From contig NZ_VTWU01000001.1 in NCBI RefSeq assembly GCF_008727865.1, positions 620,001-684,000 of the forward strand: a stretch of 64,000 nt of DNA, written 5' to 3'. Below the pieces are notes generated by a model that searched no databases, was not told the DNA's origin, and was given only the letters and a program-made list of their open reading frames with translations. This DNA comes from Hymenobacter busanensis (GTDB lineage Bacteria > Bacteroidota > Bacteroidia > Cytophagales > Hymenobacteraceae). The translations under genes were made by a program, and so were the position numbers. Below, piece after piece: positions 1-64,000 of the stretch. Position 1 is the first letter of the stretch; every line of letters starts with the position of its first letter.

Positions 1-878
1 CTTTGATGCCGGGGTAAAAGGCGCCGAAATAGAACATCACCCACAGGTCCTTATCAATGCCGTCCAGCTTCTGCAGGTAGGCGTCGCCGGTGATGCCCTT
101 GTGGTGGTTCAGCACCGGGTTGCGCCGGTAGCGCGACCAGTGCACCATGTCGTCCGACACGGCCATGCCGATGCGCTCGGCCCCACGCTTGGCGTCCAGG
201 GAGTCCCCGTTGGCATTATAGTACATCACGAAGGGGTGCCCGGTGAGCTTCTGCTTATCCCAGATGACGGAGCTTTTGTAGATGGTGTGATTTTCCCACC
301 AGCGCACGTCCTTGTCGTCGGGGCGCAGGACTGGCTGCGGGAGGCGCTGCCAGGGGTGCACCGTGCTCGGGTCCTTATCGGTGGAGGCAATGCCGATGGA
401 GAGCAGGCCCTTTTCGTAGCCCCGGCTCCGGCCGCCGAAGTACGACATCCAGTACTTGCCCTGGTAGGGCTGCCATTCGTAGGAGCCGCCCCACTTGTAG
501 TCCTGCAGGGCCACGTAGCCGGCCTTCTGGTTGGTGTCCCAGTCGGTGGTGTCGGTGAAGGCCAAGAGCTTGCCCTTGTTTTCCCAGTGCAGCAGGTCCT
601 TGCTCTGCGCCAGCCAGGTTTCGTAGCCCCGGCCGTCGTAGATGATGTAGGTCATGTACCACTGCTTGCCCTTGCGAAACACGCTGGGGCAGTCCATCTT
701 CCGCTGGTTGTCGTCGGTGACGAGCACCAGGCCGTATTTGTGGGGCGTTTTTACCTCCTCGTATACCCGCTGCATCACCTGGGCCGACACATCTTTGGGC
801 TTGGCCGGGGATTGGGCAGAGGCCGCCGTCTGGGCGAGTAAACCGGTGAGTAGCAGGCTGGCAAGTTGGAGTTTCATG
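1..878 (-). CDS. GH43-like five-bladed propeller glycosidase (C-terminus cut by window edge)
   Basis: The frame opens at an ATG at 878 and stays open to the left edge, so about 292 residues are seen and the end is missing. It begins with a signal peptide ending near the ASAQ motif, so the product is exported. The body has repeated blade-like segments typical of the GH43/GH32/GH130 propeller superfamily: MDCPSVFRKGKQWYMTY, a YETWLAQSKDLLHWE segment, and later RIGMAVSDDMVHWSRY. I cannot assign the exact family or the catalytic acids without the rest. It is the most distal visible gene of a minus-strand pectin locus, 155 bases beyond the GH78 rhamnosidase. A role in trimming side chains of rhamnogalacturonan is inferred from this context only. 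Confidence 0.8.
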
Positions 879-906
879 CGAACGTGAGGGGTAAAAGCAA
901 TACGGA

Positions 907-1033
907 GCGTCATGCTGGGTGAAGTCGAACCGAAGGAAGGCGAAGCCAAGCATCTCTACCGAAGTCGTTGCACGAGTCCAGACGAAGCGGTAGAGGTGCT
1001 TCGACAAGCGGACGCTAGATGGGGCATGACGTT
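907..1033. repeat. Imperfect hairpin repeat, copy A of an intergenic family
   Basis: The gap between the GH43-like gene and the rhamnosidase holds an inverted repeat. A left part with GTCATGC and AAGCATCTCTACCG pairs with a right part with CGGTAGAGGTGCTTCGAC and GCATGACG. The same words occur in the hairpin at 13858-14003, so this is a degraded copy of a dispersed element. It contains no credible gene. Confidence 0.6.
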
Positions 1034-3844
1034 CTATTCCAGCTGGGTTGCCACGAAGCGGTACACCCCCGAGCCCACCGCAATGCGCGCCCGGCCGCCC
1101 TCCACGCCCAGCAGCTTCAGCTCCGGCTGCTGCGTGAGCGGCTGGCCCGATTCGGTGATGCTGGCAGCTGAAGCAGCCGGCAGGTACACGGTGGCGGTAG
1201 TATTGGCCGGGATGGTGCAGGTCAGCTCAAAACCGGCGGCTGTCTTTTGCCACTCGCTGCCGATGAGCCCGTAGGGCGAGAGGTGCGTGGCCCGGGCCGA
1301 AGTCACGTCGCCCACCGGCTCGGGACGGATGTCAATCTGGTTGAAAGCTACCGAGCCGGCGGCGGGACGAATGCCAGCCAGGCCGCCGTAGAGCCATTCC
1401 TGCAGGTGGCCCAGCATCAGGTGGTTGTTTGATACCGTGGGCAGAGCGGCCCAGCTTTCGGTGAGGGCGGTGGCACCCTGGGCCAGCTGGTAGCCGTAGC
1501 CGGGCACGTCGGCGCGGCTGTTCATGGCGTAGATGACGTCGGAGCGGCCCGCGTCTTCCAGCACCCGCAGCACGTAGCGGTAGCCGATGTCGCCGGCGGT
1601 CAGCGCGTTGTTGCGGCTCTGGATGTCGCGCACCAGGTTCCCGACGACGGCCGCCTGGTGCTCGGGCGCCACCAGGCCCATGTACACGGCCACGGCGTTA
1701 GCGGCCTGGCTGCCGCTGGCGTACTGTTTCGTCTCGGGGTTGAAGAACTTCGCGTTGAAGGCCGTGCGTACCTCGGCGGCCAGCTTGTCGTAGCGGGCGG
1801 CGTCCTCTGGCTTGCCGAGCAGGCGGGCAATGCCGGCCAGGGTGGTCAAGTCGTAGTAGTAGATGGCGGTGCCCGTCACGCCCATAGGGGTGAGCTGGGA
1901 GACGCCGGGCGGCTTGGGGCCCAGGTCGTACCAGTCGCCGAGACCCTGGCTGAGGATGTGGCCCTGGGCCTTGGTGGCGAGGTAGGCCGCGTAGCGCTGC
2001 ATCATCGGGTAGCTGCCTTCGAGCACCTGCCGGTCGCCGTACCACTGGTACACGTACCAGGGCAGCAGAATGGCGCTGCTGCCCCACTCGGGCGAGTCGC
2101 GGAACATGTCGCCGCCCCACTCGAACTTCACGAACTCGGGCGCAATTTCCGGCACCAGCCCGTTTTCGAGCTGCGCCACCTGCAGATCCTGAATGACCTT
2201 GCGGCTGAGGGCGGCAATGTCGTAGCGGTAGCGGATGGAGCTGCCCATCAGGTGATTCTGCTCCTGCCAGCCCAGCTTTTCGCGGTGCGGACAGTCGGTA
2301 AATACGCTGGCCATGTTGCTCTTTACCGACCAGTCGATGAGCGTGTTGGTTTGGTTCAGCAGCTCGTTGGAGCAGCTAAAGGCGCCCACTTCGGGCGCCG
2401 CGTTGCGGGTGTGCAGCAGGCTCAGGGCCCGCACCACCGGGCGGTTTGTGGGGTTGGTTTCGCCCGCGGGCACACCGCCTTCCAGCTGGGCGTAGCGGAA
2501 GCCGTAGTAGCTGAAGCGGGGCCGCCAGGTTTCCACGCCCGCGCCGCGCAGCACGTAGGTGAAGTAGTAGGGGCCGCCGCTGTTTTTCTGGGTCACCAGC
2601 CCGCCCGCGGTCAGCAGCTCGGCCGGTGCGAGCCGCACCGTGTCGCCGGCGCGGCCCTGCACTTGCAGCTCCACAATGCCCGAGGCGTTTTGCCCGAAAT
2701 CGTACACGAACCGGCCCGGCTGGGGCTTGCTGACGCGCCGGGGCTGAAACTGCTCGTGCACCCGCAGCGGCTCGGCCTGCTGGGCGTCCAGCCGCGCCGG
2801 ACCGTCGACTACCAATACCGGCTTCCAGCCCGCGGCTTTAAAGCGCGGCGCGTCCCAGCCCGGCTGCTCCCGGCGGGCGTCGTAGTCCTCGCCGCCGTAG
2901 ATGCTGCTGAAGGTCACCGGTCCCGGCGCAGTCTGCCAGCTGGCGTCGCTGACCACGTTGTCCTGCGTGCCGTCCTGGTAGTCGAGCTGCACGCGGCAGA
3001 GCAGCTTGGGGTAGCCGAAGGCGGTTTTGAGCTTGCGGTAGCGGCCCTTCACCGGCGGCACGTAGTAGAAGCCGTTGCCGAGCAGCACGCCCACCGCGTT
3101 GGCGCCCCGGCGCAGCTGCCCGGTCACGTCGAAAGTCACGTACTGGGCGTGCCGGTCGTACTTGGTCCAGGCCGGGTCGAGGAAATGGTCCCCGACTTTC
3201 TGCCCGTTCAGGTGCAGCTCAAACTGCCCTAGCCCGCACACGTAGGCCGTGGCCCGGCGCAGCTTCTTCTTGACGGTAAAACCCTTGCGCAGCAGCGGCA
3301 GCACGTTGCCGCCCTGGTACGCGTCCTTTTTGCCGTCGACGGGCAGCACCGTCACGTGCTCGGCGGGCAGCTGCTCGTAGGCAATCCACCGGGCGCCGCG
3401 CCAGTCGGCGGCGGTCAGCAGGCCCATCTGCCAGCGGGCCGGCTGGCTCCAGCCGGAGGCCTGCTGCCGCTCGTCCCACACCATCACCTTCCAGTAGTAG
3501 GTTTTGGTGGCCTGCAGCGCCGGGCCGGCGTAGGGCACCTGGATGGAGGCGGCCGAAGCGGTTTGCTGCGAGTCCCAGACGTTACCCTGGTTGCGGCTGA
3601 GTAGCTTTTCGTCGTCGGCTACCAGCAGGCGGTAGGCGCTCTGCCGGGCGTTGCGGTGGTCGGCCTGCAGCTCCCAGCTCAGGTTCGGGGCCGTTTGCTG
3701 CACGCCCAGCGGATTGGGGCGGTAACCGCAGCGCAGGTTGCTCACCGTCGGGGCCCCGGCCACCGCCGCCAGCCCGCTCAGCAGCAGCCCGGCCGATAAG
3801 GCCGCGGTGCGCAGAACGGAAGCAACCAGGAGAAACGAACGCAT
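1034..3844 (-). CDS. GH78 family alpha-L-rhamnosidase, exported
   Basis: A 936-residue protein of normal GH78 length. It would remove terminal alpha-L-rhamnose from pectic or other rhamnosides. A signal peptide covers about residues 1-30. An N-terminal Ig-like domain follows (WELQADHRNARQSAYRLLVA), then the carbohydrate-binding beta domains, then the (alpha/alpha)6 catalytic domain. The family signature is near residues 517-526 (DCPHREKLGW), with EWGSSAILLPWYVYQWYGD after it. E796 in TESW and H808 in NNHLMLGH match the conserved base and histidine region of the family. The start at 3844 gives a good signal peptide. It lies downstream of the zinc dehydrogenase and SusCD genes on the same strand, but a terminator at 4129-4162 and a -7 element at 3909-3916 suggest its own promoter. 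Confidence 0.92.
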   Translation of the reverse strand: MRSFLLVASVLRTAALSAGLLLSGLAAVAGAPTVSNLRCGYRPNPLGVQQTAPNLSWELQADHRNARQSAYRLLVADDEKLLSRNQGNVWDSQQTASAASIQVPYAGPALQATKTYYWKVMVWDERQQASGWSQPARWQMGLLTAADWRGARWIAYEQLPAEHVTVLPVDGKKDAYQGGNVLPLLRKGFTVKKKLRRATAYVCGLGQFELHLNGQKVGDHFLDPAWTKYDRHAQYVTFDVTGQLRRGANAVGVLLGNGFYYVPPVKGRYRKLKTAFGYPKLLCRVQLDYQDGTQDNVVSDASWQTAPGPVTFSSIYGGEDYDARREQPGWDAPRFKAAGWKPVLVVDGPARLDAQQAEPLRVHEQFQPRRVSKPQPGRFVYDFGQNASGIVELQVQGRAGDTVRLAPAELLTAGGLVTQKNSGGPYYFTYVLRGAGVETWRPRFSYYGFRYAQLEGGVPAGETNPTNRPVVRALSLLHTRNAAPEVGAFSCSNELLNQTNTLIDWSVKSNMASVFTDCPHREKLGWQEQNHLMGSSIRYRYDIAALSRKVIQDLQVAQLENGLVPEIAPEFVKFEWGGDMFRDSPEWGSSAILLPWYVYQWYGDRQVLEGSYPMMQRYAAYLATKAQGHILSQGLGDWYDLGPKPPGVSQLTPMGVTGTAIYYYDLTTLAGIARLLGKPEDAARYDKLAAEVRTAFNAKFFNPETKQYASGSQAANAVAVYMGLVAPEHQAAVVGNLVRDIQSRNNALTAGDIGYRYVLRVLEDAGRSDVIYAMNSRADVPGYGYQLAQGATALTESWAALPTVSNNHLMLGHLQEWLYGGLAGIRPAAGSVAFNQIDIRPEPVGDVTSARATHLSPYGLIGSEWQKTAAGFELTCTIPANTTATVYLPAASAASITESGQPLTQQPELKLLGVEGGRARIAVGSGVYRFVATQLE

Positions 3845-3908
3845 GAGCGGCTGGAGCGGAAATGAATCGAGGCAACACGTGGATTGAACGCATCGGAGTG
3901 CCTCTGTA

Positions 3909-3916
3909 CAAAAGTA
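3909..3916 (-). promoter_or_regulatory. -7 element (TACTTTTG) upstream of the rhamnosidase
   Basis: On the minus strand this octamer fits the Bacteroidota housekeeping -7 consensus TAnnTTTG exactly. It lies 64 bases before the GH78 start codon. No TTG is seen at the preferred 19-21 base spacing, so only half of the promoter is supported. Confidence 0.4.
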
Positions 3917-4128
3917 GCCGCTCGGGCAAACCGCTCTTGCCAGCGTTTGGCAAGTTGTTGTACGATGTTAGCACGGCCGCATTTCCAGCGGTGAATGGTC
4001 ATACCCGGGCTGGAAATGAGCCGAAGCAGGCATTCATTTCAATGGATTAGAGCTCTGCTAGGTGTCCAGGTTCTGAACAAGCTGGGCAGCCGCAGCTCCT
4101 TGGTTTTCATCGGATGTCAGCTTCCTAC

Positions 4129-4162
4129 AAAAAAGCCGCGCTGCCCAGAAAAGCAGCGCGGC
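4129..4162 (-). terminator. Rho-independent terminator after the zinc dehydrogenase
   Basis: Perfect 10-base stem (GCCGCGCTGC with GCAGCGCGGC, 8-base loop) followed on the minus strand by a run of six T. It is 34 bases beyond the dehydrogenase stop and marks the end of that transcript. Confidence 0.8.
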
Positions 4163-4195
4163 CTATTCAGGCAGTTACATCTTGCGGTAGGGCAA

Positions 4196-5212
4196 CTATG
4201 CCAGCTCCACCATGGCTTTGATGACGCCGGTTTGGGGGTTGAGCCAGCTGGCAAACTCCTGCTGCACCTTGCTGAATGCCACGCGGTGTGTGATGTAAGT
4301 GGTTGGGTCTACCAGTCCTTGTTTCATCGAGGCAATGACGTGCTCAAAGTCTTCGCGGGTGGCATTGCGGCTGCTCATCAAGGTGGCCTCGCGCTTGTGG
4401 AACTCGGGGTGCGAAAAGCTGATGTCACCCTTCTGCAGGCCCACCAGCACGAAACGCCCGCCGTGGGCCAGGTACTGAAACGCGTTGTTGATGGCGCGCT
4501 GGCTGCCCGTGGCGTCGATGACTACCGTGGGCATGTCGCCGGCGGTGAGGGTGCGCAACTGCTCCAGCACATCGGATGCGGCCGCATCGAGGGTGTGCTC
4601 CACGCCGAGTTTCTCGCGGCAGAAATCCAGCCGCTGCTGGTTCAGGTCGAGGGCAATGACGCGGCCGCCGGCAATGCGGGCAAACTCCATCACGCCGAGC
4701 CCGATGGGCCCGGCGCCCACCACCAGCACGAACTCGCCGGGGCGCACCCCGGCCCGCCGCACGCCGTGGGCGCCGATGGCCAGCGGCTCTACCAGGGCCA
4801 GCTCGTCGTAGCTCAGGCCGTGACCGTGCACCAGCGCAGTGGCCGGTACGGCCAGCAGCTCAGTCATGCCGCCGTCGATGTGCACGCCCGCCACGTTGAT
4901 GCGGGTGCAGCAGTTGGGCAGGCCGTTGCGGCAGGCCACGCAGGTGCCGCAGTTGAAGTACGGAATGAACGTGACAGCGTCGCCGGGCGCAAACCCTTCG
5001 GCGCCGCCGGCATCTACTAGCTCACCGGCCAGCTCGTGACCCAGCACCCGCGGGTAGGCAAAAAATGGCTGGGTGCCTTCGTAGGCGTGCAGGTCGGTGC
5101 CGCAAATGCCAATGCGCCGAATCTTGAGCAGTGCGTGCCCGGCTGGTACAGTGGGAGCGGGGCGTTGCTGGTAGGCAAACTGCCCGGGTTCAAGGCAAAC
5201 AAGCGTGTTCAT
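4196..5212 (-). CDS. Zinc-dependent medium-chain alcohol/sugar dehydrogenase
   Basis: A 338-residue cytoplasmic zinc MDR dehydrogenase. Catalytic zinc ligands are seen in RIGICGTDLHAYEG and VLGHELAGE. The four structural-zinc cysteines are in NCGTCVACRNGLPNCC, and the Rossmann motif is VVGAGPIGLG. The frame stays open 31 codons upstream, but those residues are low-complexity and unlike the family, so I start at the ATG at 5212 (MNTLVCLEPG). Relatives include threonine, sorbitol, L-galactonate and L-fuconate dehydrogenases. The substrate cannot be read from the sequence. Lying after SusD and before a rhamnosidase, it probably oxidises a sugar or sugar acid released from the imported glycan. 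It lies 115 bases after SusD with no terminator seen between, so it may belong to the SusCD operon. Confidence 0.85.
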   Translation of the reverse strand: MNTLVCLEPGQFAYQQRPAPTVPAGHALLKIRRIGICGTDLHAYEGTQPFFAYPRVLGHELAGELVDAGGAEGFAPGDAVTFIPYFNCGTCVACRNGLPNCCTRINVAGVHIDGGMTELLAVPATALVHGHGLSYDELALVEPLAIGAHGVRRAGVRPGEFVLVVGAGPIGLGVMEFARIAGGRVIALDLNQQRLDFCREKLGVEHTLDAAASDVLEQLRTLTAGDMPTVVIDATGSQRAINNAFQYLAHGGRFVLVGLQKGDISFSHPEFHKREATLMSSRNATREDFEHVIASMKQGLVDPTTYITHRVAFSKVQQEFASWLNPQTGVIKAMVELA

Positions 5213-5327
5213 AGGGTGAAGTTGGGGTGCAGGGCCCGAGCGGGCCGCCGGCGGAGTGGGGTGGAACGACAGCACCGCGGCGTATGGGGCCGCGGTGCTG
5301 TGCAAGGGTATCCTGAAAGAAGCGCGG

Positions 5328-7112
5328 TTAGCGAATCGGGTCGAACGAGCCGTTGGGCCAGCCCATGTTCTGGATCATCGACGGGTTGTTGTCGATGGCC
5401 GTTTGCGGGATGGGGAAGTAGTAGTACTCCGGCCGCCAGTTGATGGCGTACTTGGTGTCCAGGTTCTTGAAGGTCAGCGTCAGGTAGTCGGTGTACACCT
5501 GATCGAGGTTCAGACCGTCGCGGGTGGTGGCGAAGTTGGCCGGTACGCCGGTCGTCTTCAGGGTGAGCGTCACGCCCGTACGACGCTTGCCGTTCAGCAC
5601 GCTTTCGAATTTCTTCCAGCGGCGCAGGTCCCAGAACCGCTTGCCTTCGAAGGCAAACTCAATCTGACGCTCGTAGAGTATGGCTTCGAGCATTTCGGCG
5701 CGGCTCATACCCGGCTGCAGGCCGTAGTCACCGGTCGATTCGATGCCAGCGCGCTGGCGGATGGCGCGGAGCTGGGTGTAGGCTGTGGCCAGGTCGTTGG
5801 CGCCGGCGGCGCTTTCGGCCAGGTTCAGCAGCACTTCAGCGTAGCGAATTTCCATCCAGTCGGTGCCCACAAACTGGGCAGAGCCGGCCGCCACGTTCGG
5901 GTCGATGGCTTTGCGGGTGTAGAAACCGGTGTTGCTGGGTTTCGAGCCCTCCACCGAGGTGTTGCCGTTGTAGTAGGTCCACAGCTTATAGCTGGTGTTG
6001 CCGTTCAGCGGCCAGGTTACCCCGTTGTAGGCAATGGTCTTGTCGAAACGCGGGTCGCGGTTTTTGTAAAACAGCTGGTCCGTGTACGGGTACTTGGTCG
6101 ATTCGCCGGGTTTCTTGCCGTCCTTCATCGGGAAGGCTTTCACCATTTCCCAGGTGGGCTGGTGCGAGCCGCCGCCGGTGCCGTTCACGAAGGGCCGGGC
6201 CGCGTTGTCGAAGGTGTTGGGCTTGCGGGTTTGGTCGCCGGTGGAGTTGTTGAAGCCCGTGATGAATACGGCTTCTTTGTTGCCCACTTCCTGGAACCAG
6301 AGCTGGTCGAAGGAGGCGTGGAGGGCGTAGCCGCCGGCGGTGCACAGGATCTGGGCTTCCTTGCTGGCATTGTACGCGGCCGTCCATTTGGCGGCGTCAT
6401 CGGTGGGGTTGAACTGCGGGCTGGCGGCGTAGAGCAACGCACGGGCCTTGAGGGCAGCGGCGGCTCCTTTGGTCACGCGGCCCCAGTCGGCGTTGTTGGT
6501 CCACTTGGTCGGCAGCGAGGCAATGGCCGCGTCCAGGTCGCTAACAATCTGCGCAAAGGTTTCGGTGGTGGTGTTGCGCGGCAGGTACGCTTTGTCGCGA
6601 GCCTCCGGGCCCACCGCGTTCAGCGACGACAGCACCAGCGGTACCCCGCCGTACATGCGCACCAGATCGAAGTAGCGCCAGGCCCGGAAAAAGTACGCCT
6701 GGCCTTTCAGGCGCTTCTTGGATTGCTCGTTCGGGATGGTGCCCCGGTCTACGGCCTCCAGAAACATGTTGATGGTCCGCAGCTTTCCGTAGTTGTTCGT
6801 CACGTTCAGCCCGGTGCCGAAATCCGTTACGTCGTTGACCTGCAGCGTGCCTTCAAAGAATTTGCTTTCCCCAGCCGATTCGTCCGACAGGTTGCTCAGG
6901 TTGATGTTTGCAATGGTGTTGGTGGGGCCCCACGAAGGCAGGTTCTGGTCGTAGATGTAGTCGATGTTCATCTGCGCCAGGGCCGAGTCGGCGAAGATCA
7001 AGTCTTCGGTGGTCGAGCCCAGGTTCATCTTATCCAACGCGTCTTCGCAGCCGGTGAGCGAGAGGGCACCCACGGAGCAGGCTACCAGGGCAAGGGTGTA
7101 TATGCGTTTCAT
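5328..7112 (-). CDS. SusD/RagB family outer-membrane glycan-binding lipoprotein
   Basis: A 594-residue surface lipoprotein that binds glycan and forms the lid of the SusC transporter. The signal peptide ends in the lipobox LTGC, with the lipidated cysteine at residue 22. The N-terminal half carries the TPR-like SusD fold. The C-terminal family signature is clear: EMLEAILYERQIEFAFEGKR followed by FWDLRRWKKFE. The final segment YYFPIPQTAIDNNPSMIQN is also typical of SusD. It follows SusC by 18 bases and is surely co-transcribed. The ligand is not readable, but the neighbours point to a pectic oligosaccharide. Confidence 0.96.
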   Translation of the reverse strand: MKRIYTLALVACSVGALSLTGCEDALDKMNLGSTTEDLIFADSALAQMNIDYIYDQNLPSWGPTNTIANINLSNLSDESAGESKFFEGTLQVNDVTDFGTGLNVTNNYGKLRTINMFLEAVDRGTIPNEQSKKRLKGQAYFFRAWRYFDLVRMYGGVPLVLSSLNAVGPEARDKAYLPRNTTTETFAQIVSDLDAAIASLPTKWTNNADWGRVTKGAAAALKARALLYAASPQFNPTDDAAKWTAAYNASKEAQILCTAGGYALHASFDQLWFQEVGNKEAVFITGFNNSTGDQTRKPNTFDNAARPFVNGTGGGSHQPTWEMVKAFPMKDGKKPGESTKYPYTDQLFYKNRDPRFDKTIAYNGVTWPLNGNTSYKLWTYYNGNTSVEGSKPSNTGFYTRKAIDPNVAAGSAQFVGTDWMEIRYAEVLLNLAESAAGANDLATAYTQLRAIRQRAGIESTGDYGLQPGMSRAEMLEAILYERQIEFAFEGKRFWDLRRWKKFESVLNGKRRTGVTLTLKTTGVPANFATTRDGLNLDQVYTDYLTLTFKNLDTKYAINWRPEYYYFPIPQTAIDNNPSMIQNMGWPNGSFDPIR

Positions 7113-7130
7113 GTCGTGCGAGGGGAAAAA

Positions 7131-10100
7131 CTAGAAGCCAACATTCAGACCCAGCGACAAGGAGCGCAGCGTGGGGTAGGAGTCGAAGCCGCCGGAGAAG
7201 GTCTTGTAGTCGTAGGGGTTGTAGAAGTTGATGGGGTTGACGGCGACAAAGAACACTTTTACGCTGCCCATGCCCAAGCGCTGGGCCGTGTTTTCCGACA
7301 GGGTGTAGGAAACGTTGGCGTTGCGCATGCCGGCCGAAACGGAGCTGCGGAACCAGAATGCCGAAGCCAGGTCGTACGTGCTCGGGTAGGAGGGCGAGGG
7401 GTATTTGGCACCTTGGTTTTCCGCCGACCAGTGGTCAGCCCAGAACGCCGGGCGGTTGGAGGTAGCCGTGGCCTGCTTGCGGGCCGCCGATTCTACCATG
7501 GCCTGGCCGCCCCAGGAGAGGCCCATGGTCATCGAAATGGTCAGGCCGCGGAACGACATGCTGGGGTTGAAACCAAAGCCGTAGTGGTTGCTGGCTTTCT
7601 TGGTCAGGAATTCCTGGTCGACGTCGGTGATTTTGCCGTCGGGGGCCGTGAAGTTGCCGTTGGCGTCTTTGGGGCCGCGAATGTCCTCGTAGTAGAGCAT
7701 GCCGGCCTTGGGCACCTCGCCCATGATGGTGTAGCCCTTGTGGCTTTCCAGCCACTGGTCAACTTCCGGCTGCGAGCGGAACATGCCCAGGTAGCGGTAG
7801 CCCTGCACGCCCATGTCGGTCGAGCGGCCGGTGGGGTCTTCCCAGGTGCCGATTTTGCCTTTCTCCACGTCCACTTTCAGCTGCTTGTTGTCGCTCCAGC
7901 TAAAGAACGTGTTCAGGCGGTACGACCAGTCGTCGGTGATGTGGTCGGCGTAGCCGAGCGAAATTTCGTAGCCGAAGGCGTCGAGCGACGAGAAGTTTTC
8001 CGACGGCAGCGTAGCCCCGATCAGCTGCGACACCGACGAGGTCAGCGCCGTGAGCATGTTGCGGCGTTTGTCGTAGAAGCCGTCGGCCGACAGGGAAAGT
8101 TTGTTGTTGAGGAACTGCGCGTCGATACCGGCGTTGAACTTGGTATTTTCGTCCCAACGGGCCTGGCGGTTGGCCATGGTGTTGTTGGGCGAGAAAATCA
8201 GGCCTTTGTCGTTGTTGCCGTTGAACACGGCGCCTTTGCCGCCCTGCAGGTTGTAGTTCGACTGCCAGTTGTAGGCGCGGGTGGCGTCGCCGCCCAGCAG
8301 ACCTACCGAGCCCCGGATTTTCAGGAAATCAACGGCGGCAACGTTGTCGTGGAAGAACGATTCTTCCGACATCACCCAGCCCGCCGATACCGAGGGGAAA
8401 GCGCCCCAGCGGTACTCCGGCGCGAAGTTCGTCGAGGCATCGTAGCGCAGCGAGCCTTCCAGCAGGTACTTGTTGGCGTAGTTGTAGTTGAAGCGGCCCG
8501 CGTAGGAGAGCGTCCCCGATTCGGATTCCGATTCGGAAGTGGTTTGCGTGCCAACCGTGTAGCGCATGTTGGGCAGGCCCCCCACAATGGCGCCGCCGGC
8601 AAAGGCCGCTACGTCATCGTAGTGCGTTTCCGACTGCTCGAACAGGGCAATGGCCGACACCTGGTGCTTGCCAAAGGTGCGTTCGTAGGTCAGGTAACCG
8701 TTCCACTGGTAGCTGTCGGTGTAGTTCGGGTTGATGCGGACCCGGTCGCCGTTGTCCAGCACTGCGGTGCCGAGAATGTCGCCCCCGTAAATGTGCTTAT
8801 GCTCGCCCAGCATCGAGTAGCGGTACACGGTGATTTTGGTACCGTACTGCTTGCCGAAGCTGTTGTCCATCGTTTTGCTGTACAGCATGCGGGCCTTCAG
8901 GCCTTTCACGAAGGGCAACTCGTATTCGAGGGTGGCGTTGATGTTCAGGCCCGTGTTGCGGGTGGACGTGAAGTTGTCCGAGTTCTGAACCTCGAAAAAG
9001 TGGAAGGCGTCGAAGTTGTTGCTGGGGTTGCTGATGGGGTTCAGCAGCACCGGTTTGCCGTCGATGTACGGCGTGCTGAACTGCGGCGTGAGCAGCAAGC
9101 TGCGCATGTCGTTTTCCGGGTTTTCGCCGCCCTGCTTGAGGAAGTACATCCGCTTCTGCGCCAGGTCGCCACTCAGCGACAAACCGGCTTTCAGGCCGCG
9201 GGCCACGTTCACGTCGGTACTGGCCCGGAACGTCCACTTATTCGAGTTGATGTTGTCGAAGTTGGCGTTCTGGTAGTTGTAGGAAACGCCCGCGAAGTAC
9301 GTGGCCCGGTCGGAGCCGCCGCTCACGTTGAAAGCGTGGCGCGTTACGATGGCCGGCTTCCAGGCTTCCTCCAGCCAGTTGAAGTTGTTGTTGCGGAAGT
9401 GCTCAATCTCGTCGGGCGTGTAGTACGCCGCGTCGGTCACCTTGCCGCCCCGCCCCATGTTGTAGTCGTTCATGTAAATGGCGTGCTGCTCACCGGTCAT
9501 CATGGTGGGCAGGCGCACGGCGTCGGACGAGCCCACCGAGCCGCTGTAGCTGAGCTTGGGCGGGCCGGCTTTGCCCCGCTTGGTGGCCACCATCACCACA
9601 CCCTGGTTCGAGCGGGCCCCGTAAATGGCAGCGGCGGCGTCTTTCAGGATGGAAATGGACTCTACCTCCGACTGGTCGAGCAGGTTGAAGTCCTCCTCCG
9701 TCCGCACCACGTTGTCGATAACGAACAAGGGGTACTCCGTGCCGCCATCTTTCGAGAAGATCTTCGGATTGCGGACCGTAATATGGCCCGGGTCGCCGGG
9801 GCGGCCGGTGCCGCCGCTCACGCTCACGCCCGGCAGCTGGCCCTGAATTGCCGTCGAGAGGCTGCCCACCGGCAACTCCTGAATGGCTTTCATGTCTACC
9901 ACGGCCACAGCACCGGTCAGGCTCGCTTTCGGCAGCGTGCCGTACCCCACAACCACTACTTCGTTCAGGGCGGAGGTTTCGTCGTCGAGCGCAATGTCGA
10001 GGTTGGTGCGGCCGGCCACGGGCACTTCTACCTTCTTATAGCCTACCGAACTGAACACGAGGGTCTCGTTGCCGGTCGGCAGGTTGATGCGGAATACCCC

Positions 10101-10361
10101 TTCTGCATCGGTGGTGGTGCCGGTGGTAGTGCCTTTCAGCACCACGGTTACGCCCGGAATGGCATTGCCTTTGGCGTCTTTCACCGTGCCCGTTACGTTC
10201 ACGTTGACGCTAACCGGCGCTGCCGGGTGAGGAGCATCGGCCCAGGCGCCGGCCGTGGCAGCCTGAACCGGACCCGTGCTGATGAGGAACCCGACGAGGG
10301 GCACGTAGGCCAACCGCGTTGTGGCCCGCAGGGTAAAAGGTGCGTGTAGAGAGTGGGGCAT
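7131..10361 (-). CDS. SusC/RagA family TonB-dependent outer-membrane transporter
   Basis: A 1076-residue TonB-dependent transporter. A signal peptide covers about residues 1-36. A carboxypeptidase-regulatory-like domain follows at about 54-130 (VTGTVKDAKGNAIPGVTVVL). The plug domain comes next, including NEVVVVGYGT and a SusC-type segment at SLSTAIQGQLPGVSVSGG, and a long beta-barrel ends in SLGLNVGF. It imports oligosaccharides released at the cell surface, with the SusD lid encoded next. It lies 30 bases after the DUF3826 gene. The start at 10361 gives a slightly long N-region before the hydrophobic core, so a later start is possible. Confidence 0.96.
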   Translation of the reverse strand: MPHSLHAPFTLRATTRLAYVPLVGFLISTGPVQAATAGAWADAPHPAAPVSVNVNVTGTVKDAKGNAIPGVTVVLKGTTTGTTTDAEGVFRINLPTGNETLVFSSVGYKKVEVPVAGRTNLDIALDDETSALNEVVVVGYGTLPKASLTGAVAVVDMKAIQELPVGSLSTAIQGQLPGVSVSGGTGRPGDPGHITVRNPKIFSKDGGTEYPLFVIDNVVRTEEDFNLLDQSEVESISILKDAAAAIYGARSNQGVVMVATKRGKAGPPKLSYSGSVGSSDAVRLPTMMTGEQHAIYMNDYNMGRGGKVTDAAYYTPDEIEHFRNNNFNWLEEAWKPAIVTRHAFNVSGGSDRATYFAGVSYNYQNANFDNINSNKWTFRASTDVNVARGLKAGLSLSGDLAQKRMYFLKQGGENPENDMRSLLLTPQFSTPYIDGKPVLLNPISNPSNNFDAFHFFEVQNSDNFTSTRNTGLNINATLEYELPFVKGLKARMLYSKTMDNSFGKQYGTKITVYRYSMLGEHKHIYGGDILGTAVLDNGDRVRINPNYTDSYQWNGYLTYERTFGKHQVSAIALFEQSETHYDDVAAFAGGAIVGGLPNMRYTVGTQTTSESESESGTLSYAGRFNYNYANKYLLEGSLRYDASTNFAPEYRWGAFPSVSAGWVMSEESFFHDNVAAVDFLKIRGSVGLLGGDATRAYNWQSNYNLQGGKGAVFNGNNDKGLIFSPNNTMANRQARWDENTKFNAGIDAQFLNNKLSLSADGFYDKRRNMLTALTSSVSQLIGATLPSENFSSLDAFGYEISLGYADHITDDWSYRLNTFFSWSDNKQLKVDVEKGKIGTWEDPTGRSTDMGVQGYRYLGMFRSQPEVDQWLESHKGYTIMGEVPKAGMLYYEDIRGPKDANGNFTAPDGKITDVDQEFLTKKASNHYGFGFNPSMSFRGLTISMTMGLSWGGQAMVESAARKQATATSNRPAFWADHWSAENQGAKYPSPSYPSTYDLASAFWFRSSVSAGMRNANVSYTLSENTAQRLGMGSVKVFFVAVNPINFYNPYDYKTFSGGFDSYPTLRSLSLGLNVGF

Positions 10362-10391
10362 ACGGAGTGGGAAAAAGAAGTCGTTGCAGTG

Positions 10392-11075
10392 TTATTTGGC
10401 AGAACCATCGGCTTCGCGGACCCGCCGCGCTTCCCAGTCCTTCCCGGCTTGTTTCATGTCGATACCGGCTGCCGACAGGTAGTTGTTGATTTTGCCTTTG
10501 TACTTGCCAAACCAGGCGTGTTTCTGCTCGGAAGTGCCGGCGTCCATGGCCTTTTCGCGGGCTTCCACCAGCCAGGCCAGAATCTGCGTTTTTTGGGCTT
10601 CCGTGAGGTTCGGCAGCATGGCCTGGTAGGCGCGGTAGGTGTTGGGGGTCACGCTGTAGGTCATGCCGTCCTTCACTTTCTCCACCTGCGCCGCCGTGAG
10701 GTAGTGGCCCAGCTTGCTGAGGTATTTTTGGTGCAGCTTGTCCACGGCCGCCGCGGCTTTGGCTTCCGCCTGCTTGATTTCTTCGGCGGTGGCGGCATCT
10801 TGCGGCTTGGCCTTTAGGGTAGCCAACTGGGCCTTGCGGGCTTTGTCCAACTCGCTCAGCTGCCGGTATTGCCCGGCAATGATGTCCTGTACCTTTCCGG
10901 CTTTCTTCGCGTCGGCCTCTCCGAGGGTGGCTACAATTTTTGCCGCTCGCTCGTTGATGGTGCGGGTGTAAGCAGCTTCCGGGGTTTCGGCCGGAGCGGT
11001 TTGGGCCGTCGTCAGCGTTGCCGAGGCCAGGGTTAAGAGGCCGATGAGCGGGAGGCTTCGAAGCAAGTGGAACAT
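10392..11075 (-). CDS. DUF3826 domain protein, exported, part of the pectin locus
   Basis: A 227-residue secreted protein with an N-terminal signal peptide (FHLLRSLPLIGLLTLASATL). The rest is helical and charged, with a conserved-looking C-terminal segment KYKGKINNYLSAAGIDMKQA followed by a WEARR motif. I recognise this pattern as DUF3826, a family of unknown function that I associate with Bacteroidota polysaccharide loci. It is the first gene before SusC, 30 bases upstream, so it should be expressed with SusCD. The 252-base gap before it probably holds the promoter of this unit. A structural or accessory role in pectin capture is a guess from context. Confidence 0.75.
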   Translation of the reverse strand: MFHLLRSLPLIGLLTLASATLTTAQTAPAETPEAAYTRTINERAAKIVATLGEADAKKAGKVQDIIAGQYRQLSELDKARKAQLATLKAKPQDAATAEEIKQAEAKAAAAVDKLHQKYLSKLGHYLTAAQVEKVKDGMTYSVTPNTYRAYQAMLPNLTEAQKTQILAWLVEAREKAMDAGTSEQKHAWFGKYKGKINNYLSAAGIDMKQAGKDWEARRVREADGSAK

Positions 11076-11327
11076 GCGGAGAAATAATTGCTAGACTGGG
11101 AGCAAATTACATCCGTTATTCCAGGCACCTATGCACCTTTTCACCAACTTATTGTACGAAATTACCATGCCTCGACAGGGCTTTTTTACTGTGCTGAGGC
11201 AACTTCCTATTGAAAAGCCCGTATATCCACGGTTTTAGCTTGAAATAAGCTTATTAGGTTAATAGAATCCCATTTTCTCACCTAAATCGTTTTTGGGCAA
11301 AACAGGCCCCAAACGGTTGCAGCGCTT

Positions 11328-12233
11328 TTACTGGGCCTGAAAGATGGATTTCACATAAGCCGTGTTGGCCCCGAAGTTCTTCTTCACGTTGCGCGGGTCC
11401 GCCGCGTCGCGCGAGCGTTCAATCACCAGCCAGCCCTGCCAGCCCATGTCGGCCAGGGTCTGCTTCACGCGCTTCATGTCCAGGCGGGGGTTGTTCTGCA
11501 GCCAAATGCCGTCGTCGTCGGTGCAGTGGATCTGGCAGATGCGCTTGCGGCCGAGGGTGCGCAGCTCCTGGTGCAGGTCGCGGCCGTTCTTGAGCGCGTT
11601 GGAGAAGTTGAAGTAGCTCTGCACGTGCTTCGAGCCAATGTCCCGGAGCAGCTGCACCTCACCGGCCGCGTCCAGCGCCGTTTCGATGCCGATGACCACG
11701 CCCGCTTTCTGCGCCATCCGGCCCACCACTTTCAGGCGCTCCACAATGGCGGGGCGCAGCTCAGGGTTTTTCACCACGTCGCCCTGGTTGCCCAGGGGCA
11801 GAAAACCCACTTTCACGTTCATCTGCACCATCGTGTCGATGCAGTCCTGCACCATGCGCTCATAGGTGGGACGCGTGGCGAAGGACTGGGCGTAGAAGCC
11901 CGTCATGGCCAGGGAGCAGATTTCCAGGTTCAGCTCCTTGGCTTTGTCGAGAAACTGCTGGCGGATTTCGGGCTTGCTGAGCTGGCTGTCGAAGGTGTCG
12001 CGGTTGCCCAGGCCGCCCATGTCCACCTCCACGCCGTCGGCCCCGATGTCCTTGGTGAGCTGCAGCGCGCCCAGCTTCTGCCGCTTCAGAATCATCAGAT
12101 CCACCACGGCAATCTTGTAGGTGAGCTTCTTGGGCTTGCCGAAAGCGCCCAGCGGCCGGGGCAGCAGCAGGGTACCGGCCGCCAGCAGCGTGGTGGACAG
12201 AAAGGCGCGGCGGGAGAGGGTAGCAGATGGCAT
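11328..12233 (-). CDS. Tat-exported sugar phosphate isomerase/epimerase-like TIM barrel
   Basis: A 301-residue protein of the xylose-isomerase-like TIM barrel (AP endonuclease 2) family. The start at 12233 begins a twin-arginine signal (SRRAFLSTT, residues 7-15), so it is likely exported folded. Candidate metal ligands are seen in GVVIGIETALD and CQIHCTDDDG. Proteins annotated as sugar phosphate isomerase/epimerase with Tat signals are frequent in Bacteroidota glycan loci, and their true substrates are mostly unknown. The frame stays open far upstream through the neighbouring esterase in another register, which is a high-GC artefact. It follows the esterase by 86 bases, and the 252 bases after it separate it from DUF3826. 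Confidence 0.85.
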   Translation of the reverse strand: MPSATLSRRAFLSTTLLAAGTLLLPRPLGAFGKPKKLTYKIAVVDLMILKRQKLGALQLTKDIGADGVEVDMGGLGNRDTFDSQLSKPEIRQQFLDKAKELNLEICSLAMTGFYAQSFATRPTYERMVQDCIDTMVQMNVKVGFLPLGNQGDVVKNPELRPAIVERLKVVGRMAQKAGVVIGIETALDAAGEVQLLRDIGSKHVQSYFNFSNALKNGRDLHQELRTLGRKRICQIHCTDDDGIWLQNNPRLDMKRVKQTLADMGWQGWLVIERSRDAADPRNVKKNFGANTAYVKSIFQAQ

Positions 12234-12319
12234 GGCAGTGGTGCGAAAGAGCCCTTCGGGTATCGGGTAGAATGCGCAGGCTGAGGCCGCACGGGGTGCG
12301 GGCGCAGGCCCGCCAGCGG

Positions 12320-13783
12320 TTAGCGGCTGAACGACACGCCGCCGGCCGTTTCCGCCGCGGGCTTGTCGGTGCGGAAGGGGCGGGCGGGCAAGCCGCGGTC
12401 CGAAAACAGGTTGGGCTGCGAAGCTTCGTGCCAGGCGAAGCGCACCGCCACCGGCCGCGCCACGCCGGGCGCCGACACCAGCACCCGCTTGCCCTTGATG
12501 CGGGCCTGCGCGGGCACAAACGCGCCGTCGGCGCCGGCCACCGTGAAACCGGTCAGCGGCTGGCCGTCCTTGCTGACGAGGCGCCCCTGCAGCGGCTGAA
12601 AGCTGATTTCGGCGGTCTGACCCTTGGTTTTCAGGCTGCGAAACACCGGCCCGCAGGCGGCTACTTCGCTGCGGCCGTAGGTGTCGTGCAGGGCCAGGTA
12701 GGCCAAGCGCCGGCCGATCTGCCACTTGTAGGGCGGGTGAATGTCGTCGAGCTTGGTGACCAGGTCGGTGGTGACGATGAGCCCGGTGCGCGGTACCTGG
12801 GCCAGCACGGCCTCCTGCGCCTCCCAAAACAGCGGCAGCGTCTGGGGCGTCAGCGGCTGCTTGGGCTCCTTCGACTCGGAGTACTTGAACGGGGCCAGCT
12901 GCACGTAGTAAAACGGCAGGGCGGCATCTTGCCAGGCCCCGCGCCAGCTCTCGATGAGCGTGCGCATTTTGTGGGTGTAAGTGCTGGTTTCGGCCAGAAA
13001 GCAGTTCGACTCGCCCTGGTACCAGCAGAAGCCGCGCAGCGCAAACGGCGCCAGCGGCCGGATCATCGGCTCGTAGAACTTGCCCGGGTCGCCGCCCACG
13101 GGCTGCGCGTAGTACGAGTCGGCCCGGAAGGCGGTTTCGCTGATCCAGGGCTCGATGCGGCTGCCCGGCACGGCCGAGCTGATGACGCCCACCGGCACGC
13201 CTAGCTTCGTTTGCAGCTCCTGAGCGAAAAAGTAAGCCGGCGCCGAGAAGGCGCGCAGCGCCGAATCCTGCGCGATGCTCCAGCCCCGGTGCAGGCTGTC
13301 GGGCTTCGCCAGCTCCTTGCGGTTTACCAGGAAAATGCGGATCTGCGGGTTGTGGGCGCGCTCCAGCTCGGTCAGCGGGTTGGGCTCGGGCTGGGGCGGC
13401 ACGGTCACCTTGCTGTTCTTGCGCATGGTGTACTCCATGTTCGACTGCCCCGAGCACAGCCAGACTTCGCCCACCAGCACGTCGCGCAGCCGAATCACGT
13501 TCGTACCGCTGATGGTCAGCTCGGCGCCGGTGCTGCTGGCTTTCATAGACGGCAGCGTCACCCGCCACTGCCCATCGGCCGCGGCCGTGGTGCGCTGCTG
13601 CTGGCCGTGGAATTGCACTGTCACCGCCTCACCCGGCGCGGCCGTGCCCCAGATGGGCACCGGCTTTTCGCGCTGCAGCACCATGCCGTGACCCAGTACC
13701 CGCGGCAACACCACCCGCGCCTGGGCGGCGGGGGCCGTCAGGGCGAGGAAGGTCAGGAACAATGCGAGCGGGCGGCAGGTCAT
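12320..13783 (-). CDS. Sialate O-acetylesterase-like (SASA) carbohydrate esterase, exported
   Basis: A 487-residue exported SGNH-type esterase. The signal peptide ends near residue 22. The N-terminal jelly-roll begins GHGMVLQREKPVPIWG, which is characteristic of the family. The nucleophile elbow is LCSGQSNMEY, with catalytic serine 114. The Asp-His pair is in LDDIHPPYKW near the C-terminal third. Members remove O-acetyl groups from sugars. In this locus, with a pectate lyase and a rhamnosidase, deacetylation of pectin or rhamnogalacturonan is more likely than action on sialic acid. It is transcribed with the isomerase-like gene behind it and is preceded by a hairpin repeat that separates it from the pectate lyase. 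Confidence 0.88.
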   Translation of the reverse strand: MTCRPLALFLTFLALTAPAAQARVVLPRVLGHGMVLQREKPVPIWGTAAPGEAVTVQFHGQQQRTTAAADGQWRVTLPSMKASSTGAELTISGTNVIRLRDVLVGEVWLCSGQSNMEYTMRKNSKVTVPPQPEPNPLTELERAHNPQIRIFLVNRKELAKPDSLHRGWSIAQDSALRAFSAPAYFFAQELQTKLGVPVGVISSAVPGSRIEPWISETAFRADSYYAQPVGGDPGKFYEPMIRPLAPFALRGFCWYQGESNCFLAETSTYTHKMRTLIESWRGAWQDAALPFYYVQLAPFKYSESKEPKQPLTPQTLPLFWEAQEAVLAQVPRTGLIVTTDLVTKLDDIHPPYKWQIGRRLAYLALHDTYGRSEVAACGPVFRSLKTKGQTAEISFQPLQGRLVSKDGQPLTGFTVAGADGAFVPAQARIKGKRVLVSAPGVARPVAVRFAWHEASQPNLFSDRGLPARPFRTDKPAAETAGGVSFSR

Positions 13784-13857
13784 GGAAACAGTGGGCGGAG
13801 GAAAAACGTGGTCAGAAGGAAAGGTTGGCGAGAAAAAAAACGCCAGGCAAAAAGAAC

Positions 13858-14003
13858 GTCATGCTGAGTGGAGTCGAAGCATCTCTACCGCTTCGTTGAA
13901 TCTTTGCAAACAAAGCGGTAAAGATGCTTCGACTCCGCTCAGCAAGACGGGTTAGTAGCAGGTGTCAGCACGCGAGATGTCTCGGCTTCGCTCGACATGA
14001 CGG
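13858..14003. repeat. Long hairpin repeat, copy B of an intergenic family
   Basis: Arms at 13861-13893 and 13913-13945 are 33 bases each and match at 30 positions when one is inverted, with a 19-base loop. Words shared with copy A are GTCATGCTG, CGAAGCATCTCTACCG and GCATGAC-like ends. A further inverted end (GCTCGACATGACG) closes the element at about 14000. It lies between the pectate lyase stop and the esterase start, both minus strand, and could fold in the transcript. Confidence 0.75.
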
Positions 14004-14024
14004 TCTACCGAAGGTGGCTAGGCC

Positions 14025-15662
14025 TTACGACGGCTTCACGTTCTTCACGGCCACTAGGCTGTTGAGGTACTCCTCGATGTTGGTGTAGCCGTCCTTGCCG
14101 CGCACCTGCCGGGCGTCGGCGGGGTCGTTGGGATTGAGCTTGTTCTTTTTCTCGTATTGGTCGGGCATGCCGTCCTTGTCCGAGTCTTGGTAGGGCGTGC
14201 CGGCGTAGGTGGGGTAGCCGCCCACCTGGCTGATGTCGGTGATGATGCCCTGCTTGTAGGAGTCGATGGGGAGGCGGCGGTGCTTGAACTGCGTTTCGGG
14301 CAGCTTCACATTGGCCGGCACGGTGATTTTGCCGGTGCGCACCTGCTCCACCACCCGGGCGTCGACGGCGTCGCGCTTGGGCAGGGTGGCGCCGGCGTTT
14401 TCCAGCACGTAGTCGTAGGCTTTCTGGGCGGGCATGATGGTGATTTGCGGCATGGGCAGCGGCGCATTCACCTTCATGTCGGCCATGTACGGACCGGCGT
14501 TGGGCAGCTCTTCCACCTGCACGCCGCCGTCCCAGTTGTCCTTGGTTACCTTCTCGTTGCCCTCCACGATGTTCCCGTTCACGTAGGCGCGGCCGTACAC
14601 CTGGTACTTCAGCTTGCTGCGGCCCGATTCGGGCTTGAGGATGCGGTGGCCGATGTTGGTGCCCTTCGGCGTGGAGGGGCCGGGCTTGTAGTAGTTGTTG
14701 ATGATGTTGTAGAGGGCCCGGTAGTCGCCGCCGTCGGTGCTGCGGTGCACCCAGTTGAACATTACGTTGTTGGCGAAGTTGAACACCCCGTTCCAGCCAA
14801 TCGAGGGGTTGCGGCCCGCGTTATCGGCCCAGAGGTTGCGCATGAAGGTGCAGTTCTCCCCGCCCAGCGTGCTGCCGAAGGCGTGGTTCCAGGTGTCCAG
14901 GGACTCCGAGAAAATCGAGTTCTGGATGGTGATGTTCACCGTGCCCAGCTTCTGCTCCGCAATGCCGGTGCTGTCGTTGTACATGTGGCGGTACATCGAC
15001 ATGTTCTCGTCCAGCCCCCACGAAGCCGAGACGTGGTCAATCATGATGTTGCCGATGGGGTTGCCCCCGATGGCGTCGTCGCGGCGGCCCACGTTGGTCT
15101 CGCCGCGGCGGAAGCGCATGTAGCGGATAATCACGTCGTGGGTGTTGATCCACACCGACTCGCCGGCCACGCACACCCCGTCGCCGGGCGCCGACTGGCC
15201 CGCAATGGTGATGTAGGGCGCCCGGATCATCAGCGGCGACTTCAACCGGATGATGCCGGCCACGTTGAAGACCACCGTACGGGCCCCGCCCTGCTCGCAG
15301 GCCTCGCGCAGGGTGCCCGGGCCGCTGTCCTCCAGGCTGGTCACCACGATGACGCGGCCGCCGCGTCCCCCGAAGGAGTACGCCCCGCCGCCCTCGGCGC
15401 CGGGGAAGGCCGGGATGGCGGCTTGCGGCAGATCAATCGGGCGGGCCGCCCACGGAATGTAGGGTTTGCCCTCGCGCTGCTCCTTCTGAATGATGGGGTA
15501 GGCCTTGTTCCAGGCAATATCCGACTGCCGGCGGGCCTCCTTCATCATGTCGTCGCTGGCCTTTTGGATGTCGGGCGGAATGGAAGGGTACTGCGCCAGT
15601 GCAGCCGGCGCGGCGGCGAGCAGTGCGCCCAGGCATAAAAGAGAAGCAGCGGACTTTTTCAT
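14025..15662 (-). CDS. PL1-family pectate lyase, exported
   Basis: A 545-residue secreted lyase that would cleave polygalacturonate by beta-elimination. The signal peptide ends near residue 23. The PL1 right-handed beta-helix starts at AFPGAEGGGAYSFGGRGG (residues 85-102) and includes TSLEDSGPGTLREAC, GQSAPGDGVCV, and the acidic calcium-site region RRDDAIGG with IMIDHVSASWG (residues 194-216). The C-terminus has a calcium-binding type repeat (DSDKDGMPDQYEKKNKLN), common at the ends of secreted Bacteroidota enzymes. It is the most promoter-proximal gene of the visible pectin locus, and a 308-base gap precedes it. Confidence 0.9.
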   Translation of the reverse strand: MKKSAASLLCLGALLAAAPAALAQYPSIPPDIQKASDDMMKEARRQSDIAWNKAYPIIQKEQREGKPYIPWAARPIDLPQAAIPAFPGAEGGGAYSFGGRGGRVIVVTSLEDSGPGTLREACEQGGARTVVFNVAGIIRLKSPLMIRAPYITIAGQSAPGDGVCVAGESVWINTHDVIIRYMRFRRGETNVGRRDDAIGGNPIGNIMIDHVSASWGLDENMSMYRHMYNDSTGIAEQKLGTVNITIQNSIFSESLDTWNHAFGSTLGGENCTFMRNLWADNAGRNPSIGWNGVFNFANNVMFNWVHRSTDGGDYRALYNIINNYYKPGPSTPKGTNIGHRILKPESGRSKLKYQVYGRAYVNGNIVEGNEKVTKDNWDGGVQVEELPNAGPYMADMKVNAPLPMPQITIMPAQKAYDYVLENAGATLPKRDAVDARVVEQVRTGKITVPANVKLPETQFKHRRLPIDSYKQGIITDISQVGGYPTYAGTPYQDSDKDGMPDQYEKKNKLNPNDPADARQVRGKDGYTNIEEYLNSLVAVKNVKPS

Positions 15663-15970
15663 GAAGCAGGAAGTCGGGGTTTAATAGCCGCTAAGGTCGC
15701 TACCAAACCATCCGAAGCCCTGTATCATTTTTTCGACCCTCTGTAGAATCTTAGCATTCGTGGCGCAACTGCCCAAAAACGGGGCTTCCGCCTCAAAAGC
15801 CGGTTGGGGGAAACAGGGTAGGTGCAATTCCTGATCAAGAAAGGATTTGTTGCCCTCGGCCCTGCCTCCCGGGTATGCTAACTTATGCGACCTGCCTGAG
15901 CGAGGTTAATTGAAGCACAGTGGCGGCAGTTGCTGGCCCAGGGGTTCCATCCGCCTCGAAATGGCAGAAT
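15663..15970. other. Gap upstream of the pectate lyase
   Basis: These 308 bases separate the pectate lyase from an unrelated small gene and should contain the promoter of the locus. I do not find a convincing TAnnTTTG element, which would fit an activator-dependent promoter. No gene or strong hairpin is seen. Confidence 0.4.
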
Positions 15971-16357
15971 CTAATGCACCACGCGAATCACGTAGCTGCC
16001 TTCGGCTCCGGCAGCATCCTCGCGAAATGCTCCGACCCGGCTTGGACCATAGCCCAGGTTCACCTTCACCCATTCGTCGCGGGCGGGCAACAACTGCAGG
16101 ATTTCCTGTTGCAGCTGCAGAATGCGAGCGTGCAGGTCGTCTTGTTTTAGGCGCAGCGTGTCGCCCACTTGATCGAAGCTGCCCGTTGCGGGGCGTTGCT
16201 CAAATCCGCCGCCCTCCTGGCCCGAGTCAGGCAGTGCAGATGCACTTACCGAGTCGACAGTGGCTTTGCGCAGCTCTTCTTCGGCCTCCAAATAGGCCTG
16301 TACTTTTTCTTCGAGCGGGAGGAGAGCGGGGTCGAGGTAATCGAGGTTGGAAGCCAT
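15971..16357 (-). CDS. Hypothetical acidic coiled-coil protein, 128 residues
   Basis: The ATG at 16357 starts MASNLDYLDP. The protein is acidic, cytoplasmic by appearance and mostly helical. A probable coiled coil (DDLHARILQLQQEILQLLP) lies around residues 73-91, followed by a more conserved-looking tail (EWVKVNLGYGPSRVG). No signal peptide or membrane segment is seen. I do not recognise a family. Codon use is like its neighbours, which supports it as a real gene. The DUF2256 gene is on the same strand 59 bases upstream. Confidence 0.65.
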   Translation of the reverse strand: MASNLDYLDPALLPLEEKVQAYLEAEEELRKATVDSVSASALPDSGQEGGGFEQRPATGSFDQVGDTLRLKQDDLHARILQLQQEILQLLPARDEWVKVNLGYGPSRVGAFREDAAGAEGSYVIRVVH

Positions 16358-16416
16358 AAGGCGGAAGGAATGGGATGAGAAAGGTCAACGGAGACTTAAC
16401 CGCGAAGGATGCTGCC

Positions 16417-16605
16417 TTAAGTAGCAGCAGGGGTAGCGGCACTGCCCGGCGGGCGTTGCCGCCGGCACCGTTCGCTGCAATACTGCACCTCGGCCCAGCA
16501 GTTGCGCCATTTGTGGCGGTACTCAAACGGGCGCCCGCAGCTGCGGCACAGCTTGGTGGGCAACTGCCCTTTAACAAGGCGCGAAGGAAGAGCGGCGGCT
16601 GGCAT
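16417..16605 (-). CDS. DUF2256 zinc-ribbon-like small protein
   Basis: A 62-residue protein starting at the ATG at 16605 (MPAAALPSRL). The core KLCRSCGRPFEYRHKW and VQYCSERCRRQR holds four cysteines as two CxxC-like pairs, matching the DUF2256 family of small zinc-binding proteins. The frame is open upstream, but those residues are arginine-rich and family members are short, so I use the internal start. The function is unknown. It is divergent from the methyltransferase at 16711. Confidence 0.8.
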   Translation of the reverse strand: MPAAALPSRLVKGQLPTKLCRSCGRPFEYRHKWRNCWAEVQYCSERCRRQRPPGSAATPAAT

Positions 16606-16710
16606 GAGGCTGCAAATGAGGAGCGGGAACAGCACCATAACTGCCTGCACCGGCTTGGGGTTGCGTTCTGCTCCGCCAACGCATTGCCCGGTGCGGGCTA
16701 TCTTGCGGGC

Positions 16711-17448
16711 ATGTCTTCTGCCTCTACGCCGCATCCCGACCCGGTCGGCAATGCCTTGTCTGACTACCTGGCGGGCCAAACTGCCGCCGAACTTACCGTG
16801 CACAGCAACGTGACCGAAGACGAGTCGCTGGCCGTGCGCTACTTCTTCCGCACCCTCTGGGAAATGCCCGAACTGGAGCGCACCGCCCTCGACGAATGCC
16901 GCGGCCGGGTGCTCGACTTAGGCGCGGGTGCCGGTTGCCACACCCTGGAGTTGCAGCAGCGCGGCTTCACCGTGAAAGCCGTCGATGCGTCGCCGGGCGC
17001 GGTAGCCACCATGCAGCAGCGCGGCGTGCTGGAAGTGGCCTGCCACGACCTCCTGCACCTGCCTGAGCCCGGCGACCAGCCCTTCGACACCATTCTGATG
17101 ATGATGAACGGGCTGGGCCTCGTCGGTTCACTCGACGGCTTGGAGCAGTTTCTGATGCAGGCCCGCGCCCAGCTCGCGCCCAACGGCCAGATTCTGGCCA
17201 CCAGCAGCGACATCAGCTACTTGTTTGAAGACGAGGACGGCGCGCTGGTTCTCAACCTCAACGGCCCGTATTACGGCGAAGTGGAATACCGATTCAGCTA
17301 CCAAAACCGCGAAGGCGCGCCCTTCGGTTGGCTGTTTGCCGACCCCACCATCGTGCAGGATTACGCCGAAGCCGCCGGGTACGACGTAGAGTTTCTGGCC
17401 GAAGACGACCAGCAGCAGTTCCTGGTGCGCCTTACGCTGCGCAGCTAA
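16711..17448 (+). CDS. Class I SAM-dependent methyltransferase
   Basis: A 245-residue soluble methyltransferase. SAM-binding motif I is RVLDLGAGAGCHTLEL, motif II is VKAVDASPGA, and the later motif is FDTILMMMNGLG. The substrate is not readable; it is a general methyltransferase-25/11 type protein. The ATG at 16711 gives a normal N-terminus. The frame is open about 110 codons upstream but in non-family, proline-rich sequence. A -7-like TATCTTGC at 16699-16706 ends only four bases before this ATG, so a very short or absent leader is possible. The thioesterase gene follows 71 bases later on the same strand. Confidence 0.88.
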   Translation: MSSASTPHPDPVGNALSDYLAGQTAAELTVHSNVTEDESLAVRYFFRTLWEMPELERTALDECRGRVLDLGAGAGCHTLELQQRGFTVKAVDASPGAVATMQQRGVLEVACHDLLHLPEPGDQPFDTILMMMNGLGLVGSLDGLEQFLMQARAQLAPNGQILATSSDISYLFEDEDGALVLNLNGPYYGEVEYRFSYQNREGAPFGWLFADPTIVQDYAEAAGYDVEFLAEDDQQQFLVRLTLRS

Positions 17449-17519
17449 CGCTCTTCCGGGCGTTGCGTAGAACAACGCCGCTTAGCCGCGGTTTGCCCTC
17501 CGATACTTCGTTTGCGCAC

Positions 17520-17975
17520 ATGCCCTACACCAAGCAATACCCCATCCGCTGGGCCGACCTCGACCCGAACGGCCACATGCGCCACTCGGCCTACTACGAC
17601 TACGCCGCCCAGCACCGCCTCGATTACCTCCACGACCACGGCTTTCCGCTCGGCAAGTTCGCCCAACTGGCCATCGGCCCCATTCTCTTTCGCGAAGAAG
17701 CCCGCTTCCTGAAGGAAATAAGCCCCAACGAAACCATCAGCGTGGCCGCCGAGCTGGCCGGCCTGAGCGAAGATGGCAGCCGCTGGCGCATCGTGCACAC
17801 CCTCTACAAGGCCGACGGCCGCGAAGCCGCCGTGGTAACCGTGGACGGCGCGTGGCTGGACTTGCGCCTGCGCAAACTAGCCACCCCGCCTACCGAACTG
17901 GCGGAAGCCCTGAGCACCCTGGAACGGCACAGCACCTTCGCGCCCATCGAGCGGCGCCCGAGTGCCGGGGCGTAG
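17520..17975 (+). CDS. Hotdog-fold acyl-CoA thioesterase (4HBT type)
   Basis: A 151-residue protein with the 4-hydroxybenzoyl-CoA thioesterase signature RWADLDPNGHMRHSAYYDY. The aspartate in this motif is the usual catalytic residue. Such enzymes hydrolyse acyl-CoA or acyl-ACP thioesters, and the acyl group cannot be predicted. The start at 17520 (MPYTKQYPIRW) fits the family exactly. It lies 71 bases after the methyltransferase, with a weak 7-base stem at 17459-17479 between them. Confidence 0.9.
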   Translation: MPYTKQYPIRWADLDPNGHMRHSAYYDYAAQHRLDYLHDHGFPLGKFAQLAIGPILFREEARFLKEISPNETISVAAELAGLSEDGSRWRIVHTLYKADGREAAVVTVDGAWLDLRLRKLATPPTELAEALSTLERHSTFAPIERRPSAGA

Positions 17976-18022
17976 CTCTTATATTCCGGGAAGCCGCCAG
18001 TACGTAGCAGCCGCAGCCTGCG

Positions 18023-18589
18023 CTACGCCGCCGACTGGGGTTTGGCTGCGGCCAGGGTTTTGCCAATGCGCGTGAGCTGTTGCTGGTGGTGCAGCACGTG
18101 GTCGAGCATGAAATCCAGGGTTTGCTGAATGGTGAGCATGCCCACCCGCGGGTGCTTGAAAATAGCCTGGTTCATCAAGGGGCTGGGGTATTCGTTGAGC
18201 AGCCGCTCTAGCTTGCGCCGCGTAGCCGCCCACTGCTGCCGCAGCTCCGCCAATGAGGGAATGGCCGAGTCGGCGGGCATAAGGGCTGCCAGGCGCTCCG
18301 GGGCCCGAAATTTCATGCCCGGTAGGCGCAGCAGCACGCGCAGCAGCAGGCTGCGGAACCGGCCTTTGAGGTCGGCGGTGCGCAGGCCTTCCTTCTGTTG
18401 CAGCTTGTGCTGAATGTACTGCTCAACGCCCTGCTCGGCCACCACCAAATGCTGCACCACGTGCGCCGCCGACCATTGCCCCGGCGCCGGCACCTGGTGC
18501 GACTGGTCGCCGAGGGCTTCGGCGGCGCGCAGTAGTTTTTCGGTGGCGTTTTCAAGCTGTTCGAAGCGCAGATGCAGGCGGTGGTTCAT
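18023..18589 (-). CDS. DinB-like domain protein
   Basis: A 188-residue protein of the DinB/YfiT four-helix family. It begins MNHRLHLRFEQLENATEKLL at the ATG at 18589. Likely metal-binding histidines are in SAAHVVQHLVVAE and in MLDHVLHHQQQLTRIGK near the C-terminus. DinB-like proteins are often thiol-dependent metalloenzymes or stress proteins, and this one cannot be placed further. It converges with the thioesterase gene, whose stop is 47 bases away. Confidence 0.82.
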   Translation of the reverse strand: MNHRLHLRFEQLENATEKLLRAAEALGDQSHQVPAPGQWSAAHVVQHLVVAEQGVEQYIQHKLQQKEGLRTADLKGRFRSLLLRVLLRLPGMKFRAPERLAALMPADSAIPSLAELRQQWAATRRKLERLLNEYPSPLMNQAIFKHPRVGMLTIQQTLDFMLDHVLHHQQQLTRIGKTLAAAKPQSAA

Positions 18590-18717
18590 GAGGTGGCGGT
18601 AAGCGGGGAAAGCGGAAGGAAAAGGTACAGAAAAAACCACGCCGCTTTGGTGCACGCCACGCGCTGGGCCAAGGCCCGGCGGCTCTTCAGCATCGCGTTA
18701 CTCCCACCCAAAAGGAA

Positions 18718-18757
18718 GCAAAACGCCCCGCAACCAGGCTGGATGCGGGGCGTTTTT
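18718..18757 (-). terminator. Terminator after pdhB
   Basis: Perfect 9-base stem CGCCCCGCA/TGCGGGGCG (18724-18732 with 18744-18752) flanked by A and T runs. It can work on both strands and lies 19 bases beyond the pdhB stop. Confidence 0.8.
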
Positions 18758-18775
18758 GTTGGCCGATGCAATCGG

Positions 18776-19756
<981 letters not shown>

Positions 19757-19791
19757 TGGTAGTGTCAGAAAAGAAACGTCTGGTCGGAATG

Positions 19792-19821
19792 AAAAAAGGC
19801 CGGTTCGCGCAGGAACCGGCC
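19792..19821 (-). terminator. Terminator after the hypothetical gene at 19857
   Basis: Nine-base stem GGCCGGTTC/GAACCGGCC (19798-19806 with 19813-19821) followed on the minus strand by six T. It ends the transcript coming from the 19857-22476 group and sits just upstream of pdhB. Confidence 0.8.
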
Positions 19822-19856
19822 CGTAAAGCTACAATGCCGGGCGGGAGTGGGCAAAC

Positions 19857-20291
19857 CTATGTTATCGGTTCGAGGTCGAGACGTACTGTAGCTGCATTTA
19901 CCTTGAGGCCCCATTCGCTCTGGAAGTACAGCGTGAGGTCGTAATCGGGCTTGGCATCTTCATTAAAGTAGACGGTCTCAAATTCGTCCCGAGCGTTGGG
20001 AGGCGTGTGGCAAATGTTCGCCAACGCAGCATCCTCGGTGAAAGGATATTCTGGGTCTCGCTCTTTGATATGCAGATACGTAACACCGGTGAAATTCAAA
20101 CCCAGAATGGACCAAGGGACTCGTTTGGCCCAGAGGCCCTTCGAATTCTGCCATGACAACTTAAGCGTGCCGGTTGTCGGCTCAAAGTGCAGGTGCTCAA
20201 AATCGAAGTTGTTGTGCAGGTCGATGTGGCCAGTTTCAGGACTTTCAATGCCGATATAGCTACCGCATATTCTGAAATTGAGGAGTTCCAT
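19857..20291 (-). CDS. Hypothetical protein, possible immunity-type protein
   Basis: A 144-residue acidic protein starting MELLNFRICGSYIGIESPET. It reads as an all-beta protein with several aromatic strands (LKLSWQNSKGLW, WSILGLNFTGVTYLHI) and no signal peptide. I recognise no named family with certainty. Its base composition is lower in GC and its codons are less biased than those of flanking genes, which suggests recent transfer. It lies 16 bases after a DUF2019 gene on the same strand. That pairing with a HEAT-like small protein resembles orphan immunity genes from polymorphic toxin loci, but no toxin is seen here. Confidence 0.65.
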   Translation of the reverse strand: MELLNFRICGSYIGIESPETGHIDLHNNFDFEHLHFEPTTGTLKLSWQNSKGLWAKRVPWSILGLNFTGVTYLHIKERDPEYPFTEDAALANICHTPPNARDEFETVYFNEDAKPDYDLTLYFQSEWGLKVNAATVRLDLEPIT

Positions 20292-20307
20292 GGGTTACCG
20301 TTCAAGG

Positions 20308-20655
20308 CTACAGTTTCAACCGTCCCGCTCGCCATTCTTGCAGTGTCGTCTCCGCGCTAAGACCGTTACTTCCTTTTGCAGCTGCTAACTGTTCCAATGT
20401 ATCTTCCGCTTGGGGATTATGATGCTGAATCAGATAGGCGGCTGCCCATAAGCGCGGGCCGACGCTGGGAGCAGCAAGTAAGTGCACGAGCATAGAAGTG
20501 TGGTGCTGGGCTTCCAGCCACCGTAGGGCAGAAATAAGGTGCTTGTAGGCCTTGTTGCACGATTTAGCGTTGCCGGTTTCCGTAGCCTGCGCGTGCGCCT
20601 CGGCAGCAGCGGCGAAGGCAGTAAGAGCGGATTCTGGAGTCGTAAATTTCTGCAT
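20308..20655 (-). CDS. DUF2019-like HEAT-repeat small protein
   Basis: A 115-residue helical protein. The segments ALTAFAAAAEAHAQATETGN, CNKAYKHLISALRWLE and GPRLWAAAYLIQHHNPQAED followed by LEQLAAA match my memory of DUF2019, a short HEAT-like family found in toxin-immunity settings. A GTG at 20661 abuts the lipoprotein stop, but the ATG at 20655 (MQKFTTPESA) is the more natural start. Four bases separate it from the stop of the upstream lipoprotein gene, so it is translated from the same message. The function is inferred only. Confidence 0.65.
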   Translation of the reverse strand: MQKFTTPESALTAFAAAAEAHAQATETGNAKSCNKAYKHLISALRWLEAQHHTSMLVHLLAAPSVGPRLWAAAYLIQHHNPQAEDTLEQLAAAKGSNGLSAETTLQEWRAGRLKL

Positions 20656-20661
20656 AGTCAC

Positions 20662-22476
20662 CTACTGCCGTAGCGCCTCCACGAACATCTTGCTGCTGGC
20701 GTAGGAGCGAAATTCGAGGTCTTCCACGGCTTTTTGGGCGTAGGTGCGGTCGAGTTGCACCGCCCGGCGCAGGTACTGGCCCACGTCGCCTTCGCGCTGG
20801 GCGCGGGCGGCCACCACGGCCAGGCAGTAGTAGGCCATTGGGTCGTTGGGCTTGAGGCCGAGAGCTTCCTGGTAAATCTGGGCGGCGCCATCGTAATTCT
20901 CCTTCAGCAGGTAGATAAGGGCGCGGTTCATGGTGTTCTGGTAGGTTTTGCCGCCGAAGGAGAGGCTGCGCAGCGCGTCGTCGGGCTGGCCGATTTCGAT
21001 TTCGAGGGCGGCTTTGTCGGCAAACACTTTTTCGAGCACCGGCAGCGGGCCGCCGAGCTTCACGGCGTAGTCGTAGTTCTGCAGGGCTTCGAGCCGGTCG
21101 CCGGCGCGGTGGTAGGCATCGGCCACGTGGTAAAACATCTGGGCCGTGGGGTTGCGGTGGGCGGCGAGGGTGAAGTTGGTAGCGGCGCGGCGCAGGTACG
21201 CCCGGCGCACTTTGTCGCTCACTTCCTTGTCGCTGCGCTGCAGCAGTACCACGGCCAGGTTGTAGTAGGCCTGCCAGTTGCCGGTAGTGGCAATGGCGGT
21301 TTCGTAGATGCGCTGCTTTTCGGCCAGCAGCGGCGTGAGCGTGGCCGAGTAGCGCAGCTCCTCGGGTGTGAGGGCGTCGGCCTCCACTTCCTTCTCCATG
21401 ATCTTCTTCGAGAGCAGGTAGATTTCCGAATCGTAGCGCTTAGGCGCGGTGTACACCACGGCCACCGTGCCGAAACGCATGACGGGGTAGATGTACTGGT
21501 CGAGGTAATCGAAGAAGGAAAGCTGGTGCAGCGCCTTTTCTTTCTGCGCCCAGGTGCCGCGGGTGTCGTTGATGATGGTTACTACCGAATCCTGCTGCTC
21601 GGGCTTGAGGGCCGAGGCCGCCACCTTGCTTAGCATCAGGTCCCAGCGGCGGTGGTAGGCCTGGGTTTCGAAGCTGACCGAACTGAGCGAGTTCAGGTAC
21701 GAATCGGTATCGAGGCGCTTTTTGAAATATTTCACCAGCGCCTGCACGCGCTTGTCGGCCAGGCGCTGGTCGCGGGAGTCGAGCGAATCGGGCGAATGGC
21801 CGGCCACCACCATCACCTTCTTGGTGTGCTGGTTGGACTCGATGAATTCTTCGAGGGCGGCCACGTTGGTGCCGAGGTAGTTGCGAATGGCGTGCTGGCC
21901 CTGGTCGAAGAAAAACGGCAGTACCCGCGTGCCGCCTTGCGCCAGCTCCGCCGATTCGGGCAGCAGCTCCACCGGTTCTGGTTCGCGCACCACCAGCCGC
22001 GAGGTCAGCACAATGCCGCGGGCCAGCAGCTGTTCCTGGTCAGACTTCAGCACTTTGCCGCCGGGTTTCAGGCGGCGCACCTGCGGGCGGGCTACCAGCT
22101 GGCCGGGGTTTTTGCGCGGGTCGTAGGGGAAAGAAATCGGGCGCCTGATGACGAGCAGGTTGCGGTCCTGTTCGTCGTACACAAACTCGCCCGACAGGAA
22201 GCGGAGCGTGCCGAGCGTATCTTCGCGCAAATCGTTCTGGTAACGGTAGCGCAGCGGCAGCTCGTACACCACGCCCTTGTGCAGGTGCTTGGCGGGTACT
22301 TTCACCGTCAGCTCGGCCAGCACATTGTCGCCGTTGGCTTCGAGCACCGGCGGCCGCATCGCAACTTGCTGACCTTCCTGGGCAACCCGCAACGTGCGCG
22401 GCAGCGTACAAGCCGGTAAGGCGGCCACCGCACAGGCGGTCAGCAGGCGAAAAATTGCGGCGGGGGATTTACTCAT
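20662..22476 (-). CDS. Lipoprotein with OmpA-like domain and C-terminal TPR repeats
   Basis: A 604-residue predicted lipoprotein. The signal peptide ends in ALPAC with the lipidated cysteine at residue 23. Residues of about 30-180 form an uncharacterised beta-rich region (VLAELTVKVPAKHLHKGVVYELP). Residues of about 185-270 look like an OmpA-type peptidoglycan-binding domain (VMVVAGHSPDSLDSRDQRLA followed by DKRVQALVKYFKK, H227). The C-terminal third from about residue 390 is TPR-rich (GNWQAYYNLAVVLLQRSD, NDPMAYYCLAVVAARAQ). The order OmpA then TPR is unusual; envelope proteins of the gliding/T9SS type often place TPRs first. A role linking an envelope complex to peptidoglycan is inferred. The ATG at 22476 gives the better signal peptide than one ten codons upstream. 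Confidence 0.8.
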   Translation of the reverse strand: MSKSPAAIFRLLTACAVAALPACTLPRTLRVAQEGQQVAMRPPVLEANGDNVLAELTVKVPAKHLHKGVVYELPLRYRYQNDLREDTLGTLRFLSGEFVYDEQDRNLLVIRRPISFPYDPRKNPGQLVARPQVRRLKPGGKVLKSDQEQLLARGIVLTSRLVVREPEPVELLPESAELAQGGTRVLPFFFDQGQHAIRNYLGTNVAALEEFIESNQHTKKVMVVAGHSPDSLDSRDQRLADKRVQALVKYFKKRLDTDSYLNSLSSVSFETQAYHRRWDLMLSKVAASALKPEQQDSVVTIINDTRGTWAQKEKALHQLSFFDYLDQYIYPVMRFGTVAVVYTAPKRYDSEIYLLSKKIMEKEVEADALTPEELRYSATLTPLLAEKQRIYETAIATTGNWQAYYNLAVVLLQRSDKEVSDKVRRAYLRRAATNFTLAAHRNPTAQMFYHVADAYHRAGDRLEALQNYDYAVKLGGPLPVLEKVFADKAALEIEIGQPDDALRSLSFGGKTYQNTMNRALIYLLKENYDGAAQIYQEALGLKPNDPMAYYCLAVVAARAQREGDVGQYLRRAVQLDRTYAQKAVEDLEFRSYASSKMFVEALRQ

Positions 22477-22566
22477 GCAAACAAACTCAGACGACAAAAT
22501 CAGCATCCTAAACGCAAACGGCAGCGGTTTAGACGTGCCTTACGGCGGCGAGATACAGAAAAAAGC

Positions 22567-22597
22567 TTGACCAACGCCCGCCAACCCCGTATCTTAT
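22567..22597 (+). promoter_or_regulatory. Promoter of the PspC gene (TTG, 20 bases, TATCTTAT)
   Basis: TTG at 22567-22569 and TATCTTAT at 22590-22597 are 20 bases apart, the normal Bacteroidota spacing, though the -7 departs from TAnnTTTG in its last two bases. The predicted leader to the PspC start is about 25 bases. Confidence 0.45.
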
Positions 22598-22627
22598 CAG
22601 CCAAATACCCTTGACCCTCACCCGGCT

Positions 22628-22846
22628 ATGAAACGACTCACCGACTTTATTGAGCAGCAAAGCTTCGGCGTGTGCGACACTTTGGGTAAGCGCCTCGGCT
22701 TTTCCACCAGCAGCGTCCGCCTCTCCTTCGTGTACGCCTCGTTCTTCACGTTTGGTTCGCCCATTGTGCTGTATTTCGCCCTCGCGTTCTGGATGAACGT
22801 GCGCCGCGCCATGCGCCGGCAGCGCAGCACCGTGTGGGACTTGTAG
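22628..22846 (+). CDS. PspC-domain small membrane protein
   Basis: A 72-residue protein with a PspC domain: MKRLTDFIEQQSFGVCDTLG, then GFSTSSVRLSFVYASFF, then one strong transmembrane segment (SPIVLYFALAFWMNVRR). Related proteins sense membrane stress in enterobacteria, and the short stand-alone form is common in Bacteroidota with no known job. It is divergent from the OmpA/TPR lipoprotein and convergent with the glycosyltransferase, sharing the terminator at 22874-22898. Confidence 0.88.
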   Translation: MKRLTDFIEQQSFGVCDTLGKRLGFSTSSVRLSFVYASFFTFGSPIVLYFALAFWMNVRRAMRRQRSTVWDL

Positions 22847-22873
22847 GCGCTGAATTTGAACCTGATTTCAACA

Positions 22874-22898
22874 AATAGCCCGGTTTGGCCGGGCTATT
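22874..22898. terminator. Bidirectional terminator hairpin between pspC and the glycosyltransferase
   Basis: Perfect 10-base stem AATAGCCCGG/CCGGGCTATT with a 5-base loop. It overlaps the stop codon of the glycosyltransferase (22894-22896), so coding and termination signals are shared. Confidence 0.7.
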
Positions 22899-23958
22899 GT
22901 CGTTTCTGGGCCGGTGGCAATGCGTCGAAGGTCTTCCAGCCCCGAACAAAGTAAGCCCATACCAAGCTGCCGTTGTACACACCGGGCCGCTGGGCGGCGC
23001 GAAAATGCGGCTGGGCCAGGCGCCGGCGCTGGCGCCAGTACCCGAGCTTCTGCCAGAAATGCCAGTGCGCCTGGGCTACGGCGCGGGCGTCGGCGGTGGC
23101 ACCTTTCGCCAGAAACTGCGCCGCCGCTACCCAATCGAGCAGCACGCGGCTGATGAAAGCACCCGGCAGTTCGGCCGGCGCAGTGTTTTTGTAGAGCAGC
23201 GCCAAGCCGTTGCGGAAGTTGAGGTAGGTTTTGCGCGGGTTCGACTTGTGCAGCGTGCCGCCGCCCACGTGGAAGACCGTGCTGCCGCCGTGGTACCACA
23301 CCTCGTGCCCCGCGTTCCAGAGTCGCCAGCACAGGTCGATTTCCTCCATGTGGGCGAAAAAAGCCGGTTCCAGCCCGTCGAGCGCGTGCCACGCCGACGC
23401 GCGCACCAACATGCAGGCGCCCGAGGCCCAAGCTACGGGCCGCACGTCGTTGTACTGGCCGTGGTCGGTTTCGAGGGTGTCAAACAGGCGGCCGCGGCAG
23501 AAGGGGTAGGCGAGGCGGTCGAGGTAGCCGCCGCCGGCGCCGGCGTACTCAAACTCCTGCCGGTGGGCGTGCGCCAGGATTTTGGGCTGCACGGCCGCTA
23601 TCTGCGGCTGGGCTTCCAGCAACTCGCGCAAGGGGCGCAGCCAACCAGGTGTCACATCCACGTCGGAGTTCAGCAGCACGTAGTATCGAAACTCCGGCAG
23701 CTGACGCAGAGCGTGGTTGTAGCCTTCGCAAAAGCCCAGGTTTTCGGGGTGCAACAGCAAGCGCACCTGCGGGTACTGCGCCCGCAGCCACGCCACCGAG
23801 TCGTCGGAGGACGCGTTGTCGGCTACGACGATGGCCGCGCCGTCGGCGTGGGCCAGCACCGAGGGCAGAAACTGCTCCAGCCAGCGCCGGCCGTTCCAGT
23901 TCAGAATCACCACGGCCACGTCGGCGGCGTAGCTGGAAAGGGCTTCGTTAAACGCCAA
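22894..23958 (-). CDS. Family 2 glycosyltransferase
   Basis: A 354-residue GT2 enzyme of the rhamnosyltransferase-like type. The nucleotide-binding strand is VAVVILNWNGRRWLEQFLPS, followed by VVADNASSDDSVAWL, the DxD region LLNSDVDVTPGW, and the acceptor-side MEEIDLCWRLWNAGHEVWYH. It transfers a sugar from a nucleotide donor to cell-surface glycan; the sugar is not readable. There is no in-frame ATG near the start. A TGA lies three codons before a TTG at 23958, which I take as the start. That TTG lies inside the last codons of ybaB, giving an 11-base overlap and probable translational coupling. Confidence 0.88.
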   Translation of the reverse strand: MAFNEALSSYAADVAVVILNWNGRRWLEQFLPSVLAHADGAAIVVADNASSDDSVAWLRAQYPQVRLLLHPENLGFCEGYNHALRQLPEFRYYVLLNSDVDVTPGWLRPLRELLEAQPQIAAVQPKILAHAHRQEFEYAGAGGGYLDRLAYPFCRGRLFDTLETDHGQYNDVRPVAWASGACMLVRASAWHALDGLEPAFFAHMEEIDLCWRLWNAGHEVWYHGGSTVFHVGGGTLHKSNPRKTYLNFRNGLALLYKNTAPAELPGAFISRVLLDWVAAAQFLAKGATADARAVAQAHWHFWQKLGYWRQRRRLAQPHFRAAQRPGVYNGSLVWAYFVRGWKTFDALPPAQKRQ

Positions 23959-24283
23959 ATCCGCTCAAATCGAGGCCGGGAATGTTGGGCAGCAGGCCCG
24001 CGGTGCGCTGTTGCAGGTGGGCTTTGGCTTTGTCGCCGGCTTCGTCGAGCACCTTGTTGACGGCGGCCACCACCAAATCGGCCAGCATGTCGCGGTCCTG
24101 CGGCGTGAGCAGCGACTCGTCGATTTCGAGCTTGAGCAGCTGGCGCTGGCCGTTGGCCGTGGCGCGCACCAGCCCGCCGCCGGCCTCGGCCGTGGCCGTG
24201 ATGGTGTGCAGCTCGGCCTGGGCCTGCTTCATTTTTTCCTGCAGCTCTTTGACGCGGCCCATCATGCCCATCATGTCAAACAT
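23948..24283 (-). CDS. YbaB/EbfC family nucleoid-associated protein
   Basis: A 111-residue DNA-binding protein of the YbaB/EbfC family. It begins MFDMMGMMGRVKELQEKMKQ, with the family core LLKLEIDESLLTPQDRDMLA and VVAAVNKVLDEAGDKAKAHL. The protein forms dimers that bind DNA and affect nucleoid structure. In many bacteria it sits with dnaX and recR; here the partner is a glycosyltransferase that overlaps its end by 11 bases. Confidence 0.93.
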   Translation of the reverse strand: MFDMMGMMGRVKELQEKMKQAQAELHTITATAEAGGGLVRATANGQRQLLKLEIDESLLTPQDRDMLADLVVAAVNKVLDEAGDKAKAHLQQRTAGLLPNIPGLDLSGFGV

Positions 24284-24466
24284 AGCGAAGTCGTTTAGGG
24301 GAAAGAAGAATGGAATGGCAGTGTTCCGACGGGAATAATCAGTTGCCGCGACGGAAAACGGCGGGCGTAAAAGTACAGCGTCGCGCTTTGGTAGCGTGAA
24401 AAAAGGTCAATGTACTCCGAGCCCCAAACGCGTCATGCGCACTACCGGCGGTTTACCAAATCGGTC

Positions 24467-26455
24467 TTATCGCAGCAGTGTGACGGTGCCGCGCTGGCTC
24501 ACGCGCTTGCCGGCTTCGTCTACCACATCGACCTGGTAGGTGAATACCTGCGGCGCGGCCTGCACCCCGTTGATACGACCGTCCCAGCCGTCAGTGGGGT
24601 TGGTGCCGCGGAACACTACCACGCCGTTGCGGTCGAATACGGTGAAGGAAACGTTGCGTAGGAACCGGCCCTTGGGCAGCAGCGCATCATTCAGGCCGTC
24701 GCCGTTGGGCGTGAAGGCCGTGGGCACCACAATGCGCACTTCCCGCGCTACGGTGGCCACGTTGCTGAACACGGTGAGCGAGCCGCTGCGGGCTTCGAGG
24801 CGGTAGCGCAGCAGTTGCGGGTCGGTGGGGCGGCTAACCTCGGATGCTGATGGGGTGCTAGTGGTCAGGGCCGTGCTGCGAATAACCTGGTTGTTGCCAT
24901 CAAGCAGCAGTAGGCGGTAGGCCCAGGTAGTGCCCTGGCCGGCGGGTTCGGTCCAGCGGAGCTGCACGGCGTTGCCGTTGGGGTCGGTGGCAATGGCACT
25001 GGCGTCGAGCACCGGCGGGCACACCGAGGCACTGAACGCCGACGCATTGCCGCACGGGTCGCGAAACTGAGCCGAGTAGCAGGGGGCGTTGGTCAGAGAA
25101 ACCGCGCCTGGCTGATCGACAATGGGCAGGCGGTTGCCGGTGAGGGTTTGGGGCGCGCTGCTGCCCAGCGTGCGGCGCACCACAAGGCGGTCGGCGGTGT
25201 CCTGGGCCGGCTGCAGCAGCGTCAATTCGACGCCGTTGGCAACGTTGAACGTGGCGCTGAGCTGCGGCACGCTTGGTGCGGTGGTAGCTGCCGTGGTTAC
25301 CGGTTTTACATCGGAAAGCGAGGTAGCGGCACCGACTTTGGCCACAACGCGGTAGCGGTAAGTGCGGCCGCAGGTCACGGCGGCATCCGCGTAGGTAGTG
25401 ACGCCCGGCGCAAGGCTTACCAGCCGCTGATTGTCGCGCAGTACGTCGTAGCCGCTCACGGCGGAACCCGCGGGAATCGTCCAGCTCAACTCGTTGCGCC
25501 GGTCGCCGGGTGTGGCGGTCAGGGCGACGGGGCACAGCGGGTCGGAGGTGTAGAGGGTATTGCCGCAGGCGTCGTTCAACTGCAGGCTGTAGCAGCTGTT
25601 GAGCGCCGCGCCGGGCAAGGTAAACGAGGTCGAATCAGCCCGAACCGGCGGGCCTACGGGCGTACCACCCTGCAGCGGCTGGTAGCGGAAATCGGCCTGC
25701 AAGCCGGGCGAGGCAATGGCAAAGACGAGGTTGTTGCCGCGCACCACGAGGCGCTGCAGTACCGGCCGTTGGGCTACCGCCGTGGGAATCAGTTGGGGCA
25801 CCGATACCGTTTCGCACACCGTCAGGTCGGGGTAATTGGCCGTTACGGTTACGGAAATAGCACCGGCCGGAACGGCGTAAACACCGCCGGTGGTGGTGGC
25901 GGCGCTGCGCGGGCCGTTGCCCACCTGCACGAAATACTGCACGCCGGGCTGGGGCGGTATCGTCACCAACACCTGGTCGCGGCCGAGGCCGCAGGTAGCC
26001 ACGGTGAAGGTCGACACGGTAGGGCGGGGGCGCACTTCAAACTCGCGCACGAACAAAATGCCGCCCGTGCCGCCGGGGCTGGTGTTGGGCGTGAGCTGGT
26101 GAATGCGCACCCGGCCGGCCGCGTTGGGCACCGTGAGGGTGGTGCTGATGTCGGCCGGCGTGAAGGTGGGGGCGCAGGTGTTGGCGTCGGTCAGCTTGTA
26201 GTAGACCTGGGCGGGGTCGAGGGTGCGGCCGCTGGCGTCGCGCAGTTCAATGGAGCTGCCGGCACACAGCACCTGCAGCTCGTGCGTGGTATTGGGCACA
26301 AACACCCGAAAGTTGGCGTTGACGCCCGCTACGACCGGGTAGTTGCATTGGGCCTGCGCGGCGGGCAGGGCGGCAAAGCCCAGCATCAGCAGCCAGGCAA
26401 CAAAGAAGCATTTCACGCCTGCCTGAACGCGCAACAATGGCCAACTGGTGTGCAT
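24467..26455 (-). CDS. T9SS type B (gliding motility-associated C-terminal domain) surface protein
   Basis: A large exported protein with a signal-like core (VKCFFVAWLLMLGFAALPAA) near the N-terminus. Beta-sandwich repeats follow, including fibronectin type III-like segments (GSAVSGYDVLRDNQRLVSLA). The C-terminal 85 residues are a CHU_C domain: VPTAFTPNGDGLNDALLPKG, FTVFDRNGVVVFRG, TDGWDGRING and a final VSQRGTVTLLR. This directs type IX secretion and surface attachment. The start is uncertain. An ATG at 26494 overlaps the hutH stop as TAATG, an ATG at 26455 gives 662 residues, and a GTG at 26416 gives the neatest signal peptide. The true function is unknown; adhesion is likely. Confidence 0.85.
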   Translation of the reverse strand: MHTSWPLLRVQAGVKCFFVAWLLMLGFAALPAAQAQCNYPVVAGVNANFRVFVPNTTHELQVLCAGSSIELRDASGRTLDPAQVYYKLTDANTCAPTFTPADISTTLTVPNAAGRVRIHQLTPNTSPGGTGGILFVREFEVRPRPTVSTFTVATCGLGRDQVLVTIPPQPGVQYFVQVGNGPRSAATTTGGVYAVPAGAISVTVTANYPDLTVCETVSVPQLIPTAVAQRPVLQRLVVRGNNLVFAIASPGLQADFRYQPLQGGTPVGPPVRADSTSFTLPGAALNSCYSLQLNDACGNTLYTSDPLCPVALTATPGDRRNELSWTIPAGSAVSGYDVLRDNQRLVSLAPGVTTYADAAVTCGRTYRYRVVAKVGAATSLSDVKPVTTAATTAPSVPQLSATFNVANGVELTLLQPAQDTADRLVVRRTLGSSAPQTLTGNRLPIVDQPGAVSLTNAPCYSAQFRDPCGNASAFSASVCPPVLDASAIATDPNGNAVQLRWTEPAGQGTTWAYRLLLLDGNNQVIRSTALTTSTPSASEVSRPTDPQLLRYRLEARSGSLTVFSNVATVAREVRIVVPTAFTPNGDGLNDALLPKGRFLRNVSFTVFDRNGVVVFRGTNPTDGWDGRINGVQAAPQVFTYQVDVVDEAGKRVSQRGTVTLLR

Positions 26456-26493
26456 GGCTTCAAAATACGCTGTGGCGCGCTTTTGTTCCCGCA

Positions 26494-27990
26494 TTAAGCC
26501 CACGCGAACTGGCGCACGAAGCGGGCGGCGGCGTGCAAGTCGGGGTAGAGCACCCGGTCGCGGCCGATGAAGGGCACCTCGGCGCGGAAGGCCTCCACCA
26601 CTTGCTCCAGGACCTCGGAAGTGCGGGCGGGGCGACGCAGGGCCAGGGCCTGCACGGCGTTCAGCAGCTCGATACCCAGCACCTGCTCCGTGTTTTCGAT
26701 GACGCGCAGGGCCTTGGTGGCCGCGTTCGAGCCCATGCTCACGTGGTCCTCCTGTCCGTTGCTGCTCACGATGCTGTCGACGGATGCCGGAGTACAGAGC
26801 TGCTTGCTTTGGCTGACGATGCTGGCGGCGGTGTACTGCGGAATCATCAGGCCGGAGTTCAGGCCCGGTTCGGCCACCAAGAACGGCGGCAGGCCGCGCT
26901 GCCCGCTGATGAGCTGGTAGGTGCGGCGCTCGGAAATGGAGCCCAGTTCGGCCACCGAAATGGCGAGGAAATCCAGTGCCAGGGCCAGCGGCTGGCCGTG
27001 GAAGTTGCCGCCCGAAAGGATGGCGTCGGTGTCGGGGAAGATGTTGGGGTTGTCGGTAACGGCGTTGCACTCGATTTCGACCACGCCCGCCACGTACCCG
27101 ACGGCGTCGCGGGAGGCGCCGTGCACCTGGGGCATGCAGCGGAAGGAGTAGGGGTCCTGCACGGCGGTTTTGGGCTGGGCTTGCAGCTCGCTGCCGGCCA
27201 GCAGCTCGCGCAAATGCGCCGCTACGGCTAGCTGCCCGGCGTGGGGCCGGATGCGGTGCAGCCGCTCATCAAACGGCTCGGGGCGGCCGTCGAAGGCTTC
27301 GAGGGACAGGGCGCCGATGACGTCGGCGGCGCGCAGCAGGTGACGGGCGCGCAGGGTGGTGTGCACGGCGTAGGCCAGCATGAACTGGGTACCGTTGAGC
27401 AGGGCCAGGCCTTCCTTGGCTTCGAGGGCAATGGGCTGCCAGCTGAACAGGTGCAGGGCGTCGGCGGCAGCGAGGCGGTAGCCTTCGTACTGCACTTCGC
27501 CCATACCGATGAGCGGCAGGCAGAGGTGAGCCAGCGGGGCCAGGTCGCCGCTGGCGCCGAGGGAGCCTTGCTGGTAGACGATGGGCAGGATGCCGCGGTT
27601 GTAGAAATCGAGCAGGCGTTGGACGGTGGCTACCTGCACGCCGCTGTGGCCGTAGCTTAGGCTCTGGGCCTTGAGCAGCAGCATCAGGCGAACCAGCTCG
27701 GCGGGCACTTCGGCACCGGTGCCGCAGGCGTGCGACATCATCAGGTTGACTTGCAATTGGCCGCGGTCCTGGGGCGAAATGCTGGTGTTGCAGAGGGCGC
27801 CGAAGCCGGTGTTGATGCCGTAGACGGGGGCATCGGAGTGGGCCAGCCGGTTGCTTAGGTAGCGGTGGCAGTCGTCGATGCGCTGGCGGGCGTCGTCGGA
27901 GAGGCTGAGCCGGGCGGTGCTGGGCAGCAACTGCTCGAGGGTGTCGAGCGTGAGGTGGGTGGCGGGGTGGAGGGCGTAATCGGCAGACAT
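26494..27990 (-). CDS. hutH: Histidine ammonia-lyase
   Basis: A 498-residue aromatic amino acid lyase. The MIO cofactor triad Ala-Ser-Gly is at residues 146-148 in GSLGASGDLAPLAH. The tyrosine loop is VYGINTGFGALCNT, and MMSHACGTGAEVP has the Ser-His pair usual for histidine rather than phenylalanine lyases. It converts histidine to urocanate and ammonia. The start at 27990 (MSADYALHP) is preferred, as the 26 upstream codons are proline-rich. No other hut gene is nearby. The T9SS type B gene begins at or near its stop codon (TAATG), an odd operon partner. A tyrosine or phenylalanine lyase is less likely. Confidence 0.88.
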   Translation of the reverse strand: MSADYALHPATHLTLDTLEQLLPSTARLSLSDDARQRIDDCHRYLSNRLAHSDAPVYGINTGFGALCNTSISPQDRGQLQVNLMMSHACGTGAEVPAELVRLMLLLKAQSLSYGHSGVQVATVQRLLDFYNRGILPIVYQQGSLGASGDLAPLAHLCLPLIGMGEVQYEGYRLAAADALHLFSWQPIALEAKEGLALLNGTQFMLAYAVHTTLRARHLLRAADVIGALSLEAFDGRPEPFDERLHRIRPHAGQLAVAAHLRELLAGSELQAQPKTAVQDPYSFRCMPQVHGASRDAVGYVAGVVEIECNAVTDNPNIFPDTDAILSGGNFHGQPLALALDFLAISVAELGSISERRTYQLISGQRGLPPFLVAEPGLNSGLMIPQYTAASIVSQSKQLCTPASVDSIVSSNGQEDHVSMGSNAATKALRVIENTEQVLGIELLNAVQALALRRPARTSEVLEQVVEAFRAEVPFIGRDRVLYPDLHAAARFVRQFAWA

Positions 27991-28226
27991 GGGCGGGGAA
28001 GGAGCAGGCCGGGGTGGGCGGCCAAACGGGGCTTCGAAACTACTCGTTTTGTGCGGAACGCTTGGCAAGGACTGATACCCATTGCGGCCTGCCGTACACG
28101 CATCAAACCTGCACAGGGCCCTGCAAAACCTTTGCTGAGGCGCTTTCTGTCTGTGCTGACGCAGGCAAAACCTGCGGTGGCAGGCATTTTCAGCCGTGGC
28201 ACCACGCGGTTCTGCTGATTATAAGG

Positions 28227-29621
28227 CTAAGCCAGCTTTTGCACTTCCGTAGCTGCTTCGGCCAGCGGCAGCATCTGCTCGGTGCCGGAGCGCATGTCGC
28301 GCAGCTTCACCTGGCCGGCCGCCCGTTCGTCGGGGCCGGCGAGCAGCAGGTAGCGGATGCCGCGCTTGTCGGCATACTCAAACTGCTTTTTGAGCTTGCT
28401 GACTTCGGGGTACAGCTCGGCCGAGAGACCGGCATCGCGCAGGGCCTTGAGCAGGGGCAGCACGGTGGCGCGGCCTTCGTGGTCGAAATTGGCCACCAGG
28501 CAGAGCGGCGCGGCAGCTACGTCTTCGGGGAATAGCTTGAGCTCTTCGAGCACGTCGTAGATGCGGTCGACGCCGAACGAGAAGCCCACGCCCGAGAGGC
28601 CGGGCAGGCCGAAAGCGCCGGTGAGGTTGTCGTAGCGGCCGCCGCCCGAAATGCTGCCCATCTGCACGTTGTTCACCTTCACTTCAAAGATGCAGCCGGT
28701 GTAATAGGAGAGGCCGCGGGCGAGGGTCACGTCGAAATCGAGGCGGGCGAAGTTCTCGAAGCCGAAGTCTTGAAGGTAGCCTTGCACCTGCTCCAGGTCG
28801 GCGAGGCCGCGGGCGGGGCCGGCCGTGGCGTCGGCCAGCACGCCGTCGGCCCCGAAGGCCGTGCGCAGCGTGGAGAGCTTTTCATCGAACGAGCCGCCGA
28901 CTTCGAGATATTGGAACACCTTGTCGATAGCGCCCTGCGAAAAGCCGCGCTCCAGCAGCTCCCGCGTCACGCCGTCGCGCCCGATTTTGTCAAGCTTGTC
29001 GATGGCTACAAACAAGTCGGATTCGGTGCCTTCGCCACCCAGAGCCTGGTAAATGCCCGACAGCACGCCGCGGTGGTTGATTTTGATGGTGAAGTCCGTC
29101 AGGCCCAGCGTCGACAGCACCTCATCAATCATGAGCACAATCTCGGCTTCGCAGAGCAGCGACGTGGTGCCCACCACGTCGGCGTCGCACTGCACAAACT
29201 CGCGGTAACGGCCGCGCTGGGGGCGGTCGGCGCGCCACACGGGCTGAATCTGGTAGCGCTTGAAGGGCAGCGTGAGCTGGCCACGGTTCATGACCACGTA
29301 GCGGGCGAAGGGGACGGTGAGGTCGTAGCGCAGGCCCTTTTCGGCCACTTTCGGCAGAATCTTCTTCGAGCCGGCAGCCAAGTCGTCGGCCGACACGTCT
29401 TTCGCGAAGTCACCGGAATTCAGTATTTTGAACAGGAGCTGGTCGCCTTCGTCGCCGTATTTGCCGGTGAGTACCGACAGGTTTTCCATGGTAGGAGTTT
29501 CGAGCGGAGCGTAGCCGAACTTCTCGAACACGCGGCGCACGACGCCGAAAATATGGTTGCGGCGGGCCACCTGCTGCGGACCAAAGTCGCGGGTGCCTTT
29601 CGGGATGCTGGGTTTTTGCAT
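28227..29621 (-). CDS. hisS: Histidyl-tRNA synthetase
   Basis: A 464-residue class II aminoacyl-tRNA synthetase that charges tRNA-His. It starts at the ATG at 29621 (MQKPSIPKGTRDFGPQQVAR). Motif 2 is in QPVWRADRPQRGRYREFVQC, the histidine-specific loop in ISGGGRYDNLTGAFG, and motif 3 in GVGFSFGVDRIYDVL. A C-terminal anticodon-binding domain ends near AEAATEVQKLA. An ideal -7 element ends only seven bases before this ATG, so the message may be leaderless. The gene is divergent from the AraC regulator and lies 236 bases before hutH; no strong terminator is seen between them. Confidence 0.97.
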   Translation of the reverse strand: MQKPSIPKGTRDFGPQQVARRNHIFGVVRRVFEKFGYAPLETPTMENLSVLTGKYGDEGDQLLFKILNSGDFAKDVSADDLAAGSKKILPKVAEKGLRYDLTVPFARYVVMNRGQLTLPFKRYQIQPVWRADRPQRGRYREFVQCDADVVGTTSLLCEAEIVLMIDEVLSTLGLTDFTIKINHRGVLSGIYQALGGEGTESDLFVAIDKLDKIGRDGVTRELLERGFSQGAIDKVFQYLEVGGSFDEKLSTLRTAFGADGVLADATAGPARGLADLEQVQGYLQDFGFENFARLDFDVTLARGLSYYTGCIFEVKVNNVQMGSISGGGRYDNLTGAFGLPGLSGVGFSFGVDRIYDVLEELKLFPEDVAAAPLCLVANFDHEGRATVLPLLKALRDAGLSAELYPEVSKLKKQFEYADKRGIRYLLLAGPDERAAGQVKLRDMRSGTEQMLPLAEAATEVQKLA

Positions 29622-29628
29622 GATGGAA

Positions 29629-29660
29629 CAAAGGTAGCAGCAGCGTGCGGCCCGGCCCAA
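29629..29660 (-). promoter_or_regulatory. hisS promoter (TTG, 21 bases, TACCTTTG), leaderless geometry
   Basis: On the minus strand TACCTTTG (29636-29629) fits TAnnTTTG exactly, and TTG (29660-29658) lies 21 bases upstream. Only seven bases separate the -7 element from the hisS ATG, so transcription would begin at or within a few bases of the start codon. Confidence 0.5.
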
Positions 29661-29687
29661 CAACGCTGGCCGCCAATGCCCCCTGGG

Positions 29688-29734
29688 CATGTCGCGTTTG
29701 TCCAATCAAACGGGCCGGGCGGGTTGTACCTTAC
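29688..29734 (+). promoter_or_regulatory. AraC-type operator and promoter, copy 1 (autoregulation)
   Basis: CATGTCGCGTTTGTCCAAT at 29688-29706 is followed after exactly 20 bases by the -7-like TACCTTAC (29727-29734). An almost identical arrangement with the same spacing stands before the next gene (30611-30657). The AraC gene starts 51 bases after the -7. I read this as the binding site of the AraC protein placed to activate its own promoter. Confidence 0.6.
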
Positions 29735-29784
29735 TAGCTTACTATTGGCTTGGGTGCCTTGGCGGCGCGCAGGCCCAACCGGTA

Positions 29785-30606
29785 ATGGAGCTTCAAAAAT
29801 TTGCGGCCGCGCCGGCGTTGGCCGATTACGTCGAACATTACTGGGTGATGGAAGACGAGGCGACGCCGGAAGCGCCGGTGATGCACGCAGTGTTGCCGGC
29901 CACCATCCAATCGGCCATCGTGGTGTTTGGCGAGCCGTACCAAACCATCACCTTCGACGGCCGCGAAATCCGCGACATTCACCAGGGCCTCGTGCTGGGC
30001 CGCGTGACGACCAAGCGGCTGTACCTGCGCCAAACCGGCCGGGTGGGCGTTTTCGGCGTGCGGTTTTGTCCGACGGGGTTCTACAACCTCTTTGGCGTGC
30101 CCATGCAGCACGCCACCGATACCACGCTGGAGCTGGACAGCGCCGCCGGGCAATTCGGCCGCGAGCTGACGCGCCGCGTGATGGAGGCCGACTCCCATGC
30201 CGCCCGCGTGCAAGTGGCCGAGGAGCTGCTGCTGCGCCAGCTCAGCAAAGTCCATCCCCGCCTCGACGCCATTGATTTCGTGGCTTCCAGCATTGTGCGC
30301 CAAAACGGCCTGGTGAGCATGGACGGCCTGTTGCACACCGCCAACCTGGGCGTGCGGCAGCTGGAGCGGCGGTTTCTGGCCAAAGTGGGCACCTCGCCCA
30401 AGCTCTACGCCCAAATTGCCCGCTTCGGGCACGTGTTCAAGCTGTTGAAAAACGAGCCCCGCGCCGAGTGGGTGGATGTGGCCTACCGTTGCGGCTACTA
30501 CGACCAAGCTCACCTCATTCGCGAGTTCCGGCGCTTTACCGGCGAAACACCGGTCGCCTATTTCAGCCACTACGACGCCTTTGCGAAGTTTTTCTGGGCC
30601 CGGTAG
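29785..30606 (+). CDS. AraC family transcriptional regulator
   Basis: A 273-residue regulator. The N-terminal half (MELQKFAAAPALADYVEHYW, VFGVRFCPTGFYNLFG) is the DUF6597-like sensing region common in Bacteroidota AraC proteins. The C-terminal helix-turn-helix pair is MDGLLHTANLGVRQLERRFL followed by VDVAYRCGYYDQAHLIREF with FRRFTGETPVAYF. The start is the ATG at 29785. The frame is open 32 codons upstream and by chance resembles a signal peptide, but that segment contains the putative operator. The gene lies between two matching 19-base sites and most likely controls itself and the small secreted protein at 30771. Confidence 0.9.
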   Translation: MELQKFAAAPALADYVEHYWVMEDEATPEAPVMHAVLPATIQSAIVVFGEPYQTITFDGREIRDIHQGLVLGRVTTKRLYLRQTGRVGVFGVRFCPTGFYNLFGVPMQHATDTTLELDSAAGQFGRELTRRVMEADSHAARVQVAEELLLRQLSKVHPRLDAIDFVASSIVRQNGLVSMDGLLHTANLGVRQLERRFLAKVGTSPKLYAQIARFGHVFKLLKNEPRAEWVDVAYRCGYYDQAHLIREFRRFTGETPVAYFSHYDAFAKFFWAR

Positions 30607-30610
30607 GCCG

Positions 30611-30657
30611 CATGTCGCATTCGTGCAATACTTCGGCCCCGGCGCCCTATATCTTTC
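30611..30657 (+). promoter_or_regulatory. AraC-type operator and promoter, copy 2
   Basis: CATGTCGCATTCGTGCAAT at 30611-30629 matches copy 1 at 16 of 19 positions. After exactly 20 bases comes TATCTTTC (30650-30657), a near-consensus -7. The target start codon is 113 bases further on at 30771. Confidence 0.6.
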
Positions 30658-30770
30658 CTTCACTCCCCCCGCCTTCCGATCCTCGGCGCCCGGTACTGCC
30701 GGGCCGGCCTCGCTCCGTGGCCTGCTTGCTCGTTGCTTTTTTCTTGCTCCGTTACCCTTCTTTCTGCGCT

Positions 30771-31115
30771 ATGAAAACGCTTTTGATTTCTGTCCTCCTG
30801 GCCCTGGGTGCCAGCGCGGCCACAGCCCAGGCTCCTGCCCGCGGCTACTGGAACCTCGAAACCAACCTGACCACGCGGGATTTCACCGTCGTGCGCTTCT
30901 ACAACGACGAGCACCAGTTACTGCGCGAAGAACGCCTCGACAACCTGTGCCTCGACCTGAGCCGGGGCACACCGCTCTGCCGGCGCACCGCGCAGCTGCT
31001 CAACGGTACCCTGGCTCAAGTGCTGCTCGACCCGAATAGCTCGGAATCGACCTCTATGCTGGCGGTGCAACTGGGCCAAAACCGCCGCATTCAGCGCGTA
31101 TACGCTGTTCGGTAG
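30771..31115 (+). CDS. Small secreted hypothetical protein, probable target of the AraC regulator
   Basis: A 114-residue protein starting MKTLLISVLLALGASAATAQ, a clear signal peptide cut after AQA. The mature part is about 93 residues with two cysteines (NLCLDL and PLCRR) and reads as a beta-rich fold (YWNLETNLTTRDFTVVRFYN). I do not recognise a family. Its promoter carries the same 19-base motif and spacing as that of the AraC gene upstream, so it is likely the regulated output. The frame is open upstream to 30468 but without family-like sequence, and the ATG at 30771 is the natural start. Confidence 0.82.
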   Translation: MKTLLISVLLALGASAATAQAPARGYWNLETNLTTRDFTVVRFYNDEHQLLREERLDNLCLDLSRGTPLCRRTAQLLNGTLAQVLLDPNSSESTSMLAVQLGQNRRIQRVYAVR

Positions 31116-31145
31116 AACGGCTGATTCGTAGTTGACCAACACAGA

Positions 31146-31202
31146 ACGGCCCCGCAACACGCAGACCCACCAGTAAGGTAGTCTTGCGTGTTGCGGGGCC
31201 GT
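31146..31202. terminator. Strong bidirectional hairpin between convergent genes
   Basis: Perfect 18-base stem at 31146-31163 and 31185-31202 with a 21-base loop. It lies between the convergent genes ending at 31115 and 31223. No long T run follows on either side, so it may be a terminator or simply a transcript-end stabiliser. Confidence 0.65.
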
Positions 31203-31222
31203 TGTGGTCAAAAATCCGGCCG

Positions 31223-32560
31223 TTAGTGCACCACCAGCTTCTGCTGGGCAACGCCTGCTGATGACCGCAGCTCCAGCGTGTACACGCCCGCGCCCTGCCC
31301 AGACAAATCAAGAGTTAGGTCATCGGACTGACCGGGCTTTACGGCCTGCGTGAGTACCACGCGGCCCACGGCGTCGCGCACCAGCACGTCGGTTGCGCCC
31401 GCGCGCAGCGGTACCCGGAACTGCCCGTCGTGGCTGGGGTTGGGGTAGGCCGGAGCTACTACCGCCAGCTTCGCAGTGCCGGCCGCCAGGGTAGTGCCGG
31501 TGTATTTGTGCAGGCCGGTGCCGCCCGCTATTTCGCCGCTTGAGTCGAGGCGCACGCCGCCCGACCAGCCTGCAGTGGGGCTTGCAAAAGCCACCAGCGC
31601 GTGGTTTACCGTGCTTTCAATGGCCGTCCAGGTCTGCCCGTCGTTGGTGGAGTACGACGAGCCCGAGCCGCCCGGTAGCCCGCTGAAACCGGTGCTGACG
31701 TAGGTGCGCGTGCCGGGCACGGCCGCCAGCCCAATTATGTGGTGCGGGCCGGTGGGGTTCACCGCCGCCCACGTGATGCCACCGTCGGTAGTGCGCTGCA
31801 GGTCGCCTTCGTCGCTCATCAACAAGCCGTTGTTGGCGTCGCGGAAGGTCAAGGCTTCGGGAAAGTCGAAGCTGCCAAAGCCCGTGGTGGCCACGTTCCA
31901 GGTCAGGCCGGCATCGGTCGAGCGAAAAACGCGGTTTTCGCTGGTTGCAAACCACAAGCTGTTGCCCACTTGCGCAACCACCGGCACCAGCAGGTCCACA
32001 AACTCATCGGGCTGCGCGGCCGGAATATTGGCGGCCGGTACCGCCGTCCAAGACGTGCCACCGTTCGAGGTGGTGTATATCTCGATTCGATTATTGGCCG
32101 CCTCGCCAATGGCCACGCCGCGGTTGGCGTCGAAGAAGCGCACGTATACCGGATACCCTTCGACAGAAGCAAACTGCCCGGTGGTCGTCGTTTGAACCCA
32201 GGTAGCGCCGCTATCGGTGGTTTTCAGGATGCGCCCGGGCGCCACGGGTGCGCTGGGGGCAATGGCGGCCCAGGCCGTGCTGGCGTTCAGGGCGTGGATA
32301 TCCGAAATGTATTCCGTAGCTGTCAGGCCGGGAAGTACTTGCGCCGACCAGGCCGCGCCCCCGTTTACGGTGCGGGCGTAGGTAGCGGTGCGGTCATTAT
32401 TGACTTCCACCACCGTCGTCCAGGCCACGTTGGCATCCACCGCCGAAATAGTGAAGTTCAGGTAGGCCGGCGAGGCAAAACTGATGGGCTGGCTGACCCA
32501 TTGGGCCGTGGCGAGGTAGCTGCTTCCCAGGAAACTCAGCAGCAGTAGGGCTTTTTTCAT
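31223..32560 (-). CDS. T9SS type A secreted beta-propeller (Asp-box) protein
   Basis: A 445-residue exported protein. The signal peptide is MKKALLLLSFLGSSYLATAQ. The body carries Asp-box blades typical of sialidase/VPS10-like propellers: KTTDSGATWVQT, TTSNGGTSWTAV, STDAGLTWNVA, TTDGGITWAAV and STNDGQTWTAI. The last 80 residues form a type A T9SS sorting domain (VAPAYPNPSHDGQFRVPL ending in QQKLVVH). It is a more distant paralogue of the two genes at 43756 and 45451. Hydrolase activity is not predicted; such propellers often bind ligands. Confidence 0.88.
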   Translation of the reverse strand: MKKALLLLSFLGSSYLATAQWVSQPISFASPAYLNFTISAVDANVAWTTVVEVNNDRTATYARTVNGGAAWSAQVLPGLTATEYISDIHALNASTAWAAIAPSAPVAPGRILKTTDSGATWVQTTTTGQFASVEGYPVYVRFFDANRGVAIGEAANNRIEIYTTSNGGTSWTAVPAANIPAAQPDEFVDLLVPVVAQVGNSLWFATSENRVFRSTDAGLTWNVATTGFGSFDFPEALTFRDANNGLLMSDEGDLQRTTDGGITWAAVNPTGPHHIIGLAAVPGTRTYVSTGFSGLPGGSGSSYSTNDGQTWTAIESTVNHALVAFASPTAGWSGGVRLDSSGEIAGGTGLHKYTGTTLAAGTAKLAVVAPAYPNPSHDGQFRVPLRAGATDVLVRDAVGRVVLTQAVKPGQSDDLTLDLSGQGAGVYTLELRSSAGVAQQKLVVH

Positions 32561-32721
32561 GCGTAATGTAGCGTGAGGAGAAAAGAAAGATGGGTCAGGA
32601 ACCCGGGCCGAATGCCGTTGCAAGGAGGGCCAGACCAGCTAAAGAGCCTGCGTCATATAGGAAAGTTGTACAGCTCCCCCGAATATGTGAGGACCAGAAC
32701 AGCCCAGCCGGCACACCACAG

Positions 32722-33405
32722 CTACCGACTAACTCCCCGACGAACCTGGTAAAGCACCGACGCGGCCAGCGGGGCTTTCAGCGCCGACCGGATTCCTGCC
32801 TCGTGCAGACCGCGGTTGGTCCAGTCGTTGCAGGTGCGCAGGGCGTGGTAGCGGCCGCGGGCCCGGAAGAAAAAGTCGGCGGCGGTGTAGCCGGCCGGGT
32901 TGCGCAGCTCCCAGCGCCCCGCCGAGTCGGGCTGAAAGGACTCGGCTACATACCGCACCAGCTGCTGGTATTGGGTCGGCGCAATGCGCAGCATCACCAC
33001 ATGTTCGCCGGGCGTAGGAGCCGCCGGGTAAAAGCCTACGTGCATCAGGGTTTTGGCAGGCAGCAGCGCGCGGGCCACGGTGCCGGGTTTGGGAAATTTC
33101 CCGCCGTACGATTCCAGGTAGAATGCTTCGTTGCCCCAGCCGAAACTCACAAACGGACTGGCTCCGAACGCTTGCCCCCACTGCGGCTGCCCCAGCCGGG
33201 CCAGCCAATCGGTTCCGGTACGGGCTTCCCGCGCCGGCAGCACCAAGTCGGTGTGGAACCCATTCGACACCACGAAAACGGGAATGCCACCGGGTGTTTC
33301 GCGGAAATCGGCATTGCGCGGTACCACAGTGCCAGTGAGCATGAGCACGACAAATGCAACGAAAACCGACATCAGGGCACGAAAACCGAGGACAGGAAGC
33401 GACAT
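32722..33405 (-). CDS. DUF2459 (TIGR02117-like) family protein
   Basis: A 227-residue protein with one N-terminal hydrophobic segment (FRALMSVFVAFVVLMLTGTV) that anchors or exports it. The DUF2459 pattern is clear: VFVVSNGFHTDLVLPAREA, then FVSFGWGNEAFYLES, then a C-terminal LRTCNDWTNRGLHEAGI with a conserved cysteine. The spaced His and Cys suggest a papain-like fold, but activity is unproven. The 161 bases separating it from the T9SS propeller gene show nothing notable. Confidence 0.82.
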   Translation of the reverse strand: MSLPVLGFRALMSVFVAFVVLMLTGTVVPRNADFRETPGGIPVFVVSNGFHTDLVLPAREARTGTDWLARLGQPQWGQAFGASPFVSFGWGNEAFYLESYGGKFPKPGTVARALLPAKTLMHVGFYPAAPTPGEHVVMLRIAPTQYQQLVRYVAESFQPDSAGRWELRNPAGYTAADFFFRARGRYHALRTCNDWTNRGLHEAGIRSALKAPLAASVLYQVRRGVSR

Positions 33406-33575
33406 ACAGCGGCACGCATCGAACGGCTTGGCGCGCGTCTTTCATGCCAGTTGACCCGCATACGTAACCCGTCGGTAAGCAATGCGGGGCTGCGGCTTTT
33501 CAACCACAACCCCGCAGAAGGTCTTGGACAGCATGCCCCGCGCCACAACCGGCGGGCGAGGCTGCAGAGCCCATG

Positions 33576-34076
33576 CTAGGAGCGCACTACCGGGCGCTTG
33601 GCGTAGCGGCGGGTGTGACCGGCCGTCAGCACGTATTTGGTGGCCTGGCCCACGGCCGTGTGCTTCAGGAAAGGGTTGCTAACCGGCGTACCGGCCAGCG
33701 TGCTGGCTGCCACCGGAGCCGACATCGGCACCAAGGCTACCGAACCCAGCGCGAGGCGCGGCTGGCGGGCGTTTACCTGAAATACGGGGCGCAGTTGCTG
33801 GTAGCCCAGTACCGTGGTGCGCAGCCGGTATTGGCCGAAAGGCAGGTTGCTGACGCTAAACGAACCGTCGGCGCGGGTGGCTACGCTGCACACATAAGCG
33901 TTGTCGCTGGCACGCAGCACAATAACGTTGGCTTGCGGAATGGATTCCTGGGTCTGGCCGTCGAGCAGCTTGCCCGAAATAGTGCCCATTTGGGCGGTTT
34001 TGGTACCAGCGGTGAGGTTGAGGGCGGCCAAAAGGGCCAGGCTGAAAAAGAAGAAGCGGGCTACGAGCGTTTTCAT
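33576..34076 (-). CDS. Secreted stand-alone carboxypeptidase-regulatory-like domain protein
   Basis: A 166-residue exported protein starting at the ATG at 34076 (MKTLVARFFFFSLALLAALN). Residues of about 30-120 are a CarboxypepD_reg-like beta-sandwich: GTISGKLLDGQTQESIPQAN, then DGSFSVSNLPFGQYRLRTTV and LGYQQLRPVF. This domain aligns closely with the N-terminal domain of the TonB-dependent receptor at 35117 (GVVSGTLLDGANRQPLPFAS, SVLGYGVLRRAV). The C-terminal 45 residues are basic and unlike anything I know. Its upstream region carries the same palindromic operator and -7 placement as the receptor gene, so the two are probably co-regulated. The leader is long, about 215 bases. Confidence 0.82.
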   Translation of the reverse strand: MKTLVARFFFFSLALLAALNLTAGTKTAQMGTISGKLLDGQTQESIPQANVIVLRASDNAYVCSVATRADGSFSVSNLPFGQYRLRTTVLGYQQLRPVFQVNARQPRLALGSVALVPMSAPVAASTLAGTPVSNPFLKHTAVGQATKYVLTAGHTRRYAKRPVVRS

Positions 34077-34296
34077 GGCTACAGAAAGGTTGGGATGTTG
34101 GGGCGGGCCGGGGAGAGGCAGCAGCCGCGGTTCCGCTGCCTGGTTCCAAAATGGCTTGTTGGGCTTGTGCGTCGTGCCGTCCGCTACGGTGGCGAACTGG
34201 GCGGCATCAGCCTCGGGGCTGACGGTGGGGGAGCGGTGGGCCTTTCGGGTGGGCCGGTTCGGCACGAAAGAAAGGCGGTGTTGCTGGAAGACGTTG

Positions 34297-34334
34297 TAAA
34301 GATAATGACAGGTACTTTGTGATGCAAGGTACTA
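34297..34334 (-). promoter_or_regulatory. Palindromic operator with -7-like element, copy 1 (small secreted gene)
   Basis: CAGGTACTTTGT (34309-34320) and GCAAGGTACTA (34324-34334) form an imperfect palindrome around GAT. A -7-like TATCTTTA lies at 34304-34297 on the minus strand. Motif and distance match those at 37775-37814 base for base in layout. The site lies just upstream of the -7, where a repressor would block polymerase. Confidence 0.6.
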
Positions 34335-35046
34335 TCGAATTATTTTTTCTTTTCAACGTTTTTTGCTGCACTTGGCCAAGAAAAGAGGCCAGATTAGCAA
34401 TTGGAGATGAAGGAAGTGGGAGCTTACGAAGGCAACTTAGGACTATGGCTTGCGGAGAAGCGGTGCGCTAGGCGGCTTTCGGAGTGGTAGATGGAGGCTG
34501 AAAAGGAAGCGTTGCCTGGCGTTGCAAAAACTTTTCTGGCAGATGTACCAGGCAGGATGTAGCAACCGTTTCGTCGGCACAAGCATGTTGGTTTTCTGTG
34601 TTGCGACGGTGCAAAGGTAGCGGCAGCGTGAAGGGTGCTACAATCGCACAATGATGTGGGACGTCGGGCTCTGCAAAGGCAATGAGGCGGTTACGCGGCT
34701 GTAGCCAAGCCAGCCCACCGAAAGAGCCACATGCTTTTCAGTCCGCACGGGAGGCGAATCCTGGGAAACTGTACCATCGCACAACTCGAATGTTGAACAG
34801 GAAACTTGTGTCTTGCTTCGGCCTCCTCGAACGGAGCCAGGAAGCAACATCTGCTGCATTGACTACGAAACTATTCGTAGGTTGCGCGTGGTATACATGA
34901 CTGGTAAAATATTTTGTTGGGTACATGCTCATCGAAGAATTAAGGGTGTGAAAACCCATGTGTCTTTACTTGAGTGGCAGTTGAAATTCGTGAGTCGACT
35001 GTGGCGCCTCTTACGAGTTGTATGATGGATGATATGGGCAGAAAGA

Positions 35047-35083
35047 ATTCCGCCAGCGCACCTAGTAGGTACGCTGGCGGAAT
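35047..35083 (-). terminator. Terminator after the TonB-dependent barrel gene
   Basis: Perfect 12-base stem ATTCCGCCAGCG/CGCTGGCGGAAT (35047-35058 with 35072-35083), extendable inward with one mismatch. It lies 33 bases beyond the receptor stop. The following minus-strand sequence has short T runs. Confidence 0.65.
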
Positions 35084-35116
35084 AGGCATAGTATGAGTAG
35101 CCGGTTGCGGAAGGGG

Positions 35117-37591
35117 TTAGCCGCCGAAACCACCACCACCGCCTTGCGGCTGGTTCTCGATTTTCTTAGGTGGTTTGTTCGAGCCCATGTACCACGAGAA
35201 GCCCAGGTAGCCCACGCGCGACTCCCATTTGTTGTAGTTGCTGAACTCGTAGCCCGGGGCGAAGGCAGTGCTGCGCTGGCGTTGCGTATTGAACACATCC
35301 GAAACGCGCAGCGTGAGAGCGGCCCGGTCGTTGAAGAGGCGCTGGCGCAGGGCCATGTCGATTGAGCTAACCGGGGCAATGCGGCCTTGCGTGGTGAGGG
35401 CTGCGGCCCGGTAGTTGCCAGTCAGCTGCACATCGAGTTTCGGCGTTGGGGTGAAGGAGTTCATCACCCGGGCCGTGCCCGATACCGTGCGGCGGCTCGA
35501 TTCGGTACCCGTGGCGGCCGTCACGCTGCTCTCAAACAACGAGCCGTTGGCCGTCAGGCGCCACCATTTGGTTACGGGCTGGTTCACCGACAATTCGGCC
35601 CCGTAGCTCAGTGCCTGACCAAAATTGGTGTTGTAACTGGCGGTAATCACGGCCCCGCCGCCGTAGAGTTGGGTGGCCGTAGCGTCTACCCGGCGCAGCT
35701 GCTGAATGGCGTTGGTGGTTTGGCGGTAAAACAGCGTAGAGCTGATATTAGCTTGGCCCAGTGTCATTTGGTGGCCCAGCTCCAGCGCATTGATGTATTC
35801 GGGGCGTAGGGCCGGGTCGCCGATGCGGTAGTAGCGCTGGTCCTGGTAGAGCGGGAAGGCCAGCAGCTGCATGAAGTTGGGGCTGTTCAGGCGGCGCGAG
35901 TAGCTCAGCTGCACGCGCTGGTCGGCAGTGGCCAGGGTGCGCGCCAGGGTAGCCGAGGGAAACAGGTTCAGGTACTCCAGCTTGAAGGGGCCTTTGCCGT
36001 TTACTACCTCGCCTTGCGTATTGGTGTACTGCACCCGCAGACCCGCCAGAACCCGCCATTTGGCCCATTCCTGCTGGTAGTTCACGTAACCGGCTTGGTT
36101 GTACTCGGCAAAATCGTAGGCGTAGGAGCGGTCGGCCAACCGCTCGTAGCTGCGCGTTTCGCCCACTTGGCGCAGAAAGTTATCGGTGCCGTTGTTGTTC
36201 TGGCGCTGGGCTTTCAGCCCCGCTTCGAAACGGGCTTTATTGGCCAACGGGTGCACATAATCCACTTGCCCATCCCAGGAACGCAGATCAACGTGGAGGT
36301 CCTGCTGCCACTCGCGCAGGTCGGTGCCAGTGGGGCCGCTGGTGTTGCGCTGGGCCACCAGCACGTTGGCATCGAGGTAGGTGAAGCTGGCCGAAGCCGT
36401 TAGTTCGCGCCCCTTGTGGGCTTCCCAGGTGCGGCGGTAGTCGAGCGAGGCGTCGTGGTTGTCTACGTTTTCCGACACGCCGAACGTGCTGCCCAACTGA
36501 CGGTCCGTTTCGCCTGCCGTGCGGAGAGTGGCCAGCTGCATGCCGCCGTTTCTGCTGCGGTTGAAGCCGGGCTGCAGCGTCAGCGTCAGGGTCTGGGCGG
36601 GCGTCAGGTTCAAGTCGAAGCCCAGGCGGCCGCTGTAGTTTTTGGCGTGGCGCAGGTTGGTGCCTTCCTGAAAGGTGCTCAACGTCTGGCCTTCCAGCAC
36701 GGTCTGCTGGTCACTCCACATACGGCTGCGGAAGTTCGCGTCGCGCATGTCTACCGAGCCGAAGACGTTCAGCTTACCGGCACGGCGGTTCAGGCTCAGG
36801 CTGCCGTTGTACTTGTCGCGGGTGCCCACGGTAGCGGTGGCTTGGCCGTTCCAGCCGTCTTTCTTCTGCTTTTTCAGGATGATGTTGATGACCCCGCCAC
36901 CCCCGGCCGCATCGTAGCGGGCCGACGGGTTGGTCACCACTTCCACCTTTTCGATGCTGCTGGCCGGAATCTGCTCCAGGCGGTTGCCGCCGGCCCCGCT
37001 GGAAGCCGAGGTCGGCTTGCCGTCCACCAGGATGGTGATGTTGGAGCTGCCGCGCATGCTCACGGTGCCATCGGGCGCCACGGCTACCGAGGGCACATTT
37101 TGCAGCACGTTCACGGCCGTGCCGCCCACGCTGCTCAAATCCTTCTCCACGTTAATCACCTTCTTGTCGAGGCTTTCTTCCACCGCCGCCCGCTGGGCCG
37201 TCACGGTCACGCCTTTCAATTGGGTTGTCGTGGGTTGCAGGGTTACTGTGCCCAGCGGCAGTTCGGCCGTTTCGCCCGACAGCGTGACGGCGCGGCGCAG
37301 CACCCCGTAGCCCAGCACCGAGGCCTTGAGGGCGTAGGAACCGGGCTTCACCGATTCCAGTCGGAAAGCGCCGTTTTCAGCAGTTTGCGCCCCGGTTATC
37401 ACGGCCGAATCGGGCAGGTGCAGGAGCAGCACGCTGGCAAAAGGCAAGGGCTGGCGGTTGGCCCCGTCGAGCAGCGTGCCCGAAACGACGCCGGAAGCCG
37501 GCCTGTTCTGGGCCTGCAAACCCAGCGGAAAGAGCGTCAGCAGGAGGCCAGAGCACAGCAGTGCCCGGTAAGGGAAGGTAGCCAGTACCAT
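35117..37591 (-). CDS. TonB-dependent receptor, outer-membrane beta-barrel family (OMP_b-brl_3 type)
   Basis: An 824-residue outer-membrane protein. The start at 37591 gives the signal peptide MVLATFPYRALLCSGLLLTL with a cut near LQAQ. A CarboxypepD_reg domain (about 33-120) is followed by a plug (SLDKKVINVEKDLSSVGGTA, SSIEKVEVVTNPSARYDAAG) and a long barrel with a C-terminal glycine-rich tail. This is the barrel family without a SusD partner; the cargo is unknown. Transcription starts from a good promoter overlapped by a 13-base-arm palindrome, shared with the small secreted gene at 33576. The leader is about 180 bases. Confidence 0.93.
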   Translation of the reverse strand: MVLATFPYRALLCSGLLLTLFPLGLQAQNRPASGVVSGTLLDGANRQPLPFASVLLLHLPDSAVITGAQTAENGAFRLESVKPGSYALKASVLGYGVLRRAVTLSGETAELPLGTVTLQPTTTQLKGVTVTAQRAAVEESLDKKVINVEKDLSSVGGTAVNVLQNVPSVAVAPDGTVSMRGSSNITILVDGKPTSASSGAGGNRLEQIPASSIEKVEVVTNPSARYDAAGGGGVINIILKKQKKDGWNGQATATVGTRDKYNGSLSLNRRAGKLNVFGSVDMRDANFRSRMWSDQQTVLEGQTLSTFQEGTNLRHAKNYSGRLGFDLNLTPAQTLTLTLQPGFNRSRNGGMQLATLRTAGETDRQLGSTFGVSENVDNHDASLDYRRTWEAHKGRELTASASFTYLDANVLVAQRNTSGPTGTDLREWQQDLHVDLRSWDGQVDYVHPLANKARFEAGLKAQRQNNNGTDNFLRQVGETRSYERLADRSYAYDFAEYNQAGYVNYQQEWAKWRVLAGLRVQYTNTQGEVVNGKGPFKLEYLNLFPSATLARTLATADQRVQLSYSRRLNSPNFMQLLAFPLYQDQRYYRIGDPALRPEYINALELGHQMTLGQANISSTLFYRQTTNAIQQLRRVDATATQLYGGGAVITASYNTNFGQALSYGAELSVNQPVTKWWRLTANGSLFESSVTAATGTESSRRTVSGTARVMNSFTPTPKLDVQLTGNYRAAALTTQGRIAPVSSIDMALRQRLFNDRAALTLRVSDVFNTQRQRSTAFAPGYEFSNYNKWESRVGYLGFSWYMGSNKPPKKIENQPQGGGGGFGG

Positions 37592-37774
37592 ACAGTCAGG
37601 AAGTGAGGGGTGAAGGAACGGGGCGCACTTCGTCAGCGGACCGCGCATCCGCCAGAGCTTGCCAAGTGGTTCAGTCAGGTGTACAGCCGCTGCCAATGGG
37701 CAATACAATGCCCGGGCGCAGTCGGCGCCGATTTTTTGAAGCCAGGAGAAAGGATGTTTCCTCTAAGGTTGATA

Positions 37775-37823
37775 CAAATATAAAGGCAGGTACTTTGCAA
37801 CGCAAGGTACCTGCTAAGAAAAA
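37775..37823 (-). promoter_or_regulatory. Receptor promoter with palindromic operator, copy 2
   Basis: On the minus strand TATATTTG (37782-37775) is a perfect -7 element, with a TTG 20 bases upstream inside the palindrome. The palindrome is GCAGGTACTTTGC (37786-37798), AAC, GCAAGGTACCTGC (37802-37814), matching at 12 of 13 arm positions. It fills the space between -7 and -33, as expected for a repressor site. The same layout lies at 34297-34334. Confidence 0.7.
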
Positions 37824-37877
37824 TATACTGGCAATACCGTGTAAATAGGTATCTATTTGAATTTCAGCAAATAAAAA

Positions 37878-37929
37878 TTGGCTGGCTCAAACATTCCGGC
37901 AATAGAATGTTTGAGCCAGCCAAAAAAAG
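37878..37929 (-). terminator. Terminator after the MORN-repeat gene
   Basis: Perfect 19-base stem (37878-37896 with 37905-37923) with an 8-base loop, flanked by A runs on both sides of the stem. On the minus strand the stem is followed by TTTTTAT. It lies 25 bases past the stop at 37949. Confidence 0.85.
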
Positions 37930-37948
37930 CGCCTATTTTCAGTGTTTT

Positions 37949-39361
37949 CTATTTCTTATCCGGAGCCGTCACCACTTGGCCGTTACGGAACGTTTTCTTC
38001 TGTTGCACGGCCTTGCCATCCGGACCGAAGTAGGACCATACGCCGGTTTCGCGGTTGTTGCGGAATTGGCCGGCTACCTCGGCGGTTCCATCCTCGCGCA
38101 GTTGTCGGTAAGGCCCCAGTTTCTGGCCCGACTTCCAAGTGGTTTCGGCGCGCAGCTTTCCTGAGGCGTAAAACTCCTGCTCCAGGCCAGTTGCGCGGCC
38201 GTTTTCGAAAGTGACTTTACGCGCCACTTGGCCGTTGGGGTGGTACGTGAGTTGCTCCCCCACGAGCCGGTTGTTCGCGTAAGTTTCTTTCCGCTCCAGC
38301 TGCTTGCCGCCGGGAAAAAATGTGCGCCAGGTGCCGGTGCGCACGTTGTTTTTGTATTCCTGCTCTTCGTGCACGCCGCCGGCTTCGTAATAGGTCGTGA
38401 TTTTCCGGTCGCGGCCCAGGTTGGCGTAGTCCACTTCCTGTTCGGTTTTGCCGGACGGGTAGAGGTACTTGGCTTGACCGGACAGTACGCCGCCTTTGTA
38501 GTTCTGCGTGCTTTTGAGGGCCCCGGTTTCGTAGTAGGTTTTTACCAGGCCTTCCAGGTTGGCGGTGCCCGGCGCCAGTTGCTGGGCGCGTTTGGTGAGG
38601 TCGTCGCCCAGCGGGTTTTTCACCGGGCGCGTGGCCGCAGTAGCCGGCACGTAGTTGCCTTCGGTTTTGAGTTTGCCCGAGGGGTAATAGCTGCGCATGG
38701 TGCCGCGGCCGGTCTTGTCCATCGTCACCTCGGTTTCCAGCTGGCCGTTCTCAAACCACGTTTTGTAGCCGCCGGCCAGCAAGCCGTTGCGGTAAGTGCC
38801 TTCGCTCTGTTGCTGGCCACTGGCAAAATAGGTGCGCACCACCCCGTCGGGCTGGCCGTTGCGGTAGCTGATTTCGGCCTGGGGCTTGCCCGACGCATAC
38901 ACCTGGCGCACCACGCCCTGGGGCTGGCCCTTCAGCAAGGTCGTTTCCAGCTTCAACTCGCCCGAGGGGTGGTACATTTTGATGGTGCCCGTGGGCTGGT
39001 CGTCTTCGTAGCTGCCTTCCTGCGCCAACTTGCCGCTGGGGTAGTAGGTGCGAAACGGTCCTTGCCGCTGCCCTTCGCGAAACGTCACTTCCAGCCGCCG
39101 TTGGCCGGTTTCGAAGTACTCCGTGTAGGCGCTGTCGGCCTTGCCAGCGCGGTAGCTGGTTTGCACCTCCAATTTGCCCGAGCGGTAAAACCGTTTGTAG
39201 TTGCCCTCCAGCACGGTGTCGGCTCCCACCAGGGCGTGGTACACCTCGCGTTTTTTCACGTGGGTGGTGTCGTAATACGTAGTCAGTACCCGGGGCCGCT
39301 GAGCCCAAGCCGGGGCCGCAGCAACTATCAGCAGCAAAAGCGGCAAGCAAAATCGAATCAT
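37949..39361 (-). CDS. Secreted MORN-repeat (YwqK-like) protein
   Basis: A 470-residue exported protein with signal peptide MIRFCLPLLLLIVAAAPAWA. Almost the whole mature chain is MORN-type repeats of about 23 residues: YYPSGKLAQEGSYEDDQPTG, YHPSGELKLETTLLKGQPQG, YASGKPQAEISYRNGQPDG and many more. Databases often label such proteins as YwqK family antitoxins, but in Bacteroidota they are exported repeat proteins of unknown function, perhaps in lipid or envelope binding. No toxin gene is adjacent. A 42-residue insert with an alanine/threonine/proline stretch (around ATAATRPVKNPLGDDLTKRA) splits the array in two. Confidence 0.85.
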   Translation of the reverse strand: MIRFCLPLLLLIVAAAPAWAQRPRVLTTYYDTTHVKKREVYHALVGADTVLEGNYKRFYRSGKLEVQTSYRAGKADSAYTEYFETGQRRLEVTFREGQRQGPFRTYYPSGKLAQEGSYEDDQPTGTIKMYHPSGELKLETTLLKGQPQGVVRQVYASGKPQAEISYRNGQPDGVVRTYFASGQQQSEGTYRNGLLAGGYKTWFENGQLETEVTMDKTGRGTMRSYYPSGKLKTEGNYVPATAATRPVKNPLGDDLTKRAQQLAPGTANLEGLVKTYYETGALKSTQNYKGGVLSGQAKYLYPSGKTEQEVDYANLGRDRKITTYYEAGGVHEEQEYKNNVRTGTWRTFFPGGKQLERKETYANNRLVGEQLTYHPNGQVARKVTFENGRATGLEQEFYASGKLRAETTWKSGQKLGPYRQLREDGTAEVAGQFRNNRETGVWSYFGPDGKAVQQKKTFRNGQVVTAPDKK

Positions 39362-39490
39362 GCCTGCAAAAACGCAGAAATTCTGCCAATCGTGCGGGAG
39401 CTGTGCATCGGCAACGGTTTTTTGCCCAATCCCGAGGATACAAGCCGGTCAGAAGCCTGCATGCGCCCGTAGCGAAGGGCGTATGTCATA

Positions 39491-39523
39491 AAAAAAGGAG
39501 CCACGGTCGTTAGCCGTGGCTCC
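39491..39523 (-). terminator. Terminator after the thiolase gene
   Basis: Ten-base stem GGAGCCACGG/CCGTGGCTCC (39497-39506 with 39514-39523) followed on the minus strand by a T run. It is 33 bases past the thiolase stop. Confidence 0.82.
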
Positions 39524-39556
39524 ACAATGAAAGCTTTGCTGTGGAGTTGCTGAGTG

Positions 39557-40738
39557 TTACAGCTTCTCCAGTACAATGCTGCTGGCTCCGCCACCGCCGT
39601 TGCAAATGCCGGTGACACCGATTTTGCCGCCTTCGTTCTGCATCACGTTCAACAAAGTGGTAACGATGCGCGCCCCCGAAGCTCCCAGCGGGTGGCCCAG
39701 GCTCACGGCACCGCCGTACACGTTCACTTTGGTGCTTTCCAGGTTCAACAGCTTGTTGTTGGCCAGCGAAACGACCGAAAAGGCCTCGTTGATTTCGTAG
39801 AAATCGACCTGGCTGGCTTCCACACCAGCGTGTTTCAGGGCCTTCGGAATAGCCAGCGACGGAGTCGTGGTAAACCACTCCGGCGCCTGCTCGGCATCGG
39901 CAAAGCCCAGCACGCGGGCCATGGGCTTCAGGCCCAGTTCTTCGGCTTTTTCCTTGCTCATCAGCAGCACTGCGGCGGCGCCGTCGTTCAGCGTCGAAGC
40001 GTTGGCGGCCGTCACCGTACCATCTTTGGTGAAGGCCGGGCGCAGGCCGGGTACTTTGGCGAAATCGACCTTCAGGTACTCCTCGTCGTCCTCAATAACC
40101 GTGGTTTTGCCGCGGCTTTCGATGGTTACGGGTACAATCTCGTCCTTCTTCTTGCCGGCTTTGGCCGCGTTGGCACTCCGCGTGTAGCTCTCGATTGCAA
40201 AGGCATCCTGCTCTTCGCGGGTGATGCCCATTTCCTTGGCCGTGTTTTCGGCCGCGTTGCCCATAGCGTAGTCGTGGTACGGGTCCCAGAGGCCGTCCTT
40301 CATCAGGCCGTCAATCATTTGCCCGTGCCCGTACTTGGCACCAAACCGGGCCTTGTCGAGGTAGTATGGCACGTTCGACATGCTTTCCATGCCGCCGGCC
40401 AGTACCACATCGGCCTGCCCCAGCATAATGGCTTGGGCGGCCATCATAATGGCTTTAGAGCCCGAAGCACACACCTTGTTCACGGTGGTGCACTCCACCT
40501 CGTATCCCAAACCGGCTTTCAGGGCCGCTTGGCGGGCCGGGGCTTGGCCCAGGTTGGCCGAAATGACGTTGCCCATGATGACCTGCTGCACGTGTTTCGG
40601 CTCAACGCCAGCTTTTTCGAGGGCGCCCTTCAGGGCAATGCCGCCCAGTTCGGTGGCCGACAACGACGCCAAACTGCCGCCGAACGAGCCGATGGGCGTG
40701 CGCACAGCCGAAATGACGTAGACTTCTTTGGTTTGCAT
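39557..40738 (-). CDS. Acetyl-CoA C-acetyltransferase (thiolase)
   Basis: A 393-residue biosynthetic-type thiolase that joins or splits acetoacetyl-CoA. The nucleophilic cysteine is C90 in TTVNKVCASGSKA. The active-site histidine is H349 in SLGHPLGASGARI, and the second catalytic cysteine is C379 in TGICNGGGGASS; NEAFSVV is also present. All key residues are intact. It stands alone between a terminator and a -7 element 78 bases upstream. Whether it serves mevalonate synthesis or acyl breakdown cannot be told. Confidence 0.95.
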   Translation of the reverse strand: MQTKEVYVISAVRTPIGSFGGSLASLSATELGGIALKGALEKAGVEPKHVQQVIMGNVISANLGQAPARQAALKAGLGYEVECTTVNKVCASGSKAIMMAAQAIMLGQADVVLAGGMESMSNVPYYLDKARFGAKYGHGQMIDGLMKDGLWDPYHDYAMGNAAENTAKEMGITREEQDAFAIESYTRSANAAKAGKKKDEIVPVTIESRGKTTVIEDDEEYLKVDFAKVPGLRPAFTKDGTVTAANASTLNDGAAAVLLMSKEKAEELGLKPMARVLGFADAEQAPEWFTTTPSLAIPKALKHAGVEASQVDFYEINEAFSVVSLANNKLLNLESTKVNVYGGAVSLGHPLGASGARIVTTLLNVMQNEGGKIGVTGICNGGGGASSIVLEKL

Positions 40739-40816
40739 GGATAGGAGGGAGTGGGAGTTGGGGAAATAGTGCCATTCGGCGCTAAGCCGGTTGGCCTACG
40801 CGGCCCGTTGGGCGCT

Positions 40817-40824
40817 CAAAAGTA
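40817..40824 (-). promoter_or_regulatory. -7 element (TACTTTTG) upstream of the thiolase gene
   Basis: Exact TAnnTTTG match on the minus strand, 78 bases before the thiolase ATG. No clear TTG at the right spacing. Confidence 0.4.
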
Positions 40825-40900
40825 ACAGGAATTTCTACCTGCCAGACCTGCATCGGGCCATGAGCGTGCGGTACCGTGGTTCGCTTGCACAACTACGAAA

Positions 40901-41764
40901 TTACCACGTTGGTTTGCCAGGCTCGGCGCGTTTGGTTGCTTTGTGCGGCAGCTGCTGCAGGTATTGTTGCTCGTTGGCGCGCAATGCATCGAGCAGTTGC
41001 CGGGCTTGCGCTTCGGTTAGGTTCAGCTGCTGCAACTGCTGGCGGCGCGTATTGAGGCGGGCGTCATTCAGTGTCGCACTTTCGGTGCCCGGTCGACCGC
41101 TACCATCCTGCGAGGCGTCAGGCTCAGAACCCGTCCCCCGAGTACCGCCCGAAGCATCTCCCTGCGCCGTGCGCTGCGCGTTACCCGACCCTTGGCGAGG
41201 TGGCGGATTTTCCAAGTCGCTTTGCCCTGCTGTGGGAGCCGACGAAGAAGCGCCGACTTGCGGCTGTTGCTGGCCCGCGCCGGGCTGTGAAGCTTGCGGC
41301 TGACGTGACGGTAACTTCTGCGGGTCGTTTGGGCGGCCCTGGTAACGGCGGATTACCTCGTAATCGTAGCGGGCCCCTGCATTGGTGGGGTCGTCGAGCA
41401 GGGCCTGGCGCAACAGCGCGCTGGCTTGAGCCATATCGCCGCGTTCGGCTGCCAGCACGGCCAATTGTTGCCGCGCTACGCTGCGCACCTGCAAGGCCGG
41501 GCTCTGTAGCAGGCGGCCGTACGCTTGCCGGGCCTTGGGACTATTTCCAAGGCGAGCATAGGCATGGCCCAGGTTAACCTGCAGTTGGTCGGTGCTGCCG
41601 CCAAGTTGAAGTGCCTTTTCATACCAGGCAGCCGCTTCGCCAAAACGGCCGTGTGTATACGCCAGGTGTGCTTGCTGCAGGCTCTGGTTGTAGCTGCGCA
41701 CCCGCTCAAGCCGGGTCCAGAGGCCGCCACTCAGTAGCAGAGCCAGCAGTGCCATTCGTATCAT
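40901..41764 (-). CDS. TPR protein of the aerotolerance (Bat) type, BatC-like
   Basis: A 287-residue protein with a hydrophobic N-terminus (MIRMALLALLLSGGLW) and TPR repeats at about 28-140 (YTHGRFGEAAAWYEKALQLG, LGHAYARLGNSPKARQAYGR). A long Gln/Pro/Ser-rich linker follows, then a charged helix (NLTEAQARQLLDALRANEQQ YLQQLP). Its ATG overlaps the stop of the VWA gene by four bases (ATGA), so both are translated together. This matches the batB-batC order of Bacteroidota aerotolerance operons, but batA, batD and batE are not next to them here. Confidence 0.82.
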   Translation of the reverse strand: MIRMALLALLLSGGLWTRLERVRSYNQSLQQAHLAYTHGRFGEAAAWYEKALQLGGSTDQLQVNLGHAYARLGNSPKARQAYGRLLQSPALQVRSVARQQLAVLAAERGDMAQASALLRQALLDDPTNAGARYDYEVIRRYQGRPNDPQKLPSRQPQASQPGAGQQQPQVGASSSAPTAGQSDLENPPPRQGSGNAQRTAQGDASGGTRGTGSEPDASQDGSGRPGTESATLNDARLNTRRQQLQQLNLTEAQARQLLDALRANEQQYLQQLPHKATKRAEPGKPTW

Positions 41765-42738
41765 GGCCGCACCACCTTAATGGTAAAGATTATGTCCAAG
41801 GCCAGCAGCAAAAGCGCAGCCGCCAAGGGGTAGGCATAGCGGTTGTCGGCCACAGTTACCGTGCGCACCTGCTGGGTTTGGCCTTCCAGACGGGCCAGCG
41901 CCCGTACCAGCGCCGGAAATTCATTGCGCTTTTCCGACACCTCTATATACACGCCGCCCGTCAACTCAGCCAAGCGCCGCAATACCGGAGCTTGCAGGCG
42001 CGTCACTGCCGGGCGGCCTTGAGCGTCGCGCACGAAGCCGCTGGCCTGCGGAAGTTTGCTGCCCTCGGCCGTGCCAACGCCCACAGCATACAGGCGCACC
42101 CCGCGGCGTACCATCTCGCGAACCGGACCCTCTATTTGATTCCCAAAATCCTCTCCGTCGCTGACCACCACCAGCGCAGTAGCTCGTTGGGAAGAGCCGC
42201 TTACCGGTTGCGCAACGGTAGCCAAGCGGGTAAGTGCCAATTGTAGCGGAGCCGCCAAATCGGTGGCTCCGACAGGAACCAGCCTGGTTTGCAGCGTGCC
42301 CAGCAGGGTGAGTAGGGCATTTTGGTCGTAGGTGAGGGGGCAATGCACGTACGCTTCCGAACTGAACACGATCAAGCCCATGCGGTCGGCCGGAAAACGT
42401 TCGACCAGCTTCGCCAATTCGGCCCGTACCCGCACCAAGCGAGTCGGCGCGACATCCGGGGCATCCATCGACCGCGACAAATCGACCAACAGCCATAAGT
42501 CTTTACCCGTGGTGCGTACCGGCTGGGGCATCACGCCGTATGCGGGCCCCAGCAACGCCACCCCCAACAGAGCCAGCGCCGCTGCCCGCAGTAAAAATTT
42601 CCAGCCTATCCGCCCGCCCGACTGCCCCAACGGTCGGGCCAAGCGTCTTGTGCGTAGCGCGTAACCAATGTAAAGCACCGCGCCGATGCCAAGTAGCATG
42701 GTTTCCCAGAACGTCCATTGGTTGAGCCAAGTAAGCAT
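41761..42738 (-). CDS. VWA-domain membrane protein, BatA/BatB-like
   Basis: A 325-residue membrane protein starting at the ATG at 42738 (MLTWLNQWTFWETMLLGIGA). Two N-terminal membrane segments (TMLLGIGAVLYIGYAL, KFLLRAAALALLGVALLGPA) precede a von Willebrand A domain. The MIDAS motif is intact: VDLSRSMD, GATDL and VVSDGED. A last membrane segment (AYPLAAALLLLALDIIFTI) closes the protein. Bat proteins are linked to oxidative stress tolerance and envelope processes. The TPR gene follows with a four-base overlap. Confidence 0.87.
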   Translation of the reverse strand: MLTWLNQWTFWETMLLGIGAVLYIGYALRTRRLARPLGQSGGRIGWKFLLRAAALALLGVALLGPAYGVMPQPVRTTGKDLWLLVDLSRSMDAPDVAPTRLVRVRAELAKLVERFPADRMGLIVFSSEAYVHCPLTYDQNALLTLLGTLQTRLVPVGATDLAAPLQLALTRLATVAQPVSGSSQRATALVVVSDGEDFGNQIEGPVREMVRRGVRLYAVGVGTAEGSKLPQASGFVRDAQGRPAVTRLQAPVLRRLAELTGGVYIEVSEKRNEFPALVRALARLEGQTQQVRTVTVADNRYAYPLAAALLLLALDIIFTIKVVRP

Positions 42739-42780
42739 GTTCTGACGGCGGCAACTAGTGGGTGACGGGAAGGAAACAGC

Positions 42781-42788
42781 CAAAGATA
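42781..42788 (-). promoter_or_regulatory. -7 element (TATCTTTG) of the batB-batC operon
   Basis: Exact TAnnTTTG on the minus strand, 42 bases before the batB-like ATG. It is back to back with the tRNA promoter at 42835. Confidence 0.5.
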
Positions 42789-42834
42789 ACAGCCCAGCAA
42801 GGCAGGAAGTGAGATTTTTTTTCTGCTACAAACC

Positions 42835-42863
42835 TTGTTTTCCCGCTCCTGCCTGTATATTTG
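42835..42863 (+). promoter_or_regulatory. Promoter of the tRNA-Ser gene (TTG, 18 bases, TATATTTG)
   Basis: TTG at 42835-42837 and the exact -7 element TATATTTG at 42856-42863 are 18 bases apart. The tRNA begins 46 bases downstream. Confidence 0.6.
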
Positions 42864-42908
42864 CTGCCCCGAAGGGCAAGCGGCCCCTCGGAAAATTGCC
42901 CTGACTTT

Positions 42909-42999
42909 GGAGAGATGGGTGAGTGGCTGAAACCAGTAGTTTGCTAAACTGCCGTAGCTCTAAAGGCTACCGGGGGTTCGAATCCCCCTCTCTCCGCCA
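42909..42999 (+). tRNA. tRNA-Ser (GCT anticodon), CCA encoded
   Basis: Acceptor stem GGAGAGA (42909-42915) pairs with TCTCTCC (42989-42995). The anticodon loop TTGCTAA is closed by GTAGT/ACTGC and carries GCT. A long variable arm (CGTAGCTCTAAAGGCTAC) is typical of serine tRNAs. The T arm has GGGGGTTCGAATCCCCC. The discriminator G is followed by CCA. Confidence 0.95.
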
Positions 43000-43034
43000 C
43001 GGGCTTCCCGTCCTTCGGGAAGCCCGCTTTTTTT
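43000..43034 (+). terminator. Terminator between tRNA-Ser and tRNA-Pro
   Basis: Eleven-base stem CGGGCTTCCCG/CGGGAAGCCCG (43000-43010 with 43016-43026) followed by C and seven T. It begins one base after the tRNA-Ser CCA. Confidence 0.85.
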
Positions 43035-43057
43035 ACCGGCTTGTCCGTCGGTAGTTT

Positions 43058-43134
43058 CGGGGTGTAGCGTAGCCCGGTATCGCGCCTGCTTTGGGAGCAG
43101 GAGGCCGCAGGTTCGAATCCTGCCACCCCGACCA
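43058..43134 (+). tRNA. tRNA-Pro (TGG anticodon), CCA encoded
   Basis: Acceptor stem CGGGGTG (43058-43064) pairs with CACCCCG (43124-43130). The anticodon stem-loop CCTGC-TTTGGGA-GCAGG carries TGG. The T arm has GCAGGTTCGAATCCTGC. CCA is encoded at 43132-43134. Confidence 0.96.
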
Positions 43135-43137
43135 TTG

Positions 43138-43169
43138 AAAGCCACCTGCCGCAAGCGGGTGGCTTTTGT
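43138..43169 (+). terminator. Terminator after tRNA-Pro
   Basis: Stem AAAGCCACCTGC/GCGGGTGGCTTT (43138-43149 with 43155-43166, one G-T pair) with a 5-base loop, ending in TTTT. Confidence 0.75.
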
Positions 43170-43302
43170 ATTATCGGTATGTACTACATAGCCTATATAG
43201 ACGCTGGCTCTATGCAAGCAACTGCGCCCGTAAATGCCAATTCCAGCAACACCCCTGCAGCCAGCCACGGGCACGGGCAGTGGTTTTTTGAAAGATCAGG
43301 CT

Positions 43303-43310
43303 TAAGTTTG
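43303..43310 (+). promoter_or_regulatory. -7 element (TAAGTTTG) upstream of tRNA-Arg
   Basis: Exact TAnnTTTG match 20 bases before the tRNA. A TTG lies upstream but at only 12 bases, so the -33 part is unclear. Confidence 0.4.
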
Positions 43311-43330
43311 CAGGCAGATACCAATCATTC

Positions 43331-43404
43331 GCCTCGTTAGCTCAGTTGGATAGAGCGGCTGCCTTCTAAGCAGTAGGTCAGGAGTTCGAATCTCTTACGG
43401 GGTA
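43331..43404 (+). tRNA. tRNA-Arg (TCT anticodon), no encoded CCA
   Basis: Acceptor GCCTCGT (43331-43337) pairs with ACGGGGT (43397-43403) using G-T at the first pair and T-G at the fourth. The D arm is TAGCTCAGTTGGATAGAGC. The anticodon loop CTTCTAA gives TCT, closed by GCTGC/GCAGT. The T loop is TTCGAAT. Unlike the two tRNAs before it, CCA is not encoded. Confidence 0.9.
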
Positions 43405-43755
43405 CTAATCCGCCAAAGCTTTTTTGCTTTGGCGGGCTTGTTATAAGGTGTTGCCAAACGCCGTCTAAAGCGCACTAGGAAGCCCGAAAACGGCAAAACT
43501 TGTCGGCAAAGCTGGTGGTCGAGTAGTTATTGCAGCCATTCTCACACTGCCTTTCGTTGTGGTGCCGTTGCACAAAATAGGAGGGCTTCTGCTGATGATT
43601 GTCGGGAGCAGTCGGTAAAAAACGACTTGCGTTTCAACGTTTGAAAGGCCCTTTGCGTAAGAATTTCCGCCAATGTTGCTACCTTGGGCAACCACAGGCT
43701 TGCATTGTAACCTGTCTACTCATTCAACCCCATTCCTCAACTCTTTCTTTCACCC
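43405..43755. other. Gap between tRNA-Arg and the first T9SS propeller gene
   Basis: The 351 bases hold the tRNA hairpin and the leader of the 43756 gene. A possible promoter is TTTG at 43652-43655 with TACCTTGG at 43680-43687, but its 24-base spacing is long. No gene is seen. Confidence 0.45.
43410..43441 (+). terminator. Hairpin after tRNA-Arg
   Basis: Ten-base stem CCGCCAAAGC/GCTTTGGCGG (43410-43419 with 43426-43435) around six T. The downstream T run is short (CTTGTTAT). Confidence 0.6.
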
Positions 43756-45210
43756 ATGAAAAGAATTGTACTTTCCTTGGCGTTGCTAGGAGCTCTTGTG
43801 AGCCAAAAAGCAGCGGCACAGGCCTTCTGGACCCCGCAAAACAACGTTTACAACACCGCAACGGGCTTGGGCAATGGCTTCCGCCTGGCTTACGTATCGG
43901 TAGGCGTTGCTAACAGCAACGTGGTGTGGGCTGTTGGTGGTGATTTGCCGCCGACTACTACTCCTCCTACCAACTACACCTTCAACAAATGGGCTAAGAG
44001 CACCGACGGCGGCGCTACCTGGACCAAAGGTGATCTGCAGATTGGCACCGGCTACACCGTGGGCCAATTCGTTGCCATCGACGCCAACACGGCTTTCGTG
44101 ATGAGCTACGGTGCTACCACGGGTGGTGGCGAAGTTCGCCGCACGACGGACGGTGGTGCTACCTGGGTAAACCTGAACGGTGCCAACCAAGTGAACTTCA
44201 CCTTGGCTGGTTCGTTCCCCGATGCCATGACGTTCTTCGACGCCAACAACGGCGTTGTATTCGGTGACCCGCAGCCGGCTGGCACCGGCCCGTTCCAAGT
44301 GTACACCACCAGCAACGGCGGCAACACCTGGACGCGCGTGCCCGCTGCCAACCTGCCGACTCCGGCTAACGCTGATGAGTATGCGCTGGTAGGTTCTATC
44401 GACCGCATCGGCAGCACCGTGTGGGTGGGTGGCACGAACCAAGGCGGCGGCAACGCCCGCGTGTTCAAGTCGACCGACATGGGCCTGACCTGGACGGCTG
44501 GTTCGACTCCCTTCCCGGACATTTCGAACGTAAACTTTACCAATGCCACTAATGGTATGGTATCGAGTGCGCCGGACATTGCTGTTTCCAACAATGGTGG
44601 TACTTCGTTTACGCCCGTATCTTACACGGGGCCGTTCTACGGCCAGTACGACGTGGAAGCAGTTCCGGGCGTAGCAGGTACGTTCGTAGCTTCGGGCTAC
44701 CGCGACCCGCTGACCACCGCCAACGACTACGGTACCGTAATTACGAGAAACAGCGGCCAGACCTGGCGTCAGATTGACTCCACGATTGTGCGTTACGACA
44801 TCGAAATCGTAAGCGACGCGCTGGGCTACGCCGTGGGTAACAACACCAACCCGGCTGCTGGTCAGAACCCCGGCACCAACCGTGCTGTGTACCGCAACTC
44901 GCGTCCCTTCACGCAGGCTATCCTGAGCGCCCGCAACGAGGCCAAGAACACGCTGGCCCTGTCGGTATACCCGAACCCGAGCCGCGACGGTATCTTCACG
45001 CTGGAACTGCCCCGCGCCAACCGCGAGCAGAAAGATGTACGAGTATTCGATGCCCTGGGCCGCGAAGTATTCCGTCGTCAGTTGAACGCTACGTCGGCTA
45101 CCGCAGCCAATGGCTTGCCGCTCGACCTGAGCAGCCTGAAAGCCGGCGTGTACACGCTGGAGCTGACCACGACCGACGGCACCGGCCGTCAGAAATTGGT
45201 TATCGAATAA
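43756..45210 (+). CDS. T9SS type A secreted propeller protein, tandem paralogue 1 (probably highly expressed)
   Basis: A 484-residue exported protein. Signal peptide MKRIVLSLALLGALVSQKAA with a cut near AQA. Asp-box blades include KSTDGGATWTKGD, RTTDGGATWVNL, TTSNGGNTWTRV and KSTDMGLTWTAG. The type A sorting domain is SVYPNPSRDGIFTLELPR ending in GRQKLVIE. Codon use differs from most of the window: GGT, GCT, CGT, GTT and ACT are frequent where neighbours use GGC and GCC, which in fast-growing bacteria marks heavily expressed genes. It is followed by a strong terminator and then by a close paralogue. Confidence 0.9.
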   Translation: MKRIVLSLALLGALVSQKAAAQAFWTPQNNVYNTATGLGNGFRLAYVSVGVANSNVVWAVGGDLPPTTTPPTNYTFNKWAKSTDGGATWTKGDLQIGTGYTVGQFVAIDANTAFVMSYGATTGGGEVRRTTDGGATWVNLNGANQVNFTLAGSFPDAMTFFDANNGVVFGDPQPAGTGPFQVYTTSNGGNTWTRVPAANLPTPANADEYALVGSIDRIGSTVWVGGTNQGGGNARVFKSTDMGLTWTAGSTPFPDISNVNFTNATNGMVSSAPDIAVSNNGGTSFTPVSYTGPFYGQYDVEAVPGVAGTFVASGYRDPLTTANDYGTVITRNSGQTWRQIDSTIVRYDIEIVSDALGYAVGNNTNPAAGQNPGTNRAVYRNSRPFTQAILSARNEAKNTLALSVYPNPSRDGIFTLELPRANREQKDVRVFDALGREVFRRQLNATSATAANGLPLDLSSLKAGVYTLELTTTDGTGRQKLVIE

Positions 45211-45232
45211 TCATTCGACAAATCAACTCTCT

Positions 45233-45267
45233 AAAAAGACCTGCTGAGCAATCGGCAGGTCTTTTTT
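45233..45267 (+). terminator. Terminator after T9SS propeller paralogue 1
   Basis: Twelve-base stem AAAAAGACCTGC/GCAGGTCTTTTT (45233-45244 with 45255-45266) ending in a T run, 22 bases past the stop. Confidence 0.88.
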
Positions 45268-45450
45268 GTTTAGACAAAGTGTCGTTACGCTCAGCGGCTA
45301 CAGCAATTGGTCGGATGATAAATACAGCAAATTTTAACCTCGCTCAACGTAGCAGAGCGGAAAAGCAGGCACACATAGGAAGCCTTTTTAGGAAATTGTG
45401 TAAACTGTCAGCAGGCACTATCATGCCTTGGGCTTCAAATGATTTACGGT

Positions 45451-46899
45451 ATGCTCCAACGGTTACTCTTGGGTACAACCTTTGTATTGTCTGTCGCCTT
45501 GCAGGTTGGAGCGCAAACTTTTTATCGACACTGGACGCCATTGCCGGGTATCTACAACCCGAGCGCAGGACTTGGAAACGGCTTTCGGGTGAGCTTTGTG
45601 TCGGTGGGTGTGGCTAACTCCAATGTGGTCTGGGGCATTGGCGGTGAATTGCCACCTACCACCGCTCCTCCCAGTAGCTATGTGTTTAATAAGTGGGTGC
45701 GCAGTACCGATGGCGGCACAACCTGGACAACGGGAAATCTGCAAATCAGTACGGGATATACAGTTGGTCAACTAGTAGCCATAGATGCCCAGACGGCTTT
45801 CATGCTGACATATAATGGCATTGGTGGAGGAGGCGAGGTACGCCGCACGACGGACGGCGGCGCCACGTGGGTAAACCTGAACGGCCCAAACCAAATGAAC
45901 TTCACCTTGGCTGGCTCATGGCCCGACGCCATGACTTTCTTCGACGCCAACAACGGCGTCGTGTTCGGCGACCCGCAACCTAGCGTTACAGGGGCGTTTC
46001 AAGTGTATACTACTGCCGATGGCGGCAGTACCTGGACACGTGTGCCCGCGGCCAACCTACCAGCGCCAATCGGTGCTGACGAGTACGCCAATATTGGTTC
46101 CATTGCCAAAATCGGCAGCACGGTGTGGGTAGGCGGTACCAACCAAGGCGGCGGAAATGCCCGCGTGTTCAAGTCAACCAATATGGGGCGGACTTGGACG
46201 GTCGGCAACACCCCTTTCCCGGATGTACTAAAAATTGCCTTTTCAACACCTACCCATGGGTTAATTGCCAGTGCACCGGATTTGGCATCCACTACCAACG
46301 GCGGAACTTCCTTTACGACGGTGGCTTATTCCGGGCCTTTTTACGCACAGTATGATCTTGCCTCTGTGCCGGGCCGCCCCGGCCTCTACGTGGCCACAGG
46401 CTACCGCGACCCCCTTACGACGGCTAACGACTACGGCTCCGTCATTACCAGCTCAAGCGGGTTTTTCTGGCGCCAAATCGATTCCACCGCGGTACGTTAC
46501 GACCTCGATATTGTGAGCGACAATTTGGGCTATGCTGCGGGCAACAACCCAAACTCGGCCGTTGGCAGCCCGCCAGGCGTCCATCGTGCCATGTGGAAGA
46601 ATACCCAAACCTTCTGGTTTATCTGTGACTTTCTGCCTTCGCGGGTGGGCTCAGCAGCAGCCCGGCGGGAGGTCTACCCCAATCCCAGCTCAAACGGGCA
46701 GTTCACAGTGGATCTACCACGAGGCAGTCAAGCTCTCAATGTCTTCGATGCTTTGGGCCGGCAGGTATTAGCCCGGCAACTTGCCGGTTCCGCTGCCGGC
46801 ATGATACAGGTCGATTTGAGCCGGCAACCGGCTGGAATATACACCCTCCAAATCAGCAGCGAAACGGGCGTGTCCCACCAAAAAATCCAGATTGAGTAG
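45451..46899 (+). CDS. T9SS type A secreted propeller protein, tandem paralogue 2
   Basis: A 482-residue exported protein that aligns along its whole length with the preceding gene. In the N-terminal 130 mature residues about three quarters match (GVANSNVVW, STGYTVGQ, GEVRRTTDGGATWVNLNG, FTLAGSWPDAMTFFDANNG). The signal peptide is MLQRLLLGTTFVLSVALQVG from the ATG at 45451; an ATG four codons earlier is possible. The C-terminus is a type A sorting domain (EVYPNPSSNGQFTVDLPR ending in HQKIQIE). Codon use is more ordinary and GC slightly lower than in paralogue 1. The arrangement shows a tandem duplication with diverging expression. Confidence 0.88.
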   Translation: MLQRLLLGTTFVLSVALQVGAQTFYRHWTPLPGIYNPSAGLGNGFRVSFVSVGVANSNVVWGIGGELPPTTAPPSSYVFNKWVRSTDGGTTWTTGNLQISTGYTVGQLVAIDAQTAFMLTYNGIGGGGEVRRTTDGGATWVNLNGPNQMNFTLAGSWPDAMTFFDANNGVVFGDPQPSVTGAFQVYTTADGGSTWTRVPAANLPAPIGADEYANIGSIAKIGSTVWVGGTNQGGGNARVFKSTNMGRTWTVGNTPFPDVLKIAFSTPTHGLIASAPDLASTTNGGTSFTTVAYSGPFYAQYDLASVPGRPGLYVATGYRDPLTTANDYGSVITSSSGFFWRQIDSTAVRYDLDIVSDNLGYAAGNNPNSAVGSPPGVHRAMWKNTQTFWFICDFLPSRVGSAAARREVYPNPSSNGQFTVDLPRGSQALNVFDALGRQVLARQLAGSAAGMIQVDLSRQPAGIYTLQISSETGVSHQKIQIE

Positions 46900-46920
46900 G
46901 CCAATGCGGACCTGTTGCCG

Positions 46921-46957
46921 AAAGCCCGTTTTCCAGTCTGGAAAACGGGCCTTTTTA
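46921..46957 (+). terminator. Terminator after T9SS propeller paralogue 2
   Basis: Twelve-base stem GCCCGTTTTCCA/TGGAAAACGGGC (46924-46935 with 46939-46950) with a 3-base loop and a following CTTTTT. Confidence 0.88.
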
Positions 46958-47013
46958 TACGACTTTCCTAGCGTAAAAACGCCCGAAAACGTAGTAGAAA
47001 AGGGATGTTTCGG

Positions 47014-47021
47014 TATCTTCG
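47014..47021 (+). promoter_or_regulatory. -7-like element (TATCTTCG) upstream of gyrB
   Basis: Seven of eight positions fit TAnnTTTG. It is 61 bases before the gyrB ATG. No TTG is seen at the right spacing, so support is partial. Confidence 0.35.
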
Positions 47022-47073
47022 CGTGTTCTAGCAACAGCTACATTTCAAGTCGCATTCTGCGGCTGAATTTTAA

Positions 47074-49068
<1,995 letters not shown>

Positions 49069-49081
49069 GCTCCAGTAACCG

Positions 49082-49109
49082 AAAAAGCCCGCCGCGTGCG
49101 GGCTTTTTT
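49082..49109 (+). terminator. Terminator after gyrB
   Basis: Eleven-base stem AAAAAGCCCGC/GCGGGCTTTTT (49082-49092 with 49098-49108), 5-base loop, six T. Confidence 0.9.
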
Positions 49110-49144
49110 ATTGGGCATGCCGAGTAAATCCGGCCGTGAAAACG

Positions 49145-49173
49145 GTCATGCAGAGCCGCAGGCGAAGCATGAC
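49145..49173. repeat. Short relative of the intergenic hairpin repeat (copy C)
   Basis: GTCATGC (49145-49151) and GCATGAC (49167-49173) are inverted ends around AGAGCCGCAGGCGAA. The end sequences match those of copies A and B, so this looks like a minimal or deleted form. It lies between gyrB and ridA. Confidence 0.5.
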
Positions 49174-49195
49174 GGGCAAGAACAGATAAGCTACA

Positions 49196-49573
49196 ATGCG
49201 ACAACTCATTTCTTCCGGTTCGCCGTGGGAAGGGCCGGTGGGCTACTCCCGGGCCGTGCGCGTGGGCAACGTGGTGGAAGTAGCCGGCACCACGGCCATG
49301 GACGACGACGTGGTAACCGGTGCCGATGCGTACAGCCAAGCAAAACGGGCTTTGGAGAAGATTGCCGACGCGCTGCACGCCGCCGGCGCCACGATGGAGC
49401 ACGTCGTGCGCACGCGCATCTTCGTAACCGATATTGCGCAGTGGCCGGAAGTGGGCCGGGCGCACGGCGAAGTGTTCGGAAATATTCGCCCGGCCTCATC
49501 CATGCTCGAGGTTCGCGCGTTAATTGATGCACGGCTGCTTGTTGAAATCGAGGCTACCGCCGTTATTTCGTAA
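49196..49573 (+). CDS. RidA family protein (enamine/imine deaminase type)
   Basis: A 125-residue YjgF/YER057c/UK114 family protein. The conserved arginine is in VVRTRIFVTDIAQW and the active-site glutamate region is ARLLVEIEATAVIS. In RidA proteins these residues hydrolyse reactive 2-aminoacrylate-type intermediates. It begins MRQLISSGSPWEGPVGYSRA, slightly different from archetypal RidA, so it may belong to a sister subgroup. It lies 48 bases before ppk1 on the same strand and may share its message. Confidence 0.9.
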   Translation: MRQLISSGSPWEGPVGYSRAVRVGNVVEVAGTTAMDDDVVTGADAYSQAKRALEKIADALHAAGATMEHVVRTRIFVTDIAQWPEVGRAHGEVFGNIRPASSMLEVRALIDARLLVEIEATAVIS

Positions 49574-49621
49574 CTCCACTTTCTCCTGAAGCCGGCGGCC
49601 GCCTTGCCTGCCGGTTCTGCT

Positions 49622-51925
49622 ATGAAGATTTTCAAGTCCTCGGACCTCATCCGCAAAAGCAAATACATCAGCCGCGACCTGAGCTGGCTGCGCTTCAACT
49701 ACCGCGTGCTCGACCAAGTGCGCGACGACAGCCGGTCGTTGTTTGAGCGGCTGCGGTTTCTGAGCATCACGGCTTCGAACCTCGACGAGTTCTTCATGAT
49801 TCGCGTCGGGTCGCTCTACAACTACCTCGACTACGGCAAGGTGCGCGTCGATTACTCGGGCCTGCGCGAGCTGCCGTTCCGGCGCAAGCTGCTCGACTTC
49901 GCCCACCGCTTCGTGCACGACCAGTCGCAGGCGTATCTGCAGGAGCTGCGGCCCAACTTCGCCCGCAACGGCTTCGACATTCTGCGGGTGGATGAGCTGA
50001 GCGACGTGGAGCAGAAAAAAGCCGACGGCTACTTCAAAAACACGGTTTTTCCGCTGCTCACGCCGATGGTGTACGACTCGTACCACGGCTTCCCGCTGAT
50101 GATGAACCAGTCGCTCACGTTTGGCGTGGTCACGCGCATGGGCGAAGGCAACGACATCGGGCAGGAGCGGCTCACCTTCGTGCAGCTGCCGCTGAACTTG
50201 TCGCGCTTCTTTGAGCTGCAGCGCAAGGACCGCGTGGTGTTTGTCCCGCTGGAGGAAATCGTGCGCGCCAACCTCGACAAGCTGTTCCGCAACGTGGCCA
50301 TCGAGTCGGCCACGCTCTTCCGCATCACCCGCAACGGCGACTTCACGCTGGAAGAGTCGGAAGACATCGACGTCGACTTCATCAAGGAAATTCAGCAGGG
50401 CCTGAAAACCCGCAAGCGCGGCCGTGTGGTGCGCCTGGAAGTAGAGCCCGGCGCCTCGCCCATGCTCATGCAGGTGCTGCGCGAGCGGTGGCGCATCGAC
50501 AACGGCAACGTGTTCGTCATCGATTCGCTCATCGATTTGCGCGGCCTCACGCAGATTGTGAAGCACGCCAACTTCCGCGACAAGCTGCCCAAGCTGCCGG
50601 CGCCAGTAGCCCCGCTGAGTTTGCCCGACGGGGCCGAAGACAACCTCTTCGAGTTCCTGAAAACCCACGACGTGCTGCTGCACCACCCCTACAACAGCAT
50701 CGAGCCCGTCGTGCGCCTGCTGGAGCTGGCAGCCGAAGACCCGCACGTGCTGGGTATCAAGCAGACGATTTACCGCCTCGCCGACGACTCGCGCGTGACG
50801 GCGGCACTGCTGAAGGCGGCCGAAAACGGCAAGCACGTCTCGGTACTGTTTGAGGTGAAGGCGCGCTTCGACGAGGAGCGCAACATCCGGGAGGGTGCGC
50901 GGCTGGAAAAGGCCGGTTGCTTCGTCATCTACGGCGTGAGCAAGTACAAGACGCACACCAAGATGGCCATGATCATCCGTAAGGAAGGCGAGAAGGTAAC
51001 GCGCTACGTGCACCTGGGCTCGGGCAACTACAACGAGCAAACCTCGCGCCTCTATACCGATGTGAGCCTGCTCACCAGCAACGACGTGTACGGCCACGAC
51101 GTGTCGGAATTCTTCAATGTGATTACCGGCCACTCGCAGCCCGACGACTACGAATACCTGATTACGGCCCCGCGCGACATGCGCCAGCAGCTCATCCAGC
51201 TCATTCGCGACGAGGCCAAAAACGCCAAGCGCGGGCTGCCGTCGGGCATTGTTATCAAAATGAACTCGTTGGAAGACCGCGAGGTCATCGACGAGTTCTA
51301 CAAAGCCTCGAAGGCGGGTGTGCCCATCCGGCTCATCGTGCGCGGCATTTGCTGCCTGCGCCCCGGCCGGCCCGGCCTGAGCGACAACATCGAAGTGCGC
51401 AGCCTCGTGGGCGAGTTTTTGGAGCACACGCGCCTGTTGTACTTCCACCACGGCGGGCACCCCAAGCTCTACGCCGGCTCGGCCGACATGATGGTGCGCT
51501 CCTTCGACCGCCGCATCGAGGCCTTGTTCCTGATTGCCAACCCGCAGCTGCAGCGCGAGGCCATCAACATCCTGTACTTCAACCTAAAGGACAACCACAA
51601 TACCTACCTCATGCGCGAAGACGGTGCCTATGTCAAGCGCATTCCCGCGCCCGACGAGCCTGTGTTCAACGTGCACAAAGAGTTCTACCACAAAACCTTC
51701 GATATGGTACCGCCCGAGGCGCTGTTCGAGGAGTACCTGGCCTGCGCCGTGGTGCCCTCGGCGCAGCCCGTCGGCAACGAGCCGGTGTCGCCCTCCGAAG
51801 ACCTGCTCATCGCCGACGAAGTGCTGGAACTGACCAGCGCCGATATCCTGTCGAGCGAGCCGGCCGTAACGGAGCCATTGGTGCCCGGTCCGGTGCCGCC
51901 CGTCACGGAAGCTGAGGTTGAATAA
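49622..51925 (+). CDS. ppk1: Polyphosphate kinase 1
   Basis: A 767-residue enzyme that polymerises the ATP gamma-phosphate into polyphosphate. The N domain starts YISRDLSWLRFNYRVLDQVR. The phosphorylated histidine is H445 in KTHTKMAMIIRK, followed by YVHLGSGNYNEQTSRLYTD. The second active-site histidine is H602 in GEFLEHTRLLYFHHGG. The acidic, proline-rich tail after about residue 705 is an extension without clear function. The ATG at 49622 is chosen over one six codons upstream because MKIFKSSDLIRKSKYISRDL fits the family start. ppx is convergent just downstream. Confidence 0.97.
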   Translation: MKIFKSSDLIRKSKYISRDLSWLRFNYRVLDQVRDDSRSLFERLRFLSITASNLDEFFMIRVGSLYNYLDYGKVRVDYSGLRELPFRRKLLDFAHRFVHDQSQAYLQELRPNFARNGFDILRVDELSDVEQKKADGYFKNTVFPLLTPMVYDSYHGFPLMMNQSLTFGVVTRMGEGNDIGQERLTFVQLPLNLSRFFELQRKDRVVFVPLEEIVRANLDKLFRNVAIESATLFRITRNGDFTLEESEDIDVDFIKEIQQGLKTRKRGRVVRLEVEPGASPMLMQVLRERWRIDNGNVFVIDSLIDLRGLTQIVKHANFRDKLPKLPAPVAPLSLPDGAEDNLFEFLKTHDVLLHHPYNSIEPVVRLLELAAEDPHVLGIKQTIYRLADDSRVTAALLKAAENGKHVSVLFEVKARFDEERNIREGARLEKAGCFVIYGVSKYKTHTKMAMIIRKEGEKVTRYVHLGSGNYNEQTSRLYTDVSLLTSNDVYGHDVSEFFNVITGHSQPDDYEYLITAPRDMRQQLIQLIRDEAKNAKRGLPSGIVIKMNSLEDREVIDEFYKASKAGVPIRLIVRGICCLRPGRPGLSDNIEVRSLVGEFLEHTRLLYFHHGGHPKLYAGSADMMVRSFDRRIEALFLIANPQLQREAINILYFNLKDNHNTYLMREDGAYVKRIPAPDEPVFNVHKEFYHKTFDMVPPEALFEEYLACAVVPSAQPVGNEPVSPSEDLLIADEVLELTSADILSSEPAVTEPLVPGPVPPVTEAEVE

Positions 51926-52099
51926 TGTGCTGCGCTTCGCGCCAATGTGCGTCGCTTCGCTAATGGGGGAAATGTGCTGATTGGCTGTTCCCAAGACTTT
52001 GGCTAAAAAAGAAACGCCCCGCTCGGTATTCCGAACGGGGCGTTTTGCGTGCAAGGTGCGCATTGGCACATTCATCACATAAGCGAAGCGACGCACATT
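51923..52099. repeat. AATGTGC heptamer array with 18-base inverted repeat
   Basis: AATGTGC occurs on the plus strand at 51924, 51944 and 51971, and its inverse GCACATT at 52066 and 52093. The 18 bases at 51944-51961 (AATGTGCGTCGCTTCGCT) recur perfectly inverted at 52082-52099. The arms enclose the ppk1/ppx terminator, and the right arm runs into the ppx stop codon. Confidence 0.65.
52012..52045. terminator. Bidirectional terminator between ppk1 and ppx
   Basis: Fifteen-base stem with one mismatch (52012-52026 with 52031-52045) built on AAACGCCCCG/CGGGGCGTTT, with an A run on the left and TTTT on the right. It serves both convergent genes. Confidence 0.85.
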
Positions 52100-53075
52100 A
52101 ATCCGTGAGGCTGTTGTTCTGCACCTCGGGCGACGGAATGGGTGTGCCGACGGCGTGCTTGGGCTCGATTTCGTCGAAATACTGCTCGAACAAGGTTTGC
52201 AGCATGCCGTCTTTCAGGCCGATGTCGGGCACCACCATCTGGTTGATGCCGGCCCATTCCATGGCCGAGAGGTAAATCTGGCCGGCGGGCACGATGACGT
52301 CGGCGCGGTCGGGGTTGAGCATGAGCAGGTTCACGCGCTCGTCCATGCTCATACCGCGCAGCTTGTCGAGGATACCGGCAATGCGGCGGCGCGTGATGAC
52401 CTGGTCGACGGGCTGCTGGGCGAGGCTGTAGATTTTGTTGATGTTGCCGCCGGTGCCAATGGCGCGCGTGACGTGGTGCTGGCGGGCGTTTTCTTTCACC
52501 CACTGCTCCATGCGCTGCCAGGTGTCCTGCAGGCCTTCGCCCGGCTGGCCATTCTGCTGCAGGCGCCGGATGGAACCCACCTCAAACGACTGCGAGGCCA
52601 CCTTGCGGCGGTCGTGGTAGAGGTTGAACTCGGTGCTGCCGCCGCCCACATCGATGTGCAGGTAGTGGCGCTTGTCCTCCAACTGGTGCATAATCACGCT
52701 GTTGATGTAGGCCGCTTCGGCCTGCCCATCGATAATCTGCACCGCAATGCCCAACTCGCGCTGCATGCGCTCGGCAATGGCCGCGCCGTTCTGGGCCGAG
52801 CGCATGGCCGAGGTGGCGCACACCAAGTGGTGGGCCACGTCGTGCACTTCCATCAGCAGCTTGAGTGCGTGAATGAACTTGACAAACTTTTCCTCCTTTT
52901 CGGGCGAAATGCGGCCGGTGGCAAACACGTCTTCGCCCAGGCGCAAGGGGTAGCGCACGTATTCCACCCGCTTGAGCCGGTAGTGGCCTTCGTACTCTAA
53001 AACGGCCGAAATCTGGCAACGAACTGCGTTGGAGCCGATGTCGATAGCGGCCAGTTTGAGCAACGGAAATTCCAT
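52098..53075 (-). CDS. ppx: Exopolyphosphatase (Ppx/GppA family)
   Basis: A 325-residue ASKHA-fold phosphatase. Phosphate-binding motifs are KLAAIDIGSNAVRCQISAV at the start and YLHIDVGGGSTEFNLY, with TGGNINKIYSL further on. It hydrolyses polyphosphate or pppGpp; the short form without the C-terminal HD domain fits most bacterial Ppx of this type. It is convergent with ppk1, so synthesis and breakdown genes face each other. Its -7 element TATCTTTG at 53107-53114 lies directly against the terminator of the upstream fusion gene. Confidence 0.92.
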   Translation of the reverse strand: MEFPLLKLAAIDIGSNAVRCQISAVLEYEGHYRLKRVEYVRYPLRLGEDVFATGRISPEKEEKFVKFIHALKLLMEVHDVAHHLVCATSAMRSAQNGAAIAERMQRELGIAVQIIDGQAEAAYINSVIMHQLEDKRHYLHIDVGGGSTEFNLYHDRRKVASQSFEVGSIRRLQQNGQPGEGLQDTWQRMEQWVKENARQHHVTRAIGTGGNINKIYSLAQQPVDQVITRRRIAGILDKLRGMSMDERVNLLMLNPDRADVIVPAGQIYLSAMEWAGINQMVVPDIGLKDGMLQTLFEQYFDEIEPKHAVGTPIPSPEVQNNSLTD

Positions 53076-53106
53076 AGCGAGGCGGAAGAAGCGGTGAGAA
53101 GGCCAG

Positions 53107-53114
53107 CAAAGATA
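53107..53114 (-). promoter_or_regulatory. -7 element (TATCTTTG) of ppx
   Basis: Exact TAnnTTTG on the minus strand, 31 bases before the ppx ATG. The region where a -33 TTG would lie is occupied by the stem of a terminator hairpin. Confidence 0.5.
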
Positions 53115-53141
53115 AAAGGCCGGACGTTAGCCCGGCCTTCT
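53115..53141 (-). terminator. Terminator after the phosphatase-barrel fusion gene
   Basis: Stem AAGGCCGG/CCGGCCTT with a 7-9 base loop, followed on the minus strand by TTTTATCTTTG. The T run merges with the ppx -7 element. It lies 22 bases past the stop at 53164. Confidence 0.7.
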
Positions 53142-53163
53142 AGGTAGTCGGCATGCCGAACGG

Positions 53164-56100
53164 TTACTGGTCGATGCGGAAGCCCAGGCCAAACTGCAGC
53201 AAGTAGCTTTCTTCCGCCGAATGCTGGACCGATACCGACAAGGCCAGCGTTTCGTAAACCGGCGCGAGGTAAAAGCCGCCGCCGTAGCCGCTGTGCAGCC
53301 CACCTGGCGACTTGCCCTGGTAATACACGCGGCCTTGGTCGTAGAAGCCGAAGATGCCGTAGTAGAAGGGCAGGATGGAGGTGTTGGCGTAGCCGAGCGC
53401 GAGGCGCAATTCCGAGTTCAGGTACACGCTGGCGTCGCCGGTGAAGCGGTTGCGCAGGTAGCCGCGCAGGTTCTGGCGCTGGCCCAACTGGGTAAACTTG
53501 TAGAACGGAATGTCGGCGTCGGTACCGTAGTTTTTGGCGCCGCCGCCCTTCAGCACCAGCGTAACGGGAATGCCCAGGCGGGCGGTGCCGTAGTACTCCG
53601 CAAATGCTTCCGTCAGCCCGAAGGTTTTCTTGTTCTGGTTGAGCTGGTGCCAAGTGGTATGCTCGCCAAAAAGGCGCACGCCTTTGCGGGCAAAGGTTTT
53701 CCGGTCGCGGAAGTCGAGGTCGAGCAGGGCCGTGCCGCCCACCAACTGCTGGGTGTTGGTGTTGGGAATGGGTACGTCGGGGTTCGGCACAGGCGCGGCT
53801 TTCAGCTGGCCGATGTAACTGTTGGCGGCGAAGTCGCTTTCGTACTGCTCGTAGAGGGGACCTACCCGAAAGACACTCTTGGCCCGGAACACGCGTTCGA
53901 AGAACACACTCGTTTGGGTACCACGGTAGCGTGCCCGGTAGTACTTGTCGTCGTAGAGGTCGTCGCTCTTGGTCGTGTTGTTGCCGAGCCCGAAGAAGTT
54001 GTAGAAGGGAAAGTAGTTGCCGTAGGTAGCACGGGCGCCGAAGTCCCACTTGCCCAGGAGGTAGCGCCAGCGCACGTTGCCGGTTATTTCGCGGTTGCCA
54101 CCGGTGGTAGCGCGCAAATCGATGCCGTAGCGCACGCGGTAGTCGGGCTTGCGGAAACCCTGCTTCACCCAGTCGAAGCCGGCCGCAATGCCGAAGCCGT
54201 CGTTCTGGTTGTAGATGATGGAGCCGCGCGGGGCGTAGCCGTCGTACTCGAATTCCTCGCGGTTGTAGCCGTTCACGCCCAGCCGGTTCGACCGGCGGTC
54301 GGCGGTGCCGGAGCCGGCCTGCAGTTCGGTGGTGGGTACGTCGTACACTTCGGTGCGGCCGCCGTTGCCGGAATCGGCAATCTGGTCGCCGCCCTCGCCA
54401 CCCACGATGCGCACCCGGATGCTGTTTTTCCCGGTGCCGGTGACGCGGAATACGTCTTTGCCGTCGAGGCCGTAGAGGCGGATGTCGCGCGTTTCGCCTT
54501 TCACGAAGGTGCGGTCAAAAAACGGCTGGCCTTTCGCCGACCCGTCGTCGTCTTTCTTGCTGACCTGCACGCGCACGTTGCCGTCGCGCAGGCGCTGCAC
54601 GTCGAACACCTCGGCTTTGTTGGAACCCACCACGTCCACGTCGCGGGCCAGCATCAGGTAGTATTCGTCCAGCGCCTTCGGCAGTTCCTGAATGCGGCTT
54701 TTAAGCTTGCGGTTGATGTCGCGGCCCGAAATACCTTCGAGCTCCTTGGGCAGCTGGGCCGTGGCCGAGTCGATGGCCGCGGGTGTGATGCGGCGCTGCA
54801 GGTACTGGCCGATCTGGCGCCAATCGTCGCGATTGAGGCTTTGCAGCAGGGCGCGGTCGAGGTGACGGGCGGGCCAGTTCAGGCTTTCCAGGTCGCGGAA
54901 ATGCGCGCCAAAATCTTCGATGCTGGGCACGGCCCATTCGCGGTTGGCCACCCACGTGAGGGCGCCGTTCCAGAGCGTAAAGGCTTGGTCCCGGTCGCGC
55001 GGAATGGGCTCGAATACCGTTTGCTTGCCCCGCTCAAACTCGGCCCACTTCCAGTTGTCCTCGTGCTTGCCGAAGTCGGCAATGAGCATGTCGAAGGCGC
55101 GGGCGCGGCCCAGGTTTTGGGCGTCCACGCGGTTGTCGTTGTCTTTGTAGAGCTGGCGGAAGAGGCTAAACGAGCGGCGCACGTCCTTGGCGCCGCCAAA
55201 GCCCGGTAGGTTGGGTTTCTGGTCCCAAGGGTCTTCTTCGAGGGTGCCCAGCAGCCCGGCGTACTGCTCGCGGTAGGGCCCAAGCTGCTGGTTGTCGGGC
55301 AGCACGAAGAGGCGCGGGCGGGCGTGCAGCACGTCGGTGCGGTCGAGCAGCGACGCGGCCACCAAGGCCGAGTAGGGGTGAGCTGTGGGCGTGATGTCGC
55401 GCAGGATATCGGCCGCGAAGGACTGCCGCAGTTCGGGCGGCAGAATGCGCGTCACGTCCTTATCCACCGAGCGGAACGTGTACTCCGAGCTGTCGGCGGC
55501 AATCATTTTCAGCGAAGTCGTCTGCCGTCCGCCGCCGCGGCCGGTGGGGCGTAAGCCTCCTTTTTCCGTGTTCAGATCGAGCACCGGCACTTGCACCGGC
55601 TGCGTCCAGGAAGAGCGGTAAACCGGCCCGATGAACGGCTTTTGCAGGCCGTGGGCGCGGTAGCGCGGGCCGGGCGTTACGGTTGCTACCGGGCCCTGCG
55701 CCGCGTCGGGCTTTGTGGCGGCTACGCCCCGCGGTGCTGTGGGGCACTCGGGAATAAAGGCATTCACTGGCACGTCCTTGAGCTCGGTTTGGCAAGCCGA
55801 GCGAAACAAGGTGGCCGAAAAAGCTTCTTTGGTTGCGTCGTTGTTTCGGTCGTCAAAAGTGACCATTGCAGCCTTCACAGTGCCGTCGGCGAAGTAGTCG
55901 AGGCGGGTGTAGCCGGCCTGCTTTTCGTTGTAGAGCGACTTGGCGTTGCTACCCACGGGTTCGGTGTGCGCGAAGGAGCCGGCCACGATGTGGTAGTTCT
56001 TCTCAAACGGCGTAAGCTGCAGGCTGAAATCGTGCGCGGCGGCGTAAATGGCGTTAGGGTGTTCCTTTAACGTGCCGAGCAATTCTTTTTTAAATGCCTG

Positions 56101-56880
56101 GTAGCCGGGCGAAGCCATGTCGCGCGGGCTGCCTACGTTCTGGCGGTAGGCGGCGTAAATAGTGCCGAACACGGGCGGCGAGAGGTGCCGCTTGAGCGGC
56201 TGGTAGCCGCCGTAGGTGCCGTTGCTCACCACCGGCTGGTGGCCCACCAGCAGCACGTTGCGGCCCTTGGTATCGTCGAGCACGTCCTGAAGCTGCTCCC
56301 GAAATTCCTCGGCCGACATCGTTTTGCAGTCGGTGTCGGGGGCTTCGGGGCGGTCGAAGGGGTGCGAAAACCAGGGCGTGTTCAGGGCCACAAGGCGCAC
56401 GAGCGGCGCCACGTCGATGATTTCGGGGCCGGGGCAGCCGTTGCTGGGAATGAACGCGTTCTGGCCGTCGAGCTGCTTTTCGATGTACTTCTCCAGCCGC
56501 CGTACGCTCTTCTGGCCAGAGCGCCCCGAGTTGTTCCAGTCCTTGTCGCCGGGCACAAAATAGATGCGGCCGTTAGGCAGCCCCTTCACCAGACCCACGA
56601 GGGCGTTGGCGCGGGCTTCGAGGGAAGCGCGGGTGGTGTCCTGCTTGTCGGAAAGGCCCTCATTGCCCACAATATCGCCCAAGTGGACCACGGTGAAAGG
56701 CACTGTTTCCTGCTCCAGGGTGCGGCGCAGGGTGCGCAGGCGCGCCTCGGGCACGGGGCCGGCGGTGTTGCCCAGCAAATACACGTGGTGTGCGGCCGAT
56801 GCCGCTGTTTGGGCCAGTCCCGGTAAGGAAGCCGTCAGCAGTAAGCCAGCTGCAAGCAGCGGGCGGTAGAAATAGCTCAT
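53164..56880 (-). CDS. Fusion of degenerate metallophosphoesterase, kinase-like segment and BamA/TamA-like outer-membrane barrel
   Basis: A 1238-residue exported protein with a signal peptide to about residue 24. Residues 30-370 follow the calcineurin-like phosphoesterase layout, but metal ligands are altered. The first motif reads LLGNTAG (N38 in place of Asp), the second HLGDIVGN (66-73, Asn of GDN lost), and the third PGDKDW (110-115) instead of GNHDW. GHQP (H214) and AAHDF (H283) remain. Around 590-640 is a segment FGKHEDNWKW (H606) and PIPRDRDQAF (RDRD at 628-631) recalling the catalytic and metal loops of atypical kinases such as CotH/HipA. The C-terminal 400 residues are a barrel with BamA-like LRGYLRNRFTGDASVYLNSE and GFYDQGRVYYQGKS. 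The function is unknown. Confidence 0.85.
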   Translation of the reverse strand: MSYFYRPLLAAGLLLTASLPGLAQTAASAAHHVYLLGNTAGPVPEARLRTLRRTLEQETVPFTVVHLGDIVGNEGLSDKQDTTRASLEARANALVGLVKGLPNGRIYFVPGDKDWNNSGRSGQKSVRRLEKYIEKQLDGQNAFIPSNGCPGPEIIDVAPLVRLVALNTPWFSHPFDRPEAPDTDCKTMSAEEFREQLQDVLDDTKGRNVLLVGHQPVVSNGTYGGYQPLKRHLSPPVFGTIYAAYRQNVGSPRDMASPGYQAFKKELLGTLKEHPNAIYAAAHDFSLQLTPFEKNYHIVAGSFAHTEPVGSNAKSLYNEKQAGYTRLDYFADGTVKAAMVTFDDRNNDATKEAFSATLFRSACQTELKDVPVNAFIPECPTAPRGVAATKPDAAQGPVATVTPGPRYRAHGLQKPFIGPVYRSSWTQPVQVPVLDLNTEKGGLRPTGRGGGRQTTSLKMIAADSSEYTFRSVDKDVTRILPPELRQSFAADILRDITPTAHPYSALVAASLLDRTDVLHARPRLFVLPDNQQLGPYREQYAGLLGTLEEDPWDQKPNLPGFGGAKDVRRSFSLFRQLYKDNDNRVDAQNLGRARAFDMLIADFGKHEDNWKWAEFERGKQTVFEPIPRDRDQAFTLWNGALTWVANREWAVPSIEDFGAHFRDLESLNWPARHLDRALLQSLNRDDWRQIGQYLQRRITPAAIDSATAQLPKELEGISGRDINRKLKSRIQELPKALDEYYLMLARDVDVVGSNKAEVFDVQRLRDGNVRVQVSKKDDDGSAKGQPFFDRTFVKGETRDIRLYGLDGKDVFRVTGTGKNSIRVRIVGGEGGDQIADSGNGGRTEVYDVPTTELQAGSGTADRRSNRLGVNGYNREEFEYDGYAPRGSIIYNQNDGFGIAAGFDWVKQGFRKPDYRVRYGIDLRATTGGNREITGNVRWRYLLGKWDFGARATYGNYFPFYNFFGLGNNTTKSDDLYDDKYYRARYRGTQTSVFFERVFRAKSVFRVGPLYEQYESDFAANSYIGQLKAAPVPNPDVPIPNTNTQQLVGGTALLDLDFRDRKTFARKGVRLFGEHTTWHQLNQNKKTFGLTEAFAEYYGTARLGIPVTLVLKGGGAKNYGTDADIPFYKFTQLGQRQNLRGYLRNRFTGDASVYLNSELRLALGYANTSILPFYYGIFGFYDQGRVYYQGKSPGGLHSGYGGGFYLAPVYETLALSVSVQHSAEESYLLQFGLGFRIDQ

Positions 56881-56926
56881 GCAGGAAAAAGTAGGGGCAG
56901 CAACTTCCGCGTTTCGTCTCCGAAAC

Positions 56927-56975
56927 CCGGGTTATCCGCATCCTTACGCTAAAAGCCGCCGATTGGATAACCCGG
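56927..56975. repeat. Perfect 11-base inverted repeat upstream of the fusion gene
   Basis: CCGGGTTATCC (56927-56937) and GGATAACCCGG (56965-56975) are separated by 27 bases. The repeat lies 47 bases before the fusion gene ATG and 77 bases past the sirtuin stop. It could be an operator or a large-loop hairpin; there is no T run. Confidence 0.55.
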
Positions 56976-57051
56976 CTGTAGCAGTTGTACTACTTCCTGA
57001 TACTTCCGGCGCTTTTTCTGCCCCGAAAGCTGCTTGCTACCGGGCAGATCA

Positions 57052-57750
57052 TCAGCTCATGGTTGCCTGCGCCAGCAAGTCTTTCGCTATCTGCGGCACG
57101 CCCACCGTAGCGGGCTGCGCCACAAAATGCACCTGCCCACGGCGCGTTACCGAGGGCTGGCTTGGGTCGATAACGTACAACGGCCGGCCGCTCGGCAAGT
57201 AATGCAGGAGACCCGCCGCCGGGTATACCTGCAGCGAGGTGCCAACCACCAGCATGATGTCGGCCGTGGCAGTTTCTTCCATAGCGCGCTCCATCAACGG
57301 AACGGCTTCGCCAAACCACACAATGTTGGGCCGGAGCTGATGGCCTTGCTCGCAGGTTTGGCCCAGCTCTATCCGGTCGCCTTCGATGGGGTAGACCAAG
57401 TGCTCGAAGCGGGTGCTGCGCGCTTCCTGCAGCTTGCCGTGCAGGTGAATAACGCGCGACGAACCGGCCCGCTCGTGCAAATCATCGACGTTTTGCGTAA
57501 CAATGACGACTTCGTAAGCTTTTTCCAGCTCTACCAGGGCGTAATGACCGGCATTGGGTTGTGCGGCGCGGGCGGCGGCCCGGCGCTGGTTATAGAAATC
57601 CAGTACCAACTCAGGGTTGCGGTGCCAGCCCTCGGGCGAGGCCACATCCTCGATGCGGCGGTTTTCCCACAGGCCATCGGAAGCCCGGAAGGTAGGAATG
57701 CCGCTTTCGGCCGAAATGCCAGCGCCCGTAAGCACTACGATTTTCTTCAT
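57052..57750 (-). CDS. cobB: Sirtuin-type NAD-dependent deacylase (CobB-like, class III)
   Basis: A 232-residue Sir2 protein. NAD-binding motifs are VVLTGAGISAESGIPTFRAS (residues 6-24) and VTQNVDDLHERAGS. The catalytic histidine is H104 in HLHGKL. Y53 and R56 in DFYNQRR form the YxxR motif that binds acidic acyl groups, so desuccinylase or demalonylase activity is likely. The usual four zinc cysteines are absent; only one cysteine (C133) remains in that region. It removes acyl groups from lysines using NAD. It lies 77 bases after the DUF4846 gene. Confidence 0.9.
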   Translation of the reverse strand: MKKIVVLTGAGISAESGIPTFRASDGLWENRRIEDVASPEGWHRNPELVLDFYNQRRAAARAAQPNAGHYALVELEKAYEVVIVTQNVDDLHERAGSSRVIHLHGKLQEARSTRFEHLVYPIEGDRIELGQTCEQGHQLRPNIVWFGEAVPLMERAMEETATADIMLVVGTSLQVYPAAGLLHYLPSGRPLYVIDPSQPSVTRRGQVHFVAQPATVGVPQIAKDLLAQATMS

Positions 57751-57827
57751 CGGAAAAGAATATTGACGACGTAAAGCAGCTTACAAACTGCTCAAGCTCG
57801 ATACGCGGTAACGCGTCTTACGCTAGG

Positions 57828-58727
57828 TTAGGGCCAGCGTTTCAACTGGTCGGCGCTGAAATTCCACTCCGGCGTTTCCAGCCATTGGGCCGTCGGTTCC
57901 ACCAAAAACCAGGCGCCCAAGCCCGACGAATGCCGGTTGCGCAGCACGTGCAAATCCTGCGCGGGCATGTAGCTCTGGGCCAGTAGCGCGTAGCGCTGGT
58001 GCGTTTTGGGGTGTTCGGCCATGTCGAGCACCAGCACCGCGTGGCCCGGTGTGCCGCCTTTGATGAGCACGTCGCCGGGCTGCATGGCGGCCAGCGCAAC
58101 CGGGCGCAACTCGCGGCTCAGCGAGAGAGAACCGGCGAAGGTGAATACCTGATCGAAGTAGCGCCGCAACGCGGCGTGGGTAGGCGCTTCCGCAGGCTGC
58201 GTGGTGGGCACTACGTCTTCGCCTTGCAGCTGAAACCGCCGGCCGTCCACCCAGTCGCCAAACCACGCGTCGTAGCCGCTGGTGAGGCGAAAATGGATGC
58301 GGCGAAAATCCTGGCCGAACAGGTACTCGCCGCGCAGGCGCATCACGGCGTCGGCGCACTGCTGCAAATCCCGCGGGCCGGTGTCAATGTCGAGCACGGC
58401 GGCGTGCACCGTTTGCGGGTTTTTGAGCTGGCCGTTGTGCAAGCGCACGGGCGTGTCGGCCGGCCGCAACGGCAGGTAGCGTAGCCATTCACCAAACGAG
58501 CCGGCCGGCACCGCCACGCGCTGACAGCCAGCCGGTGGAGCAAACCGCGCCGCCAGTGCCGTTCGGGCGTCGTAGGGGCGAGTCAGCCAGGCGTATTTGA
58601 GCGGCTGGGGTGGCGGCGCTGATGATGGTGCCTGAAGCCGCTGCGCAAAGAAGGCGGCTGCGTCGGGCAGCGGAATGCCGGGCCAGGACAGTGTCAGCAA
58701 AGCAGATAAGAACAGCGCTTTTTCCAT
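57828..58727 (-). CDS. DUF4846 family exported protein
   Basis: A 299-residue protein starting at the ATG at 58727 (MEKALFLSALLTLSWPGIPL), an export signal. The DUF4846 pattern is clear: GSFGEWLRYLPLRP, VHAAVLDIDTGPRDLQQCAD followed by AVMRLRGEYL, then RIHFRLTSGYDAWFGDWVDG and GDVLIKGGTPGHAVLVLDMA. The last segment with GHAV resembles an active-site histidine region of cysteine-peptidase-like folds, but I cannot confirm activity. It lies 66 bases before the next gene on the same strand, the YgjP-like protease. Confidence 0.82.
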   Translation of the reverse strand: MEKALFLSALLTLSWPGIPLPDAAAFFAQRLQAPSSAPPPQPLKYAWLTRPYDARTALAARFAPPAGCQRVAVPAGSFGEWLRYLPLRPADTPVRLHNGQLKNPQTVHAAVLDIDTGPRDLQQCADAVMRLRGEYLFGQDFRRIHFRLTSGYDAWFGDWVDGRRFQLQGEDVVPTTQPAEAPTHAALRRYFDQVFTFAGSLSLSRELRPVALAAMQPGDVLIKGGTPGHAVLVLDMAEHPKTHQRYALLAQSYMPAQDLHVLRNRHSSGLGAWFLVEPTAQWLETPEWNFSADQLKRWP

Positions 58728-58793
58728 ACAGCAAACCCAACGGATAAGTGGCGGCAATTCGTGTTGGAGTCAGCGTCCGGAAGCATTCATATG

Positions 58794-59522
58794 TTAGTCG
58801 GCATCACCTCCGGCAGGCTGCTGCATCCCCGCTACCCGCTGGTTCAGCGTGGCCTTGTGTTGCCGCCAGTCGGGCATGAACTGGTCCATTAGGCCCCAGA
58901 AACGGGCGTTGTGCAGCCGCTCGTGCAAATGGGTCAGTTCGTGCACCACCACGTATTCCAGACACGCAGTTGGTTTTTTTATCAACTCCAGATTCAGCCA
59001 AATGCGGCGGGCGCGTACGTTGCACGTGCCCCAGCGCGTACGCATCTGCTTCACGCCCCAGGCCTGCGCTTGCGCCCCCACCACCGGCTGCCAGTAGGCC
59101 AGCAGCGCCGGAATTTGGGCTTTTAACTGGCTTCGGTACCAAGCAGCCAGTGCTATTTCGCGTTCGGCGGAACTGCTGCCCTCGGGCACATACAGCAGCA
59201 GATATTGCTCGTCGAGTTCTACCCGCGAACGGCTGGTGGTCGGCAGCACCCGCAACTCGTAGGGCCGACCCTGGAAGTAATGCGTTTCGCCGGAAGTGTA
59301 GGCAAGCCGTGCCGGCTGGGGCAGCGCCGCAATACGCGCTTGGTGCTTGCGAATCCATAACTGCCGCGCCAGCACAAACTCCTCGATGGTGGCAGCAGGC
59401 ATCCGCAGCGGCGCCGTCACCCGCACCCGGCCATCGGGCGGCGACACGGTGAGGCGCAGCGTCCGAACGGATTTGCGCTGAATTTCGACGGCGACTTCGC
59501 CAATCTGAAAGAGGGTGCTCAT
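58794..59522 (-). CDS. YgjP-like metal-dependent hydrolase (DUF45)
   Basis: A 242-residue protein of the M48-related YgjP/DUF45 family. The zinc motif is VVHELTHLHERLHNARFW, with HExxH and a downstream histidine. Before it is the typical RTRWGTCNVRARRIWLNLEL segment. The ATG at 59522 (MSTLFQIGEVAVEIQRKSVR) gives the normal start; the frame is open further upstream without family similarity. It acts in the cytoplasm, and the substrate is unknown. Confidence 0.9.
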   Translation of the reverse strand: MSTLFQIGEVAVEIQRKSVRTLRLTVSPPDGRVRVTAPLRMPAATIEEFVLARQLWIRKHQARIAALPQPARLAYTSGETHYFQGRPYELRVLPTTSRSRVELDEQYLLLYVPEGSSSAEREIALAAWYRSQLKAQIPALLAYWQPVVGAQAQAWGVKQMRTRWGTCNVRARRIWLNLELIKKPTACLEYVVVHELTHLHERLHNARFWGLMDQFMPDWRQHKATLNQRVAGMQQPAGGDAD

Positions 59523-59697
59523 ACAAAAAACGGCCGCGGGTAGGCCGGACGCAGAAAAGCGAAAAAGCCGACGCCAAGTGGAAAATGGTGCGCGGCCCCG
59601 GCTGCGCAATGCGCGCCGCAAGTTACGGCTGCTGGGCCCGCCGCAGAAGCTGCCGATTCAGCGCTGGAAAGCCTTGGGTACCCAGAGGGGTAAACGA

Positions 59698-59735
59698 GCC
59701 GTGCCCCAACTGGCTGGTTGAGGCACGGCGTTTTT
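59698..59735. terminator. Hairpin downstream of topA
   Basis: Eight-base stem GCCGTGCC/GGCACGGC (59698-59705 with 59722-59729) with a 16-base loop. Five T follow on the plus strand; on the minus strand, the direction of topA, the trailing T run is short (TCGTTT). It lies 20 bases past the topA stop. Confidence 0.5.
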
Positions 59736-59754
59736 GGGCGAAATCAACGCAGAA

Positions 59755-62220
59755 TTATTTCTTTTTGGCTTCGGCTTTTTTGGCGGCCGGTTTAGCAGCG
59801 GTTTTAGCGGCCGGCTTTTTCTTGGCGGGCGCTTTTTTCTTCGGCTCTGCCCCGTCGGCTGCGGCGGCAGCAGGGGCGGCTTTCCTGGCGCCGAAGCGGC
59901 CCCGGGCGGGCTTGTCGGGGGTGGCGTCGGCCAGCTCGATGCAACGCTCCAGGGTCAGTTCCACCGGCTCTTCGCCCTTCGGAATTTTCACGTTTTTGCC
60001 GGCGGCCACGATGTACGGCCCGTATTTGCCGTTGACCACCTGTACGTCGGCGCGGCCTTCGCTTTCAAACGACTTGATGAGCTTTTCGGCTTCCTGCTTG
60101 CGCTTGGCCAGAATCACCGTCACAGCTTCCTCAGCCGTGACGGTGTGCGGATCCTGGGTTTTGTCGAGCGAGTAAAACTTGCTGTCGTGGCGGATGTAGG
60201 GGCCGAAGCGGCCGATGGCGGCCGTCATATCCTTGTCCTCGTATTGGCCCACCACGCGCGGCAGCTTAAACAGCTCCAGCGCGTCTTCCAGCGTCAGGTT
60301 TTCAATGAACTGACCTTTGCGCAGGTTGGCATAGGCGGGCTTGGTTTCGCCCTCGGCTTCGCCCAGCTGCACGTAGGGGCCAAAGCGGCCGAGGCGCGCA
60401 ATAATCTTGTCGCCAGTTTCGGGATGCACACCAATCTCGCGGGTCGTGCCCACGTCGGCGCGCTCCACTTCTTTGCCGCGCTCCACGGTTTCGTGGAAGG
60501 TGCCGTAGAAGCCCGAAATCATTTCCTCCCAGCTTTCCAGCCCGTCGGCAATGCGGTCGAATTCGTCTTCCACCTTGGCCGTGAACTGAAAATCGACAAT
60601 AACCGGGAAGTGCTCCACCAGGAAGTCGTTGACTACCATGGCCGTGTCCGTCGGAAACAGCTTGGCTTTGTCGGCGCCGTAGGTTTCGGTTTTTACTTCG
60701 GTTTTCACCTCGCTGCCTTCCAGCGTGAGCTGGTGAAACTTGCGTTCCTTGCCTTCCCGCGTGTCTTTCTCCACGTAGCCGCGCTTCTGAATGGTGCTGA
60801 TGGTGGGCGCATAGGTCGACGGCCGGCCAATGCCCATTTCCTCCATCTTTTTCACCAGTGACGCTTCGGTGTAGCGCGCCGGCGGCTGCGAGTACCGCTC
60901 GGTGGCTGAGAGGCGCTGCAGCGGCAACTGCTGGCCCACCGACAAGGGCGGCAGCCCGCGGGAAAACGACGATTCCGCGTTTTCCTGGCCGTCTTCCTCA
61001 TCCCGCGACTCGGCGTAGGCTTTCAGGAAACCCTCGAAGGTAATGACCTCGCCCACAGCCGTCAGCGTCGCACCCGGCTGGGTGCTGATGCCGATGGTAG
61101 CCGTCGTGCGCTCCACCTGCGCGTCGGCCATTTGCGAGGCCAAGGCACGCTTACGGATGAGGTCGTACAGGCGCTGCTCGGTCGAGTCGGTGCCGGCTTT
61201 CAGCAGGGAGAAATCCGTCGGGCGGATGGCTTCGTGCGCTTCCTGGGCCGAGGCGGCTTTGGTTTTGTACTGGCGCGTCTGGGCGTAATCGGCGCCGTAG
61301 CTGCTCTCGATTTCGTGCTTGGCGCCCAGCAAGGCTTCCTGCGAGAGGTTCACCGAGTCGGTACGCATGTAGCTGATTTTGCCGGCTTCGTACAGGCGCT
61401 GGGCCACGCTCATGGTTTGAGCCACCGAGAAACCCAGTTTGCGCGAGGCTTCCTGCTGCAGCGTCGAAGTGGTGAAAGGCGCTGCCGGGGAACGGCGGCT
61501 CGGCTTTTTCTCCAGGTTTTCGATGCTGTAGGTAGCGCCGGCACAAGCCGCCAGAAACGCCTCGGCTTCTTCGCGGGTCTTCAGGCGCTGCGGCAGTTCG
61601 GCTTCCAGCACGGCCCCGTTGCCGGCATCAAAGCGGGCCACTACGCGGTAGGCCGAAGCCGTTTTAAACCCGTTGATTTCCCGTTCGCGGTCAACCACCA
61701 AGCGCACCGCCACCGATTGCACGCGGCCAGCGGAAAGCCCGGTTTTTACTTTTTTCCAGAGCACCGGGCTCAGCTCAAAACCCACGAGACGGTCGAGCAC
61801 GCGGCGGGCCTGCTGGGCATTCACCAGGTTCAGGTCGATTTCGCGAGGCGAATCGATGGCGTTGAGAATGGCATTCTTGGTGATTTCGCGGAACACGATG
61901 CGCCGCGTTTTCTCGTTGGTCAGGTCCAGCGTTTCGGCCAGGTGCCAAGAAATGGCTTCACCCTCGCGGTCATCGTCACTTGCCAACCACACCACCTCGG
62001 CTTCCTTGGCTAGCTTCTTCAGCTGCGAAATGATGTCGCGCTTGTCGGGCGACACCACGTACGTTGGCTTAAAGCCGTTCTTTATATCAATGGCATTGTT
62101 GTCTTTCGGCAAATCCCGCACGTGGCCAAAACTGGATTTGACCACAAAGTCTTTCCCCAAGTAGCCTTCGATGGTTTTGGCTTTGGCGGGGGACTCCACA
62201 ATGACAAGGTTCTTGACCAT
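59755..62220 (-). CDS. topA: DNA topoisomerase I
   Basis: An 821-residue type IA topoisomerase that relaxes negative supercoils. The Toprim domain starts [20 protein letters not shown] with [17 protein letters not shown]. The catalytic tyrosine is Y284 in [13 protein letters not shown]-terminal repeats ([40 protein letters not shown]) replace the zinc fingers of enterobacterial TopA. The last 50 residues are a Lys/Ala/Pro tail ([20 protein letters not shown]), a histone-like extension common in GC-rich bacteria that should raise DNA affinity. Confidence 0.97.
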
Positions 62221-62571
62221 ATAGTAAGCGAGTAGCAGGAGGAGCGAAGGGCGGGGAAACGGAAATGGGGGCGGCGCGCAAGGCCGAGTGCAGGGTTTTC
62301 GGCCGCAAAGATGAACGAATAATCCTTCCAGCAGCGGCTGCTACCTATTTTGAATACGCAAGGAGGGGAACATCGGACGCCCCGCTACAGTTTCACCTTC
62401 GCCAAACGAGCCAGGACCCGTCGCAAAAATTGCCTGCGTTTTTCCCACGGCTGCCCGTTTCATGCTAACCCTGAATTACTAACTTTGTCGGCTGCGCTTG
62501 GCGCCCTGCGGGGCGTTTAGGCGCGGCCCACGTGCCTTCACCCGGCGTCACCGCGCTACTACTTCCTGTCT
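62221..62571. other. Divergent gap between topA and the poly-HAMP gene
   Basis: The 351 bases hold the promoter of the poly-HAMP gene (62458-62487). For topA only a partial -7 (CATCTTTG on the minus strand near 62306) is seen. No gene is supported. Confidence 0.5.
62458..62487 (+). promoter_or_regulatory. Promoter of the poly-HAMP gene (TTTC, 18 bases, TAACTTTG)
   Basis: TAACTTTG at 62480-62487 fits TAnnTTTG exactly. TTTC at 62458-62461 is 18 bases upstream, one base off the TTTG form. The leader to the ATG at 62572 is about 77 bases. Confidence 0.5.
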
Positions 62572-64000
62572 ATGGCTTCTGCGAAGACCAACAAGACCGC
62601 TACAAATCAACCTATTACCGATGTCGCCCAGCCGCAGCCCGCAACCAAGCCCTCGGCTTCGGGCAGCAGCCTGCTGAACGGCAACACCCCCGCTACCGAC
62701 CAAACCCGCAAACGGGGTATTGCCCGCGGCAACGCTCAAATGGCGGCCCCCGACCAGGATTACGTCAACGAGCAGCTCAACCGGGTGCTCTACGCCCTCG
62801 ATGCGTTTAAGAAAGGCGACATCTCGGTGCGCCTGACCAAGCAGAACGACGACATCTTCGCCGAAATTGCCGAGGCCTACAACTCGATGGTAGAGATGAT
62901 CGGCGGGGTAGGCGGCGAAGTGTCGCGCATCTCGAAGGTGGCCGGGGTGGAAGGCAACCTGAAAGCGCGGGCCTCGGCCGAAAACGCGACGGGTTTCTGG
63001 CGCGACATGATCAACAACATCAACGGCCTGGTGGACTCCATTGCCGTGCCGGTGTTGGAAGTAGGGAAGGTACTGAAGAATATCAGCCGCGGTAACCTCG
63101 ACGAGTCGTTTCAGATTCCGGTATCGGGCGACTTCAAGGTGATGGCCGAAACCATCAACAAAACCATCGACAACCTGAACGTCTTCGCCGGCGAAGTAAC
63201 CCGCGTGGCGCAGGAAGTAGGCACCGAAGGCCGCCTCGGCGGCCAGGCCTCGGTACCGAACGTAGGCGGGGTGTGGAAGGACCTGACCGACAACGTAAAC
63301 ACGATGGCCTCGAACTTGACAAGCCAAGTTCGAGACATTGCCAACGTAGCCACCGCCGTTGCGCGCGGTGACTTGTCGCAGAAGATTACGGTAAACGTAA
63401 AAGGGGAGCTGCTACAGTTGAAGGAAAACCTCAACCAGATGGTGGACTCCTTGAACCTGTTCGCCGGCGAAGTAACCCGCGTGGCGCTTGAAGTAGGTAC
63501 GGAGGGTAAACTCGGCGGCCAAGCCTCGGTGCCGAACGTGGCCGGCGTGTGGAAGGACCTGACCGACAACGTAAACAACATGGCCTCGAACCTGACGAGT
63601 CAGGTGCGCGACATTGCCAACGTGGCCACCGCCGTAGCCCGCGGCGACCTAAGCCAGAAAATCACCGTCGATGTAAAAGGGGAGCTGCTGCAACTTAAGC
63701 AGAACCTGAACCAGATGGTGGACTCGCTGAACCTGTTTGCCGGCGAGGTAACCCGCGTGGCGCAGGAAGTAGGCACCGAAGGCCGCCTCGGCGGCCAAGC
63801 CGTGGTACCGAACGTGGCCGGCGTGTGGAAGCAGCTGACGGACAATGTAAACACGATGGCCTCGAACCTGACGAGCCAGGTGCGCGACATTGCCAACGTG
63901 GCTACGGCGGTTGCAAAGGGTGACCTGACCCAGAAAATTACGGTTGATGTTAAAGGCGAGCTGCTGCAACTCAAGCAGAACCTCAACCAGATGGTGGACT
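62572..64000 (+). CDS. Poly-HAMP sensor protein, probable soluble hybrid histidine kinase (N-terminal part)
   Basis: The frame opens at the ATG at 62572 and runs off the right edge; 476 residues are seen. There is no signal peptide or membrane segment, so it looks cytoplasmic. After a disordered Ala/Thr/Pro/Gln N-terminus of about 50 residues comes a HAMP-like unit ([20 protein letters not shown]), then repeated 92-residue units. Each has [20 protein letters not shown], a [20 protein letters not shown] segment, and [20 protein letters not shown]. This is the poly-HAMP layout of fungal Nik1-type group III kinases and their bacterial relatives. Kinase and receiver domains would follow outside the window, so the kinase call is inferred. 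Confidence 0.8.
63178..64000 (+). repeat. In-frame 276-base tandem repeats encoding HAMP units
   Basis: The word GACATTGCCAACGT recurs at 63334, 63610 and 63886, exactly 276 bases apart, giving 92-residue units. Three units are seen (from about 63178, 63454 and 63730), the last cut by the window edge. The DNA itself is highly similar between units, so recent duplication or homogenisation is likely. Confidence 0.85.

Follow-up and report, generated by a model that had tools for sequence, protein, structure and literature searches.

HAAS-PadR-like wHTH systems have been put forward as an alternative to two-component signalling, in which the HAAS domain would relay a signal from the membrane to PadR (PMC11237479). 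These systems combine a stand-alone PadR wHTH protein with a neighbouring membrane protein carrying HAAS, PspC, LiaI-LiaF-TM and Toastrack domains, for which membrane-stress sensing was proposed (PMC11237479), and the system that we describe here in Hymenobacter busanensis appears to have the same arrangement. The word 'TonB' is absent from the main text of that report, which is not known to give an operator or regulon; in contrast, we identified a putative operator from the sequence, with putative targets in the outer membrane. Two of these putative targets, genes for a TonB-dependent receptor and for a small secreted protein, lie in the window, that is, the whole 64,000-nt stretch of DNA that was analysed.

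PadR-type repressors are also known from Listeria, a Gram-positive genus. The Listeria repressors resemble the regulator predicted here in that they are PadR-type and act on genes of trans-membrane proteins (Hauf 2019), but their targets are not TonB-dependent receptors. In Zobellia, the PadR gene ZGAL_1768 and the gene downstream of it were induced by six polysaccharides (PMC5613140). On the receptor side, the function of the SusC-type N-terminal extension (NTE) domain was described as unknown in a study of Bt1763, where a transporter deprived of its NTE no longer supported growth on levan and a role in the choice of TonB was suggested (PMC7782687). Unlike the NTE described for Bt1763 (PMC7782687) and BT3090 (PDB 9hfj), the domain considered here also exists as a secreted protein of its own that has neither plug nor barrel. 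STN-domain and anti-sigma signalling by TonB-dependent receptors likewise ties a receptor N-terminal domain to regulation, but through a different domain, STN, rather than the NTE (PMC7782687). Among the papers listed in searches of full-text literature, which lies mostly outside subscription journals, none linked PadR, HAAS or PspC to TonB-dependent receptors, and none of those listed for a loose operator query gave this operator. A HAAS-PadR regulon with outer-membrane targets, as predicted here, was not found in print in that literature.

Putative palindromic operators in the window and the genome

The receptor gene (35117..37591, minus strand) encodes a signal peptide (identified by eye), an N-terminal CarboxypepD_reg domain (the NTE), a plug, a PF14905 barrel and a glycine-rich C-terminus. 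Its start was set by eye at MVLATF from comparison with relatives; the listed open reading frame starts at 37708. Matches to plug and beta-barrel families were all above the Pfam cut-off (PF14905, 294.7 bits; PF00593, 74.9 bits; PF07715, 40.1 bits), whereas NCBIfam contained no above-cut-off match for the receptor, the small protein or PadR. The gene of the small protein (33576..34076, minus strand) lies about 1.0 kb downstream of the receptor gene. A terminator-like hairpin of 17 pairs follows the receptor gene (35047..35083, minus strand); the hairpin scan of the region gave five sites versus 6.6 in shuffled sequences, such that the class is not enriched, and the stem of the receptor hairpin is among the two longest. 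Because of this strong hairpin between them, the receptor gene and the small gene are probably separate units, and each would need its own operator. Neighbouring genes in the window (37949-39361 and 31223-32623) encode a protein with MORN repeats and another that combines BNR repeats with a secretion-system C-terminal sorting domain.

The initial annotation had placed twin palindromes before the receptor and small genes, at equal distances from the respective -7 boxes, and both are present. The receptor promoter contains GCAGGTACTTTGC-AAC-GCAAGGTACCTGC (37786..37814, minus strand), a perfect consensus match that is conserved in relatives, and its -7 box, TATATTTG (37775..37782, minus strand), is 7 bp from the operator core. 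The palindrome of the small-gene promoter, CAGGTACTTTGT-GAT-GCAAGGTACTA (34309..34334, minus strand), is also a perfect match, and here the -7 box is TATCTTTA (34297..34304, minus strand), the last base of which differs from TANNTTTG, the Bacteroidota -7 box consensus. The core of the operator is 21 bp long, GTACYTTG-N5-CAARGTAC, and is positioned 7 bp upstream of the -7 box at both genes. The consensus of the initial annotation occurs at two places in the window (three rows, one of which is the receptor site on the other strand), 100 shuffles of the window yielded no consensus matches, and no further operator sites were found within the window. From these data we conclude that the two palindromes are more than chance.

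Only three perfect sites were found in the 4.89-Mb genome, the two in the window and a third at C9:247782, which precedes a padR gene and again has a TATATTTG box at 7 bp. This gene is on another contig (C9:247383-247736; L010:4384-4737), encodes a stand-alone wHTH protein of 117 aa (PF03551, 63 bits); no other gene of the genome matches PF03551. The initial annotation had suggested a PadR-like regulator outside the window and a genome scan for a regulator with the motif in its own promoter; the scan thus led to the sole padR, and the suggestion is strongly supported at the level of sequence. Among the 15 genome matches to the small protein are five other NTE receptors, none of which has a site (the best has five mismatches); the remaining matches were covered by the whole-genome site searches.

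A related family of palindromes, TTACTTTG-N5-CAAAGTAC, is found in relatives and in this genome, where one member (L011:2715-2736) lies upstream of a 279-aa open reading frame. It is probably owned by another regulator, and it inflates site counts with one mismatch. The near-match at C4:450715 (L011) is one of these palindromes and was rejected as a copy of the same operator.

The free NTE-domain protein and the receptor loci of relatives

The small protein has 166 aa, with a signal peptide (identified by eye), one CarboxypepD_reg domain (about residues 30-118) and a basic tail of low confidence. Its matches to PF13620 (46.5 bits) and PF13715 (39.8 bits) are both above the Pfam cut-off, and the receptor N-terminus also passes the cut-offs for CarboxypepD_reg and CarbopepD_reg_2. 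As the small protein stops about 50 aa beyond the domain and matches neither plug nor barrel families, it is a free domain and not a transporter. It had been described as a close relative of the receptor NTE. The relationship is real, in that, itself aside, no protein of the genome matches it better than the receptor does (54.5 bits versus 43.3 for the next), but closeness is another matter, since its identity to the receptor NTE is only mildly above background (33%, versus 31% to the next genome match).

In a tree of 88 columns, in which many forks are unresolved, the small protein clusters with other free domains and not with this receptor. The window-type free domains form a single group of 26 (SH-aLRT 94); types A and B were sorted by first residues, and one second match (E 150) was dropped. 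We rejected a recent origin by copying from the NTE of this receptor because the window-type free domains cluster as a group of their own. On close orthologue pairs we also rejected decay of the small gene: pairs with dN under 0.1 gave omega values of 0.07-0.36, indicating purifying selection. Values for the other pairs range from about 0.2 to more than 1, with dS close to saturation, and are little informative. The small protein is a member of a conserved family of free SusC-type NTE domains without a plug.

A named scan gave 25 receptor loci, 24 from Hymenobacteraceae and one from Saprospiraceae (29% identity); the latter has no site in the stretch examined. The expectation that the motif recurs in orthologous promoters was borne out, as a site with at most one mismatch precedes the receptor or its gene pair at 24/24 Hymenobacteraceae loci and padR in 30/30 chosen family genomes from six genera; some of the 24 loci are from strains that are also in the other family genome set. 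In 17/24 loci the site is directly before the receptor, with the -7 box at 7 bp. At six others (L214, L215, L218, L220, L224 and L228), no consensus -7 box accompanies the receptor-proximal site at the usual place, and it is the first site, located in front of a type A free gene, that has such a box; at L226 the site lies before the free gene, and this gene overlaps the receptor frame.

Co-occurrence of the two genes in relatives, which had also been suggested as a check, is frequent rather than universal: a free gene is near the receptor in 21/24 Hymenobacteraceae loci, in several gene orders, and is absent from three. Own operator sites precede 17/34 free-domain genes. The second free type (A) precedes the receptor and has its own site in 8/8 cases, whereas among window-type genes 9/26 have an own site and 17/26 have none. 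Joint switching is therefore probable for the two genes in the window, both of which have the site, but is not a general rule; the predicted co-regulation of the small gene is looser than that of the receptor.

These distributions also bear on whether the free NTE has a function connected with the receptor or is simply a secreted transthyretin-like protein of the same regulon. The fold is very common, and pilin, carboxypeptidase and transthyretin domains match the predicted model of the small protein as well as or better than the SusC NTE does; sequence searches of solved structures gave distant matches only. An identity of just 33% to the partner NTE, the loci that lack the free gene and the window-type genes that lack a site fit the second possibility as well. 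However, the recurrent proximity to the receptor despite changes in gene order, the single group under purifying selection and the consistent placement of type A before the receptor with its own site argue for a tie, and we consider a protein with no functional tie to the receptor somewhat unlikely.

Other genes were found near sites in relatives. Among 40 stretches around family sites, which were chosen by hand, some of them for free-domain matches, 29 contained a receptor relative, three contained padR and eight contained neither; a receptor is near a site in all six genera covered. Corresponding numbers for 20 stretches around order and class sites were eight with padR, two with a receptor relative and ten with neither. 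The two receptor relatives are just downstream of the site (L256, and L254, which has no consensus -7 box). In genus g3 (L149, L160, L161 and L168) a site and -7 box precede a short secreted-looking open reading frame of 63-90 aa with a common EQPVMxVxLDTVEI-like stretch, apparently a further regulon member; L149, one of the 22 'receptor' loci in the -7-box count, is not a receptor. Sites also precede a secreted-looking protein of 154-159 aa in genus g5 (L154 and L157; the first 60 residues in L154 have no Pfam match) and, as perfect sites with no -7 box at the usual spacing, open reading frames of 102 or 149 aa (L147 and L169). Two sites about 250 bp apart lie upstream of the receptor in genus g6 (L145, L146, L164, L165 and L166), which suggests looping or two promoters. 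An extra secreted-looking gene of 126-128 aa lies between the receptor and free-domain genes at L206, L207, L209, L210, L213 and L229, and at L134, L135, L136, L225, L227 and L228 another receptor gene, more distant (about 45% identical), comes after the free-domain gene. The receptor open reading frame at L227:5833-8333 is split into two overlapping frames.

PadR, its membrane partner and ownership of the operator

The gene after padR encodes a membrane protein of 875 aa that has two PspC stretches, LiaI-LiaF-TM and Toastrack/DUF2807. It is above the Pfam cut-off for PF04024, PF22571, PF22744 and PF10988 and passes NCBIfam TIGR02978 (PspC). In this genome the N-terminus matches HAAS (PF22564) below the cut-off (E 0.00045, 21 bits versus a 27-bit cut-off); among the aligned partner N-termini, HAAS was matched in 49/64 at E 0.01 or better, with a best value of 1.8e-8. 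By eye, the GxP motif of HAAS reads MGxP in several class relatives and MGRV in this genome. A partner with this N-terminus adjoins padR in 64/64 loci, comprising 30 from the family, 26 from elsewhere in the order and class and eight further order loci.

We assign the operator to PadR because the site has the same place relative to the -7 box at three promoters and because site and regulator are co-distributed across genomes. A TANNTTTG box is within 10 bp of the site before padR in 29/30 of the chosen family genomes. Sites with at most one mismatch were found in 120/120 sampled family genomes versus 7/120 for the reversed control, a count to which the TTACTTTG-N5-CAAAGTAC family contributes in part. 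In the order, the perfect site was found in 30/148 genomes and the reversed pattern in none, and this PadR was found in 86/148 genomes at E 1e-20 or better.

An assignment from position and co-distribution leaves room for another regulator that owns the palindrome and acts on padR, the receptor gene and the free gene, with PadR being just one more target. Such a regulator would account for the 56/86 PadR-bearing order genomes without a perfect site, and the similar TTACTTTG-N5-CAAAGTAC palindromes in these genomes may have a different owner. Conversely, all 30 perfect-site genomes carry this PadR, with the site within 250 bp of padR in 27/30, and 0/62 PadR-less genomes have a perfect site; the chance that all 30 would fall among the 86 by random draw is 6e-9, ignoring kinship. 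PadR regulators usually have a site in the promoter of their own gene, which also counts against a different owner. We regard ownership by another regulator as quite improbable.

Elsewhere in the order and class, 14 of the 26 padR loci have a site (at most two mismatches) and 12 have no good site, possibly because padR lies inside an operon at these loci. Two padR-like loci from other classes (L204 and L205, E about 1e-13) have no good site, with five and six mismatches, and were left out of the 26. The spacing seen outside the family (L180, L181, L185, L187, L198 and others) is about half a helical turn off. An activating or dual role of PadR at the receptor promoter could be read from this spacing, as the padR site is 12-13 bp rather than 6-7 bp from the -7 box at 12/14 site-bearing loci outside the family, but at 7 bp the site would occupy the gap between the promoter elements, where repressors classically bind, and we regard such a role as quite improbable.

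Proposed mechanism and its significance

Our preferred reading, to which we give a probability of about 0.78 on the basis of the sequence comparisons, is that both window palindromes are PadR operators and that PadR works with the HAAS membrane partner, such that the padR operon, the receptor gene and the free NTE gene would be derepressed together. According to this model, a PadR dimer would bind the site and block RNA polymerase. The membrane partner would sense an envelope signal and withdraw PadR via its putative HAAS domain, and this withdrawal would relieve repression of the padR operon, of the gene for the outer-membrane receptor and, in this genome, of the gene for the secreted free NTE. 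Receptor and free NTE would thus be produced at the same time, the latter acting in the periplasm. The free NTE is most likely a periplasmic accessory of the receptor that makes the same contacts as the receptor NTE, which is the least certain step of the model; as a guess, it might compete with the receptor NTE for its partner, or bridge that partner. The roles put forward in the initial annotation, a decoy, a partner of the receptor or a ligand carrier, fit the present data equally.

A broader and more speculative proposal is that a Lia/PSP-type inner-membrane sensor (HAAS-PspC-Toastrack) runs an outer-membrane remodelling regulon via PadR beyond the family, and that in Hymenobacteraceae free NTEs have evolved that compete with or bridge the receptor NTE at TonB or another periplasmic partner, providing soluble gain control of one transporter. 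We consider this proposal unlikely in its full form.

The operator is compact and the list of its targets is short, such that the predicted regulon can be read from the sequence and tested directly. Natural free copies of the NTE near the receptor, some of them under the same operator, provide a handle on the function of this domain.
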